A stretch of 64,000 nucleotides of DNA from Limnoperna fortunei (lineage: Eukaryota > Mollusca > Bivalvia > Mytilida > Modiolidae). The stretch covers positions 87,982,896 to 88,046,895 of the forward strand of contig OX104119.1 of NCBI GenBank assembly GCA_944474755.1. Reading direction: 5' to 3'. The position numbers and the translations under genes were made by a program. A model generated the notes under the pieces. It saw only the letters and a program-made list of their open reading frames with translations, was not told the DNA's origin and made no database searches. Of the stretch, positions 1 to 64,000 are shown in pieces; positions within the stretch are counted from its first letter, which is position 1, and each line of letters opens with the position of its first letter.

Positions 1-46
1 TACCTATAACCACTATATTTGAAGGTTTTGTTTTAGGTTGTTTGCG

Positions 47-288
47 TGTTATATAACGCCACTGAAAGCAATTTTTCACCTATATCGTGGTATATTGGGG
101 AGGAAGCCCGAGTATTTAGAAAAAACCCTGACCTTCGGTAGGAAAACAAGCAATCCTTGTCAATTAAAATAAAATTTGAATAAACCTTGCCTGCAGTGAG
201 ACTCAAACCAACAATCTCAGCGTTGACAAGCTCGTGACCAATAGTACAGAACTGAATACCTTAACCACTCAGCTACCACCTCGCTTAA
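47..288 (-). mobile_element. Old tRNA-derived SINE copy
   Basis: Read on the minus strand, the head near 285 resembles a tRNA 5' half: an A-box-like GGTAGCTGAGTGGTTAAGG is followed by a B-box-like GGTTTGAGTCTCAC. A body shared with the SINE at 23619-23878 comes next, including the segments matching CCGAAGGTC and TTTCAG. The two copies align along their whole length but differ at many positions, so this one is older. I see no clear target-site duplication, and the tail end near 47-55 is approximate. Non-autonomous SINEs of this kind are transcribed by RNA polymerase III and copied by LINE enzymes. Confidence 0.75.
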
Positions 289-435
289 AGGGAAAAAGAA
301 CTGAATATAATTAACACATAAAAAATCTTGGCTTCCGTCATCCATTGTAAAAGAGACTCGAAAATAAAAAAAATAAGAGGAAGCACATATGCTAGTATAC
401 ATATAACCACTACAGAAAATAGAAAATGAAAAGAA

Positions 436-1232
436 CGTACAGGTCTTCACAATGGTCCATGTGTGCCCAGCTGGAACCGTTGTCCAATGTAAGACAGATT
501 TACAGGTCTTTACAGTGGTCCATGTGGACCCAGCTGGATCAGTACACCAAAGTTAGACAGACTTACATGTATTAACAATGGTCCTTGTGGGCCCAGCTGG
601 ATCCGTACACCAAAGTTAGGTTAGACAGACTTATAGGTCGCCCCAATGGTCCATGTGGACCCAGCTGGATCCGTACACCAAAGTTTGACATACTTACATG
701 TCTTCACAATGGTCCTTGTGGGTCCAGCTGGATCCGTACACCAAAGGTAGAAAGACTGGCAGGTCTTCACAATGGTCCATATGGGCCCAGCTGGATCCGT
801 ACACCACAGATAGACAGACTTACAGGTCTTGGCAATGGTGCCTGTGGACCTAGCTGGATCAGTACATCAATGAGGAACAGACTTACATGTCTTCACAATG
901 GTCCATGTGGGCCCAGCTAGATCCGTACACCAAAGACAGATTCACAGGTCGTCATAATGGTCCACGTGGGCCCAGGTGGATCCGTACACCAAAGTTAGAC
1001 ACTTACAGGTCTTCACAATGGTCCTTGTGGGCCCAGCTGGACCCGTACACCAAAGTTAGACAGACTTACACGTCGTCAAAATGGTCCTTGTGGGCCCAGC
1101 TGGATCCGTACACCAAACTTACACAGACGTACAGGTCGTCACAATGGTCCATGTGGTCCCAGCTGGATCAGTACACCAAAGTTAGATAGACTTACAGGTC
1201 TTCACAATGGTCCTTGTATGCCCAGTTGGATC
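436..1232. repeat. 63-bp minisatellite, 13 copies
   Basis: The landmark ATGGTCC or GTGGTCC recurs at 452, 515, 578, 646, 709, 772, 835, 899, 957, 1019, 1081, 1144 and 1207. The period is 63 bp, with spacings of 68, 64, 58 and 62 bp as exceptions. Most copies carry CCCAGCTGGATCCGTACACC, hence a BamHI site per monomer. Copies differ by several substitutions each and the outer copies are the most diverged. Because 63 is divisible by three, reading frames run through 585-920 and 887-1189. They have no recognisable domain, and I take them as repeat artefacts. Confidence 0.93.
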
Positions 1233-1829
1233 CGTATGTTTGTTTATACCTGTTATTTACTTCTTCGTTCTTAACATGTATTTGGGTCTCGGCGACTTCG
1301 TTGTGTAAGTATATAGGCAGCAGTCTCACGTGGTCATAATAAACACCAATTTGTCGCTAACTTTCGTGGTAAAATATTCATGAATATAATGCCTACCCAT
1401 ATTTAAATAATCCATTAAATTGGGGCAGCCATGAATTATTTCTTAAATAACACATTTAATCAGGTTCATTACTTTCACAATTGAGTTAAGTCCCCTTTTA
1501 GCCTGAATGCTGTTGCAAAAGTGCCTCAAAATGTATATATGTTAATTAATATCTTTGTTGTGTTTTCGATGTTTATGTAAAACATCTATTTGAAGTAAAA
1601 ATAATATCAGCATTTGGAAAGTCATTTTATTTTGTTTTTGTCAGTTTATTATAAAGGTTATCACGAACATATTTACAAGAGGAAAACAAATATTGGAGTT
1701 AGTTTTTAAACCCATTAATAATACAAATACGCAATTTTAACAAGTGTTTCGTTCAAGTGGTTTTATGGTTATAATTAACTTTCAAAATAATAATGATTTG
1801 TTGTTAGCATGTGAATTTTACATGTCACT
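1233..1829. other. AT-rich sequence, no gene seen
   Basis: Unique-looking AT-rich DNA between two tandem arrays. I see no long reading frame, tRNA, transposon terminus or repeat here. The last four bases before the next array (1830-1833) are AAAT, the left target-site duplication described below. Confidence 0.6.
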
Positions 1830-1833
1830 AAAT
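1830..1833. repeat. AAAT direct repeat, left flank of A/B array
   Basis: AAAT directly precedes the first base of the GGTTAC terminus at 1834. The same four bases follow the last base of the GTAACC terminus at 18867. The length matches the 4-bp TATA duplication that A makes inside B, so this is read as a target-site duplication around the whole array. Confidence 0.7.
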
Positions 1834-2282
1834 GGTTACAATTGCGCAATTATTTGTTTACATGACAACGGTAAATTTTTTAACCCAAGATAGTATGCAG
1901 AAGAAAATACACGGAGGCATCTGATTGGATGTTGGAGTTCTGAAAATAGCAAAATTAAAAATTATAAACATTATTTATTGAAAATGTTCGATATTTGGAC
2001 GGAAATTTTTAAGAGCCTTGAAAATTGAGCTTAAAACGATTAAAGAGGGAGGTTAGAAATTGTGTCAGTGCCATTTAAATGTCATTATTTCAACCAAAAT
2101 TTTCGGTCATTTTTGCTGCATGACCTATACTTTTTTATTTGTTAATAATGAAGTTTTTCATTTCAATTTACACAAAAAACTGTTTTCCGGGGGGAAATTT
2201 TTGAGGTTTTTCGCACAAATGAACTTAATTGCCAGGGGTACCATATGGGAAATGCATTGTAAATAATTGCGCTTTTGTAACC
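1834..2282. mobile_element. A module copy 1 (MITE-like), left end of array
   Basis: Starts GGTTACAATTGCGCAATTA and ends in GCGCTTTTGTAACC. The two ends are inverted repeats matching at 20 of about 22 positions (GGTTACAA, two mismatches, then GCGCAATTATTT). At 449 bp with no transposase it has the form of a MITE. The left flank is AAAT (unique DNA) and the right flank is TATA (start of B). The superfamily is not assigned: a 4-bp duplication with a GGTTAC terminus fits none that I can name with confidence. Confidence 0.85.
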
Positions 2283-2286
2283 TATA

Positions 2287-3143
2287 TGGAACTGAGATTT
2301 CATCCATAATACTTGATTTATTGACCCATTTTTAATTCTAAAATTTGAATTCGTCACAGAATGTCAAGTTATGTATCAATTGTTTATTAATAACGATTTG
2401 TTAAAAAATTATAGTCTGTTTCTAAAATATAAGTATTTTTTCATAGGAAATCTAGGGTGGGCTACTATGACGAGTTTGTGCGGTCTTTTAGGTAAAAATT
2501 GGTGCTGACGTTTTTGGGGGAAATTGTTTAATACATTCAAATGCAGCGTTTGACATCAAAAACACATATTTTATGCTAGGCTTAAGTCTCTTAGCCGACT
2601 TTTTTTGTTTTGACCTCTTTTCAGCCAAATTGAATTTTTGGGGTTTTAAGCATTTTAGTATGTTGTATCCATGAATGACATCGCCTTTGTTGAATTTGAA
2701 TGCAGTTGGCTTTAATGGGACTTCTTCTGACATACGGACATAAAATAGGACTCACCAAGCATTAACATAGCTAGCTATAGTCTGTTTCAAAAATGTGGTT
2801 TTTCACAGATTCTACGAAAAATTCGTTTTCGGCCTTCAGATCTTTATTCGAGAAAAAATGTTGAAGAAGAAAGTTATCCCAGAATTGACTCGTGTACCAA
2901 ATATACAAATAACGACCGAAAACAAGTACAATAACTCGAATATTACTAAGCAGCAACACATTATTGTCGGAAAACATGATGAAAAATGCGATTAATTTTG
3001 ATAGAGGGTGGCCTCCAGAAAATTCAAACGAACCAACAACGCTTGAAGATAACTTTATTTTATTTTGGGAAACATTTGGATATTGCCTAAGGATGATACC
3101 ATAACATTTTGGGCTCATTCTGACACTTCCAATGTTGCCTATA
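2287..3143. repeat. B module 1
   Basis: 857-bp monomer running from TGGAACTGAG to GTTGCCTATA. It carries the rare variant GAACCAACAACG, shared only with B module 10; the other copies read GAACAAACAACG. A minus-strand frame of 81 codons at 2488-2733 occurs in every B copy and matches no family I recognise. A 115-codon frame (2771-3118, minus) overlaps a 66-codon plus-strand frame, so at most one of these could be coding. Confidence 0.9.
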
Positions 3144-3593
3144 GGTTACAATTGCGCAATTATTTGTTTACATGACAACGGTAAATTTTTTAACCCAAGA
3201 TAGTATGCAGAAGAAAATACACGGAGGCATCTGATTGGATGTTGGAGTTCTGAAAATAGCAAAATTAAAAATTATAAACATTATTTATTGAAAATGTTCG
3301 ATATTTGGACGGAAATTTTTAAGAGCCTTGAAAATTGAGCTTAAAACGATTAAAGAGGGAGGTTAGAAATTGTGTCAGTGCCATTTAAATGTATTTATTT
3401 CAACCAAAATTTTCGGTCATTTTTGCTGCATGACCTATACTTTTTTATTTGTTAATAATGAAGTTTTTCATTTCAATTTACACAAAAAACTGTTTTCCGG
3501 GGGGAAATTTTTGTGGTTTTTTCGCACAAATGAACTTAATTGCCAGGGGTACCATATGGGAAATGCATTGTAAATAATTGGGCTTTTGTAACC
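3144..3593. mobile_element. A module copy 2 (MITE-like)
   Basis: 450 bp, with an extra T in the run before CGCACAAATGAAC. It also has TGTATTTATTTC in place of TGTCATTATTTC and AATTGGGC near the right terminus. The same three changes occur only in copy 6 (13633-14082), so the two are sister copies. TATA flanks both sides. Confidence 0.9.
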
Positions 3594-3597
3594 TATA

Positions 3598-4454
3598 TGG
3601 AACTGAGATTTCATCCATAATACTTGATTTATTGACCCATTTTTAATTCTAAAATTTGAATTCGTCACAGAATGTCAAGTTATGTATCAATTGTTTATTA
3701 ATAACGATTTGTTAAAAAATTATAGTCTGTTTCTAAAATATAAGTATTTTTTCATAGGAAATCTAGGGTGGGCTACTATGACGAGTTTGTGCGGTCTTTT
3801 AGGTAAAAATTGGTGCTGACGTTTTTGGGGGAAATTGTTTAATACATTCAAATGCAGCGTTTGACATCAAAAACACATATTTTATGCTAGGCTTAAGTCT
3901 CTTAGCCGACTTTTTTTGTTTTGACCTCTTTTCAGCCAAATTGAATTTTTGGGGTTTTAAGCATTTTAGTATGTTGTATCCATGAATGACATCGCCTTTG
4001 TTGAATTTGAATGCAGTTGGCTTTAATGGGACTTCTTCTGACATACGGACATAAAAAAGGACTCACCAAGCATTAACATAGCTAGCTATAGTCTGTTTCA
4101 AAAATGTGGTTTTTCACAGATTCTACGAAAAATTCGTTTTCGGCCTTCAGATCTTTATTCGAGAAAAAATGTTGAAGAAGAAAGTTATCCCAGAATTGAC
4201 TCGTGTACCAAATATACAAATAACGACCGAAAACAAGTACAATAACTCGAATATTACTAAGCAGCAACACATTATTGTCGGAAAACATGATGAAAAATGC
4301 GATTAATTTTGATAGAGGGTGGCCTCCAGAAAATTCAAACGAACAAACAACGCTTGAAGATAACTTTATTTTATTTTGGGAAACATTTGGATATTGCCTA
4401 AGGATGATACCATAACATTTTGGGCTCATTCTGACACTTCCAATGTTGCCTATA
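3598..4454. repeat. B module 2
   Basis: 857 bp. Private variant: CATAAAAAAGG at about 4050, where the other copies read CATAAAATAGG. Confidence 0.9.
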
Positions 4455-4903
4455 GGTTACAATTGCGCAATTATTTGTTTACATGACAACGGTAAATTTT
4501 TTAACCCAAGATAGTATGCAGAAGAAAATACACGGAGGCATCTGATTGGATGTTGGGGTTCTGAAAATAGCAAAATTAAAAATTATAAACATTATTTATT
4601 GAAAATGTTCGATATTTGGACGGAAATTTTTAAGAGCCTTGAAAATTGAGCTTAAAACGATTAAAGAGGGAGGTTAGAAATTGTGTCAGTGCCATTTAAA
4701 TGTCATTATTTCAACCAAAATTTTCGGTCATTTTTGCTGCATGACCTATACTTTTTTATTTGTTAATAATGAAGTTTTTCATTTCATTTTACACAAAAAA
4801 CTGTTTTCCGGGGGGAAATTTTTGAGGTTTTTCGCACAAATGAACTTAATTGCCAGGGGTACCATATGGGAAATGCATTGTAAATAATTGCGCTTTTGTA
4901 ACC
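4455..4903. mobile_element. A module copy 3 (MITE-like)
   Basis: 449 bp with TATA on both flanks. It has GTTGGGGTTCT, shared with copies 4 and 5, where the others read GTTGGAGTTCT. The private variant is CATTTTACACAAA. Confidence 0.9.
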
Positions 4904-4907
4904 TATA

Positions 4908-5764
4908 TGGAACTGAGATTTCATCCATAATACTTGATTTATTGACCCATTTTTAATTCTAAAATTTGAATTCGTCACAGAATGTCAAGTTATGTATCAA
5001 TTGTTTATTAATAACGATTTGTTAAAAAATTATAGTCTGTTTCTAAAATATAAGTATTTTTTCATAGGAAATCTAGGGTGGGCTACTATGACGAGTTTGT
5101 GCGGTCTTTTAGGTAAAAATTGGCGCTGACGTTTTTGGGGGAAATTGTTTAATACATTCAAATGCAGCGTTTGACATCAAAAACACATATTTTATGCTAG
5201 GCTTAAGTCTCTTAGCCGACTTTTTTTGTTTTGACCTCTTTTCAGCCAAATTGAATTTTTGGGGTTTTAAGCATTTTAGTATGTTGTATCCATGAATGAC
5301 ATCGCCTTTGTTGAATTTGAATGCAGTTGGCTTTAATGGGACTTCTTCTGACATACGGACATAAAATAGGACTCACCAAGCATTAACATAGCTAGCTATA
5401 GTCTGTTTCAAAAATGTGGTTTTTCACAGATTCTACGAAAAATTCGTTTTCGGCCTTCAGATCTTTATTCGAGAAAAAATGTTGAAGAAGAAAGTTATCC
5501 CAGAATTGACTCGTGTACCAAATATGCAAATAACGACCGAAAACAAGTACAATAACTCGAATATTACTAAGCAGCAACACATTATTGTCGGAAAACATGA
5601 TGAAAAATGCGATTAATTTTGATAGAGGGTGGCCTCCAGAAAATTCAAACGAACAAACAACGCTTGAAGATAACTTTATTTTATTTTGGGAAACATTTGG
5701 ATATTGCCTAAGGATGATACCATAACATTTTGGGCTCATTCTGACACTTCCAATGTTGCCTATA
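4908..5764. repeat. B module 3
   Basis: 857 bp. Carries TTGGCGCTGACG and AATATGCAAA, a combination shared with modules 4 and 6. Confidence 0.9.
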
Positions 5765-6213
5765 GGTTACAATTGCGCAATTATTTGTTTACATGACAAC
5801 GGTAAATTTTTTAACCCAAGATAGTATGCAGAAGAAAATACACGGAGGCATCTGATTGGATGTTGGGGTTCTGAAAATAGCAAAATTAAAAATTATAAAC
5901 ATTATTTATTGAAAATGTTCGATATTTGGACGGAAATTTTTAAGAGCCTTGAAAATTGAGCTTAAAACGATTAAAGAGGGAGGTTAGAAATTGTGTCAGT
6001 GCCATTTAAATGTCATTATTTCAACCAGAATTTTCGGTCATTTTTGCTGCATGACCTATACTTTTTTATTTGTTAATAATGAAGTTTTTCATTTCAATTT
6101 ACACAAAAAACTGTTTTCCGGGGGGAAATTTTTGAGGTTTTTCGCACAAATGAACTTAATTGCCAGGGGTACCATATGGGAAATGCATTGTAAATAATTG
6201 CGCTTTTGTAACC
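5765..6213. mobile_element. A module copy 4 (MITE-like)
   Basis: 449 bp with TATA on both flanks. Has AACCAGAATTTT, shared with copies 5 and 8; the others read AACCAAAATTTT. Confidence 0.9.
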
Positions 6214-6217
6214 TATA

Positions 6218-7074
6218 TGGAACTGAGATTTCATCCATAATACTTGATTTATTGACCCATTTTTAATTCTAAAATTTGAATTCGTCACAGAATGTCAAGT
6301 TATGTATCAATTGTTTATTAATAACGATTTGTTAAAAAATTATAGTCTGTTTCTAAAATATAAGTATTTTTTCATAGGAAATCTAGGGTGGGCTACTATG
6401 ACGAGTTTGTGCGGTCTTTTAGGTAAAAATTGGCGCTGACGTTTTTGGGGGAAATTGTTTAATACATTCAAATGCAGCGTTTGACATCAAAAACACATAT
6501 TTTATGCTAGGCTTAAGTCTCTTAGCCGACTTTTTTTGTTTTGACCTCTTTTCAGCCAAATTGAATTTTTGGGGTTTTAAGCATTTTAGTATGTTGTATC
6601 CATGAATGACATCGCCTTTGTTGAATTTGAATGCAGTTGGCTTTAATGGGACTTCTTCTGACATACGGACATAAAATAGGACTCACCAAGCATTAACATA
6701 GCTAGCTATAGTCTGTTTCAAAAATGTGGTTTTTCACAGATTCTACGAAAAATTCGTTTTCGGCCTTCAGATCTTTATTCGAGAAAAAATGTTGAAGAAG
6801 AAAGTTATCCCAGAATTGACTCGGGTACCAAATATGCAAATAACGACCGAAAACAAGTACAATAACTCGAATATTACTAAGCAGCAACACATTATTGTCG
6901 GAAAACATGATGAAAAATGCGATTAATTTTGATAGAGGGTGGCCTCCAGAAAATTCAAACGAACAAACAACGCTTGAAGATAACTTTATTTTATTTTGGG
7001 AAACATTTGGATATTGCCTAAGGATGATACCATAACATTTTGGGCTCATTCTGACACTTCCAATGTTGCCTATA
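6218..7074. repeat. B module 4
   Basis: 857 bp with TTGGCGC and AATATGCAAA. Private change to ACTCGGGTACC at about 6822. It joins module 5 directly through GTTGCCTATATGGAAC, the empty site for A. Confidence 0.9.
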
Positions 7075-7932
7075 TGGAACTGAGATTTCATCCATAATAC
7101 TTGATTTATTGACCCATTTTTAATTCTAAAATTTGAATTCGTCACAGAATGTCAAGTTATGTATCAATTGTTTATTAATAACGATTTGTTAAAAAAATTA
7201 TAGTCTGTTTCTAAAATATAAGTATTTTTTCATAGGAAATCTAGGGTGGGCTACTATGACGAGTTTGTGCGGTCTTTTAGGTAAAAATTGGCGCTGACGT
7301 TTTTGGGGGAAATTGTTTAATACATTCAAATGCAGCGTTTGACATCAAAAACACATATTTTATGCTAGGCTTAAGTCTCTTAGCCGACTTTTTTTGTTTT
7401 GACCTCTTTTCAGCCAAATTGAATTTTTGGGGTTTTAAGCATTTTAGTATGTTGTATCCATGAATGACATCGCCTTTGTTGAATTTGAATGCAGTTGGCT
7501 TTAATGGGACTTCTTCTGACATACGGACATAAAATAGGACTCACCAAGCATTAACATAGCTAGCTATAGTCTGTTTCAAAAATGTGGTTTTTCACAGATT
7601 CTACGAAAAATTCGTTTTCGGCCTTCAGATCTTTATTCGAGAAAAAATGTTGAAGAAGAAAGTTATCCCAGAATTGACTCGTGTACCAAATATACAAATA
7701 ACGACCGAAAACAAGTACAATAACTCGAATATTACTAAGCAGCAACACATTATTGTCGGAAAACATGATGAAAAATGCGATTAATTTTGATAGAGGGTGG
7801 CCTCCAGAAAATTCAAACGAACAAACAACGCTTGAAGATAACTTTATTTTATTTTGGGAAACATTTGGATATTGCCTAAGGATGATACCATAACATTTTG
7901 GGCTCATTCTGACACTTCCAATGTTGCCTATA
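7075..7932. repeat. B module 5 (no A at left junction)
   Basis: 858 bp, with one extra A in the run after GATTTGTT. Has TTGGCGC with AATATACAAA. Its left junction is an empty A site. Confidence 0.9.
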
Positions 7933-8381
7933 GGTTACAATTGCGCAATTATTTGTTTACATGACAACGGTAAATTTTTTAACCCAAGATAGTATGCAGA
8001 AGAAAATACACGGAGGCATCTGATTGGATGTTGGGGTTCTGAAAATAGCAAAATTAAAAATTATAAACATTATTTATTGAAAATGTTCGATATTTGGACG
8101 GAAATTTTTAAGAGCCTTGAAAATTGAGCTTAAAACGATTAAAGAGGGAGGTTAGAAATTGTGTCAGTGCCATTTAAATGTCATTATTTCAACCAGAATT
8201 TTCGGTCATTTTTGCTGCATGACCTATACTTTTTTATTTGTTAATAATGAAGTTTTTCATTTCAATTTACACAAAAAACTGTTTTCCGGGGGGAAATTTT
8301 TGAGGTTTTTCGCACAAATGAACTTAATTGCCAGGGGTACCATATGGGAAATGCATTGTAAATAATTGCGCTTTTGTAACC
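7933..8381. mobile_element. A module copy 5 (MITE-like)
   Basis: 449 bp with TATA on both flanks. Shares GTTGGGGTTCT with copies 3 and 4, and AACCAGAATTTT with copies 4 and 8. Confidence 0.9.
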
Positions 8382-8385
8382 TATA

Positions 8386-9242
8386 TGGAACTGAGATTTC
8401 ATCCATAATACTTGATTTATTGACCCATTTTTAATTCTAAAATTTGAATTCGTCACAGAATGTCAAGTTATGTATCAATTGTTTATTAATAACGATTTGT
8501 TAAAAAATTATAGTCTGTTTCTAAAATATAAGTATTTTTTCATAGGAAATCTAGGGTGGGCTACTATGACGAGTTTGTGCGGTCTTTTAGGTAAAAATTG
8601 GCGCTGACGTTTTTGGGGGAAATTGTTTAATACATTCAAATGCAGCGTTTGACATCAAAAACACATATTTTATGCTAGGCTTAAGTCTCTTAGCCGACTT
8701 TTTTTGTTTTGACCTCTTTTCAGCCAAATTGAATTTTTGGGGTTTTAAGCATTTTAGTATGTTGTATCCATGAATGACATCGCCTTTGTTGAATTTGAAT
8801 GCAGTTGGCTTTAATGGGACTTCTTCTGACATACGGACATAAAATAGGACTCACCAAGCATTAACATAGCTAGCTATAGTCTGTTTCAAAAATGTGGTTT
8901 TTCACAGATTCTACGAAAAATTCGTTTTCGGCCTTCAGATCTTTATTCGAGAAAAAATGTTGAAGAAGAAAGTTATCCCAGAATTGACTCGTGTACCAAA
9001 TATGCAAATAACGACCGAAAACAAGTACAATAACTCGAATATTACTAAGCAGCAACACATTATTGTCGGAAAACATGATGAAAAATGCGATTAATTTTGA
9101 TAGAGGGTGGCCTCCAGAAAATTCAAACGAACAAACAACGCTTGAAGATAACTTTATTTTATTTTGGGAAACATTTGGATATTGCCTAAGGATGATACCA
9201 TAACATTTTGGGCTCATTCTGACACTTCCAATGTTGCCTATA
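8386..9242. repeat. B module 6
   Basis: 857 bp with TTGGCGC and AATATGCAAA. Its right junction is an empty A site. Confidence 0.9.
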
Positions 9243-10099
9243 TGGAACTGAGATTTCATCCATAATACTTGATTTATTGACCCATTTTTAATTCTAAAAT
9301 TTGAATTCGTCACAGAATGTCAAGTTATGTATCAATTGTTTATTAATAACGATTTGTTAAAAAATTATAGTCTGTTTCTAAAATATAAGTATTTTTTCAT
9401 AGGAAATCTAGGGTGAGCTACTATGACGAGTTTGTGCGGTCTTTTAGGTAAAAATTGGTGCTGACGTTTTTGGGGGAAATTGTTTAATACATTCAAATGC
9501 AGCGTTTGACATCAAAAACACATATTTTATGCTAGGCTTAAGTCTCTTAGCCGACTTTTTTTGTTTTGACCTCTTTTCAGCCAAATTGAATTTTTGGGGT
9601 TTTAAGCATTTTAGTATGTTGTATCCATGAATGACATCGCCTTTGTTGAATTTGAATGCAGTTGGCTTTAATGGGACTTCTTCTGACATACGGACATAAA
9701 ATAGGACTCACCAAGCATTAACATAGCTAGCTATAGTCTGTTTCAAAAATGTGGTTTTTCACAGATTCTACGAAAAATTCGTTTTCGGCCTTCAGATCTT
9801 TATTCGAGAAAAAATGTTGAAGAAGAAAGTTATCCCAGAATTGACTCGTGTACCAAATATGCAAATAACGACCGAAAACAAGTACAATAACTCGAATATT
9901 ACTAAGCAGCAACACATTATTGTCGGAAAACATGATGAAAAATGCGATTAATTTTGATAGAGGGTGGCCTCCAGAAAATTCAAACGAACAAACAACGCTT
10001 GAAGATAACTTTATTTTATTTTGGGAAACATTTGGATATTGCCTAAGGATGATACCATAACATTTTGGGCTCATTCTGACACTTCCAATGTTGCCTATA
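9243..10099. repeat. B module 7 (empty A site on both sides)
   Basis: 857 bp. Has AGGGTGAGCTA (shared with module 13) and the mixed combination TTGGTGC with AATATGCAAA, so it looks recombinant. Confidence 0.9.
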
Positions 10100-10915
10100 T
10101 GGAACTGAGATTTCATCCATAATACTTGATTTATTGACCCATTTTTAATTCTAAAATTTGAATTCGTCACAGAATGTCAAGTTATGTATCAATTGTTTAT
10201 TAATAACGATTTGTTAAAAAATTATAGTCTGTTTCTAAAATATAAGTATTTTTTCATAGGAAATCTACGGTGGGCTACTATGACGAGTTTGTGCGGTCTT
10301 TTAGGTAAAAATTGGCGCTGACGTTTTTGGGGGAAATTGTTTAATACATTCAAATGCAGCGTTTGACATCAAAAACACATATTTTATGCTAGGCTTAAGT
10401 CTCTTAGCCGACTTTTTTTGTTTTGACCTCTTTTCAGCCAAATTGAATTTTTGGGGTTTTAAGCATTTTAGTATGTTGTATCCATGAATGACATCGCCTT
10501 TGTTGAATTTGAATGCAGTTGGCTTTAATGGGACTTCTTCTGACATACGGACATAAAATAGGACTCACCAAGCATTAACATAGCTAGCTATAGTCTGTTT
10601 CAAAAATGTGGTTTTTCACAGATTCTACGAAAAATTCGTTTTCGGCCTTCAGATCTTTATTCGAGAAAAAATGTTGAAGAAGAAAGTTATCCCAGAATTG
10701 ACTCGTGTACCAAATATACAAATAACGACCGAAAACAAGTACAATAACTCGAATATTACTAAGCAGCAACACATTATTGTCGGAAAACATGATGAAAAAT
10801 GCGATTAATTTTGATAGAGGGTGGCCTCCAGAAAATTCAAACGAACAAACAACGCTTGAAGATAACTTTATTATACCCCCGCTCGACAGAGTCGGGGGTA
10901 TATAGTGGTCCTCAT

Positions 10916-10988
10916 GTCCGTCCGTCCGTCCGTCCGTCCGTCCGTCCGTCTGTCCGTCCGTCCGTCCGTCCGTCCGTTCGTCCGTCCA
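10916..10988. repeat. TCCG microsatellite in the Helentron-like element
   Basis: About 18 units of TCCG with two interruptions (TCTG and TTCG). It lies between the 5' subterminal repeats and the 161-bp tandem repeats. Confidence 0.95.
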
Positions 10989-11790
10989 CATTTGGTTTCC
11001 GGATGATAATTCAAAAAGTTTACATCCGATTTGAATGAAACTTTGGGATATTGTTATATATCAGGTTGGTAAGAAGCCTATTGATTTTGGGGGAAATCCG
11101 TCAAATTTCAAGGTCACAGTCCACGAAAAACGTTAGAAATTTTAACAAAAAAGTTGTTTCCGGACAATAACTCAAAAAGTTTACATCCGATTTAAATGAA
11201 ACTTTGGGATATTGTCACATATCAGGTTGGTAAGAAGCCTATCGATTTTGGGGGAAATCCGTCAAATTTCAAGGTCACAGTCCACGAAAAACGTTAGAAA
11301 TTTTAACATAAAAGTTGTTTCCGGACAATAACTCAAAAAGTTTGCATCCGATTTGAATGAAACTTTGGGATATTGTTATATATCAGGTTGGTAAGAAGCC
11401 TATTGATTCTGGGGGAAATCCGTCAAATTTCAAGGTCACAGTCCACGTAAAACGTTAGAAATTTTAACAAAAAAGTTGTTTCCGGACAATAACTCAAAAA
11501 GTTTACATCCGATTTGAATGAAACTTTGGGATATTGTCATATATCAGGTTGGTAAGAAGCCTATCGATTTTGGGGGAAATCCGTCAAATTTCAAGGTCAC
11601 AGTCCACGAAAAACGTTAGAAATTTTAACATAAAAGTTGTTTCCGGACAATAACTCAAAAAGTTTGCATCCGATTTGAATGAAACTTTGGGATATTGTTA
11701 TATATCAGGTTGGTAAAAAGCCTTTTGATTTTGGGGGAAATCCATCAAATTTCAAGGTCGCAGTCCACGAAAAACGTTAGAAATTTTCAC
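10989..11790. repeat. 161-bp tandem repeat, five copies
   Basis: The landmark CTTTGGGATATTGT lies at 11041, 11202, 11363, 11524 and 11685, an exact 161-bp period. Copies differ by a few substitutions. They form the core of the Helentron-like element; the last copy runs into the 3' terminal GCGGGGGTAT. Confidence 0.95.
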
Positions 11791-11918
11791 AAAAGCGGGG
11801 GTATCAGCGATCGCTAGATCGACTTTGTCTAGTTTTATTTTGGGAAACATTTGGATATTGCCTAAGGATGATACCATAACATTTTGGGCTCATTCTGACA
11901 CTTCCAATGTTGCCTATA

Positions 11919-12775
11919 TGGAACTGAGATTTCATCCATAATACTTGATTTATTGACCCATTTTTAATTCTAAAATTTGAATTCGTCACAGAATGTCAAG
12001 TTATGTATCAATTGTTTATTAATAACGATTTGTTAAAAAATTATAGTCTGTTTCTAAAATATAAGTATTTTTTCATAGGAAATCTAGGGTGGGCTACTAT
12101 GACGAGTTTGTGCGGTCTTTTAGGTAAAAATTGGTGCTGACGTTTTTGGGGGAAATTGTTTAATACATTCAAATGCAGCGTTTGACATCAAAAACACATA
12201 TTTTATGCTAGGCTTAAGTCTCTTAGCCGACTTTTTTTGTTTTGACCTCTTTTCAGCCAAATTGAATTTTTGGGGTTTTAAGCATTTTAGTATGTTGTAT
12301 CCATGAATGACATCGCCTTTGTTGAATTTGAATGCAGTTGGCTTTAATGGGACTTCTTCTGACATACGGACATAAAATAGGACTCACCAAGCATTAACAT
12401 AGCTAGCTATAGTCTGTTTCAAAAATGTGGTTTTTCACAGATTCTACGAAAAATTCGTTTTCGGCCTTCAGATCTTTATTCGAGAAAAAATGTTGAAGAA
12501 GAAAGTTATCCCAGAATTGACTCGTGTACCAAATATACAAATAACGACCGAAAACAAGTACAATAACTCGAATATTACTAAGCAGCAACACATTATTGTC
12601 GGAAAACATGATGAAAAATGCGATTAATTTTGATAGAGGGTGGCCTCCAGAAAATTCAAACGAACAAACAACGCTTGAAGATAACTTTATTTTATTTTGG
12701 GAAACATTTGGATATTGCCTAAGGATGATACCATAACATTTTGGGCTCATTCTGACACTTCCAATGTTGCCTATA
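11919..12775. repeat. B module 9 (empty A site on both sides)
   Basis: 857 bp with TTGGTGC and AATATACAAA. Close to the array consensus. Confidence 0.9.
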
Positions 12776-13632
12776 TGGAACTGAGATTTCATCCATAATA
12801 CTTGATTTATTGACCCATTTTTAATTCTAAAATTTGAATTCGTCACAGAATGTCAAGTTATGTATCAATTGTTTATTAATAACGATTTGTTAAAAAATTA
12901 TAGTCTGTTTCTAAAATATAAGTATTTTTTCATAGGAAATCTAGGGTGGGCTACTATAACGAGTTTGTGCGGTCTTTTAGGTAAAAATTGGTGCTGACGT
13001 TTTTGGGGGAAATTGTTTAATACATTCAAATGCAGCGTTTGACATCAAAAACACATATTTTATGCTAGGCTTAAGTCTCTTAGCCGACTTTTTTTGTTTT
13101 GACCTCTTTTCAGCCAAATAGAATTTTTGGGGTTTTAAGCATTTTAGTATGTTGTATCCATGAATGACATCGCCTTTGTTGAATTTGAATGCAGTTGGCT
13201 TTAATGGGACTTCTTCTGACATACGGACATAAAATAGGACTCACCAAGCATTAACATAGCTAGCTATAGTCTGTTTCAAAAATGTGGTTTTTCACAGATT
13301 CTACGAAAAATTCGTTTTCGGCCTTTAGATCTTTATTCGAGAAAAAATGTTGAAGAAGAAAGTTATCCCAGAATTGACTCGTGTACCAAATATACAAATA
13401 ACGACCGAAAACAAGTACAATAACTCGAATATTACTAAGCAGCAACACATTATTGTCGGAAAACATGATGAAAAATGCGATTAATTTTGATAGAGGGTGG
13501 CCTCCAGAAAATTCAAACGAACCAACAACGCTTGAAGATAACTTTATTTTATTTTGGGAAACATTTGGATATTGCCTAAGGATGATACCATAACATTTTG
13601 GGCTCATTCTGACACTTCCAATGTTGCCTATA
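12776..13632. repeat. B module 10
   Basis: 857 bp. Shares GAACCAACAACG with module 1. Private changes include ACTATAACGAG, GCCAAATAGAATT and GCCTTTAGATC. The 81-codon minus-strand frame has its only amino-acid change among all copies here (Asn to Tyr). Confidence 0.9.
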
Positions 13633-14082
13633 GGTTACAATTGCGCAATTATTTGTTTACATGACAACGGTAAATTTTTTAACCCAAGATAGTATGCAGA
13701 AGAAAATACACGGAGGCATCTGATTGGATGTTGGAGTTCTGAAAATAGCAAAATTAAAAATTATAAACATTATTTATTGAAAATGTTCGATATTTGGACG
13801 GAAATTTTTAAGAGCCTTGAAAATTGAGCTTAAAACGATTAAAGAGGGAGGTTAGAAATTGTGTCAGTGCCATTTAAATGTATTTATTTCAACCAAAATT
13901 TTCGGTCATTTTTGCTGCATGACCTATACTTTTTTATTTGTTAATAATGAAGTTTTTCATTTCAATTTACACAAAAAACTGTTTTCCGGGGGGAAATTTT
14001 TGAGGTTTTTTCGCACAAATGAACTTAATTGCCAGGGGTACCATATGGGAAATGCATTGTAAATAATTGGGCTTTTGTAACC
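13633..14082. mobile_element. A module copy 6 (MITE-like)
   Basis: 450 bp, sister to copy 2, with the same extra T, TGTATTTATTTC and AATTGGGC. Together B10-A6 mirrors B1-A2, offset by about 10,489 bp. Confidence 0.9.
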
Positions 14083-14086
14083 TATA

Positions 14087-14943
14087 TGGAACTGAGATTT
14101 CATCCATAATACTTGATTTATTGACCCATTTTTAATTCTAAAATTTGAATTCGTCACAGAATGTCAAGTTATGTATCAATTGTTTATTAATAACGATTTG
14201 TTAAAAAATTATAGTCTGTTTCTAAAATATAAGTATTTTTTCATAGGAAATCTAGGGTGGGCTACTATGACGAGTTTGTGCGGTCTTTTAGGTAAAAATT
14301 GGTGCTGACGTTTTTGGGGGAAATTGTTTAATACATTCAAATGCAGCGTTTGACATCAAAAACACATATTTTATGCTAGGCTTAAGTCTCTTAGCCGACT
14401 TTTTTTGTTTTGACCTCTTTTCAGCCAAATTGAATTTTTGGGGTTTTAAGCATTTTAGTATGTTGTATCCATGAATGACATCGCCTTTGTTGAATTTGAA
14501 TGCAGTTGGCTTTAATGGGACTTCTTCTGACATACGGACATAAAATAGGACTCACCAAGCATTAACATAGCTAGCTATAGTCTGTTTCAAAAATGTGGTT
14601 TTTCACAGATTCTACGAAAAATTCGTTTTCGGCCTTCAGATCTTTATTCGAGAAAAAATGTTGAAGAGGAAAGTTATCCCAGAATTGACTCGTGTACCAA
14701 ATATACAAATAACGACCGAAAACAAGTACAATAACTCGAATATTACTAAGCAGCAACACATTTTTGTCGGAAAACATGATGAAAAATGCGATTAATTTTG
14801 ATAGAGGGTGGCCTCCAGAAAATTCAAACGAACAAACAACGCTTGAAGATAACTTTATTTTATTTTGTGAAACATTTGGATATTGCCTAAGGATGATACC
14901 ATAACATTTTGGGCTCATTCTGACACTTCCAATGTTGCCTATA
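14087..14943. repeat. B module 11
   Basis: 857 bp. Private changes GAAGAGGAAAG, CATTTTTGTCGG and TTTTGTGAAAC make it the most diverged of the B copies. Right junction is an empty A site. Confidence 0.9.
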
Positions 14944-15798
14944 TGGAACTGAGATTTCATCCATAATACTTGATTTATTGACCCATTTTTAATTCTAAAA
15001 TTTGAATTCGTCACAGAATGTCAAGTTATGTATCAATTGTTTATTAATAACGATTTGTTAAAAAATTATAGTCTGTTTCTAAAATATAAGTATTTTTTCA
15101 TAGGAAATCTAGGGTGGGCTACTATGACGAGTTTGTGCGGTCTTTTAGGTAAAAATTGGTGCTGACGTTTTTGGGGGAAATTGTTTAATACATTCAAATG
15201 CAGCGTTTGACATCAAAAACACATATTTTATGCTAGGCTTAAGTCTCTTAGCCGACTTTTTTTGTTTTGACCTCTTTTCAGCCAAATTGAATTTTTGGGG
15301 TTTTAAGCATTTTAGTATGTTGTATCCATGAATGACATCGCCTTTGTTGAATTTGAATGCAGTTGGCTTTAATGGGACTTCTTCTGACATACGGACATAA
15401 AATAGGACTCACCAAGCATTAACATAGCTAGCTATAGTCTGTTTCAAAAATGTGGTTTTTCACAGATTCTACGAAAAATTCGTTTTCGGCCTTCAGATCT
15501 TTATTCGAGAAAAAATGTTGAAGAAGAAAGTTATCCCAGAATTGACTCGTGTACCAAATATACAAATAACGACCGAAAACAAGTACAATAACTCGAATAT
15601 TACTAAGCAGCAACACATTATTGTCGGAAAACATGATGAAAAATGCGATTAATTTTGATAGAGGGTGGCCTCCAGAAAATTCAAACGAACAAACAACGCT
15701 TGAAGATAACTTTATTTTATTTTGGGAAACATTTGGATATTGCCTAAGGATGATACCATAACATTTTGGGCTCATTCTGACACTTCCAATGTTGCCTA
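14944..15798. repeat. B module 12
   Basis: 855 bp. Its right end reads GTTGCCTA instead of GTTGCCTATA before A copy 7, so two bases of the TATA duplication are lost at that junction. Confidence 0.9.
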
Positions 15799-16247
15799 GG
15801 TTACAATTGCGCAATTATTTGTTTACATGACAACGGTAAATTTTTTAACCCAAGATAGTATGCAGAAGAAAATACACGGAGGCATCTGATTGGATGTTGG
15901 AGTTCTGAAAATAGCAAAATTAAAAATTATAAACATTATTTATTGAAAATGTTCGATATTTGGACGGAAATTTTTAAGAGCCTTGAAAATTGAGCTTAAA
16001 ACGATTAAAGAGGGAGGTTAGAAATTGTGTCAGTGCCATTTAAATGTCATTATTTCAACCAAAATTTTCGGTCATTTTTGCTGCATGACCTATACTTTTT
16101 TATTTGTTAATAATGAAGTTTTTCATTTCAATTTACACAAAAAACTGTTTTCCGGGGGGAAATTTTTGAGGTTTTTCGCACAAATGAACTTAATTGCTAG
16201 GGGTACCATATGGGAAATGCATTGTAAATAATTGCGCTTTTGTAACC
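15799..16247. mobile_element. A module copy 7 (MITE-like)
   Basis: 449 bp. The left flank keeps only TA of the duplication; the right flank is TATA. Private change AATTGCTAGGGG at about 16197. Confidence 0.9.
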
Positions 16248-16251
16248 TATA

Positions 16252-17108
16252 TGGAACTGAGATTTCATCCATAATACTTGATTTATTGACCCATTTTTAA
16301 TTCTAAAATTTGAATTCGTCACAGAATGTCAAGTTATGTATCAATTGTTTATTAATAACGATTTGTTAAAAAATTATAGTCTGTTTCTAAAATATAAGTA
16401 TTTTTTCATAGGAAATCTAGGGTGAGCTACTATGACGAGTTTGTGCGGTCTTTTAGGTAAAAATTGGTGCTGACGTTTTTGGGGGAAATTGTTTAATACA
16501 TTCAAATGCAGCGTTTGACATCAAAAACACATATTTTATGCTAGGCTTAAGTCTCTTAGCCGACTTTTTTTGTTTTGACCTCTTTTCAGCCAAATTGAAT
16601 TTTTGGGGTTTTAAGCATTTTAGTATGTTGTATCCATGAATGACATCGCCTTTGTTGAATTTGAATGCAGTTGGCTTTAATGGGACTTCTTCTGACATAC
16701 GGACATAAAATAGGACTCACCAAGCATTAACATAGCTAGCTATAGTCTGTTTCAAAAATGTGGTTTTTCACAGATTCTACGAAAAATTCGTTTTCGGCCT
16801 TCAGATCTTTATTCGAGAAAAAATGTTGAAGAAGAAAGTTATCCCAGAATTGACTTGTGTACCAAATATACAAATAACGACCGAAAACAAGTACAATAAC
16901 TCGAATATTACTAAGCAGCAACACATTATTGTCGGAAAACATGATGAAAAATGCGATTAATTTTGATAGAGGGTGGCCTCCAGAAAATTCAAACGAACAA
17001 ACAACGCTTGAAGATAACTTTATTTTATTTTGGGAAACATTTGGATATTGCCTAAGGATGATACCATAACATTTTGGGCTCATTCTGACACTTCCAATGT
17101 TGCCTATA
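16252..17108. repeat. B module 13
   Basis: 857 bp. Shares AGGGTGAGCTA with module 7. Private change GACTTGTGTACC, where other copies read GACTCGTGTACC. Confidence 0.9.
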
Positions 17109-17557
17109 GGTTACAATTGCGCAATTATTTGTTTACATGACAACGGTAAATTTTTTAACCCATGATAGAATGCAGAAGAAAATACACGGAGGCATCTGAT
17201 TGGATGTTGGAGTTCTGAAAATAGCAAAATTAAAAATTATAAACATTATTTATTGAAAATGTTCGATATTTGGACGGAAATTTTTAAGAGCCTTGAAAAT
17301 TGAGCTTAAAACGATTAAAGAGGGAGGTTAGAAATTGTGTCAGTGCCATTTAAATGTCATTATTTCAACCAGAATTTTCGGTCATTTTTGCTGCATGACC
17401 TATACTTTTTTATTTGTTAATAATGAAGTTTTTCATTTCAATTTACACAAAAAACTGTTTTCCGGGGGGAAATTTTTGAGGTTTTTCGCACAAATGAACT
17501 TAATTGCCAGGGGTACCATATGGGAAATGCATTGTAAATAATTGCGCTTTTGTAACC
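17109..17557. mobile_element. A module copy 8 (MITE-like)
   Basis: 449 bp with TATA on both flanks. Has AACCAGAATTTT like copies 4 and 5, and a private CCCATGATAGAATG near the left end. Confidence 0.9.
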
Positions 17558-17561
17558 TATA

Positions 17562-18418
17562 TGGAACTGAGATTTCATCCATAATACTTGATTTATTGAC
17601 CCATTTTTAATTCTAAAATTTGAATTCGTCACAGAATGTCAAGTTATGTATCAATTGTTTATTAATAACGATTTGTTAAAAAATTATAGTCTGTTTCTAA
17701 AATATAAGTATTTTTTCATAGGAAATCTAGGGTGGGCTACTATGACGAGTTTGTGCGGTCTTTTAGGTAAAAATTGGTGCTGACGTTTTTGGGGGAAATT
17801 GTTTAATACATTCAAATGCAGCGTTTGACATCAAAAACACATATTTTATGCTAGGCTTAAGTCTCTTAGCCGACTTTTTTTGTTTTGACCTCTTTTCAGC
17901 CAAATTGAATTTTTGGGGTTTTAAGCATTTTAGTATGTTGTATCCATGAATGACATCACCTTTGTTGAATTTGAATGCAGTTGGCTTTAATGGGACTTCT
18001 TCTGACATACGGACATAAAATAGGACTCACCAAGCATTAACATAGCTAGCTATAGTCTGTTTCAAAAATGTGGTTTTTCACAGATTCTACGAAAAATTCG
18101 TTTTCGGCCTTCAGATCTTTATTCGAGAAAAAATGTTGAAGAAGAAAGTTATCCCAGAATTGACTCGTGTACCAAATATACAAATAACGACCGAAAACAA
18201 GTACAATAACTCGAATATTACTAAGCAGCAACACATTATTGTCGGAAAACATGATGAAAAATGCGATTAATTTTGATAGAGGGTGGCCTCCAGAAAATTC
18301 AAACGAACAAACAACGCTTGAAGATAACTTTATTTTATTTTGGGAAACATTTGGATATTGCCTAAGGATGATACCATAACATTTTGGGCTCATTCTGACA
18401 CTTCCAATGTTGCCTATA
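17562..18418. repeat. B module 14
   Basis: 857 bp. Private change GACATCACCTTTG at about 17953. Last B of the array. Confidence 0.9.
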
Positions 18419-18867
18419 GGTTACAATTGCGCAATTATTTGTTTACATGACAACGGTAAATTTTTTAACCGAACATAGTATGCAGAAGAAAATACACGGA
18501 GGCATCTGATTGGATGTTGGAGTTCTGAAAATAGCAAAATTAAAAATTATAAACATTATTTATTGAAAATGTTCGATATTTGGACGGAAATTTTTAAGAG
18601 CCTTGAAAATTGAGCTTAAAACGATTAAAGAGGGAGGTTAGAAATTGTGTCAGTGCCATTTAAATGTCATTATTTCAACCAAAATTTTCGGTCATTTTTG
18701 CTGCATGACCTATACTTTTTTATTTGTTAATAATGAAGTTTTTCATTTCAATTTACACAAAAAACTGTTTTCCGGGGGGAAATTTTTGAGGTTTTTCGCA
18801 CAAATGAACTTAATTGCCAGGGGTACCATATGGGAAATGCATTGTAAATAATTGCGCTTTTGTAACC
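18419..18867. mobile_element. A module copy 9 (MITE-like), right end of array
   Basis: Complete 449-bp copy with TATA on the left. On the right its GTAACC terminus abuts AAAT and then unrelated DNA. Private change AACCGAACATAG near the left end, where others read AACCCAAGATAG. No B sequence follows. Confidence 0.9.
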
Positions 18868-18871
18868 AAAT
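18868..18871. repeat. AAAT direct repeat, right flank of A/B array
   Basis: Matches AAAT at 1830-1833. It differs from the TATA that flanks every internal A copy, so the array as a whole sits at a separate target site. Confidence 0.7.
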
Positions 18872-19280
18872 GCGGGTAGGTTCAGTGACAAGATATCAGT
18901 AGGACACCTATTTATTGATGGCAAGACTATTGAAAACATATAAATCAATACAAATGTTTCACAAACGTGACATTTTTATAACTGTTTAATTGTTCTTTAT
19001 ATATAAAACAATCTAAAATTTAAAGAATTGTGCCTGATTTATTTATTGTCGGTAGAGACATTATATCTTTCAATTTTGCATATAAATGGCTTGAAATAAT
19101 ACCTGTTACAGACCTGCTTGCAAATATAAACTTTAGAACTTAAGTTAAAAGGCAATCAGACAACATACAGAACTGTTAATTAGAGACAACAACAACACGT
19201 GCGTCAGGTATAGTCATGGTCCAGAATGCCTTGACATAAGTCAGTCACGAACTCATCTCAAACAGACAAATACAAACTCT
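18872..19280. other. AT-rich sequence, no gene seen
   Basis: AT-rich unique-looking DNA between the A/B array and the next tandem repeat. No reading frame, RNA gene or terminal repeat found. Confidence 0.55.
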
Positions 19281-19515
19281 AAACCGGCCGGTACCAACTC
19301 TGTCCTTTTGATGTCATATAACTGCTGAATAGAAAAATATGCAGTAATCGACCGTCACACAACTCTGTCATTGTGATGTCATATATATACTGAACAATGC
19401 AAAAAAAAGGTCTAAATCGACCGGTACCCAATGTTGTCCTTATAATGTCATATGTCTACTGAACAGGAAAATAGGTCTAAATCGACCGGTACCCAACTCT
19501 GTCCATATGATTTCA
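19281..19515. repeat. 65-69-bp tandem repeat, four copies
   Basis: The core, close to CGACCGGTACCCAACTCTGTCC followed by a GATGTCATAT-like stretch and ACTGAACA, recurs with CAACTCT or CAATGTT at 19295, 19360, 19429 and 19494. Copies are clearly diverged. The fourth is cut off after TTTCATATATA, where the Tc1-like element begins, so the transposon apparently landed in this repeat. I do not find the repeat resuming on the other side. Confidence 0.8.
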
Positions 19516-19520
19516 TATAT

Positions 19521-19548
19521 ACTCACTCTAAAAAAAAAACGCAACATA
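19521..19548. repeat. Left terminal inverted repeat of Tc1-like element
   Basis: ACTCACTCT, then an A run, then CGCAACAT. Pairs with 20873-20900 with a few mismatches and one length difference in the A run. Confidence 0.8.
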
Positions 19549-19678
19549 CAGAAAAAAAATGGGAATTTTACTTCATATACTTTTTTAACAATTTATTTAT
19601 ACAAAAATGTAAAAATTGGCACACTTCATGTTCATGAGTACTTTTACCATGTCAGTATCTGTTGTGTCCACCATTTGC

Positions 19679-20569
19679 TTATAAAACAGCCCTTATTCTT
19701 CTTTGCATGGATTCAATTAAACGTTGAAAACGAACACGCGGTATCCTTTGCCACTCATAATGAAGTGCCGGCTCTAATTGTTGCAGATTTTGCGGCGGTG
19801 GTTGTCGTTGGCGCACACGCCGATCCAGTTCATCCCACAGATGTTCAATTGGGTTAAGATGCGGAGATAGTTATGGCCAACGGATCATATTGACATTCTA
19901 TTCTGTTACTCTAAAAAATCTACGTGCTGTATTTGGTCAGACATTGAAAGTTAAGATTTCCTTGGATATGTATCAGCTGTGTGTTCCTGACGTAAGAGAT
20001 AGCGGCCCAATCATAACACTGCCTCCACCAAAATTGATCTTTTTACAACACAGTTTTGCGCAAAACGTTCATTTCGGTGCCTGTACACTCGTATGCGACC
20101 ATCTCGCTTTTCAAGCTGAAAACGTGACTCATCGCTGAACCACACTCTTCTCCAGTCCTATAAATTCCAATAGTACACCATCTAACCCTTGCTCGGCGGT
20201 GTTGGCGTATTATTGTTGCTCCGATGTAAAGTCTTTTTGTCGGCAAGCCATGAGAGCGTAACCGATTTCTTACTGTCTGTGGTGATAGAGGGCGCAACAC
20301 AGGGACGTTTACAGCTGTTTCCGTTGCAGCGATAGTCATATATTCCGTAGATTGAATAATCTAATTTAGCGATCCTGCGCCCGAGCTGTAACACGCGGAC
20401 GCCCTTAACGTAGTCAGTGTGTCGCAGTACCAAGCAGCTGGTAACGTCTCCAAAGGCGTGAAATTGTGCTACGATGAACATTGTTTTTTCTGGCAACAGC
20501 ATTCTGTGATTCCCCGGCCTCGATTCGACCGATAGCGATATTCCGGGTAGCAACATCTAACCTTCTCAT
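19679..20569 (-). pseudogene. Tc1-like transposase, inactivated
   Basis: Translation on the minus strand from the ATG at 20569 gives MRRLDVATRNIAIGRIEAG, a typical Tc1 paired-like N terminus. In another frame LSPQTVRNRLRSHGL and RQHRRARVRW follow, the second helix-turn-helix. FSDESRF, with the first catalytic Asp, is at about 20120-20140. Near the 3' end are LNPIEHLWDELDRRV (third catalytic residue, the Glu, kept) and RLIESMQRRIRAVL before the stop at 19679. The gene is dead: an in-frame stop after TATH, further stops after RAQDR and LRNI, several frame changes, and loss of the segment that normally carries the second catalytic Asp. The span is about 297 codons against roughly 340 in intact relatives, consistent with internal deletions. 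Confidence 0.9.
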
Positions 20570-20872
20570 AGCGTCACCTCATCAGAATTTTATTTTACTA
20601 ATTCAGTCAAGAAAAGAAATAGCGGGGTTTTATAACGGTTGTCGGAGTAAAAAAAAAATACCCTAGTTTGTCACGTGAAAGTCGACCATGTTTTAGCTAT
20701 GCGTAATTCATAGTGTGTTCCAGATTTCGACCACAATCGTTTAGGGGTAAATGAACTTGAATGCTTTTACCTGGAAACATTTAATTAAGGCGTATTTATG
20801 ATGTTGTGTATATATATTTTTGAATATGTATAGGTTATTTGTCCGCAAAAAATTATTTGAAAAAAATTTATC

Positions 20873-20900
20873 CGATGTTGCATTTTGTTTTTGAGTGAGT
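20873..20900. repeat. Right terminal inverted repeat of Tc1-like element
   Basis: On the plus strand it reads ATGTTGCATTTTG then TTTTTGAGTGAGT, the inverse of the left terminus. Confidence 0.8.
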
Positions 20901-21078
20901 ATATATGGGACGTCAGAGAGATCTCCATAAGCAAAATAGTGGAATTTGCGACACAGGCCAGAATCACCACATTTCAAAATCTCCCGATGTAAAAAAAATT
21001 GCATGTCATTAAATGTCTACATATGTAGTATTGGTAGATATATGTTTCAGTATATCCGCCTCATTCCTCGTGAAATAT

Positions 21079-21238
21079 AGGATCTTATATTAGTACTCTT
21101 GGATTATCGGATTTATCCAATCGAGAAAATTAAATTATGGAATTTTAAGTCCGAGCCTTGCCAAGGACTTAAATTTCCATAATTTAACTATCGAGACTGG
21201 AGAAATCCGATAATCCAGGAGTACTATTGTAAGATTCT
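21079..21238. repeat. Foldback element, two 74-bp arms
   Basis: Arms at 21079-21152 and 21165-21238 are inverted copies with around a dozen mismatches and small gaps. They share TAGTACTC, TGGATTATCGGATTT, TTAAATTATGGAA and TTTAAGTCC, and are separated by 12 bases. The whole would form a long hairpin, and its form is that of a short foldback MITE. I could not identify a target duplication or a family. Confidence 0.8.
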
Positions 21239-22799
21239 GTTTCTCTAAATTTAAAATAGAGGTAAACTTGAGAAATGAAGTACAAATTCTCTCGAACCCC
21301 AATTTTACGTTCATGACTTGAAAACGCGGTACATGGAAGGTGTTTTGTTCATGACGTCGTGAGTTCTTATTATATTTTAAAGCAATCAACTGATGAGGAC
21401 AATAAATTTACTAGGGACGAGAACTATATTTTCCACAACGGTCAAGCGGTTGGAATTTTACGTCAAAATTAGAGAAACAATGATTCAAACTTGTTTACTG
21501 TGATATATGTTTTTGTATTAATGATAATGGACAATAAAGGACAGTGATAGTCATACTGTGTAGTTCTATAACAGATTATGTTAAAATATTGCGTCTAATA
21601 TATAAGACGTGTTCGTGTTTGAAATTAAACAATCGGTGCTATTTCCTGTTTGTGTTGAACGAAACGTCTGATTTTGAATTTCGTTCTTCATCAGCTTACT
21701 GATGGAGGAACTTTGAAGTCACAAGTACTTTGATAGCAAATCCAATAGTCGATATTAGCTTAGACTATTTAGTAGGCGTGGTAAAAAGTGGCAAAGATCC
21801 TCGAATATGATAGATGAGACAGGAGAACTTCTTGGTCAATCGAAACGTTCCGATAATGCCCCAGAAGTTACGATTCGACGTTTGGACGAATTATGGAACA
21901 TATGGGATGAACCAAAATATGGAGGAAACATGTGTTGTTTGTTCAAGATCAAACTTACCAAGGTGTCAAGCCTCAAGCATTTATAAACACGATGTTCTTA
22001 TAAACTAATTTAAATATTGGAACTATGAACGAATACACATCCATATCACACTGTGCAAGAAGAAATGGAAATGTAATGATCGCGTGACATGTTTATTTGT
22101 ATTGACCTAATCAAAGGTGTTAAGTGCATGCTTTGTGTCCTCTGTGCAGTTTACGTTCAACATGTTTGTGTCTGTGCTGTCCACTTCCAACTTGTTTGTG
22201 TCCTCTTTGGTGTCCACGTCCAAAAGGTTTATTTATTCTGTATATTGATCATGTAGAACGGTTATCATGTTTGTCCATGTGTTTTATTTTTACACAAAAT
22301 TAATTCTTCTATGATGTCAGGTCCTATCTGATATGTTATAAGATGACTGTTTGGTACTATTTATTCCCAAGGTCATCGCTCTGATTTTAATTGTATTAAC
22401 ATTTATAGCAGTATGCAATTGTTGTTTTCAGTTTTATTCTCCGTAAAAATATGTATTTTGGAAAAAACAACAATCGCGTGTAACAAACGTTTTGTCGCAT
22501 TGAACTGATATATGTAATCCGATCATAACATTTAGATATGTTTTCAGTACTTCTATTTATTATACTGTTATAATGCGTATGGACTGTATGTATTCAGAAT
22601 AAAGATATGTTCATGAATGCTTTCTCCTTGTAATATGTCCTCAGCTTAGCGGTGCATCTCTCTCCATTGTTATACATTTAAGACTCACTGGGAAGCAGTA
22701 TTGGCCGCTAATTTCGTCAGTGCGAACCTGTCTGAAATATCTCAACCGTAAATTTCGGAATCGATATGTGATAAAGGTGGAATGTGATAACGGCAGGGT
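21239..22799. other. AT-rich sequence, no supported gene
   Basis: About 1.56 kb with only short frames. The largest, 64 codons at 21814-22008 plus, has no recognisable domain. Around 22140-22215 TTTGTGTC and TGTCCAC recur irregularly, a weak imperfect repeat. CAGAATAAAGATATG at about 22595 resembles a polyadenylation signal, but nothing upstream supports a gene. Confidence 0.5.
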
Positions 22800-23095
22800 G
22801 CGAAAAAGGGGTGTTAAAAGGGGTAGGCATGCAAAAAAGGGTGTGATACAGGGTTTACATGCGATAAAGAGGTGTGAAAAAGGAAGGCATGCGATAAAGA
22901 GGTGTGATTCAGGGTTGACATGCGATAAAGAGGTGTGATACAGGGTTGACATGCGATAAAGAGGTGTGATACAGGGTTGACATGCGATAAAGAGGTGTGA
23001 TACAGGAAGGCATGCGATTTAGGGGTGTGATACAAGGTAGGCATGCGACAAAGGGTTGTGATACAAGGTGGGCATGCGACAAAGAGGTTTATTAC
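22800..23095. repeat. 31-bp minisatellite, about nine copies
   Basis: CATGC lies at 22828, 22858, 22888, 22919, 22950, 22981, 23011, 23042 and 23073, so the monomer is 30-31 bp. The core is CATGCGATAAAGAGGTGTG followed by ATACAGGGTTGA or a GGAAGG/AGGTAGG version. Central copies are the most alike and the edges are diverged. Overlapping frames on both strands here are repeat artefacts. Confidence 0.92.
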
Positions 23096-23606
23096 ATGAA
23101 TAATTTTTTATGTTTTTTGATTGGTCTAAAACAACTTTCGCGTAACTATAAATCGCAACACTACTAAAATTACGTCAAAATATGGAAGTTGTCCGCCGAA
23201 TAATTCCGCTGCACAGTAAAGCTGAATTAAATATCAACCAGGTAACTACTAGTTCAGGACGTTTTTCATTTTTAGTGGTCATTGAATTCGATCATCTCAT
23301 AAATATATCGTGAAAAAATGTAAGAATCAATTGTTGATTTACAATATTTGAAATGTTTGAAATGTGATGAAATTGGAATTTGAGGATTATCAGCAAATCA
23401 ATATCAAAATGCAGTATTAAAACATATTAAGGGTAAACTGCATTACAACAATTACAAAATGTAATCATCCTCTACTTTTCTGATTAATGAAGATGGTGAT
23501 TTTATTCATGTAATAAAACAATTATTAACTTTAATATACGGTCGCTATCAGGATTTCTAAGCCCTCATAACTGTATATTCACCTCTCCTGGCGGGTCCGT
23601 CAATAT
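23096..23606. other. AT-rich sequence, no gene seen
   Basis: AT-rich DNA between the 31-bp minisatellite and the SINE, without a reading frame, RNA gene or repeat that I can support. Confidence 0.55.
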
Positions 23607-23618
23607 TACATTTTCTCT
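23607..23618. repeat. Target-site duplication, left of SINE
   Basis: TACATTTTCTCT, identical to 23879-23890. A perfect 12-bp direct repeat around the SINE is the mark of LINE-mediated insertion. Confidence 0.93.
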
Positions 23619-23629
23619 TTGGGCCTCGG

Positions 23630-23640
23630 TGGCCGAGTGG
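23630..23640 (+). promoter_or_regulatory. SINE internal Pol III A box
   Basis: TGGCCGAGTGG fits the tRNA A-box pattern TRGYNNANNNG. Its location near the SINE head is as expected. Confidence 0.75.
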
Positions 23641-23685
23641 TTAAGGTAGTTCGTCTACTATTAGTCTGTCAACACTGAGGTTATG

Positions 23686-23696
23686 GGTCCGAGTCT
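23686..23696 (+). promoter_or_regulatory. SINE internal Pol III B box
   Basis: GGTCCGAGTCT against the consensus GGTTCGANTCC, with three differences. It lies 56 bp after the A box start, a normal tRNA-like spacing. Confidence 0.7.
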
Positions 23697-23878
23697 GACT
23701 GCGGGCGGGAAGGTACAGTCGACTCCAATCTTAATTGACAAGAATTGCCAGTTTTCCTACCGAAGGTCCGGGTTTTCTCCTTGCGCTCCGGCTTACTCCC
23801 CTAATACACACTGGACGCCATGATATAGCTGAAAAATTTCTGAAAGTGGTGTTCAACACCAATAAAAAAAATCAGACA

Positions 23879-23890
23879 TACATTTTCTCT
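23879..23890. repeat. Target-site duplication, right of SINE
   Basis: TACATTTTCTCT, the partner of 23607-23618. Confidence 0.93.
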
Positions 23891-23904
23891 GGCTGATAAT
23901 AATC

Positions 23905-24640
23905 CAGTTCTGCCTTGGTGTTTTCTGTGTAAATCACGTCGAATTAAGCTTTGCTGCCTGTGTATACCCGTCTTGTCGAGCCTTGTTGTTGTCGGTGTAT
24001 ATCCCGTCGAGTTATCCCTTGGTGTGGTCTAAGCATATCTCAAAGTTCCGATTTTGTGTTGTCTGTATATATTTCGTCGCATCGGGCCTTGGTGTTGTCT
24101 GTATATATCTCGTCGGGTTCAGCCTATGCGTTATTGGTGTATATCACGCCCAGTTCTACTTGTTATCGTCTTCGGGTTCAGTCGTGGTGTTGTCTATATA
24201 TATCTCGTCGGGTTCAGCCTATGCGTTATTGGTGTATATCACGTCCAATTCTCCTTGTTATCGTCTGCGGGCTCAGTCGTGGTGTTGTATGTGTATATCC
24301 CGTCAAATCAACTTTTGTGTTGTCTGGTTATATCCCGTCCACTTCTGCCTTTCTGTTGTTTAAGTATATCCCTTCCAGTTCAGCCTAGCTGTTGTCTGTA
24401 TATACCCCCTAGGGTTCAGCTTTAGCGTTACTGGTGTATATCACGTCGAGTTCTGTCTTTTTATTGTCAGTTTGTTTTCCATTGAGTTCTGCCTTCGTAT
24501 TGTATGTACATATCCCTTCGAGTTCTGTCATATATATATAGTGCTATCTGTGTGCCTCGGCTACTTTAGAATTGGTGTTGCCGGAGTATACCCTTTCGAG
24601 TTGAACCTTGGTGTTATCTCTGTGTACACTGTCGAGTTCA
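23905..24640. repeat. Diverged left edge of the 36-bp satellite
   Basis: The 36-bp rhythm is visible (CCTTGGTGTTGTCTGTGTAT, TATATCCCGTCGAGTTC and similar), but monomers differ at many sites and lengths vary. CCCGTCGAGTT replaces the later CCCGGAGAGTT. Divergence falls from left to right until about 24640, after which copies are nearly uniform. This is the usual picture for a satellite edge that escapes homogenisation by unequal exchange. Confidence 0.85.
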
Positions 24641-26063
24641 GTCTTGGTGTTGTCTGTGTATATCCCGGAGAGTTCAGTCTTGGTGTTGCCTATGTATATC
24701 CCGTAGAGTTCAGTCTTAGTGTTGCCTGTGTATATCCCGGAGAGTTCAGTCTTGGTGTTGCATATGTATATCCCGGAGAATTCAGTCTTGGTGTTGTCTG
24801 TGTGGGTCTGTGTATATCCCGGAGAGTTCAGTCTTGGTGCTAACGTTGCATATGTATATCCCGAAGAGTTCAGTCTTGGTGTTGCCTATGTATATCCCGG
24901 AGAGTTCAGTCTTGGTGTTGTCTGTGTATATCCCGGAGAGTTCAGTCTTGGTGTTGCCTATGTATATCCCGGAGAGTTCAGTCTTGGTGTTGTCTGTGTA
25001 TATCCGGGAGAGTTCAGTCTTGGTGTTGTCTGTGTGTAAACTGTCGAGTTCAGTCTTGGTGTTGTCTGTGTATACTAGTATCCCGAAGAGTTCAGTCTTG
25101 GTGTTGCATATGTATATCCCGGAGATTTCAGTCTTGGTGTTGCATATGTATATCCGGGAGAGTTCAGTCTTGGTGTTGTCTCTGTATATCCCTGAGAGTT
25201 CAGTCTTGGTGTTGCATATGTATATCCCGGAGAGTTCAGTTTTGGTGTTGCATATGTATATCCGGGAGAGTTCAGTCTTGGTGTTACATATGTATATCCG
25301 GGAGAGTTCAGTCTTGGTGTTGCATATGTATATCCGGGAGAGTTCAGTCTTGGTGTTGCATATGTATATCCGGGAGAGTTCAGTCTTGGTGTTGTCTGTG
25401 TATATCCCGAAGAGTTCAGTCTTGGTGTTGTCTGTGTATATCCCGAAGAGTTCAGTCTTGGTGTTGTCTGTGTATATCCGGGAGAGTTCAGTCTTGGTGT
25501 TGCATATGTATATCCGGGAGAGTTCAGTCTTGGTGTTGCATATGTATATCCGGGAGAGTTCAGTCTTGGTGTTGCATATGTTTATCCGTGAGAGTTCAGT
25601 CTTGGTGTTGTCTGTGTATATCCCAGAGAGTTCAGTCTTGGTGTTGTCTGTGTATATCCCGAAGAGTTCAGTCTTGGTGTTGTTTGTGTATCTCCCGCAG
25701 AGTTCAGTCTTGGTGTTGTCTGTGTATATCCCGGAGAGTTCAGTCTTGGTGTTACATATGTATATCCCGGAGAGTTCAGTCATGGTGTTGTCTGTGTATA
25801 TCCCGGAGAGTTCAGTCTTGGTGTTGCATATGTATATCCCGGAGAGTTCAGTCTTGGTGTTGCATATGTATATCCGGGAGAGTTCAGTCTTGGTGCTGTC
25901 TGTGTATATCCCGGAGAGTTCAGTCTTGGTGTTGCATATGTATATCCCGGAGAGTTCAGTCTTGGTGTTGCATATGTATATCCCGCAGAGTTCAGTCTTG
26001 GTGCTGCATATGTATATCCGGGAGAGTTCAGTCTTGGTGTTGTCTGTGTATATCCCGTAGAGT

Positions 26064-27575
26064 TCAGTCTTGGTGTTGCATATATATATCCGGGAGAGTT
26101 CAGTCTTGGTGTTGCATATGTATATCTGGGAGAGTTCAGTCTTGGTGTTGCATATGTTTATCCGTGAGAGTTCAGTCTTGGTGTTGTCTGTGTATATCCC
26201 AGAGAGTTCAGTCTTGGTGTTGTCTGTGTATATCCCGAAGAGTTCAGTCTTGGTGTTGTCTGTGTATATCCCGAAGAGTTCAGTCTTGGTGTTGTCTGTG
26301 TATATCCGGGAGAGTTCAGTCTTGGTGTTGCAAATGTATATCTGGGAGAGTTCAGTCTTGGTGTTGCATATGTATATCCGGGAGAGTTCAGTCTTGGTGT
26401 TGCATATGTTTATCCGTGAGAGTTCAGTCTTGGTGTTGTCTGTGTATATCCCAGAGAGTTCAGTCTTGGTGTTGTCTGTGTATATCCCGAAGAGTTCAGT
26501 CTTGGTGTTGTCTGTGTATATCCCGAAGAGTTCAGTCTTGGTGTTGTCTCTGTATATCCCTGAGAGTTCAGTCTTGGTGTTGCATATGTATATCCCGGAG
26601 AGTTCAGTTTTGGTGTTGCATATGTATATCCGGGAGAGTTCAGTCTTGGTGTTACATATGTATATCCGGGAGAGTTCAGTCTTGGTGTTGCATATGTATA
26701 TCCGGGAGAGTTAAGTCTAGGTGTTGCATATGTATATCCGGGAGAGTTCAGTCTTGGTGTTGTCTGTGTATATCCCGAAGAGTTCAGTCTTGGTGTTGTC
26801 TGTGTATATTCGGGAGAGTTCAGTCTTGGTGTTGCATATGTATATCCGGCAGAGTTCAGTCTTGGTGTTGCATATGTATATCCGGGAGAGTTCAGTCTTG
26901 GTGTTGCATATGTATATCCGGGAGAGTTCAGTCTTGGTGTTGTCTGTGTATATCCCGAAGAGTTCAGTCTTGGTGTTGTCTGTGTATATCCGGGAGAGTT
27001 CAGCCTTGGTGTTGCATATGTATATCCGGGAGAGTTCAGTCTTGGTGTTGCATATGTATATCCGGGAGAGTTCAATCTTGGTGTTGCATATGTTTATCCG
27101 TGAGAGTTCAGTCTTGGTGTTGTCTGTGTATATCCCAGAGAGTTCAGTCTTGGTGTTGTCTGTGTATATCCCGAAGAGTTCAGTCTTGGTGTTGTCTGTG
27201 TATATCCCGGAGAGTTCAGTCTTGGTGTTGTCTGTGTATATCCCGGAGAGTTCAGTCTTGGTGTTACATATGTATATCCCGGAGAGTTCAGTCTTGGTGT
27301 TGTCTGTGTATATCCCGGAGAGTTCAGTCTTGGTGTTGCATATGTATATCCCGGAGAGTTCAGTCTTGGTGTTGCATATGTATATCCGGGAGAGTTCAGT
27401 CTTGGTGTTGTCTGTGTATATCCCGGAGAGTTCAGTCTTGGTGTTGCATATGTATATCCCAGAGAGTTCAGTCTTGGTGTTGCATATGTATATCCCGCAG
27501 AGTTCAGTCTTGGTGTTGCATATGTATATCCGGGAGAGTTCAGTCTTGGTGTTGTCTGTGTATATCCCGTAGAGT
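26064..27575. repeat. Higher-order repeat, 42 monomers (1512 bp)
   Basis: The order of monomer variants (for example ATATATATATCCGGG, then TATATCTGGGAG, then GTTTATCCGTGAG) at about 26070 recurs at 27582, an offset of exactly 42 x 36. No indels occur within this stretch. Confidence 0.8.
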
Positions 27576-28583
27576 TCAGTCTTGGTGTTGCATATATATA
27601 TCCGGGAGAGTTCAGTCTTGGTGTTGCATATGTATATCTGGGAGAGTTCAGTCTTGGTGTTGCATATGTTTATCCGTGAGAGTTCAGTCTTGGTGTTGTC
27701 TGTGTATATCCCAGAGAGTTCAGTCTTGGTGTTGTCTGTGTATATCCCGAAGAGTTCAGTCTTGGTGTTGTCTGTGTATATCCCGAAGAGTTCAGTCTTG
27801 GTGTTGTCTGTGTATATCCGGGAGAGTTCAGTCTTGGTGTTGCAAATGTATATCCGGGAGAGTTCAGTCTTGGTGTTGCATATGTATATCCGGGAGAGTT
27901 CAGTCTTGGTGTTGCATATGTTTATCCGTGAGAGTTCAGTCTTGGTGTTGTCTGTGTATATCCCAGAGAGTTCAGTCTTGGTGTTGTCTGTGTATATCCC
28001 GAAGAGTTCAGTCTTGGTGTTGTCTGTGTATATCCGGCAGAGTTCAGTCTTGGTGTTGCATATGTATATCCGGGAGAGTTCAGTCTTGGTGTTGCATATG
28101 TATATCCGGGAGAGTTCAGTCTTGGTGTTGCATATGTTTCTCCGTGAGAGTTCAGTCTTGGTGTTGTCTGTGTATATCCCAGAGAGTTCAGTCTTGGTGT
28201 TGTCTGTGTATATCCCGAAGAGTTCAGTCTTGGTGTTGTCTGTGTATATCCCGGAGAGTTCAGTCTTGGTGTTACATATGTATATCCCGGAGAGTTCAGT
28301 CTTGGTGTTGTCTGTGTATATCCCGGAGAGTTCAGTCTTGGTGTTGCATATGTATATCCCGGAGAGTTCAGTCTTGGTGTTGCATATGTATATCCGGGAG
28401 AGTTCAGTCTTGGTGTTGTCTGTGTACATCCCGGAGAGTTCAGTCTTGGTGTTGCATATGTATATCCGGGAGAGTTCAGTCTTGGTGTTGCATATGTATA
28501 TCCCGCAGAGTTCAGTCTTGGTGTTGCATATGTATATCCGGGAGAGTTCAGTCTTGGTGTTGTCTGTGTATATCCCGTAGAGT
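27576..28583. repeat. Shortened second copy of the 42-monomer repeat
   Basis: Begins with the same variant order as 26064 but reaches the shared end marker (TATATCCCGTAGAGTTC followed by ATATATATATCC) after 28 monomers (1008 bp), so about 14 monomers are missing relative to the first copy. Confidence 0.7.
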
Positions 28584-29544
28584 TCAGTCTTGGTGTTGCA
28601 TATATATATCCGGGAGAGTTCAGTCTTGGTGTTGCATATGTATATCCGGGAGAGTTCAGTTTTGGAATTGCATATGTATATCCGGTAGAGTTCAGTCTTG
28701 GTGTTGCATATGTATATCCGGGAGAGTTCAGTCTTGGTGTTGCATATGTATATCCGGGAGAGTTCAGTCTTGGTGTTGTCTGTGTATATCCCGTAGAGTT
28801 CAGTCTTGGTGTTGCATATGTATATCCCGGAGAGTTCAGTCTTGGTGTTGCATATGTATATCCGGGAGAGTTCAGTCTTGGAATTGCATATGTATATCCG
28901 GGAGAGTTCAGTCTTGGAATTGCATATTTATATCCGGGAGAGTTCAGTCGTGGTGTTGCATATGTATATCCGGGAGAGTTCAGTCTTGGTGTTGCATATA
29001 TATATCCGGGAGAGTTCAGTCTTGGTGTTACATATGAATATCCCGGAGAGTTCAGTCTTGGTGTAGTCTGTGTATATCCCTGAGAGTTCAGTCTTTGTGT
29101 TGCATATGTATATCCGGGAGAGTTCAGTCTTTGTGTTGCATATGTATATCCCGCAGAGTTCAGTCTTGGTGTTGCATATGTATATCCCGGAGAGTTCAGA
29201 CTTGGTGTAGTCTGTGTATATCCCGGAGAGTTCAGTCTTTGTGTTGCATATGTATATCCGGGAGAGTTCAGTCTTTGTGTTGCATATGTATATCCCGCAG
29301 AGTTCAGTCTTGGTGTTGCATATGTATATCCCGCATAATTCAGTCTTGGTGTTGTCTGTGTATATCCCGCATAGTTCAGTCTTGGTGTTGTCTGTGTATA
29401 TACCGCAGAGTTCAGTCTTGGTGTTGCATATGTATATCCCGGAGAGTTCAGTCTTGGTGTTACATATGTATATCCCGGAGAGTTCAGTCTTGGTGTTGCA
29501 TATGTATATCCCGGAGAGTTCAGTCTTGTTGTTGTCTATGTTTA

Positions 29545-30407
29545 TCACGGGGAGTTCAGTCTTGGTGTTGTCTGTGTATATCCGGGAGAGTTCAGTCTTG
29601 GTGTTGTCTGTGTATATCCGGAAGAGTTCAGTCTTGGTGTTGTCTGTGTATATCCGGGAGAGTTCAGTCTTCGTGTTGCATATGTATATCCCGGAGAGTT
29701 CAGTCTTGGTGTTGTCTGTGTATATCCCGGAGAGTTCAGTCTTGGTGTTGCATATGTATATCCCGCAGAGTTCAGTCTTGGTGTTGTCTGTGTATATCCG
29801 GGAGAGTTCAGTCTTGGGGTTGTCTGTGTATATCCCGGAGTGTTCAGTCTTGGTGTTGCATATGTATATCCCGGAGAGTTCAGTCTTGGTGTAGTCTGTG
29901 TATATCCCTGAGAGTTCAGTCTTTGTGTTGCATATGTATATCCGGGAGAGTTCAGTCTTTGTGTTGCATATGTATATCCCGCAGAGTTCAGTCTTGGTGT
30001 TGCATATGTATATCCCGGAGAGTTCAGTCTTGGTGTAGTCTGTGTATATCCCGGAGAGTTCAGTCTTTGTGTTGCATATGTATATCCCGGAGAGTTCAGT
30101 CTTTGTGTTGCATATGTATATCCCGCAGAGTTCAGTCTTGGTGTTGCATATGTATATCCCGCATAGTTCAGTCTTGGTGTTGTCTGTGTATATCCCGCAT
30201 AGTTCAGTCTTGGTGTTGTCTGTGTATATACCGCAGAGTTCAGTCTTGGTGTTGCATATGTATATCCCGGAGAGTCAGTCTTGGTGTTGTCTGTGTATAT
30301 CCCGGAGAGTTCAGTCTTGGTGTTACATATGTATATCCCGGAGAGTTCAGTCTTGGTGTTGCATATGTATATCCCGGAGAGTTCAGTCTTGTTGTTGTCT
30401 ATGTATA
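29545..30407. repeat. Higher-order repeat, 24 monomers (863 bp), copy 1
   Basis: Delimited by the marker TATCACGGGGAG. Length is 24 x 36 minus 1, the missing base being the GAGAGTCAGTC deletion. It lies directly beside a near-identical copy. Confidence 0.8.
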
Positions 30408-31270
30408 TCACGGGGAGTTAAGTCTTGGTGTTGTCTGTGTATATCCGGGAGAGTTCAGTCTTGGTGTTGTCTGTGTATATCCGGAAGAGTTCAGTCTTGG
30501 TGTGGTCTGTGTATATCCCGGAGAGTTCAGTCTTGGTGTTGCATATGTATATCCCGGAGAGTTCAGTCTTGGTGTTGTCTGTGTATATCCCGGAGAGTTC
30601 AGTCTTGGTGTTGCATATGTATATCCCGCAGAGTTCAGTCTTGGTGTTGTCTGTGTATATCCCGGAGAGTTCAGTCTTGGGGTTGTCTGTGTATATCCCG
30701 GAGTGTTCAGTCTTGGTGTTGCATATGTATATCCCGGAGAGTTCAGTCTTGGTGTAGTCTGTGTATATCCCTGAGAGTTCAGTCTTTGTGTTGCATATGT
30801 ATATCCGGGAGAGTTCAGTCTTTGTGTTGCATATGTATATCCCGCAGAGTTCAGTCTTGGTGTTGCATATGTATATCCCGGAGAGTTCAGTCTTGGTGTA
30901 GTCTGTGTATATCCCGGAGAGTTCAGACTTTGTGTTGCATATGTATATTCGGGAGAGTTCAGTCTTTGTGTTGCATATGTATATCCCGCAGAGTTCAGTC
31001 TTGGTGTTGCATATGTATATCCCGCATAGTTCAGTCTTGGTGTTGTCTGTGTATATCCCGCATAGTTCAGTCTTGGTGTTGTCTGTGTATATCCCGCAGA
31101 GTTCAGTCTTGGTGTTGCATATGTATATCCTGGAGAGTCAGTCTTGGTGTTGTCTGTGTATATCCCGCAGAGTTCAGTCTTGGTGTTACATATGTATATC
31201 CCGGAGAGTTCAGTCTTGGTGTTGCATATGTATATCCCGGAGAGTTCAGTCTTGTTGTTGTCTATGTATA
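30408..31270. repeat. Higher-order repeat, 24 monomers (863 bp), copy 2
   Basis: Same length and variant order as the preceding copy. A further pair with the same 863-bp spacing runs from about 38967 to 39830. Confidence 0.8.
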
Positions 31271-34200
31271 TCACGGGGAGTTCAGTCTTGGTGTTGTCTG
31301 TGTATATCCGGGAGAGTTCAGTCTTGGTGTTGTCTGTGTATATCCGGAAGAGTTCAGTCTTGGTGTTGTCTGTGTATATCCCGGAGAGTTCAGTCTTGGT
31401 GTTACATATGTATATCCGGGAGAGTTCAGTCGTGGTGTTGCATATTTATATCCCGGAGAGTTCAGTCTTGGTGTTGTCTGTGTATATCCCTGAGAGTTCT
31501 GTCTTGGTGTTACATATGTATATCCCGGAGAGTTCAGTCTTGGTGTTGCATATGTATATCCCGGAGATTTCGGTCTTGTTGTTGTCTGTGTATATCCGGA
31601 AGAGTTCAGTCTTGCTGTTGCATATGTATATCCCGGAGAGTTCAGTCTTGGTGTTGTCTGTGTATATCCTGGAGAGTTCAGTCTTGGTGTTGTCTGTGTA
31701 TATCCTGGAGAGTTCAGTCTTGGTGTTGCATATGTATATCCCGAAGAGTTCAGTCTTGGTGTTGTCTGTGTATATCCCGGAGAGTTCAGTCTTGGTGTTG
31801 CATATGTATATCCCGCAGAGTTCAGTCTTGGTGTTGTCTGTGTATATCCCGGAGAGTTCAGTCTTGGGGTTGTCTGTGTATATCCCGGAGTGTTCAGTCT
31901 TTGTGTTGCATATGTATATCCCGCATAGTTCAGTCTTGGTGTTGTCTGTGTATATCCCGCAGAGTTCAGTCTTGGTGTTGCATATGTATATCCCGCAGAT
32001 TTCAGTCTTGGTGTTGCATATGTATATCCGGGAGAGTTCAGTCTTGGTGTTGTCTGTGTATATCCCGTAGAGTTCAGTCTTGGTGTTGCATATATATATC
32101 CGGGAGAGTTCAGTCTTGGAATTGCATATGTATATCCGGTAGAGTTCAGTCTTGGTGTTGCATATGTATATCCGGGAGAGTTCAGTCTTGGTGTTGCATA
32201 TGTATATCCGGGAGAGTTTAGTCTTGGTGTTGTCTGTGTATATCCCGTAGAGTTCAGTCTTGGTGTTGCATATGTATATCCCGGAGAGTTCAGTCTTGGT
32301 GTTGCATATGTATATCCGGGAGAGTTCAGTCTTGGAATTGCATATGTATATCCGGGAGAGTTCAGTCTTGGAATTGCATATTTATATCCGGGAGAGTTCA
32401 GTCTTGGTGTTGTCTATGTATATCCCGGAGAGTTCAGTCTTGGTGTTGTCTGTGTATATCCCGGACAGTTCAGTCTAGGTGTTGTCTGTGTATATCCGGG
32501 AGAGTTCAGTCTTGGTGTTGCATATGTATATCCGGGAGAGTTCAGTCTTGGTGTTGCATATGTATATTCGGGAGAGTTCAGTCTTGGTGTTGCATATGTA
32601 TATCCGGGAGTGTTCAGTCGTGGTGTTGCATATGTATATCCGGGAGAGTTCAGTCTTGGTGTTGCATATATATATCCGGGAGAGTTCAGTCTTGGTGTTA
32701 CATATGTATATCCCGGAGAGTTCAGTCTTGGTGTAGTCTGTGTATATCCCTGAGAGTTCAGTCTTTGTGTTGCATATGTATATCCGGGAGAGTTCAGTCT
32801 TTGTGTTGCATATGTATATCCCGCAGAGTTCAGTCTTGGTGTTGCATATGTATATCCCGGAGAGTTCAGTCTTGGTGTAGTCTGTGTATATCCCGGAGAG
32901 TTCAGTCTTTGTGTTGCATATGTACATCCGGGAGAGTTCAGTCTTTGTGTTGCATATGTATATCCCGCAGAGTTCAGTCTTGGTGTTGCATATGTATATC
33001 CCGCATAGTTCAGTCTTGGTGTTGTCTGTGTATATCCCGCATAGTTCAGTCTTGGTGTTGTCTGTGTATATACCGCAGAGTTCAGTCTTGGTGTTGCATA
33101 TGTATATCCCGGAGAGTCAGTCTTGGTGTTGTCTGTGTATATCCCGGAGAGTTCAGTCTTGGTGTTACATATGTATATCCCGGAGAGTTCAGTCTTGGTG
33201 TTGCATATGTATATCCCGGAGAGTTCAGTCTTGTTGTTGTCTATGTTTATCACGGGGAGTTCAGTCTTGGTGTTGTCTGTGTATATCCGGGAGAGTTAAG
33301 TCTTGGTGTTGTCTGTGTATATCCGGAAGAGTTCAGTCTTGGTGTTGTCTGTGTATATCCGGGAGAGTTCAGTCTTCGTGTTGCATATGTATATCCCGGA
33401 GAGTTCAGTCTTGGTGTTGTCTGTGTATCTCCCGGAGAGTTCAGTCTTGGTGTTGCATATGTATATCCCGCAGAGTTCAGTCTTGGTGTTGTCTGTGTAT
33501 ATCCGGGAGAGTTCAGTCTTGGGGTTGTCTGTGTATATCCCGGAGTGTTCAGTCTTGGTGTTGCATATGTATATCCCGGAGAGTTCAGTCTTGGTGTAGT
33601 CTGTGTATATCCCTGAGAGTTCAGTCTTTGTGTTGCATATGTATATCCGGGAGAGTTCAGTCTTTGTGTTGCATATGTATATCCCGCAGAGTTCAGTCTT
33701 GGTGTTGCATATGTATATCCCGGAGAGTTCAGTCTTGGTGTAGTCTGTGTATATCCCGGAGAGTTCAGTCTTTGTGTTGCATATGTATATCCGGGAGAGT
33801 TCAGTCTTTGTGTTGTCTGTGTATATCCCGGAGAGTTCAGTCTGGGTGTTGCATATGTATATCCCGGAGAGTTCAGTCTTGGTGTTGTCAGTGTATATCC
33901 CGGAGAGTTCAGTCTTGGTGTTGTCTGTGTATATCCCGGAGAGTTCAGTCTTGGTGTTGCATATGTATATCCCGCAGAGTTCAGTCTTGGTGTTGTCTGT
34001 GTATATCCCGGAGAGTTCAGTCTTGGGGTTGTCTGTGTATATCCCGGAGTGTTCAGTCTTGGTGTTGCATATGTATATCCCGGAGAGTTCAGTCTTGGTG
34101 TAGTCTGTGTATATCCCTGAGAGTTCAGTCTTTGTGTTGCATATGTATATCCGGGAGAGTTCAGTCTTTGTGTTGCATATGTAAATCCCGCAGAGTTCAG

Positions 34201-37200
34201 TCTTGGTGTTGCATATGTATATCCCGGAGAGTTCAGTCTTGGTGTAGTCTGTGTATATCCCTCTTAGTTCAGTCTTGGTGTTGTCTGTGTATATCCCGCA
34301 GAGTTCAGTCTTGGTGTTGCATATGTATATCCCGGAGAGTCAGTCTTGGTGTTGTCTGTGTATATCCCGGAGATTTCAGTCTCGGTGTTACATATGTATA
34401 TCCCGGAGAGTTCAGTCTTGGTGTTGCATATGTATATCCCGGAGAGTTCAATCTTGTTGTTGTCTATGTATATCACGGGGAGTTCAGTCTTGGTGTTGTC
34501 TGGGTATATCCGGGAGAGTTCAGTCTTGCTGTTGCATATGTATATCCCGGAGAGTTCAGTCTTGGTGTTGCATATGTATATCCCGGAGAGTTCAGTCTTG
34601 GTGTTGTCTGTGTATATCCCGGAGAGTTCAGTCCTGGTGTAGTCTGTGTATATCCCGGAGAGTTCAGTCTTTGTGTTGCATATGTATATCCGGGAGAGTT
34701 CAGTCTTTGTGTTGCATATGTATATCCCGCAGAGTTCAGTCTTGGTGTTGCATATGTATATCCCGCATAGTTCAGTCTTGGTGTTGTCTGTGTATATCCC
34801 GCATAGTTCAGTCTTGGTGTTGTCTGTGTATATACCGCAGAGTTCAGTCTTGGTGTTGCATATGTATATCCCGGAGAGTCAGTCTTGGTGTTGTCTGTGT
34901 ATATCCCGGAGAGTTCAGTCTTGGTGTTACATATGTATATCCCGGAGAGTTCAGTCTTGGTGTTGTCTGTGTATATCCGGAAGAGTTCAGTCTTGCTGTT
35001 GCATATGTATATCCCGGAGAGTTCAGTCTTGGTGTTGTCTGTGTATATCCTGGAGAGTTCAGTCTTGGTGTTGTCTGTGTATATCCTGGAGAGTTCAGTC
35101 TTGGTGTTGCATATGTATATCCCGGAGAGTTCAGTCTTGGTGTTGTCTGTGTATATCCCGGAGAGTTCAGTCTTGGTGTTGTCTGTGTATATCCCGGAGA
35201 GTTCAGTCTTGGTGTTGCATATGTATATCCCGCAGAGTTCAGTCTTGGTGTTGTCTGTGTATATCCCGGAGAGTTCAGTCTTGGGGTTGTCTGTGTATAT
35301 CCCGGAGTGTTCAGTCTTTGTGTTGCATATGTATATCCCGCATAGTTCAGTCTTGGTGTTGTCTGTGTATATCCCGCATAGTTCAGTCTTGGTGTTGTCT
35401 GTGTATATCCCGCAGAGTTCAGTCTTGGTGTTTCATATGTATATCCCGGAGAGTCAGTCTTGGTGTTGTCTGTGTATATCCCGGAGAGTTCAGTCTTGGT
35501 GTTACATATGTATATCCCGGAGAGTTCAGTCTTGGTGTTGCATATGTATATCCCGGAGAGTTCAGTCTTGTTGTTGTCTATGTATATCACGGGGAGTTCA
35601 GTCTTGGTGTTGTCTGTGTATATCCGGAAGAGTTCAGTCTTGGTGTTGTCTGTGTATATCCGGAAGAGTTCAGACTTGGTGTTGTCTGTGTATATCCCGG
35701 AGAATTCAGTCTTGGTGTTACATATGTATATCCGGGAGAGTTCAGTCGTGGTGTTGCATATTTATATCCCGGAGAGTTCAGTCTTGGTGTTGTCTGTGTA
35801 TATCCGGGAGAGTTCAGTCTTGGTGTTGTCTGTGTATATCCGGAAGAGTTCAGTCTTGGTGTTGTCTGTGTATATCCCGGGGAGTTCAGTCTTGGTGTTG
35901 CATATGTATATCCCGGAGAGTTCAGTCTTGGTGTTGTCTGTGTATATCCCGGAGAGTTCAGTCTTGGTGTTGCATATGTATATCCCGCAGAGTTCAGTCT
36001 TGGTGTTGTATGTGTATATCCCGGATAGTTCAGTCTTGGGGTTGTCTGTGTATATCCCGGAGTGTTCAGTCTTGGTGTTGCATATGTATATCCCGGAGAG
36101 TTCAGTCTTGGTGTAGTCTGTGTATATCCCTGAGAGTTCAGTCTTTGTGTTGCATATGAATATCCGGGAGAGTTCAGTCTTTGTGTTGCATATGTATATC
36201 CCGCAGAGTTCAGTCTTGGTGTTGCATATGTATATCCCGGAGAGTTCAGTCTTGGTGTAGTCTGTGTATATCCCGGAGAGTTCAGACTTTGTGTTGCATA
36301 TGTATATTCGGGAGAGTTCAGTCTTTGTGTTGCATATGTATATCCCGCAGAGTTCAGTCTTGGTGTTGCATATGTATATCCCGCATAGTTCAGTCTTGGT
36401 GTTGTCTGTGTATATCCCGCATAGTTCAGTCTTGGTGTTGTCTGTGTATATCCCGCAGAGTTCAGTCTTGGTGTTGCATATGTATATCCCGGAGAATCAG
36501 TCTTGGTGTTGTCTGTGTATATCCCGCAGAGTTCAGTCTTGGTGTTACATATGTATATCCCGGAGAGTTCAGTCTTGGTGTTGCATATGTATATCCCGGA
36601 GAGTTCAGTCTTGTTGTTGTCTATGTATATCACGGGGAGTTCAGTCTTGGTGTTGTCTGTGTATATCCGGGAGAGTTCAGTCTTGGTGTTGTCTGTGTAT
36701 ATCCGGAAGAGTTCAGTCTTGGTGTTGTCTGTGTATATACCGGAGAGTTCAGTCTTGGTGTTACATATGTATATCCGGGAGAGTTCAGTCGTGGTGTTGC
36801 ATATTTATATCCCGGAGAGTTCAGTCTTGGTGTTGTCTGTGTATATCCCTGAGAGTTCTGTCTTGGTGTTACATATGTATATCCCGGAGAGTTCAGTCTT
36901 GGTGTTGCATATGTATATCCCGGAGATTTCGGTCTTGTTGTTGTCTGTGTATATCCGGAAGAGTTCAGTCTTGCTGTTGCATATGTATATCCCGGAGAGT
37001 TCAGTCTTGGTGTTCTCTGTGTATATCCTGGAGAGTTCAGTCTTGGTGTTGTCTGTGTATATCCTGGAGAGTTCAGTCTTGGTGTTGCATATGTATATCC
37101 CGGAGAGTTCAGTCTTGGTGTTGTCTGTGTATATCCCGGAGAGTTCAGTCTTGGTGTTGTCTGTGTATATCCCGGAGAGTTCAGTCTTGGTGTTGCATAT

Positions 37201-40200
37201 GTATATCCTGCAGAGTTCAGTCTTTGTGTTGTCTGTGTATATCCCGGAGAGTTCAGTCTTGGGGTTGTCTGTGTATATCCCGGAGTGTTCAGTCTTTGTG
37301 TTGCATATGTATATCCCGCATAGTTCAGTCTTGGTGTTGTCTGTGTATATCCCGCATAGTTCAGTCTTGGTGTTGTCTGTGTATATCCCGCAGAGTTCAG
37401 ACTTGGTGTTTCATATGTATATCCCGGAGAGTCAGTCTTGGTGTTGTCTGTGTATATCCCAGAGAGTTCAGTCTTGGTGTTACATATGTATATCCCGGAG
37501 AGTTCAGTCTTGGTGTTGCATATGTATATCCCGGAGAGTTCAGTCTTGTTGTTGTCTATGTATATCACGGGGAGTTCAGTCTTGGTGTTGTCTGTGTATA
37601 TCCGGGAGAGTTCAGTCTTGGTGTTGTCTGTGTATATCCGGAAGAGTTCAGACTTGGTGTTGTCTGTGTATATCCCGGAGAATTCAGTCTTGGTGTTACA
37701 TATGTATATCCGGGAGAGTTCAGTCGTGGTGTTGCATATTTATATCCCGGAGAGTTCAGTCTTGGTGTTGTCTGTGTATATCACGGATAGTTCTGTCCTG
37801 GTGTTACATATGTATATCCCGGAGAGTTCAGTCTTCGTGTTGCATATGTATATCCCGGTGATTTCAGTCTTGTTGTTGTCTGTGTATATCCGGAAGAGTT
37901 CAGTCTTGCTGTTGCATATGTATATCCCGGAGAGTTCAGTCTTGGTGTTGTCTGTGTATATCCTGGAGAGTTCAGTCTTGGTGTTGTCTGTGTATATCCC
38001 GGAGAGTTCAGTCTGGGTGTTGCATATGTATATCCCGGAGAGTTCAGTCTTGGTGTTGTCAGTGTATATCCCGGAGAGTTCAGTCTTGGCGTTGTCTGTG
38101 TATATCCCGGAGAGTTCAGTCTTGGTGTTGCATATGTATATCCCGCAGAGTTCAGTCTTGGTGTTGTCTGTGTATATCCCGGAGAGTTCAGTCTTGGGGT
38201 TGTCTGTGTATATCCCTGAGTGTTCAGTCTTGGTGTTGCATATGTATATCCCGGAGAGTTCAGTCTTGGTGTAGTCTGTGTATATCCCTGAGAGTTCAGT
38301 CTTTGTGTTGCATATGTATATCCGGGAGAGTTCAGTCTTTGTGTTGCATATGTAAATCCCGCAGAGTTCAGTCTTGGTGTTGCATATGTATATCCCGGAG
38401 AGTTCAGTCTTGGTGTAGTCTGTGTATATCCCTCTTAGTTCAGTCTTGGTGTTGTCTGTGTATATCCCGCAGAGTTCAGTCTTGGTGTTGCATATGTATA
38501 TCCCGGAGAGTCAGTCTTGGTGTTGTCTGTGTATATCCCGGAGATTTCAGTCTCGGTGTTACATATGTATATCCCGGAGAGTTCAGTCTTGGTGTTGCAT
38601 ATGTATATCCCGGAGAGTTCAATCTTGTTGTTGTCTATGTATATCACGGGGAGTTCAGTCTTGGTGTTGTCTGGGTATATCCGGGAGAGTTCAGTCTTGC
38701 TGTTGCATATGTATATCCCGCATAGTTCAGTCTTGGTGTTGTCTGTGTATATCCCGCATAGTTCAGTCTTGGTGTTGTCTGTGTATATACCGCAGAGTTC
38801 AGTCTTGGTGTTGCATATGTATATCCCGGAGAGTCAGTCTTGGTGTTGTCTGTGTATATCCCGGAGAGTTCAGTCTTGGTGTTACATATGTATATCCCGG
38901 AGAGTTCAGTCTTGGTGTTGCATATGTATATCCCGGAGAGTTCAGTCTTGTTGTTGTCTATGTATATCACGGGGAGTTAAGTCTTGGTGTTGTCTGTGTA
39001 TATCCGGGAGAGTTCAGTCTTGGTGTTGTCTGTGTATATCCGGAAGAGTTCAGTCTTGGTGTTGTCTGTGTATATCCCGGAGAGTTCAGTCTTGGTGTTG
39101 CATATGTATATCCCGGAGAGTTCAGTCTTGGTGTTGTCTGTGTATATCCCGGAGAGTTCAGTCTTGGTGTTGCATATGTATATCCCGCAGAGTTCAGTCT
39201 TGGTGTTGTCTGTGTATATCCCGGAGAGTTCAGTCTTGGGGTTGTCTGTGTATATCCCGGAGTGTTCAGTCTTGGTGTTGCATATGTATATCCCGGAGAG
39301 TTCAGTCTTGGTGTAGTCTGTGTATATCCCTGAGAGTTCAGTCTTTGTGTTGCATATGTATATCCGGGAGAGTTCAGTCTTTGTGTTGCATATGTATATC
39401 CCGCAGAGTTCAGTCTTGGTGTTGCATATGTATATCCCGGAGAGTTCAGTCTTGGTGTAGTCTGTGTATATCCCGGAGAGTTCAGACTTTGTGTTGCATA
39501 TGTATATTCGGGAGAGTTCAGTCTTTGTGTTGCATATGTATATCCCGCAGAGTTCAGTCTTGGTGTTGCATATGTATATCCCGCATAGTTCAGTCTTGGT
39601 GTTGTCTGTGTATATCCCGCATAGTTCAGTCTTGGTGTTGTCTGTGTATATCCCGCAGAGTTCAGTCTTGGTGTTGCATATGTATATCCCGGAGAGTCAG
39701 TCTTGGTGTTGTCTGTGTATATCCCGCAGAGTTCAGTCATGGTGTTACATATGTATATCCCGGAGAGTTCAGTCTTGGTGTTGCATATGTATATCCCGGA
39801 GAGTTCAGTCTTGTTGTTGTCTATGTATATCACGGGGAGTTCAGTCTTGGTGTTGTCTGTGTATATCCGGGAGAGTTCAGTCTTGGTGTTGTCTGTGTAT
39901 ATCCGGAAGTGTTCAGTCTTGGTGTTGTCTGTGTATATCCCGGAGAGTTCAGTCTTGGTGTTACATATGTATATCCGGGAGAGTTCAGTCGTGGTGTTGC
40001 ATATTTATATCCCGGAGAGTTCAGTCTTGATGTTGTCTGTGTATATCCCGGAGAGTTCTGTCTTGGTGTTACATATGTATATCCCGGAGAGTTCAGTCTT
40101 GGTGTTGCATATGTATATCCCAGAGATTTCGGTCTTGTTGTTGTCTGTGTATATCCGGAAGAGTTCAGTCTTGCTGTTGCATATGTATATCCCGGAGAGT

Positions 40201-40779
40201 TCAGTCTTGGTGTTGTCTGTGTATATCCTGGAGAGTTCAGTCTTGGTGTTGTCTGTGTATATCCTGGAGAGTTCAGTCTTGGTGTTGCATATGTATATCC
40301 CGGAGAGTTCAGTCTTGGTGTTGTCTGTATATATCCCGCAGAGTTCAGTCTTGGTGTTGTCTGTGTATATCCCGGAGAGTTCAGTCTTGGTGTTGCATAT
40401 GTATATCCCAGAGATTTCGGTCTTGTTGTTGTCTGTGTATATCCGGAAGAGTTCAGTCTTGCTGTTGCATATGTATATCCCGGAGAGTTCAGTCTTGGTG
40501 TTGTCTGTGTATATCCTGGAGAGTTCAGTCTTGGTGTTGTCTGTGTATATCCTGGAGAGTTCAGTCTTGGTGTTGCATATGTATATCCCGGAGAGTTCAG
40601 TCTTGGTGTTGTCTGTATATATCCCGCAGAGTTCAGTCTTGGTGTTGTCTGTGTATATCCCGGAGAGTTCAGTCTTGGTGTTGCATATGTATATCCCGCA
40701 TAGTTCAGTCTTGGTGTTGTCTGTGTATATCCCGCATAGTTCAGTCTTGGTGTTGTCTGTGTATATCCCGCAGAGTTCA

Positions 40780-43700
40780 GTCTTGGTGTTTCATATGTAT
40801 ATCCCGGAGAGTCAGTCTTGGTGTTGTCTGTGTATATCCCGCAGAGTTCAGTCTTGGTGTTACATATGTATATCCCGGAGAGTTCAGTCTTGGTGTTGCA
40901 TATGTATATCCCGGAGAGTTCAGTCTTGTTGTTGTCTATGTATATCACGGGGAGTTCAGTCTTGGTGTTGTCTGTGTATATCCGGGAGAGTTCAGTCTTG
41001 GTGTTGTCTGTGTATATCCGGAAGAGTTCAGACTTGGTGTTGTCTGTGTATATCCCGGAGAATTCAGTCTTGGTGTTACATATGTATATCCGGGAGAGTT
41101 CAGTCGTGGTGTTGCATATTTATATCCCGGAGAGTTCAGTCTTGGTGTTGTCTGTGTATATCACGGATAGTTCTGTCCTGGTGTTACATATGTATATCCC
41201 GGAGAGTTCAGTCTTGGTGTTGCATATGTATATCCCGGAGATTTCAGTCTTGTTGTTGTCTGTGTATATCCGGAAGAGTTCAGTCTTGCTGTTGCATATG
41301 CATATCCCGGAGAGTTCAGTCTTGGTGTTGTCTGTGTATATCCTGGAGAGTTCAGTCTTGGTGTTGTCTGTGTATATCCCGAAGAGTTCAGTCTGGGTGT
41401 TGCATATGTATATCCCGGAGTGTTCAGTCTTGGTGTTGTCAGTGTATATCCCGGAGAGTTCAGTCTTGGTGTTGTCTGTGTATATCCCGGAGAGTTCAGT
41501 CTTGGTGTTGCATATGTATATCCCGCAGAGTTCAGTCTTGGTGTTGTCTGTGTATATCCCGGAGAGTTCAGTCTTGGGGTTGTCTGTGTATATCCCGGAG
41601 TGTTCAGTCTTGGTGTTGCATATGTATATCCCGGAGAGTTCAGTCTTGGTGTAGTCTGTGTATATCCCTGAGAGTTCAGTCTTTGTGTTGCATATGTATA
41701 TCCGGGAGAGTTCAGTCTTTGTGTTGCATATGTAAATCCCGCAGAGTTCAGTCTTGGTGTTGCATATGTATATCCCGGAGAGTTCAGTCTTGGTGTAGTC
41801 TGTGTATATCCCTCTTAGTTCAGTCTTGGTGTTGTCTGTGTATATCCCGCAGAGTTCAGTCTTGGTGTTGCATATGTATATCCCGGAGAGTCAGTCTTGG
41901 TGTTGTCTGTGTATATCCCGGAGATTTCAGTCTCGGTGTTACATATGTATATCCCGGAGAGTTCAGTCTTGGTGTTGCATATGTATATCCCGGAGAGTTC
42001 AATCTTGTTGTTGTCTATGTATATCACGGGGAGTTCAGTCTTGGTGTTGTCTGGGTATATCCGGGAGAGTTCAGTCTTGCTGTTGCATATGTATATCCCG
42101 GAGAGTTCAGTCTTGGTGTTGCATATGTATATCCCGGAGAGTTCAGTCTTGGTGTTGCATATGTATATCCCGGAGAGTTCAGTCTTGTTGTTGCATATGT
42201 ATATACCGGAGAGTTCAGTCTTGGTGTTGTCTGTGTATATCCCGCAGAGTTCAGTCTTGGTGTTGCATATGTATATCCCGGAGAGTTCAGTCTTGTTGTT
42301 GCATATGTATATACCGGAGAGTTCAGTCTTGGTGTTGTCTGTGTATATCCCGGAGAGTTCAGTCTTGGTGTTGCATATGTATATCCCAGAGAGTTCAGTC
42401 TTGGTGTTGTCTGTGTATATCCCGGAGAGTTCAGTCGTGGTGTTGTCTATGTATATCCCGCAGAGTTCAGTCTTGGTGTTGTCTGTGTATATCCCGGAGA
42501 GTTCAGTCTTGGTGTTGTCTGTGTATATCCCGGAGAGTTCAGTCTTGGTGTTGCATATGTATATCCCGGAGTGTTCAGTCTTGGTGTTGTCTGTGTATAT
42601 CCCGGAGAGTTCAGTCGTGGTGTTGTCTATGTATATCCCGCAGAGTTCAGTCTTGGTGTTGTCTGTGTATATCCCGGAGAGTTCAGTCTTGGTGTTGTCT
42701 GTGTATATCCCGGAGAGTTCAGTCATGGTGTTGTCTGTGTATATCCCGGAGAGTTCAGTCTTGGTGATGCATATGTATATCCCGGAGAGTTCAGTCTTGG
42801 TGTTGTCTGTGTATATCCCGCAGAGTTCAGTCTTGGTGTTGCATATGTATATCCCGGAGAGTCAGTCTTGGTGTTGTCTGTGTATATCCCGGAGATTTCA
42901 GTCTCGGTGTTACATATGTATATCCCGGAGAGTTCAGTCTTGGTGTTGCATATGTATATCCCGGAGAGTTCAATCTTGTTGTTGTCTATGTATATCACGG
43001 GGAGTTCAGTCTTGGTGTTGTCTGGGTATATCCGGGAGAGTTCAGTCTTGCTGTTGCATATGTATATCCCGGAGAGTTCAGTCTTGGTGTTGCATATGTA
43101 TAGCCCGGAGAGTTCAGTCTTGGTGTTGTCTGTGTATATCCCGCAGAGTTCAGTCTTGGTGTTGCATATGTATATCCCGGAGAGTTCAGTCTTGGTGTTG
43201 CATATGTATATACCGGAGAGTTCAGTCTTGGTGTTGTCTGTGTATATCCCGGAGAGTTCAGTCTTGGTGTTGCATATGTATATCCCAGAGAGTTCAGTCT
43301 TGGTGTTGTCTGTGTATATCCCGGAGAGTTCAGTCGTGGTGTTGTCTATGTATATCCCGCAGAGTTCAGTCTTGGTGTTGTCTGTGTATATCCCGGAGAG
43401 TTCAGTCATGGTGTTGTCTGTGTATATCCCGGAGAGTTCAGTCTTGGTGTTGCATATGTATATCCCGGAGTGTTCAGTCTTGGTGTTGTCTGTGTATATC
43501 CCGGAGAGTTCAGTCGTGGGGTTGTCTATGTATATCCCGCAGAGTTCAGTCTTGGTGTTGTCTGTGTATATCCCGGAGAGTTCAGTCTTGGTGTTGTCTG
43601 TGTATATCCCGGAGAGTTCAGTCATGGTGTTGTCTGTGTATATCCCGGAGAGTTCAGTCTTGGTGATGCATATGTTTATCCCGGAGAGTTCAGTCTTGGT

Positions 43701-43810
43701 GTTGTCTGTGTATATCCCGCAGAGTTCAGTCTTGGTGTTGCATATGTATATCCCGGAGAGTTCAGTCTTGGTGTTGCATATGTATATCCCGGAGTGTTCA
43801 GTCTTGGTGT
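40780..43810. repeat. Large duplicated block, copy 1
   Basis: Variant order matches 44269-47227. The offset is 3489 bp on the left part and 3417 bp on the right, so the second copy has lost two monomers in the middle. Ends are approximate. Confidence 0.65.
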
Positions 43811-44268
43811 TGTCTGTGTATATCCGGAAGAGTTCAGTCTTGCTGTTGCATATGTATATCCCGGAGAGTTCAGTCTTGGTGTTGTCTGTGTATATCCTGG
43901 AGAGTTCAGTCTTGGTGTTGTCTGTGTATATCCTGGAGAGTTCAGTCTTGGTGTTGCATATGTATATCCCGGAGAGTTCAGTCTTGGTGTTGTCTGTATA
44001 TATCCCGGAGAGTTCAGTCTTGGTGTTGTCTGTGTATATCCCGGAGAGTTCAGTCTTGGTGTTGCATATGTATATCCCGCAGAGTTCAGTCTTGGTGTTG
44101 TCTGTGTATATCCCGGAGAGTTCAGTCTTGGGGTTGTCTGTGTATATCCCGGAGTGTTCAGTCTTTGTGTTGCATATGTATATCCCGCATAGTTCAGTCT
44201 TGGTGTTGTCTGTGTATATCCCGCATAGTTCAGTCTTGGTGTTGTCTGTGTATATCCCGCAGAGTTCA

Positions 44269-47227
44269 GTCTTGGTGTTTCATATGTATATCCCGGAGAG
44301 TCAGTCTTGGTGTTGTCTGTGTATATCCCGGAGAGTTCAGTCTTGGTGTTACATATGTATATCCCGGAGAGTTCAGTCTTGGTGTTGCATATGTATATCC
44401 CGGAGAGTTCAGTCTTGTTGTTGTCTATGTATATCACGGGGAGTTCAGTCTTGGTGTTGTCTGTGTATATCCGGGAGAGTTCAGTCTTGGTGTTGTCTGT
44501 GTATATCCGGAAGAGTTCAGACTTGGTGTTGTCTGTGTATATCCCGGAGAATTCAGTCTTGGTGTTACATATGTATATCCGGGAGAGTTCAGTCGTGGTG
44601 TTGCATATTTATATCCCGGAGAGTTCAGTCTTGGTGTTGTCTGTGTATATCACGGATAGTTCTGTCCTGGTGTTACATATGTATATCCCGGAGAGTTCAG
44701 TCTTGGTGTTGCATATGTATATCCCGGAGATTTCAGTCTTGTTGTTGTCTGTGTATATCCGGAAGAGTTCAGTCTTTCTGTTGCATATGCATATCCCGGA
44801 GAGTTCAGTCTTGGTGTTGTCTGTGTATATCCTGGAGAGTTCAGTCTTGGTGTTGTCTGTGTATATCCCGAAGAGTTCAGTCTGGGTGTTGCATATGTAT
44901 ATCCCGGAGTGTTCAGTCTTGGTGTTGTCAGTGTATATCCCGGAGAGTTCAGTCTTGGTGTTGTCTGTGTATATCCCGGAGAGTTCAGTCTTGGTGTTGC
45001 ATATGTATATCCCGCAGAGTTCAGTCTTGGTGTTGTCTGTGTATATCCCGGAGAGTTCAGTCTTGGGGTTGTCTGTGTATATCCCGGAGTGTTCAGTCTT
45101 GGTGTTGCATATGTATATCCCGGAGAGTTCAGTCTTGGTGTAGTCTGTGTATATCCCTGAGAGTTCAGTCTTTGTGTTGCATATGTATATCCGGGAGAGT
45201 TCAGTCTTTGTGTTGCATATGTAAATCCCGCAGAGTTCAGTCTTGGTGTTGCATATGTATATCCCGGAGAGTTCAGTCTTGGTGTAGTCTGTGTATATCC
45301 CTCTTAGTTCAGTCTTGGTGTTGTCTGTGTATATCCCGCAGAGTTCAGTCTTGGTGTTGCATATGTATATCCCGGAGAGTCAGTCTTGGTGTTGTCTGTG
45401 TATATCCCGGAGATTTCAGTCTCGGTGTTACATATGTATATCCCGGAGAGTTCAGTCTTGGTGTTGCATATGTATATCCCGGAGAGTTCAATCTTGTTGT
45501 TGTCTATGTATATCACGGGGAGTTCAGTCTTGGTGTTGTCTGGGTATATCCGGGAGAGTTCAGTCTTGCTGTTGCATATGTATATCCCGGAGAGTTCAGT
45601 CTTGGTGTTGCATATGTATATCCCGGAGAGTTCAGTCTTGGTGTTGTCTGTGTATATCCCGCAGAGTTCAGTCTTGGTGTTGCATATGTATATCCCGGAG
45701 AGTTCAGTCTTGTTGTTGCATATGTATATACCGGAGAGTTCAGTCTTGGTGTTGTCTGTGTATATCCCGGAGAGTTCAGTCTTGGTGTTGCATATGTATA
45801 TCCCAGAGAGTTCAGTCTTGGTGTTGTCTGTGTATATCCCGGAGAGTTCAGTCGTGGTGTTGTCTATGTATATCCCGCAGAGTTCAGTCTTGGTGATGTC
45901 TGTGTATATCCCGGAGAGTTCAGTCTTGGTGTTGTCTGTGTATATCCCGGAGAGTTCAGTCTTGGTGTTGCATATGTATATCCCGGAGTGTTCAGTCTTG
46001 GTGTTGTCTGTGTATATCCCGGAGAGTGCAGTCGTGGTGTTGTCTATGTAAATCCCGCAGAGTTCAGTCTTGGTGTTGTCTGTGTATATCCCGGAGAGTT
46101 CAGTCTTGGTGTTGTCTGTGTATATCCCGGAGAGTTCAGTCATGGTGTTGTCTGTGTATATCCCGGAGAGTTCAGTCTTGGTTATGCATATGTATATCCC
46201 GGAGAGTTCAGTCTTGGTGTTGTCTGTGTATATCCCGCAGAGTTCAGTCTTGGTGTTGCATATGTATATCCCGGAGAGTCAGTCTTGGTGTTGTCTGTGT
46301 ATATCCCGGAGATTTCAGTCTCGGTGTTACATATGTATATCCCGGAGAGTTCAGTCTTGGTGTTGCATATGTATATCCCGGAGAGTTCAATCTTGTTGTT
46401 GTCTATGTATATCACGGGGAGTTCAGTCTTGGTGTTGTCTGGGTATATCCGGGAGAGTTCAGTCTTGCTGTTGCATATGTATATCCCGGAGAGTTCAGTC
46501 TTGGTGTTGCATATGTATAGCCCGGAGAGTTCAGTCTTGGTGTTGTCTGTGTATATCCCGCAGAGTTCAGTCTTGGTGTTGCATATGTATATCCCGGAGA
46601 GTTCAGTCTTGGTGTTGCATATGTATATACCGGAGAGTTCAGTCTTGGTGTTGTCTGTGTATATCCCGGAGAGTTCAGTCTTGGTGTTGCATATGTATAT
46701 CCCAGAGAGTTCAGTCTTGGTGTTGTCTGTGTATATCCCGGAGAGTTCAGTCGTGGTGTTGTCTATGTATATCCCGCAGAGTTCAGTCTTGGTGTTGTCT
46801 GTGTATATCCCGGAGATTTCAGTCATGGTGTTGTCTGTGTATATCCCGGAGAGTTCAGTCTTGGTGTTGCATATGTATATCCCGGAGTGTTCAGTCTTGG
46901 TGTTGTCTGTGTATATCCCGGAGAGTTCAGTCGTGGTGTTATCTATGTATATCCCGCAGAGTTCAGTCTTGGTGTTGTCTGTGTATATCCCGGAGAGTTC
47001 AGTCTTGGTGTTGTCTGTGTATATCCCGGAGAGTTCAGTCATGGTGTTGTCTGTGTATATCCCGGAGAGTTCAGTCTTGGTGATGCATATGTATATCCCG
47101 GAGAGTTCAGTCTTGGTGTTGTCTGTGTATATCCCGCAGAGTTCAGTCTTGGTGTTGCATATGTATATCCCGGAGAGTTCAGTCTTGGTGTTGCATATGT
47201 ATATCCCGGAGTGTTCAGTCTTGGTGT
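44269..47227. repeat. Large duplicated block, copy 2
   Basis: Partner of 40780-43810. Retains shared oddities such as CATATGCATATCCC and GTTGTCAGTGTATAT. Confidence 0.65.
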
Positions 47228-48776
47228 TGTCTGTGTATATCCCGGACAGTTCAGTCGTGGTGTTGTCTATGTATATCCGGGAGAGATCTGTCTTGGTGTT
47301 GCATATGTATATCCCGGAGAGTTCAGTCTTGGTGTTGTCTGAGTATATCCCGCAGAATTCAGTCTTGGTGTTGCATATGTATATCCGGGAGAGTTCAGTC
47401 TTGGTGTTGTCTGTGTATATCCCGCAGAGTTCAGTCTTTGTGTTGCATATGTATATCCGGGAGAGTTCAGTCTTGGTGTTGCATATGTATATCCCGGAGA
47501 GTTCGGTCTTGGTGTTGCATATGTATATCCCGGAGAGTTCAGTCTTGGTGTTGTCTGAGTATATCTCGGAGAGTTCAGTCTTGTTGTTGCATATGTATAT
47601 CCCGGAGAGTTCAGTCTTGGTGTTGTCTGTGTATATCCCGGAGAGTTCAGTCTTTGTGTTGCATATGTATATCCCGAAGAGTTCAGTCTTGGTGTAGTCT
47701 GTGTATATCCCGGAGAGTTCAGTCTTTGTGTTGCATATGTATATCCGGGAGAGTTCAGTCTTTGTGTTGCATATGTATATCCCGCAGAGTTCAGTCTTGG
47801 TGTTGCATATGTATATCCCGCATAGTTCAGTCTTGGTGTTGTCTGTGTATATCCCTCATAGTTCAGTCTTGGTGTTTGTGTATATCCCGAAGAGTTCAGT
47901 CTTGGTGTTGTCTGTGTATATCCCGAAGAGTTCAGTCTTGGTGTTGTCTGTGTATATCCCGCAGAGTGCAGTCTTGGTGTTGCATATGTATATCCCGGAG
48001 AGTTCAGTCTTGGTGTTGCATATGTATATCCCGGAGAATTCAGTCTTGGTGTTGTCTGTGTATATCCCGGAGGGTTCAGTCTTTGTGTTGTCTATGTATA
48101 TCCCGCAGAGTTCAGTCGTGGTGTTGCATATGTATATCCGGATAGTTCAGTCTTGGTGTTGTCTGTGCTTATCCCGCAGAGATCAGTCTTGGTGTTGTCT
48201 GTGTATATCCCGCAGAGTTCAGTCTTAGTGTTGTCTGTGTATATCCGGGAGAGTTCAGTCTTCATGTAGTCTGTGTATATCCCGGAGAGTTCAGTCTCGG
48301 TAATGTCTGTGTATATCCGGGAGAGTTCAGTCTTGGTGTTGTCTGTGTATATCCCGGAGAGATCAGTCTTGGTGTTGCATATGTATATCCCGGAGAGTTC
48401 AGTGTTGGTGTTGTCTGTGTATATCCCGGAGAGTTCAGTCTTTGTGTTGCATATGTATATCCCGCAGAGTTCAGTCTTGGTGTTGCATATGTATATCCCG
48501 GAGAGTTCAGTCTTGGTGTTGCATATGTATATCCCGGAGAGTTCAGTCTTGGTGTTGCATATGTATATCCTGGAGTGGTTAGTATTGGTGTTGTCTGTGT
48601 ATATCTCGGAGAGTTCAGTCTTGGTGTTGTCTATGTATATCCCGCAGAGTTCAGTCTTGGTGTTGTATATGTATATCCCGGAGAGTTCATTCTTGGTGTT
48701 GCATATGTATATCCGGGAGAGTTCAGTCTTGGTGTTGCATATTTACATCCCGGAGAGTTCAGTCTTGGTGTTGTCT

Positions 48777-51077
48777 GTGTATATCCCGGAGAGTTCAGTC
48801 TTTGTGTTGCATATGCATATCCCGGAGAGTTCAGTCTTGGTGTAGTCTGTGTATATCCCGGAGAGTTCAGTCTTTGTGTTGCATATGTATATCCGGGAGA
48901 GTTCAGTCTTTGTGTTGCATATGTATATCCCGCAGAGTTCAGTCTTGGTGTTGCATATGTATATCCCGCATAGTTCAGTCTTGGTGTTGTCTGTGTATAT
49001 CCCTCATAGTTCAGTCTTGGTGTTGTCTGTGTATATCCCGCAGAGTTCAGTCTTGGTGTTGCATTTGTATATCCCGGAAAGTCAGTCTTGGTGTTGTCTG
49101 AGTATATCCCTGACAGTTCAGTCTCGGTGTTACATATGTATATCCCGGAGAGTTCAGTCTTGGTGTTGCATATGTATATCCCGGAGAGTTCAGTCTTGTT
49201 GTTGTCTATGTATATCACGGGGAGTTCAGTCTTGGTGTTGTCTGTGTATATCCCGCAGAGTTCAGTCTTGGTGTTGTCTGTGTATATCCCGCAGAGTTCA
49301 GTCTTAGTGTTGTCTGTGTATATCCGGGAGAGTTCAGTCTTCATGTAGTCTGTGTATATCCCGGAGAGTTCAGTCTTGGTAATGTCTGTGTATATCCGGG
49401 TGAGTTCAGTCTTGGTGTTGTCTGTGTATATCCCGGAGAGTTCAGTCTTGGTGTTGCATATGTATATCCCGGAGAGTTCAGTCTTGGTGTTGTCTGTGTA
49501 TATCCCGGAGAGTTCAGTCTTGGTGTTGCATATGTATATCCCGCAGAGTTCAGTCTTGGTGTTGCATATGTATATCCCGCAGAGTTCAGTCTTGGTGTTG
49601 CATATGTATATCCTGGAGTGGTTAGTCTTGGTGCTGTCTGTGTATATCCCGGAGATTTCAGTCTTGGTGTTGTCTATGTATATCCCGCAGAGTTCAGTCT
49701 TGGTGTTGTATATGTATATCCCGGAGAGTTCATTCTTGGTGTTGCATATGTATATCCGGGAGAGTTCAGTCTTGGTGTTGCATATTTATATCCCGGAGAG
49801 TACAGTCTTGGTGTTGTCTGTGTATATCCCGCAGAGTTCAGTCTTGGTGTTGCATATGTATATCCCGGAGAGTTCAGTCTCAGTGTTGTCTGTGTATATC
49901 CACAGAGTTCAGTCTTGGTGTTGCATATGTATATACGGGAGAGTTCAGTCTTGGTGTTGCATATGTATATCCCGGAGAGTTCAGTCTTGGTGTTGCATAT
50001 GTATATCCCGGAATGTTCAGTCTTGGTGTTGTCTGTGTATATTCCGGAGAGTTCAGTCTTGGTGTTGCATATGTATATCCCGGAGAGTTCAGTCTTGGTG
50101 TTGTCTGTGTATATACCGCAGAGTTCAGTCTTGGTGTTGCATATGTATATCCCGGAGAGTTCAGTCTTGGTTTTGCATATGTATATCCCGGAGAGTTCAG
50201 TCTTGGTGTTGTCTGTGTATATCCCGGAGAGTTCAGTCTTGGTGTTGCATATGTATATCCCAGAGAGTTCAGTCTTGGTGTTGCATATTTACATCCCGGA
50301 GAGTTCAGTCTTGGTCTTGTCTGTGTATATCCCGGAGAGTTCAGTCTTTGTGTTGCATATGTATATCCCGGAGAGTTCAGTATTGATGTAGCCTGTGTAT
50401 ATCCCGGAGAGTTCAGTCTTTGTGTTGCATATGTATATCCGGGAGAGTTCAGTCTTTGTGTTGCATATGTATATCCCGCAGAGGTCAGTCTTGGTGTTGC
50501 ATATGTATATCCCGCATAGTTCAGTCTTGGTGTTGTCTGTGTATATCCCTCATAGTTCAGTCTTGGTGTTGTCTGTGTATATCCCGCAGAGTTCAGTCTT
50601 GGTTTTGCATATGTATATCCCGGAGAGTCAGTCTTGGTGTTGTCTGTGTATATCCCGGAGAGTTCAGTCTCGGTGTTACATATGAATATCCCGGAGAGTT
50701 CAGTCTTGGTGTTGCATATGTATATCCCGGAGAGTTCAGTCTTGTTGTTGTCTATGTATATCACGGGGAGTTCAGTCTTGGTGTTGTCTGTGTATATCCG
50801 GGAGAGTTCAGTCTTGGTGTTGTCTGTGTATATCCGGAAGAGTTCAGTCTTGGTGTTGTCTGTGTATATCCCGGAGAGTTCAGTCTTCGTGTTACATATG
50901 TATATCCGGGAGAGTTCAGTCGTGGTGTTGCATATTTATATCCCGGAGAGTTCAGTCTTGGTGTTGTCTGTGTATATCCCGGAGAGTTCTGTCTTGGTGT
51001 TACATATGTATATCCCGGAGAGTTCAGTCTTGGTGTTGCATATGAATATCCCGGAGATTTCAGTCTTGTTGTTGTCT
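48777..51077. repeat. 64-monomer higher-order repeat (2301 bp), copy 1
   Basis: Offset to the next copy is 2301 bp, which is 64 x 36 minus 3. Shared rarities include TATATCCACAGAG, TATTCCGGAGAG and GATGTAGCCTGTG. The match breaks at about 51078. Confidence 0.8.
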
Positions 51078-53378
51078 GTGTATATCCCGGAGAGTTCAGT
51101 CTTTGTGTTGCATATGCATATCCCGGAGAGTTCAGTCTTGGTGTAGTCTGTGTATATCCCGGAGAGTTCAGTCTTTGTGTTGCATATGTATATTCGGGAG
51201 AGTTCAGTCTTTGTGTTGCATATGTATATCCCGCAGAGTTCAGTCTTGGTGTTGCATATGTATATCCCGCATAGTTCAGTCTTGGTGTTGTCTGTGTATA
51301 TCCCTCATAGTTCAGTCTTGGTGTTGTCTGTGTATATCCCGCAGAGTTCAGTATTGGTGTTGCATATGTATATCCCGGAAAGTCAGTCTTGGTGTTGTCT
51401 GAGTATATCCCGGACAGTTCAGTCTCGGTGTTACATATGTATATCCCGGAGAGTTCAGTCTTGGTGTTGCATATGTATATCCCGGAGAGTTCAGTCTTGT
51501 TGTTGTCTATGTATATCACGGGGAGTTCAGTCTTGGTGTTGTCTGTGTATATCCCGCAGAGTTCAGTCTTGGTGTTGTCTGTGTATATCCCGCAGAGTTC
51601 AGTCTTAGTGTTGTCTGTGTATATCCGGGAGAGTTCAGTCTTCATGTAGTCTGTGTATATCCCGGAGAGTTCAGTCTTGGTAATGTCTGTGTATATCCGG
51701 GAGAGTTCAGTCTTGGTGTTGTCTGTGTATATCCCGGAGAGTTCAGTCTTGGTGTTGCATATGTATATCCCGGAGAGTTCAGTCTTGGTGTTGTCTGTGT
51801 ATATCCCGGAGAGTTCAGTCTTGGTGTTGCATATGTATATCCCGCAGAGTTCAGTCTTGGTGTTGCATATGTATATCCCGCAGAGTTCAGTCTTGGTGTT
51901 GCATATGTATATCCTGGTGTGGTTAGTCTTGGTGCTGTCTGTGTATATCCCGGAGATTTCAGTCTTGGTGTTGTCTATGTATATCCCGCAGAGTTCAGTC
52001 TTGGTGTTGTATATGTATATCCCGGAGAGTTCATTCTTGGTGTTGCATATGTATATCCGGGAGAGTTCAGTCTTGGTGTTGCATATTTATATCCCGGAGA
52101 GTACAGTCTTGGTGTTGTCTGTGTATATCCCGCAGAGTTCAGTCTTGGTGTTGCATATGTATATCCCGGAGAGTTCAGTCTCAGTGTTGTCTGTGTATAT
52201 CCACAGAGTTCAGTCTTGGTGTTGCATATGTATATACGGGAGAGTTCAGTCTTGGTGTTGCATATGTATATCCCGGAGAGTTCAGTCTTGGTGTTGCATA
52301 TGTATATCCCGGAATGTTCAGTCTTGGTGTTGTCTGTGTATATTCCGGAGAGTTCAGTCTTGGTGTTGCATATGTATATCCCGGAGAGTTCAGTCTTGGT
52401 GTTGTCTGTGTATATACCGCAGAGTTCAGTCTTGGTGTTGCATATGTATATCCCGGAGAGTTCAGTCTTGGTTTTGCATATGTATATCCCGGAGAGTTCA
52501 GTCTTGGTGTTGTCTGTGTATATCCCGGAGAGTTCAGTCTTGGTGTTGCATATGTATATCCCAGAGAGTTCAGTCTTGGTGTTGCATATTTACATCCCGG
52601 AGAGTTCAGTCTTGGTCTTGTCTGTGTATATCCCGGAGAGTTCAGTCTTTGTGTTGCATATGTATATCCCGGAGAGTTCAGTATTGATGTAGCCTGTGTA
52701 TATCCCGGAGAGTTCAGTCTTTGTGTTGCATATGTATATCCGGGAGAGTTCAGTCTTTGTGTTGCATATGTATATCCCGCAGAGTTCAGTCTTGGTGTTG
52801 CATATGTATATCCCGCATAGTTCAGTCTTGGTGTTGTCTGTGTATATCCCTCATAGTTCAGTCTTGGTGTTGTCTGTGTATATCCCGCAGAGTTCAGTCT
52901 TGGTTTTGCATATGTATATCCCGGAGAGTCAGTCTTGGTGTTGTCTGTGTATATCCCGGAGAGTTCAGTCTCGGTGTTACATATGAATATCCCGGAGAGT
53001 TCAGTCTTGGTGTTGCATATGTATATCCCGGAGAGTTCAGTCTTGTTGTTGTCTATGTATATCACGGGGAGTTCAGTCTTGGTGTTATGTGTGTATATCC
53101 GGGAGAGTTCAGTCTTGGTGTTGTCTGTGTATATCCGGAAGAGTTCAGTCTTGGTGTTGTCTGTGTATATCCCGGAGAGTTCAGTCTTCGTGTTACATAT
53201 GTATATCCGGGAGAGTTCAGTCGTGGTGTTGCATATTTATATCCCGGAGAGTTCAGTCTTGGTGTTGTCTGTGTATATCCCGGAGAGTTCTGTCTTGGTG
53301 TTACATATGTATATCCCGGAGAGTTCAGTCTTGGTGTTGCATATGAATATCCCGGAGATTTCAGTCTTGTTGTTGTCT
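51078..53378. repeat. 64-monomer higher-order repeat (2301 bp), copy 2
   Basis: Nearly identical to the copy before it and directly adjacent, so among the youngest duplications in the array. Confidence 0.8.
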
Positions 53379-56300
53379 ATGTATATCACGGAGAGTTCAG
53401 TCTTGGTGTTGTCTGTCTATATACGGAAGAGTTCAGTCTTGCTGTTCCATATGTATATCCCGGAGAGTTCAGTCTTGGTGTTGTCTGTGTATATCCTGGA
53501 GAGTTCAGTCTTGGTGTTGTCTGTGTATATCCCGGAGAGTTCAGTCTTGGTGTTGCATATGTATATCCCGGAGAGTTCAATCTTGGTGTTGTCTGTGTAT
53601 ATCCCGCAGAGTTCAGTCTTGGTGTTGCATATGTATATCCCGGAGAGTTCAGTCTTGGTGTTGTCTGTGGATATCCCGCAGAGTTCAGTCTTGGTGTTGC
53701 ATATGTATATCCCGGAGAGTTCAGTCTTCGTGTTGCATATGTATATCCCGGAGAGTTTAGACTTGGTGTTGTCTGTGCATATCCCGGAGAGTTCAGTCTT
53801 GGTGTTGCATATGTATATCCGGGAGAGTTCAGTCATGGTGTTGTCTGTGTATATCCGGGAGAGTTCAGTCTTGGTGTTGTCTGTGTAAATCCGGGAGAGT
53901 TCAGTCTTGGTGTTGCATATGAATATCCCGAAGAGTTCAGTCTTGGTGTTGTCTGTGTATATCCCGCAGAGTTCAGTCTTGGTGTTGCATATGTATATCC
54001 CGCAGAGTTCAGTCTTGGTGTTGCATATGTATATCCCGGAGAGTTCAGTCTTGGTGTTGTCTGTGTATATCCCACAGAGTTCAGTCTTGGTGTTGTCTGT
54101 GTATATCCCGCAGAGTTCAGTCTTGGTAATGTCTGTGTATATCCGGGAGAGTTTAGTCTTGGTGTTGTCTATGTATATCCGGGAGAGTTCAGTCTTGGTG
54201 TTGCATATGTATATCCCGGAGAGTTCAGTCTTGTTGTTGCATATGTATATCCCGGAGAGTTCAGTCTTGGTGTTGTCTGTGTATATCCCGAAGAGTTCAG
54301 TCTTGGTGTTGCATATGTATATCCCGGAGTGTTCAGTCTTGGTGTTGTCTGTGTATATCCCGGAGAGTTCAGTCGTGGTGTTGTCTATGTATATCCCGCA
54401 GAGTTCAGTCTTGGTGTTGTATATGTATATCCCGGAGAGTTCAGTCTTGGTGTTGTCTGTGTATATCCCGGAGAGTTCAGTCATGGTGTTGTCTGTGTAT
54501 ATCCGGGAGAGTTCTGTCTTGGTGTTGCATATGTATATCCCGGAGAGTTCAGTCTTGGTGTTGTCTGTGTATATCCCGCAGAGTTCAGTCTTGGTGTTGC
54601 ATATGTATATACGGGAGAGTTCAGTCTTGGTGTTGTCTGTGTATATCCCGCAGAGTTCAGTCTTGGTGTTGCATATGTATATCCGGGAGAGTTCAGTCTT
54701 GGTGTTGCATATGTATATCCCGGAGTGTTCAGTCTTGGTGTTATCTGTGTATATCCCGGAGAGTTCAGTCGTGGTGTTGTCTATGTATATCCCGCAGAGT
54801 TCAGTCTTGGTGTTGTATATGTATATCCCGGAGAGTTCAGTGTTGGTGTTGTCTGTGTATATCACGAAGAGTTCAGTCATGGTGTTGTCTGTGTATATCC
54901 GGGAGAGTTCTGTCTTGGTGTTGCATATGTATATCCCATAGAGTTCAGTCTTGGTGTTGTCTGTGTATATCCCGCAGAATTCAGTCTTGGTGTTGCATAT
55001 GTATATCCGGGAGAGTTCAGTCTTGGTGTTGTCTGTGTATATCCCGCAGAGTTCAGTCTTGGTGTTGCATATGTATATCCGGGAGGGTTCAGTCTTGGTG
55101 TTGCATATGTATATCCCGGAGAGTTCAGTCTTGTTGTTGCATCTATACATCCCGTAGAGTTCAGTCTTGGTGTTGTCTGTGTATATCCCAGAGAGTTCAG
55201 TCTTGGTGTTGCATATGTATATCCCGGAGAGTTCAGTCTTGGTGTTGCATATGTATATCCCGGAGAGTTCAGTCTTGTTGTTGCATATGTATATCCCTGA
55301 GAGTTCAGTCTTGGTGTTGCATATGTATATCCCGGAGAGTTCAGTCTTGGTGTTGTCTGTGTATATCCCGGAGAGTTCAGTCTTGGTGTTGTCTGTGTAT
55401 ATCCCGGAGAGTTCAGTCATGGTGTTGTCTGTGTATATCCGGGAGAGTTCTGTCTTGGTGTTGCATATGTATATCCCGGAGAGTTCAGTCTTGGTGTTGT
55501 CTGTGTATATCCCGCAGAATTCAGTCTTGGTGTTGCATATGTATATCCGGGAGAGTTCAGTCTTGGTGTTGTCTGTGTATATCCCGCAGAGTTCAGTCTA
55601 GGTGTTGCATATGTATATCCGGGAGAGTTCAGTCTTGGTGTTGCATATGTATATCCCGGAGAGTTCAGTCTTGGTGTTGCATATGTATATCCCGGAGAGT
55701 TCAGTCTTGGTGTTGTCTGAGTATATCTCGGAGAGTTCAGTCTTGTTGTTGCATATGTATATCCCGGAGAGTTCAGTCTTGGTGTTGCATATGTATATCC
55801 CGGAGAGTTCAGTCTTGGTGTTGTCTGTGTATATCCGGGAGAGTTCAGTCTTGGTGTTGCATATGTATATCCCGGAGAATTCAGTCTTGGTGTTGTCTGT
55901 GTATATCCCGCAGAGTGCAGTCTTGGTGTTGCATATGTATATCCCGGAGAAATCAGTCTTGGTGTTGTCTGTGTATATCCCGCAGAGTGCAGTCTTGGTG
56001 TTGCATATGTATATCCCGGAGAGTTCAGTCTTGGTGTTGCATATGTATATCCCGAAGAATTCAGTCTTGGTGTTGTCTGTGTATATCCCGCAGAGTGCAG
56101 TCTTGGTGTTGCATATGTATATCCCGGAGAGTTCAGTCTTTGTGGTGTCTATGTATATCCCGCAGAGTTCAGTCTTAGTGTTGTCTGTGTATATCCGGGA
56201 GAGTTCAGTCTTCATGTAGTCTGTGTATATCCCGGAGAGTTCAGTCTTGGTAATGTCTGTGTATAACCGGGAGAGTTCAGTCTTGGTGTTGTCTGTGTAT

Positions 56301-59299
56301 ATCCCGGAGAGTTCAGTCTTGGTGTTGCATATGTATATACCGGAGAGTTCAGTCTTGGTGTTGTCTGTGTATATCCCGGAGAGTTCAGTCTTGGTGTTGC
56401 ATATGTATATCCTGCAGAGTTCAGTCTTGGTGTTGCATATGTATATCCCGGAGAGTTCAGTCTTGGTGTTGCATATGTATATCCTGGAGTGGTTAGTCTT
56501 GGTGTTGTCTGTGTATATCTCGGAGAGTTCAGTCTTGGTGTTGTCTATGTATATCCCGCAGAGTTCAGTCTTTGTGTTGCATATGTATATCCCGGAGAGT
56601 TCATTCTTGGTGTTGCATATGTATATCCGGGAGAGTTCTGTCTTGGTGTTGCATATTTACATCCCGGAGAGTTCAGTCTTGGTGTTGTCTGTGTATATCC
56701 CGCAGAGTTCAGTCTTGGTGTTGCATATGTATATCCGGATAGTTCAGTCTTGGTGTTGTCTGTGCATATCCCGCAGAGTTCAGTCTTGGTGTTGTCTGTG
56801 TATATCCCGCAGAGTTCAGTCTTAGTGTTGTCTGTGTATATCCGGGAGAGTTCAGTCTTCATGTAGTCTGTGTATATCCTTGAGAGTTCAGTCTTGGTAA
56901 TGTCTGTGTATATCCGGGAGAGTTCAGTCTTGGTGTTGACTGTGTATATCCCGGAGAGTTCAGTCTTGGTGTTGCATATGTATATCCCGGAGAGTTCAGT
57001 CTTGGTGTTGTCTGTGTATATCCCGGAGAGTTCAGTCTTGGTGTTCCATATGTATATCCCGCAGAGTTCAGTCTTGGTGTTGCATATGTATATCCCGGAG
57101 AGTTCAGTCTTGGTGTTGCATATGTATATCCTGGAGTGGTTAGTCTTGGTGTTGTCTGTATATCTCGGAGAGTTCAGTCTTGGTGTTGTCTATGTATATC
57201 CCGCAGAGTTCAGTCTTGGTGTTGCATATGTATATCCGGGAGAGTTCTGTCTTGGTGTTGCATATTTACATCCCGGAGAGTTCAGTCTTGGTGTTGTCTG
57301 TGTATATCCCGCAGAGTTCAGTCTTGGTGTTGCATATGTATATCCCGGAGAGTTCAGTCTTGGTGTTGTCTGTGTATATCCCACAGAGTTCAGTCTTGGT
57401 GTTGCATATGTATATCCGGGAGAGTTCAGTCTTGGTGTTGCATATGTATATCCCGGAGATTTCAGTCTTGGTGTTGCATATGTATATCACGGAATGTTCA
57501 GTCTTGGTGTTGTCTGTGTATATCCCGGAGAGTTCAGTCTTGGTGTTGCATATGTATATGCCGGAGAGTTCAGTCTTGGTGTTGTCTGTGTATATCCCGC
57601 AGAGTTCAGTCTTGGTGTTGCATATGTATATCCCGTAGAGTTCAGTCTTGGTGTTGCATATGTATATCCCGGAGAGTTCAGTCTTGGTGTTGTCTGTGTA
57701 TATCCCGGAGAGTTCAGTCTTGGTGTTGCATATGTATATCCCGGAGAGTTCAGTCTTGGTGTTGTCTGTGTATATCCCGCAGAGTTCAGTCTTGGTGTTG
57801 CATATGTATATTCCGGAGAGTTCAGTCTTGGTGTTGCATATGTATATCCCGGAGTGTTCAGTCTTGGTGTTGTCTGTGTATATCCCGGAGAGTTCAGTCG
57901 TGGTGTTGTCTATGTATATCCCGCAGAGTTCAGTCTTGGTGTTGTATATGTATATCCCGGAGAGCTCAGTCTTGGTGTTGTCTGTGTATATCCCGGAGAG
58001 TTCAGTCATGGTGTTGTCTGTGTATATCCGGGAGAGTTCTGTCTTGGTGTTGCATATGTATATCCCGGAGAGTTCAGTCTTGGTGTTGTCTGTGTATATC
58101 CCGCAGAATTCAGTCTTGTTGTTGCATATGTATATCCGGGAGAGTTCAGTCTTGGTGTTGTCTGTGTATATCCCGGAGAGTTCAGTCTTGGTGTTGCATA
58201 TGTATATCTCGCAGAGTTCAGTCTTGGTGTTGCATATGTATATCCCGTAGAGTTCAGTCTTGGTGTTGCATAAGTATATCCCGGAGAGTTCAGTCTTGGT
58301 GTTGTCTGTATATATCCCGGAGAGTTCAGTCTTGGTGTTGCATATGTATATCCCGCAGAGTTCAGTCTTGGTGTTGCATATGTATATCCCGGAGAGTTCA
58401 GTCTTGGTGTTGCATATGTATATCCGGGAGAGTTCAGTCTTGGTGTTGCATATGTATATCCCGGAGAGTTCAGTCTTGTTGTTGCATATGTATATCCCGG
58501 AGAGTTCAGTCTTGGTGTTGCATATGTATATCCCGGAGAGTTCAGTCTTGGTGTTGTCTGTGTATATCCGGAGAGTTCAGTCTTGGTGTTGTCTGTGTAT
58601 ATCCCGGAGAGTTCAGTCATGGTGTTGTCTGTGTATATCCGGGAGAGTTCTGTCTTGGTGTTGCATATGTATATCCCGGAGAGTTCAGTCTTGGTGTTGT
58701 CTGTGTATATCCCGCAGAATTCAGTCTTGGTGTTGCATATGTATATCAGGGAGAGTTCAGTCTTGGTGTTGTCTGTGTATATCCCGCAGAGTTCAGTCTT
58801 GGTGTGGCATATGTATATCCGGGAGAGTTAAGTCTTGTGATGCATATGTATATCCCGGAGAGTTCAGTCTTGGTGTTGCATATGTATATCCCGGAGAGTT
58901 CAGTCTTGGTGTTGTCTGAGTATATCTCGGAGAGTTCAGTCTTGTTGTTGCATATGTATATCCCGGAGGGTTCAGTCTTGGTGTTGTCTGTGTATATCCC
59001 GGAGAGTTCAGTCTTGGTGTTGAATATGTATATCCCGGAGAGTTCGGTCTTGGTGTTTTCTGTGTATATCCGGGAGAGTTCAGTCGTGGTGTTGCATATG
59101 TATATCCCGAAGAGTTCAGTCTTGGTGTTGTCTATGTATATCCCGCAGAGTGCAGTCTTGGTGTTGCATATGTATATCCCGAAGAGTTCAGTCTTGGTGT
59201 TGCATATGTATATTCCGGAGAATTCAGTCTTGGTGTTGTCTGTGTATATCCCGTAGAGTTCAGTCTTTGTGTTGTCTATGTATATCCCGCAGAGTTCAG

Positions 59300-59946
59300 T
59301 CGTGGTGTTGCATATGTATATCCGGATAGTTCAGTCTTGGTGTTGTCTGTGCATATCCCGCAGAGTTCAGTCTTGGTGTTGTTTGTGTATATCCCGCAGA
59401 GTTTAGTCTTAGTGTTGTCTGTGTATGTCCGGGAGAGTTCAGACTTCATGTAGTCTGTGTATATCCCGGAGAGTTCAGTCTTGGTAATGTCTGTGTATAT
59501 CCGGGAGAGTTCAGTCTTGCTGTTGTCTGTGTATATCCCGGTGAGTTCAGTCTTGGTGTTGCATATGTACATCCCGGAGAGTTCAGTCTTGGTGTTGTCT
59601 GTGTATATCCCGGAGAGTTCAGTCTTGGTGTTGCATATGTATATCCCGCAGAGTTCAGTCTTGGTGTTGCATATGTATATCCCGGAGAGTTCAGTCTTGG
59701 TGTTGCATATGTATATCCTGGAGTTGTTAGTCTTGGTGTTGTCTGTGTATATCTCGGAGAGTTCAGTCTTGGTGTTGTCTATGTATATCCCGCAGAGTTC
59801 AGTCTTGGTGTTGCATATGTATATCCCGGAGAGTTCATTCTTGGTGTTGCATATGTATATCCGGGAGAGTTCTGTCTTGGTGTTGCATATTTACATCCCG
59901 GAGAGTTCAGTCTTGGTGTTGTCTGTGTATATCCCGCAGAGTTCAG
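59300..59946. repeat. 18-monomer higher-order repeat (647 bp), copy 1
   Basis: 18 x 36 minus 1. Shared marks include GTGTATGTCCGGGAG, CAGACTTCATGTAGTC and TATATCCTGGAGTTGTTAG. Confidence 0.75.
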
Positions 59947-60593
59947 TCTTGGTGTTGCATATGTATATCCGGATAGTTCAGTCTTGGTGTTGTCTGTGCA
60001 TATCCCGCAGAGTTCAGTCTTGGTGTTGTCTGTGTATATCCCGCAGAGTTTAGTCTTAGTGTTGTCTGTGTATGTCCGGGAGAGTTCAGACTTCATGTAG
60101 TCTGTGTATATCCCGGAGAGTTCAGTCTTGGTAATGTCTGTGTATATCCGGGAGAGTTCAGTCTTGCTGTTGTCTGTGTATATCCCGGTGAGTTCAGTCT
60201 TGGTGTTGCATATGTACATCCCGGAGAGTTCAGTCTTGGTGTTGTCTGTGTATATCCCGGAGAGTTCAGTCTTGGTGTTGCATATGTATATCCCGCAGAG
60301 TTCAGTCTTGGTGTTGCATATGTATATCCCGGAGAGTTCAGTCTTGGTGTTGCATATGTATATCCTGGAGTTGTTAGTCTTGGTGTTGTCTGTGTATATC
60401 TCGGAGAGTTCAGTCTTGGTGTTGTCTATGTATATCCCGCAGAGTTCAGTCTTGGTGTTGCATATGTATATCCCGGAGAGTTCATTCTTGGTGTTGCATA
60501 TGTATATCCGGGAGAGTTCTGTCTTGGTGTTGCATATTTACATCCCGGAGAGTTCAGTCTTGGTGTTGTCTGTGTATATCCCGCAGAGTTCAG
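59947..60593. repeat. 18-monomer higher-order repeat (647 bp), copy 2
   Basis: Adjacent to copy 1 and nearly identical. The same 647-bp spacing separates related blocks near 56223 and 56870. Confidence 0.75.
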
Positions 60594-61199
60594 TCTTGGT
60601 GTTGCATATGTATATCCCGGAGAGTTCAGTCTTGGTGTTGTCTGTGTATATCCCACAGAGTTCCGTCTTGGTGTTGCATATGTATATCCGGGAGAGTTCA
60701 GTCTTGGTGTTGCATATGTATATCCCGGAGAGTTCAGTCTTGGTGTTGCATATGTATATAACGGAATGTTCAGTCTTGGTGTTGTCTGTGTATATCCCGG
60801 AGAGTTCGGTCTTGGTGTTGCATATGTATATGCCGGAGAGTTCAGTCTTCGTGTTGTCTGTGTATATCCGGAAGAGTTCAGTCTTGGTGTTGTCTGTGTA
60901 TATCCCGCAGAGTTCAGTCTTGGTGTTGCATATGTATATCCCGGAGAGTTCAGTTTTGGTGTTGTCTGTGTATATCCCGGAGAGTTCAGTCTTGGTGTTG
61001 CATATGTATATCCCGAAGAGTTCAGTCTTGGTGTTGCATATGTATATCCCGGAGTGTTCAGTCTTGGTGTTGTCTGTGTATATCCCGGAGAGTTCAGTCT
61101 TGGTGTTGTCTATGTATACCCCGCAGAGTTCAGTCGTGGTGTTGCATATGTATATCCGGATAGTTCAGTCTTGGTGTTGTCTGTGCATATCCCGCAGAG

Positions 61200-62314
61200 T
61201 TCAGTCTTGGTGTTGTCTGTGTCTATCCCGCAGAGTTCAGTCTTGGTGTTGTCTGTGTATATCCGGGAGAGTTCAGTCTTCTTGTAGTCTGTGTATATCC
61301 CGGAGAGTTCAGTCTTGGTAATGTCTGTGTATATCCGGGAGAGTTCAGTCTTGGTGTTGTCTGTGTATATCCCGGAGAGTTCAGTCTTGGTGTTGCATAT
61401 GTATATCCCGGAGAGTACAGTCTTGGTGTTGTCTGTGTATATCCCGGAGAGTTCAGTCTTGGTGTTGCATATGTATATCCCGCAGAGTTCAGTCTTGGTG
61501 TTGCATATGTATATCCCGGAGAGTTCAGTCTTGGTGTTCCATATGTATATCCTGGAGGGGTTAGTCTTGGCGTTGTCTGTGTATATCTCGGAGATTTCAG
61601 TCTTGGTGTTGTCTATGTATATCCCGCAGAGTTCAGTCTTGGTGTTGCATATGTATATCCCGGAGAGTTCATTCTTGGTGTTGCATATGTATATCCGGGA
61701 GAGTTCTGTCTTGGTGTTGCATATTTACATCCCGGAGAGTTCAGTCTTGGTGTTGTCTGTGTATATCCCGCAGAGTTCAGTCTTGGTGTTGCATATGTAT
61801 ATCCCGGAGAGTTCAGTCTTGGTGTTGTCTGTGTATATCCCACAGAGTTCAGTCTTGGTGTTGCATATGTATATCCCGGAGAGTTCAGTCTTGGTGTTGC
61901 ATATGTATATCCCGGAGAGTTCAGTCTTGGTGTTGCAAATGTATATCACGGAATGTTCAGTCTTGGTGTTGTCTGTGTATATCCCGGAGAGTTCAGTCTT
62001 GGTGTTGCATATGTATATGCCGGAGAGTTCAGTCTTGGTGTTGTCTGTGTATATTCCGCAGAGTTCAGTCTTGGTGTTGCATATGTATATCCCGGAGAGT
62101 TCAGTCTTGGTGTTGCATATGTATATCCCGGAGAGTTCAGTCTTGGTGTTGCATATGTATATCCCGGAGAGTTCAGTCTTGGTGTTGCATATGTATATCC
62201 CGGAGAGTTCAGTCTTGGTGTTGTCTGTGTATATCCCGCAGAGTGCAGTCTTGGTGTTGCATATGTATATCCGGATAGTTCAGTCTTGGTGTTGTCTGTG
62301 CATATCCCGCAGAG
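61200..62314. repeat. 31-monomer higher-order repeat (1115 bp), copy 1
   Basis: 31 x 36 minus 1. Shared marks are CTTGTAGTCTGTG, TATATCACGGAATG and TATATGCCGGAGAG. Ends approximate. Confidence 0.65.
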
Positions 62315-63429
62315 TTCAGTCTTGGTGTTGTCTGTGTATATCCCGCAGAGTTCAGTCTTAGTGTTGTCTGTGTATATCCGGGAGAGTTCAGTCTTCTTGT
62401 AGTCTGTGTATATCCCGGAGAGTTCAGTCTTGGTAATGTCTGTGTATATCCGGGAGAGTTCAGTCTTGGTGTTGTCTGTGTATATCCCGGAGAGTTCAGT
62501 CTTGGTGTTGCATATGTATATCCCGGAGAGTTCAGTCTTGGTGTTGTCTGTGTATATCCCGGAGAGTTCAGTCTTGGTGTTGCATATGTATATCCCGCAG
62601 AGTTCAGTCATGGTGTTGCATATGTATATCCCGGAGAGTTCAGTCTTGTTGTTGCATATGTATATCCTGGAGTGGTTAGTCTTGGTGTTGTCTGTGTATA
62701 TCTCGGAGAGTTCAGTCTTGGTGTTGTCTATGTATATCCCGCAGAGTTCAGTCTTGGTGTTGCATATGTATATCCCGGAGAGTTCATTCTTGGTGTTGCA
62801 TATGTATATCCGGGAGAGTTCTGTCTTGGTGTTGCATATTTACATCCCGGAGAGTTCAGTCTTGGTGTTGTCTGTGTATATCCCGCAGAGTTCAGTCTTG
62901 GTGTTGCATATGTATATCCCGGAGAGTTCAGTCTTGGTGTTGTCTGTGTATATCCCACAGAGTTCAGTCTTGGTGTTGCATATGTATATCCGGGAGAGTT
63001 CAGTCTTGGTGTTGCATATGTATATCCCGGAGAGTTCAGTCTTGGTGTTGCATATGTATATCACGGAATGTTCAGTCTTGGTGTGGTCTGTGTATATCCC
63101 GGAGAGTTCAGTCTTGGTGTTGCATATGTAGATGCCGGAGAGTTCAGTCTTGGTGTTGTCTGTGTATATCCCGCAGAGTTCAGTCTTGGTGTTGCATATG
63201 TATATCCCGTAGAGTTCAGTCTTGGTGTTGCATATGTATCTACCGGAGAGTTCAGTCTTGGTGTTGTCTGTGTATATCCCGAAGAGATCAGTCTTGGTGT
63301 TGCATATGTATATCCCGTAGAGTTCAGTCTTGGTGTTGCATATGTATATCCCGGAGAGTTCAGTCTTGGTGTTGTCTGTGTATATCCCGGAGAGTTCAGT
63401 CTTGGTGTTGCATATGTATATCCCGGAGA
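62315..63429. repeat. 31-monomer higher-order repeat (1115 bp), copy 2
   Basis: Partner of 61200-62314. It has diverged slightly, for example GTGTGGTCTG and TATGTAGATGCC. Confidence 0.65.
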
Positions 63430-64000
63430 GTTCAGTCTTGGTGTTGCATATGTATATCCCGGAGAGTTCAGTCTTGGTGTTGCATATGTATATCCCGGAG
63501 AGTTCAGTCTTGGTGTTGTCTGTGTATATCCCGGAGAGTTCAGTCGTGGTGTTGTCTATGTATATCCCGCAGAGTTCAGTCTTGGTGTTGTATATGTATA
63601 TCCCGCAGAGTTCAGTCTTGGTGTTGTCTGTGTATATCCCGGAGAGTTCAGTCTTGGTGTTGTCTGTGTATATCCGGGAGAGTTCTGTCTTGGTGTTGCA
63701 TATGTATATCCCGGAGAGTTCAGTCTTGATGTCATCTGTGTATATCCCGCAGAATTCAGTCTTGTTGTTGCATATGTATATCCGGGAGAGTTCAGTCTTG
63801 GTGTTGTCTGTGTATATCCCGGAGAGTTCAGTCTTGGTGTTGCATATGTATATCCCGCAGAGTTCAGTCTTGGTGTTGCATATGTATATCCCGGAGAGTT
63901 CAGTCTTGGTGTAGCATAAGTATATCCCGGAGAGTTCAGTCTTGGTGTTGTCTGTGTATATCCCGGAGAGTTCAGTCTTGGTGTTGCATATGTATATCCC

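Follow-up and report, generated by a model that had tools for sequence, protein, structure and literature searches.

A 17-kb satellite array of Limnoperna fortunei as a probable member of a dispersed family of MITE-bounded macrotransposons

The 17-kb satellite array present in the 64,000-nucleotide stretch of Limnoperna fortunei DNA analysed here (the window) is, in our reading, probably one locus of a dispersed, non-coding family of macrotransposons that are bounded by a MITE, have A-B-A as their unit and expand into satellite arrays. Dozens of further sites in this genome carry inserted blocks of the same design, which measure from 1.8 to 41 kb. How satellite monomers reach new chromosomes has long been debated, circles, gene conversion and transposons all having been proposed. 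This single genome offers a series of loci, from solo A through A-B-A and A(BA)2 to blocks of between 5 and 41 kb, and an intact insertion scar is present at most of those read; this makes transposon dispersal followed by array growth testable locus by locus.

Organization of the array

The array (positions 1834 to 18867) coincides exactly at both edges with termini of element A. As the first-pass annotation of the window had claimed, the left terminus GGTTAC begins at 1834, the right terminus GTAACC finishes at 18867 and AAAT lies just outside on each side. Nine copies of A and 14 copies of a monomer B (857 bp) follow one another in a single orientation, in the order A B A B A B A BB A BBBBB A BB A B A B A, with the features listed here.

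1830 to 1833, unstranded: AAAT, 4-bp target duplication, left copy
1834 to 2282, plus strand: A1, outer left A, flanks AAAT / TATA
2283 to 3143, plus strand: B1, 857 bp + TATA
3144 to 3593, plus strand: A2
3594 to 4454, plus strand: B2
4455 to 4903, plus strand: A3
4904 to 5764, plus strand: B3
5765 to 6213, plus strand: A4
6214 to 7932, plus strand: B4-B5, A-less junction at 7071 with a single TATA
7933 to 8381, plus strand: A5
8382 to 13632, plus strand: B6-B7-B8-B9-B10, A-less junctions at 9239, 10096, 11915 and 12772
10873 to 11832, unstranded: nested insert of about 960 bp in B8, made up of a GTCC microsatellite, five 161-bp repeats and a palindromic end
13633 to 14082, plus strand: A6
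14083 to 15798, plus strand: B11-B12, A-less junction at 14940, just TA ahead of A7
15799 to 16247, plus strand: A7
16248 to 17108, plus strand: B13
17109 to 17557, plus strand: A8
17558 to 18418, plus strand: B14
18419 to 18867, plus strand: A9, outer right A, flanks TATA / AAAT
18868 to 18871, unstranded: AAAT, 4-bp target duplication, right copy

The A copies depart from the window consensus at 0 to 5 columns and the B copies show 0 to 4 differences, leaving aside their TATA ends and the insert in B8. The arrays are long and head-to-tail, and their near-identical monomers are homogenised locally, as is typical of satellite DNA. The plan A-(B/A)n proposed at first pass was right as to the A at both ends and incomplete as to the inside, where B also runs on with no A between, at six B-B junctions. 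All six read GCC-TATA-TGG, with one TATA each, and are thus sites without an A. TATA is present to the right of A at 8/8 A-to-B junctions and to the left of seven of the eight A copies that come after a B; internal A copies are accordingly flanked by TATA on both sides for the most part, as had been stated, except for A7 (15799), which has only TA on its left. An outer duplication combined with a different inner one (AAAT outside, TATA inside) is characteristic of macrotransposons of the Ac/Ds type. The chance that two 4-mers match was 0.0051, as measured in the real flanking sequence of the window only.

Elements A and B

Element A is 449-450 bp long, with terminal inverted repeats of 22 bp (20/22 matching) and termini of the form GGTTACAANNGCGCAATTATTT. 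The ends are GGTTAC..GTAACC, not TG..CA, in the window and in the array copies listed, while left ends elsewhere in the genome were picked by the word GGTTAC, so that their identity is preselected. No stop-to-stop frame of at least 70 codons lies wholly inside any A copy of the window. A also exists alone in the same genome, outside B-containing blocks: an exact 4-bp duplication was found in 11 of the 17 solo or interrupted A copies with both edges read (two of them counted as solo by size only), and the other six were without one or unclear. By its inverted termini, the fixed-length duplication of its solo copies and its lack of coding capacity, A is a MITE-like non-autonomous inverted-repeat DNA element. 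The search for an autonomous partner yielded one candidate, of 4.2 kb (C3:27761413-27765650), which was rejected: it proved to be an A interrupted by a nested insert, and the 3.8 kb of it that were read contain no long reading frame.

The monomer B starts at its 5' end with TATATGGAACTGAG; the sequences analysed contained no tRNA gene with which this start could be matched as a primer binding site. The longest purine run in its last 60 bases is 5 (B mean 5.6), no polypurine tract being found there before the 3' repeat, and the longest pyrimidine run in its first 60 bases is also 5. B was rejected as a gene, its longest frame (on the minus strand) ranging between 94 and 149 codons in the ten B copies compared. 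Three B frames gave no match above the cut-off in Pfam, and searches of Rfam (at gathering scores), of plasmid records (blastn) and of viral and prokaryote contigs (exact words) gave no match. Exact-word searches of the genome showed the 3' end of B adjoining sequence that is neither A nor B at three places, and its 5' end at four places, which may be partly chance, since a reversed control of the 5'-end pattern gave 20 matches. In these searches B rarely borders anything other than A or itself, which favours the macrotransposon reading. No free B tandem, the presumed origin of the blocks, was found. At locus L064 a truncated A is joined to an inverted B.

Blocks of the same design elsewhere in the genome

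The first-pass annotation had proposed a search of the genome for other A-bounded arrays with 4-bp duplications of their own, and such arrays were found. Both outer edges were read for 29 A-bounded blocks; 26 of these had an exact outer duplication of 4-5 bp, with 15 distinct duplication words among the 26. The 29 blocks span from A-B-A (1.76 kb) to 41.5 kb, those of 41.5, 22.2, 10.7 and 8.5 kb having been read only at their two edges and close to the left one. Arrays ending in B, which had been named as evidence against the first interpretation, accounted for 0/29 in this set, whose members were found through A ends or B matches and then read at both edges.

The sample of blocks is non-random. 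The first nine loci, from the best BLAST matches (40 scored among 1525 candidates), gave duplications in 7/9, the window and one 5-bp case included, for which the chance is about 2e-14. The other blocks came from B matches (40 scored among 1079 candidates) and from those left edges that have no A before them, and these further sets gave 3/3 with both edges, 7/8 and 9/9, the insides of three blocks of the last set being unread. The 71 left edges comprised 8 in loci already read, 44 read with 551 bp, 5 read with 46 bp and 14 unread, and the left flanks used for C6:57344370 and C4:51696668 were CTATAT and TCATAG, respectively. The right edges of C3:66096860, the C15 array, L052, L055, L056, L057, L063, L068, L070, L073 and L116 were left out.

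The three blocks without a duplication (C2a, C8a and L061) were all of the form xxxx/TATA. The duplicated tetramers were AT-rich and mostly NTAT-like, a pattern that TATA fits and whose last letter is biased by a search pattern that excluded A. Among 40 left-edge A loci read over 551 bp, 22 ran straight into B and 13 were solo or nearly complete A, and the 20 left-anchored A-B loci consisted of 8 minimal units, 8 A-B-A-B, 2 A-B-B and 2 unread.

Because 26 of the 29 blocks have their own outer duplication, the window array is no single event. The first-pass proposal that a transposase had used the outermost A termini to move the whole array is upheld in kind by these 26 blocks and 15 words; it has to be given up as a single transposition of the satellite, since the small A-B-A is itself dispersed and target-duplicating, and the 17-kb length of the array can be later growth.

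Variants of A and B within and between loci

At five of the eight loci compared, all aligned A copies, the outermost included, carry a common variant that is rare or absent elsewhere. This comparison was made over 84 A rows, L059 and L115 being left out as too diverged. The variant 39T is present in 9/9 A copies of the window, A1 and A9 among them, and only two A reads outside the window have it, the solo A of L065 and the truncated A of L117. A second variant common to the window A copies, 143T, is widespread in the family (31/84 rows) and hence uninformative. The variants 397C at C5a (6/20 A sampled), 372C at C2a (4/13 sampled), 292T at C2b (4/4) and 280C at C8a (2/2) are absent elsewhere among the 84 rows. 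No common variant was seen at C9b, whose two A copies differ by 3, and C6a and C1a say nothing either way, their A copies being identical to the consensus.

The two A copies of a unit were strictly mutual closest relatives in 14 of 26 pairs, tied in 9 and not closest in 3, the second A being used in place of the end A at the array loci L040, L048, L055-L058, L062 and L066. The most different pair was that of L061, with 14 differences. The window A differs from that of C1a at 2 of 449 positions and from those of C13, C12, C6d and C3 at 5-8 of 449, whereas the window B differs from that of C1a at 39 of 858 positions and from those of the same four loci by about 2-2.5%. The histories of A and B thus disagree, which shows that the modules do reassort.

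Origin of the blocks

From the directly observed termini, duplications, recurrence over many loci and within-locus variants, we infer a transposase, an origin in a B tandem and an order of insertion and growth. A would once have inserted at a TATA site within tandem B monomers, and the A-less B-B junctions would be older B tandems or sites of exact A departure. A DNA-type transposase acting in trans could then pair the left terminus of one A with the right terminus of another (macrotransposition), so that an A-B-A or a longer A-(B/A)n-A block moves and duplicates 4 bp at each new target, AAAT in the case of the window. Unequal exchange between direct repeats, either after arrival at the target or shortly beforehand in the donor, would expand and homogenise the block. 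Plain cut-and-paste alone would not make the A pairs of minimal units sisters, and donor-array homogenisation or an extra replication step is therefore needed. The sister A pairs, the missing common variant at C9b, the disagreeing A and B histories, the rejection of the one candidate partner, the three xxxx/TATA blocks and the lack of a free B tandem count against the macrotransposon reading.

Bivalves are already known to carry a retrotransposon family of a comparable layout, biv-TRIM (PMC6934838). It has no identifiable PBS and occurs both as solo TDRs and as TDRx_I(x-1) arrays, the longest of which is TDR58_I57. If A were likewise a long terminal repeat and B the inner domain of a TRIM or LARD, reverse transcription would make both A copies from one template and inter-repeat recombination would make the arrays. 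We consider this rather unlikely. It fits the terminal direct repeats, the 4-5-bp duplications (4-6 bp in TRIM and LTR elements), the solo A, the A(BA)n arrays and the substitutions often common to the A pairs of one locus, and L061, the locus of the most different pair, also has no matching flanks, as in recombinant LTR elements. However, TG..CA ends are the rule for LTRs, and A ends in GG..CC; the inverted termini of LTRs are usually shorter than the 22 bp found here; and the end of B has no purine tract. Insertion into B would be expected to leave TATA at either inner side of A and one TATA at B-B, a pattern that would be a coincidence for LTRs, and we know of no LTR process that makes A-less B-B junctions with a single TATA. 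The unequal divergence of A and B, in a comparison that counted only locus-shared variants of A, and the absence of biv-TRIM motifs from A-B-A also argue against it.

Three other explanations were weighed. A putative circle with one A and B, or a rolling-circle concatemer, may be the moving form, and replicative strand transfer at A, or transposition from the concatemer, would produce A-B-A or A(BA)n in which the A copies are sisters. This accounts for the sister pairs, the within-locus variants and the many multimeric units among the 20 left-anchored loci; but to our knowledge such replicative strand transfer occurs only in bacterial elements such as IS26, and we regard it as improbable. The second reading of the first-pass annotation, in which a B/A circle or array recombined into a solo A at AAAT and grew later, seems very improbable to us, even though AAAT-A-TATA...TATA-A-AAAT is the exact product of one crossover in A, solo A copies with 4-bp duplications are available as sites (at least one of them, L065, having 39T) and the A/B history disagreement shows module reassortment. 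The rare 39T in both outer and inner A copies is, for the window, moderate evidence against an unrelated solo A as the docking site, since it requires a solo A that had 39T or conversion, and A-B-A is too common to need docking, to go by the 22 left-edge loci that run straight into B vs the 13 solo or nearly complete A. An accidental outer match in a satellite of the ordinary kind, with A at its ends by coincidence, has a negligible probability: one 4-bp match has p = 0.005, but the duplications at the other loci refute it.

A bolder form of the macrotransposon reading, which we put forward only tentatively and consider doubtful, is that the satellite both moves and is renewed in the form of a composite transposon with the same MITE at the ends of its arrays, each insertion copying one A into two sister ends via a putative circle, a concatemer or another replicative DNA-transposase step, with arrays up to 41 kb delivered whole or grown locally. 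If true, a DNA transposon would have arrived at a life cycle like that of LTR elements.

Comparison with known systems

The claim that no named family has this design was too strong, as biv-TRIM has the same layout and the Ac macrotransposons of maize follow the same logic. As described in PMC6934838, biv-TRIM has TDRs of 202-218 bp, an inner domain of 77-80 bp, the polypurine tract GGGGAGA and the conserved 14-mer TGATCCCAAAGGAC, and its arrays begin and end with a terminal repeat and reach 58 repeats (16.6 kb). Like the family described here, it has direct repeats at the two ends of a short, non-coding inner domain and occurs as solo repeats and as tandem arrays. Unlike it, the present family has parts of 449 bp and about 861 bp, 22-bp inverted termini GGTTAC..GTAACC, A-less B-B junctions and TATA at both inner sides of A, and GGGGAGA and TGATCCCAAAGGAC are absent on both strands of A-B-A.

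In the Ac macrotransposons, two nearby element ends likewise act as one transposon carrying everything between (PMC9910405). Those described there measure 10 and 28 kb, undergo excision and reinsertion, have 8-bp duplications and carry gene and enhancer cargo at the p1/p2 region, as reported in several maize lines, whereas the present blocks have 4-bp duplications, satellite cargo and dozens of dispersed loci in one genome. The CMITE arrays of corals (PMC2872659) also contain full-length MITEs in tandem, which are TTAA piggyBac-type elements of about 100 bp, and one has spacers between elements, similar spacers being read as slippage growth; an outer duplication around the whole array, as found here, is not reported for CMITE in the sections of that paper used. 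Plant tandem LTR retrotransposons likewise alternate terminal repeats with insides, and a single target duplication encloses the whole, but they are coding, with described examples of two units having the inner LTR in common (PMC11899658), whereas the present blocks are non-coding and have up to a dozen or more units. In Xstir and miDNA4 of Xenopus, reviewed in PMC12628747, a MITE is likewise associated with expanding tandem repeats, but these lie inside one MITE or derive from its inside, whereas the MITEs of the present family are complete and both enclose and interrupt a monomer unrelated to them.

Other observations in the window

A hairpin-shaped target was rejected: inverted repeats of 7 bp, the length of the one that lies across the AAAT site, occur at 7.2% of background positions, and longer ones at about 1%. 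The nested insert in B8 resembles, by its layout compared with that described in PMC7492417, the HINE/pearl-like elements and may be such a non-autonomous Helentron.

Architecture of the A/B array

1834-18867: two-module head-to-tail array of modules A and B
10873-11832: HINE/pearl-like element in B8, with a GTCC microsatellite, five 161-bp repeats and a palindromic end

Direct reading of 1834-18867 confirmed the first-pass annotation, according to which the array spans from one A terminus to another, with AAAT directly abutting both ends on the outside. Module A measures 449-450 bp and has 22-bp inverted termini (20/22 matching), the B monomer measures 857 bp in the window, and the modules follow each other as A B A B A B A BB A BBBBB A BB A B A B A. 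Every A is at least 98.9% similar to the window consensus, and every B at least 99.5% when the insert is left aside. The HINE/pearl-like insert is confined to B8 and thus postdates array growth or was never amplified; it is also the feature by which the genome was taken to be bivalve.

Read from left to right, A1 lies between AAAT and TATA, and A9 between TATA and AAAT. The claim that internal A copies are flanked by TATA held in the window for the right side (8/8 A-to-B junctions) and for seven of the eight left sides after B, A7 having TA alone. One TATA is also present at each B-B junction (6/6). This pattern at the three kinds of junctions suggests that A was inserted into B at TATA, the B-B junction being the apparent empty site. 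The B1-A2 and B10-A6 pairs, located 10.5 kb apart (A2 at 3144, A6 at 13633), have five variants in common, which points to conversion or exchange within the array.

Outer duplications of A-bounded blocks

The 1.335-Gb genome (285 contigs; the window is G000:C9:87982896-88046895) was then searched. A first sample, made of stretches around its best A matches (the best 40 of 1525 candidates) and read at both edges, gave eight loci beyond the window, all with A at both ends. Half of them are minimal A-B-A units: three measure 1758-1760 bp, and C5b, at 2104 bp, has a small insert within one A. The others are A(BA)3, A(BA)4, A(BA)12 and a block of 39 kb in which runs of up to 14 consecutive B occur. 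Outer flanks matched in 7/9 loci, window included (AAAT, AGAT, TTTA, TTAT, TGTA, TATT and the 5-bp TAACA), and were mismatched at C2a (TACT/TATA) and C8a (TAAT/TATA). Three blocks added through B matches (the best 40 of 1079) and read at both edges had ATAT (C13), TGTA (C12) and ATAT (C6). In the A(BA)4 block, a 7.95-kb insertion splits the last A (G000:C6:61760031-61768437), with 7 bp of A repeated on either side; the TTTA duplication of the block remains intact.

A pattern for the left end of A without a preceding A was found at 71 places, and at none in the reversed control. Among the 40 left edges read, 22 continue directly into B, nine consist of a solo A between exact 4-bp duplicates, four are solo A without duplication or ambiguous, and five are truncated, interrupted or rearranged in other ways. 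Of four additional edges, two belong to truncated A, one to an A-B locus and one to a solo A lacking the duplication. Exact duplications surround 11/17 solo or interrupted A. When 20 of the 22 A-B loci were followed farther right, eight were minimal A-B-A (seven with an exact duplication, and locus L061 with TACT/TATA), eight had another B after the second A, two were A-B-B and two were unreadable. Right-end reads gave nine more blocks, three of them read at the edges alone, and the flanks matched in 9/9; among them are one of 41.5 kb (ATGT) and one of 22.2 kb (ATAT), read solely at the edges and near the left end. L035 (G000:C15:3677000-3682500) is a higher-order repeat A-B-B', in which B' begins with TATATGC, not TATATGG, and L059 (G000:C4:33283572-33284122) is an old A relative with 30 bp in common at the terminus and weak internal similarity, which gives a lead toward the wider A family.

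The first-pass annotation had suggested a search for other A-bounded arrays with their own duplications; in the same genome, 26/29 blocks read at both edges have one that is exact, or 23/26 when only blocks with the inside read or starting A-B are counted. Fifteen distinct words are represented among the 26 duplications, ATAT in five blocks and AAAT in three, and the chance of agreement for two 4-mers drawn from real flanks, measured at the window, is 0.0051. All three blocks without matching flanks (C2:84098576, C8:50519528 and L061), as well as the solo A L051, have TATA as the right flank and another tetramer (xxxx) as the left one. TATA is the word with which B begins, and the array end was perhaps lost by exchange at TATA.

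Variants of A and B

Comparison of 84 A rows showed 397C in 6/20 sampled A copies of C5a, 372C in 4/13 sampled copies of C2a, 292T in 4/4 copies of C2b and 280C in 2/2 copies of C8a, each absent from the other loci; 39T was present in 9/9 window copies and elsewhere in one solo A and one truncated A. On these alignments, A copies within a single locus tend toward a common variant. No variant was common to the A copies of C9b in the alignment of A; those of C6a and C1a were identical to the consensus, and a single copy of C5b was aligned. The 143T of the window A is widespread in the family (31/84 rows); the position has 49 G, 31 T, 2 A and 2 gaps, and this split perhaps reflects two A subfamilies. 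Of 26 same-locus A pairs, 14 were strictly mutual nearest, nine were tied with another locus and three were not nearest. The most divergent pair (14 differences) is that of L061, the flanks of which are unmatched and which looks like a recombinant.

Comparison of the window with other A/B loci showed that its A is nearest to that of C1a (2/449 differences), those of C13, C12, C6d and C3 having 5, 8, 5 and 6 differences of 449, respectively, whereas its B differs from that of C1a at 39/858 positions and is nearer to those of C13 (9/440), C12 (11/434), C6d (12/526) and C3 (18/858). Divergence from C1a was significantly lower for A than for B at the window, C8a, C2b, C5b and C5a, while the difference was without significance at C2a, C6a and C9b. 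It seems that modern A spread across older B lineages via recombination or conversion, or that A evolves under constraint.

Searches for B ends bound the contexts of B other than A/B. The B 3' end is followed by adenine or cytosine, in place of the initial base of either module, at three genome places. The B 5' end lacks the cytosine that precedes it in both usual contexts at four places (one within an A-bounded block at C2:47766290, one ~2 kb from a truncated A), by a pattern of low specificity (20 matches in the reversed control). Both patterns are exact junction words, which B variants such as TATATGGAACCG and arrays cut randomly within B escape. At L064 (G000:C6:1015985-1016535), an A cut off at base 354 is fused to an inverted B, one counter-example in kind to the confinement of B beside A.

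Origin of the blocks

We favour, with modest confidence, a DNA macrotransposon. A is mobile by itself and, when two A of the same direction surround B, a transposase would take the outer termini as one transposon. Once A-B-A was inserted, its 449- and 857-bp direct repeats would favour unequal exchange, and hence arrays retaining A at both ends, homogeneous inside and different from locus to locus. Such macrotransposition is described for Ac in maize, the mobile blocks measuring 10 and 28 kb (PMC9910405); there too two nearby element ends act as one transposon. The weak point of the macrotransposon reading is the sister A pairs of minimal A-B-A, which would need a homogenised donor array or a copying step (circle, concatemer or reverse transcription). 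A replicative cycle based on a circle would include such a step, and we consider it improbable.

Sister A ends, and the entire layout of the A/B units, would also fit a TRIM-like retroelement, and a study of bivalve TRIMs describes arrays of the same type, reaching 16.6 kb (TDR58_I57) and likewise without a clear PBS (PMC6934838). However, the termini of A are GG..CC, the purine tract is absent, TATA duplications stand at the inner sides of A and some B-B junctions are without A, which leaves this origin unlikely. Identity of the unit with biv-TRIM was rejected on comparison with A-B-A and, with points on both sides, the A/B family is kept apart from the name TRIM. The docking reading of the first-pass annotation, in which a B/A circle recombined into a solo A, would require, whatever the crossover position, that the solo A already had 39T or was converted later. 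Docking is thus disfavoured and considered very improbable. A satellite with MITE bounds and a single outer target duplication was not described in the literature searched (titles and abstract openings, subscription journals being thinly covered), and its novelty is tentative because of this narrow coverage.

Other repeats in the window

24634-64000: 36-bp minisatellite, ~1094 copies, 88% matches, at least 39 kb, reaching the window end
438-1236: 63-bp minisatellite, 12.7 copies
19514-20907: Tc1-like element bounded by 34-bp inverted repeats (19514-19547, 20875-20907)
55-277 and 23628-23853: inverted repeat pair, 72% identical, flanking the region on both sides

Contig C9 continues for ~117 kb beyond the window, so the region of the 36-bp minisatellite may be subtelomeric. 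The Tc1-like element encloses a decayed transposase (HTH_Tnp_Tc3_2, E 5.1e-05, under the Pfam cut-off).
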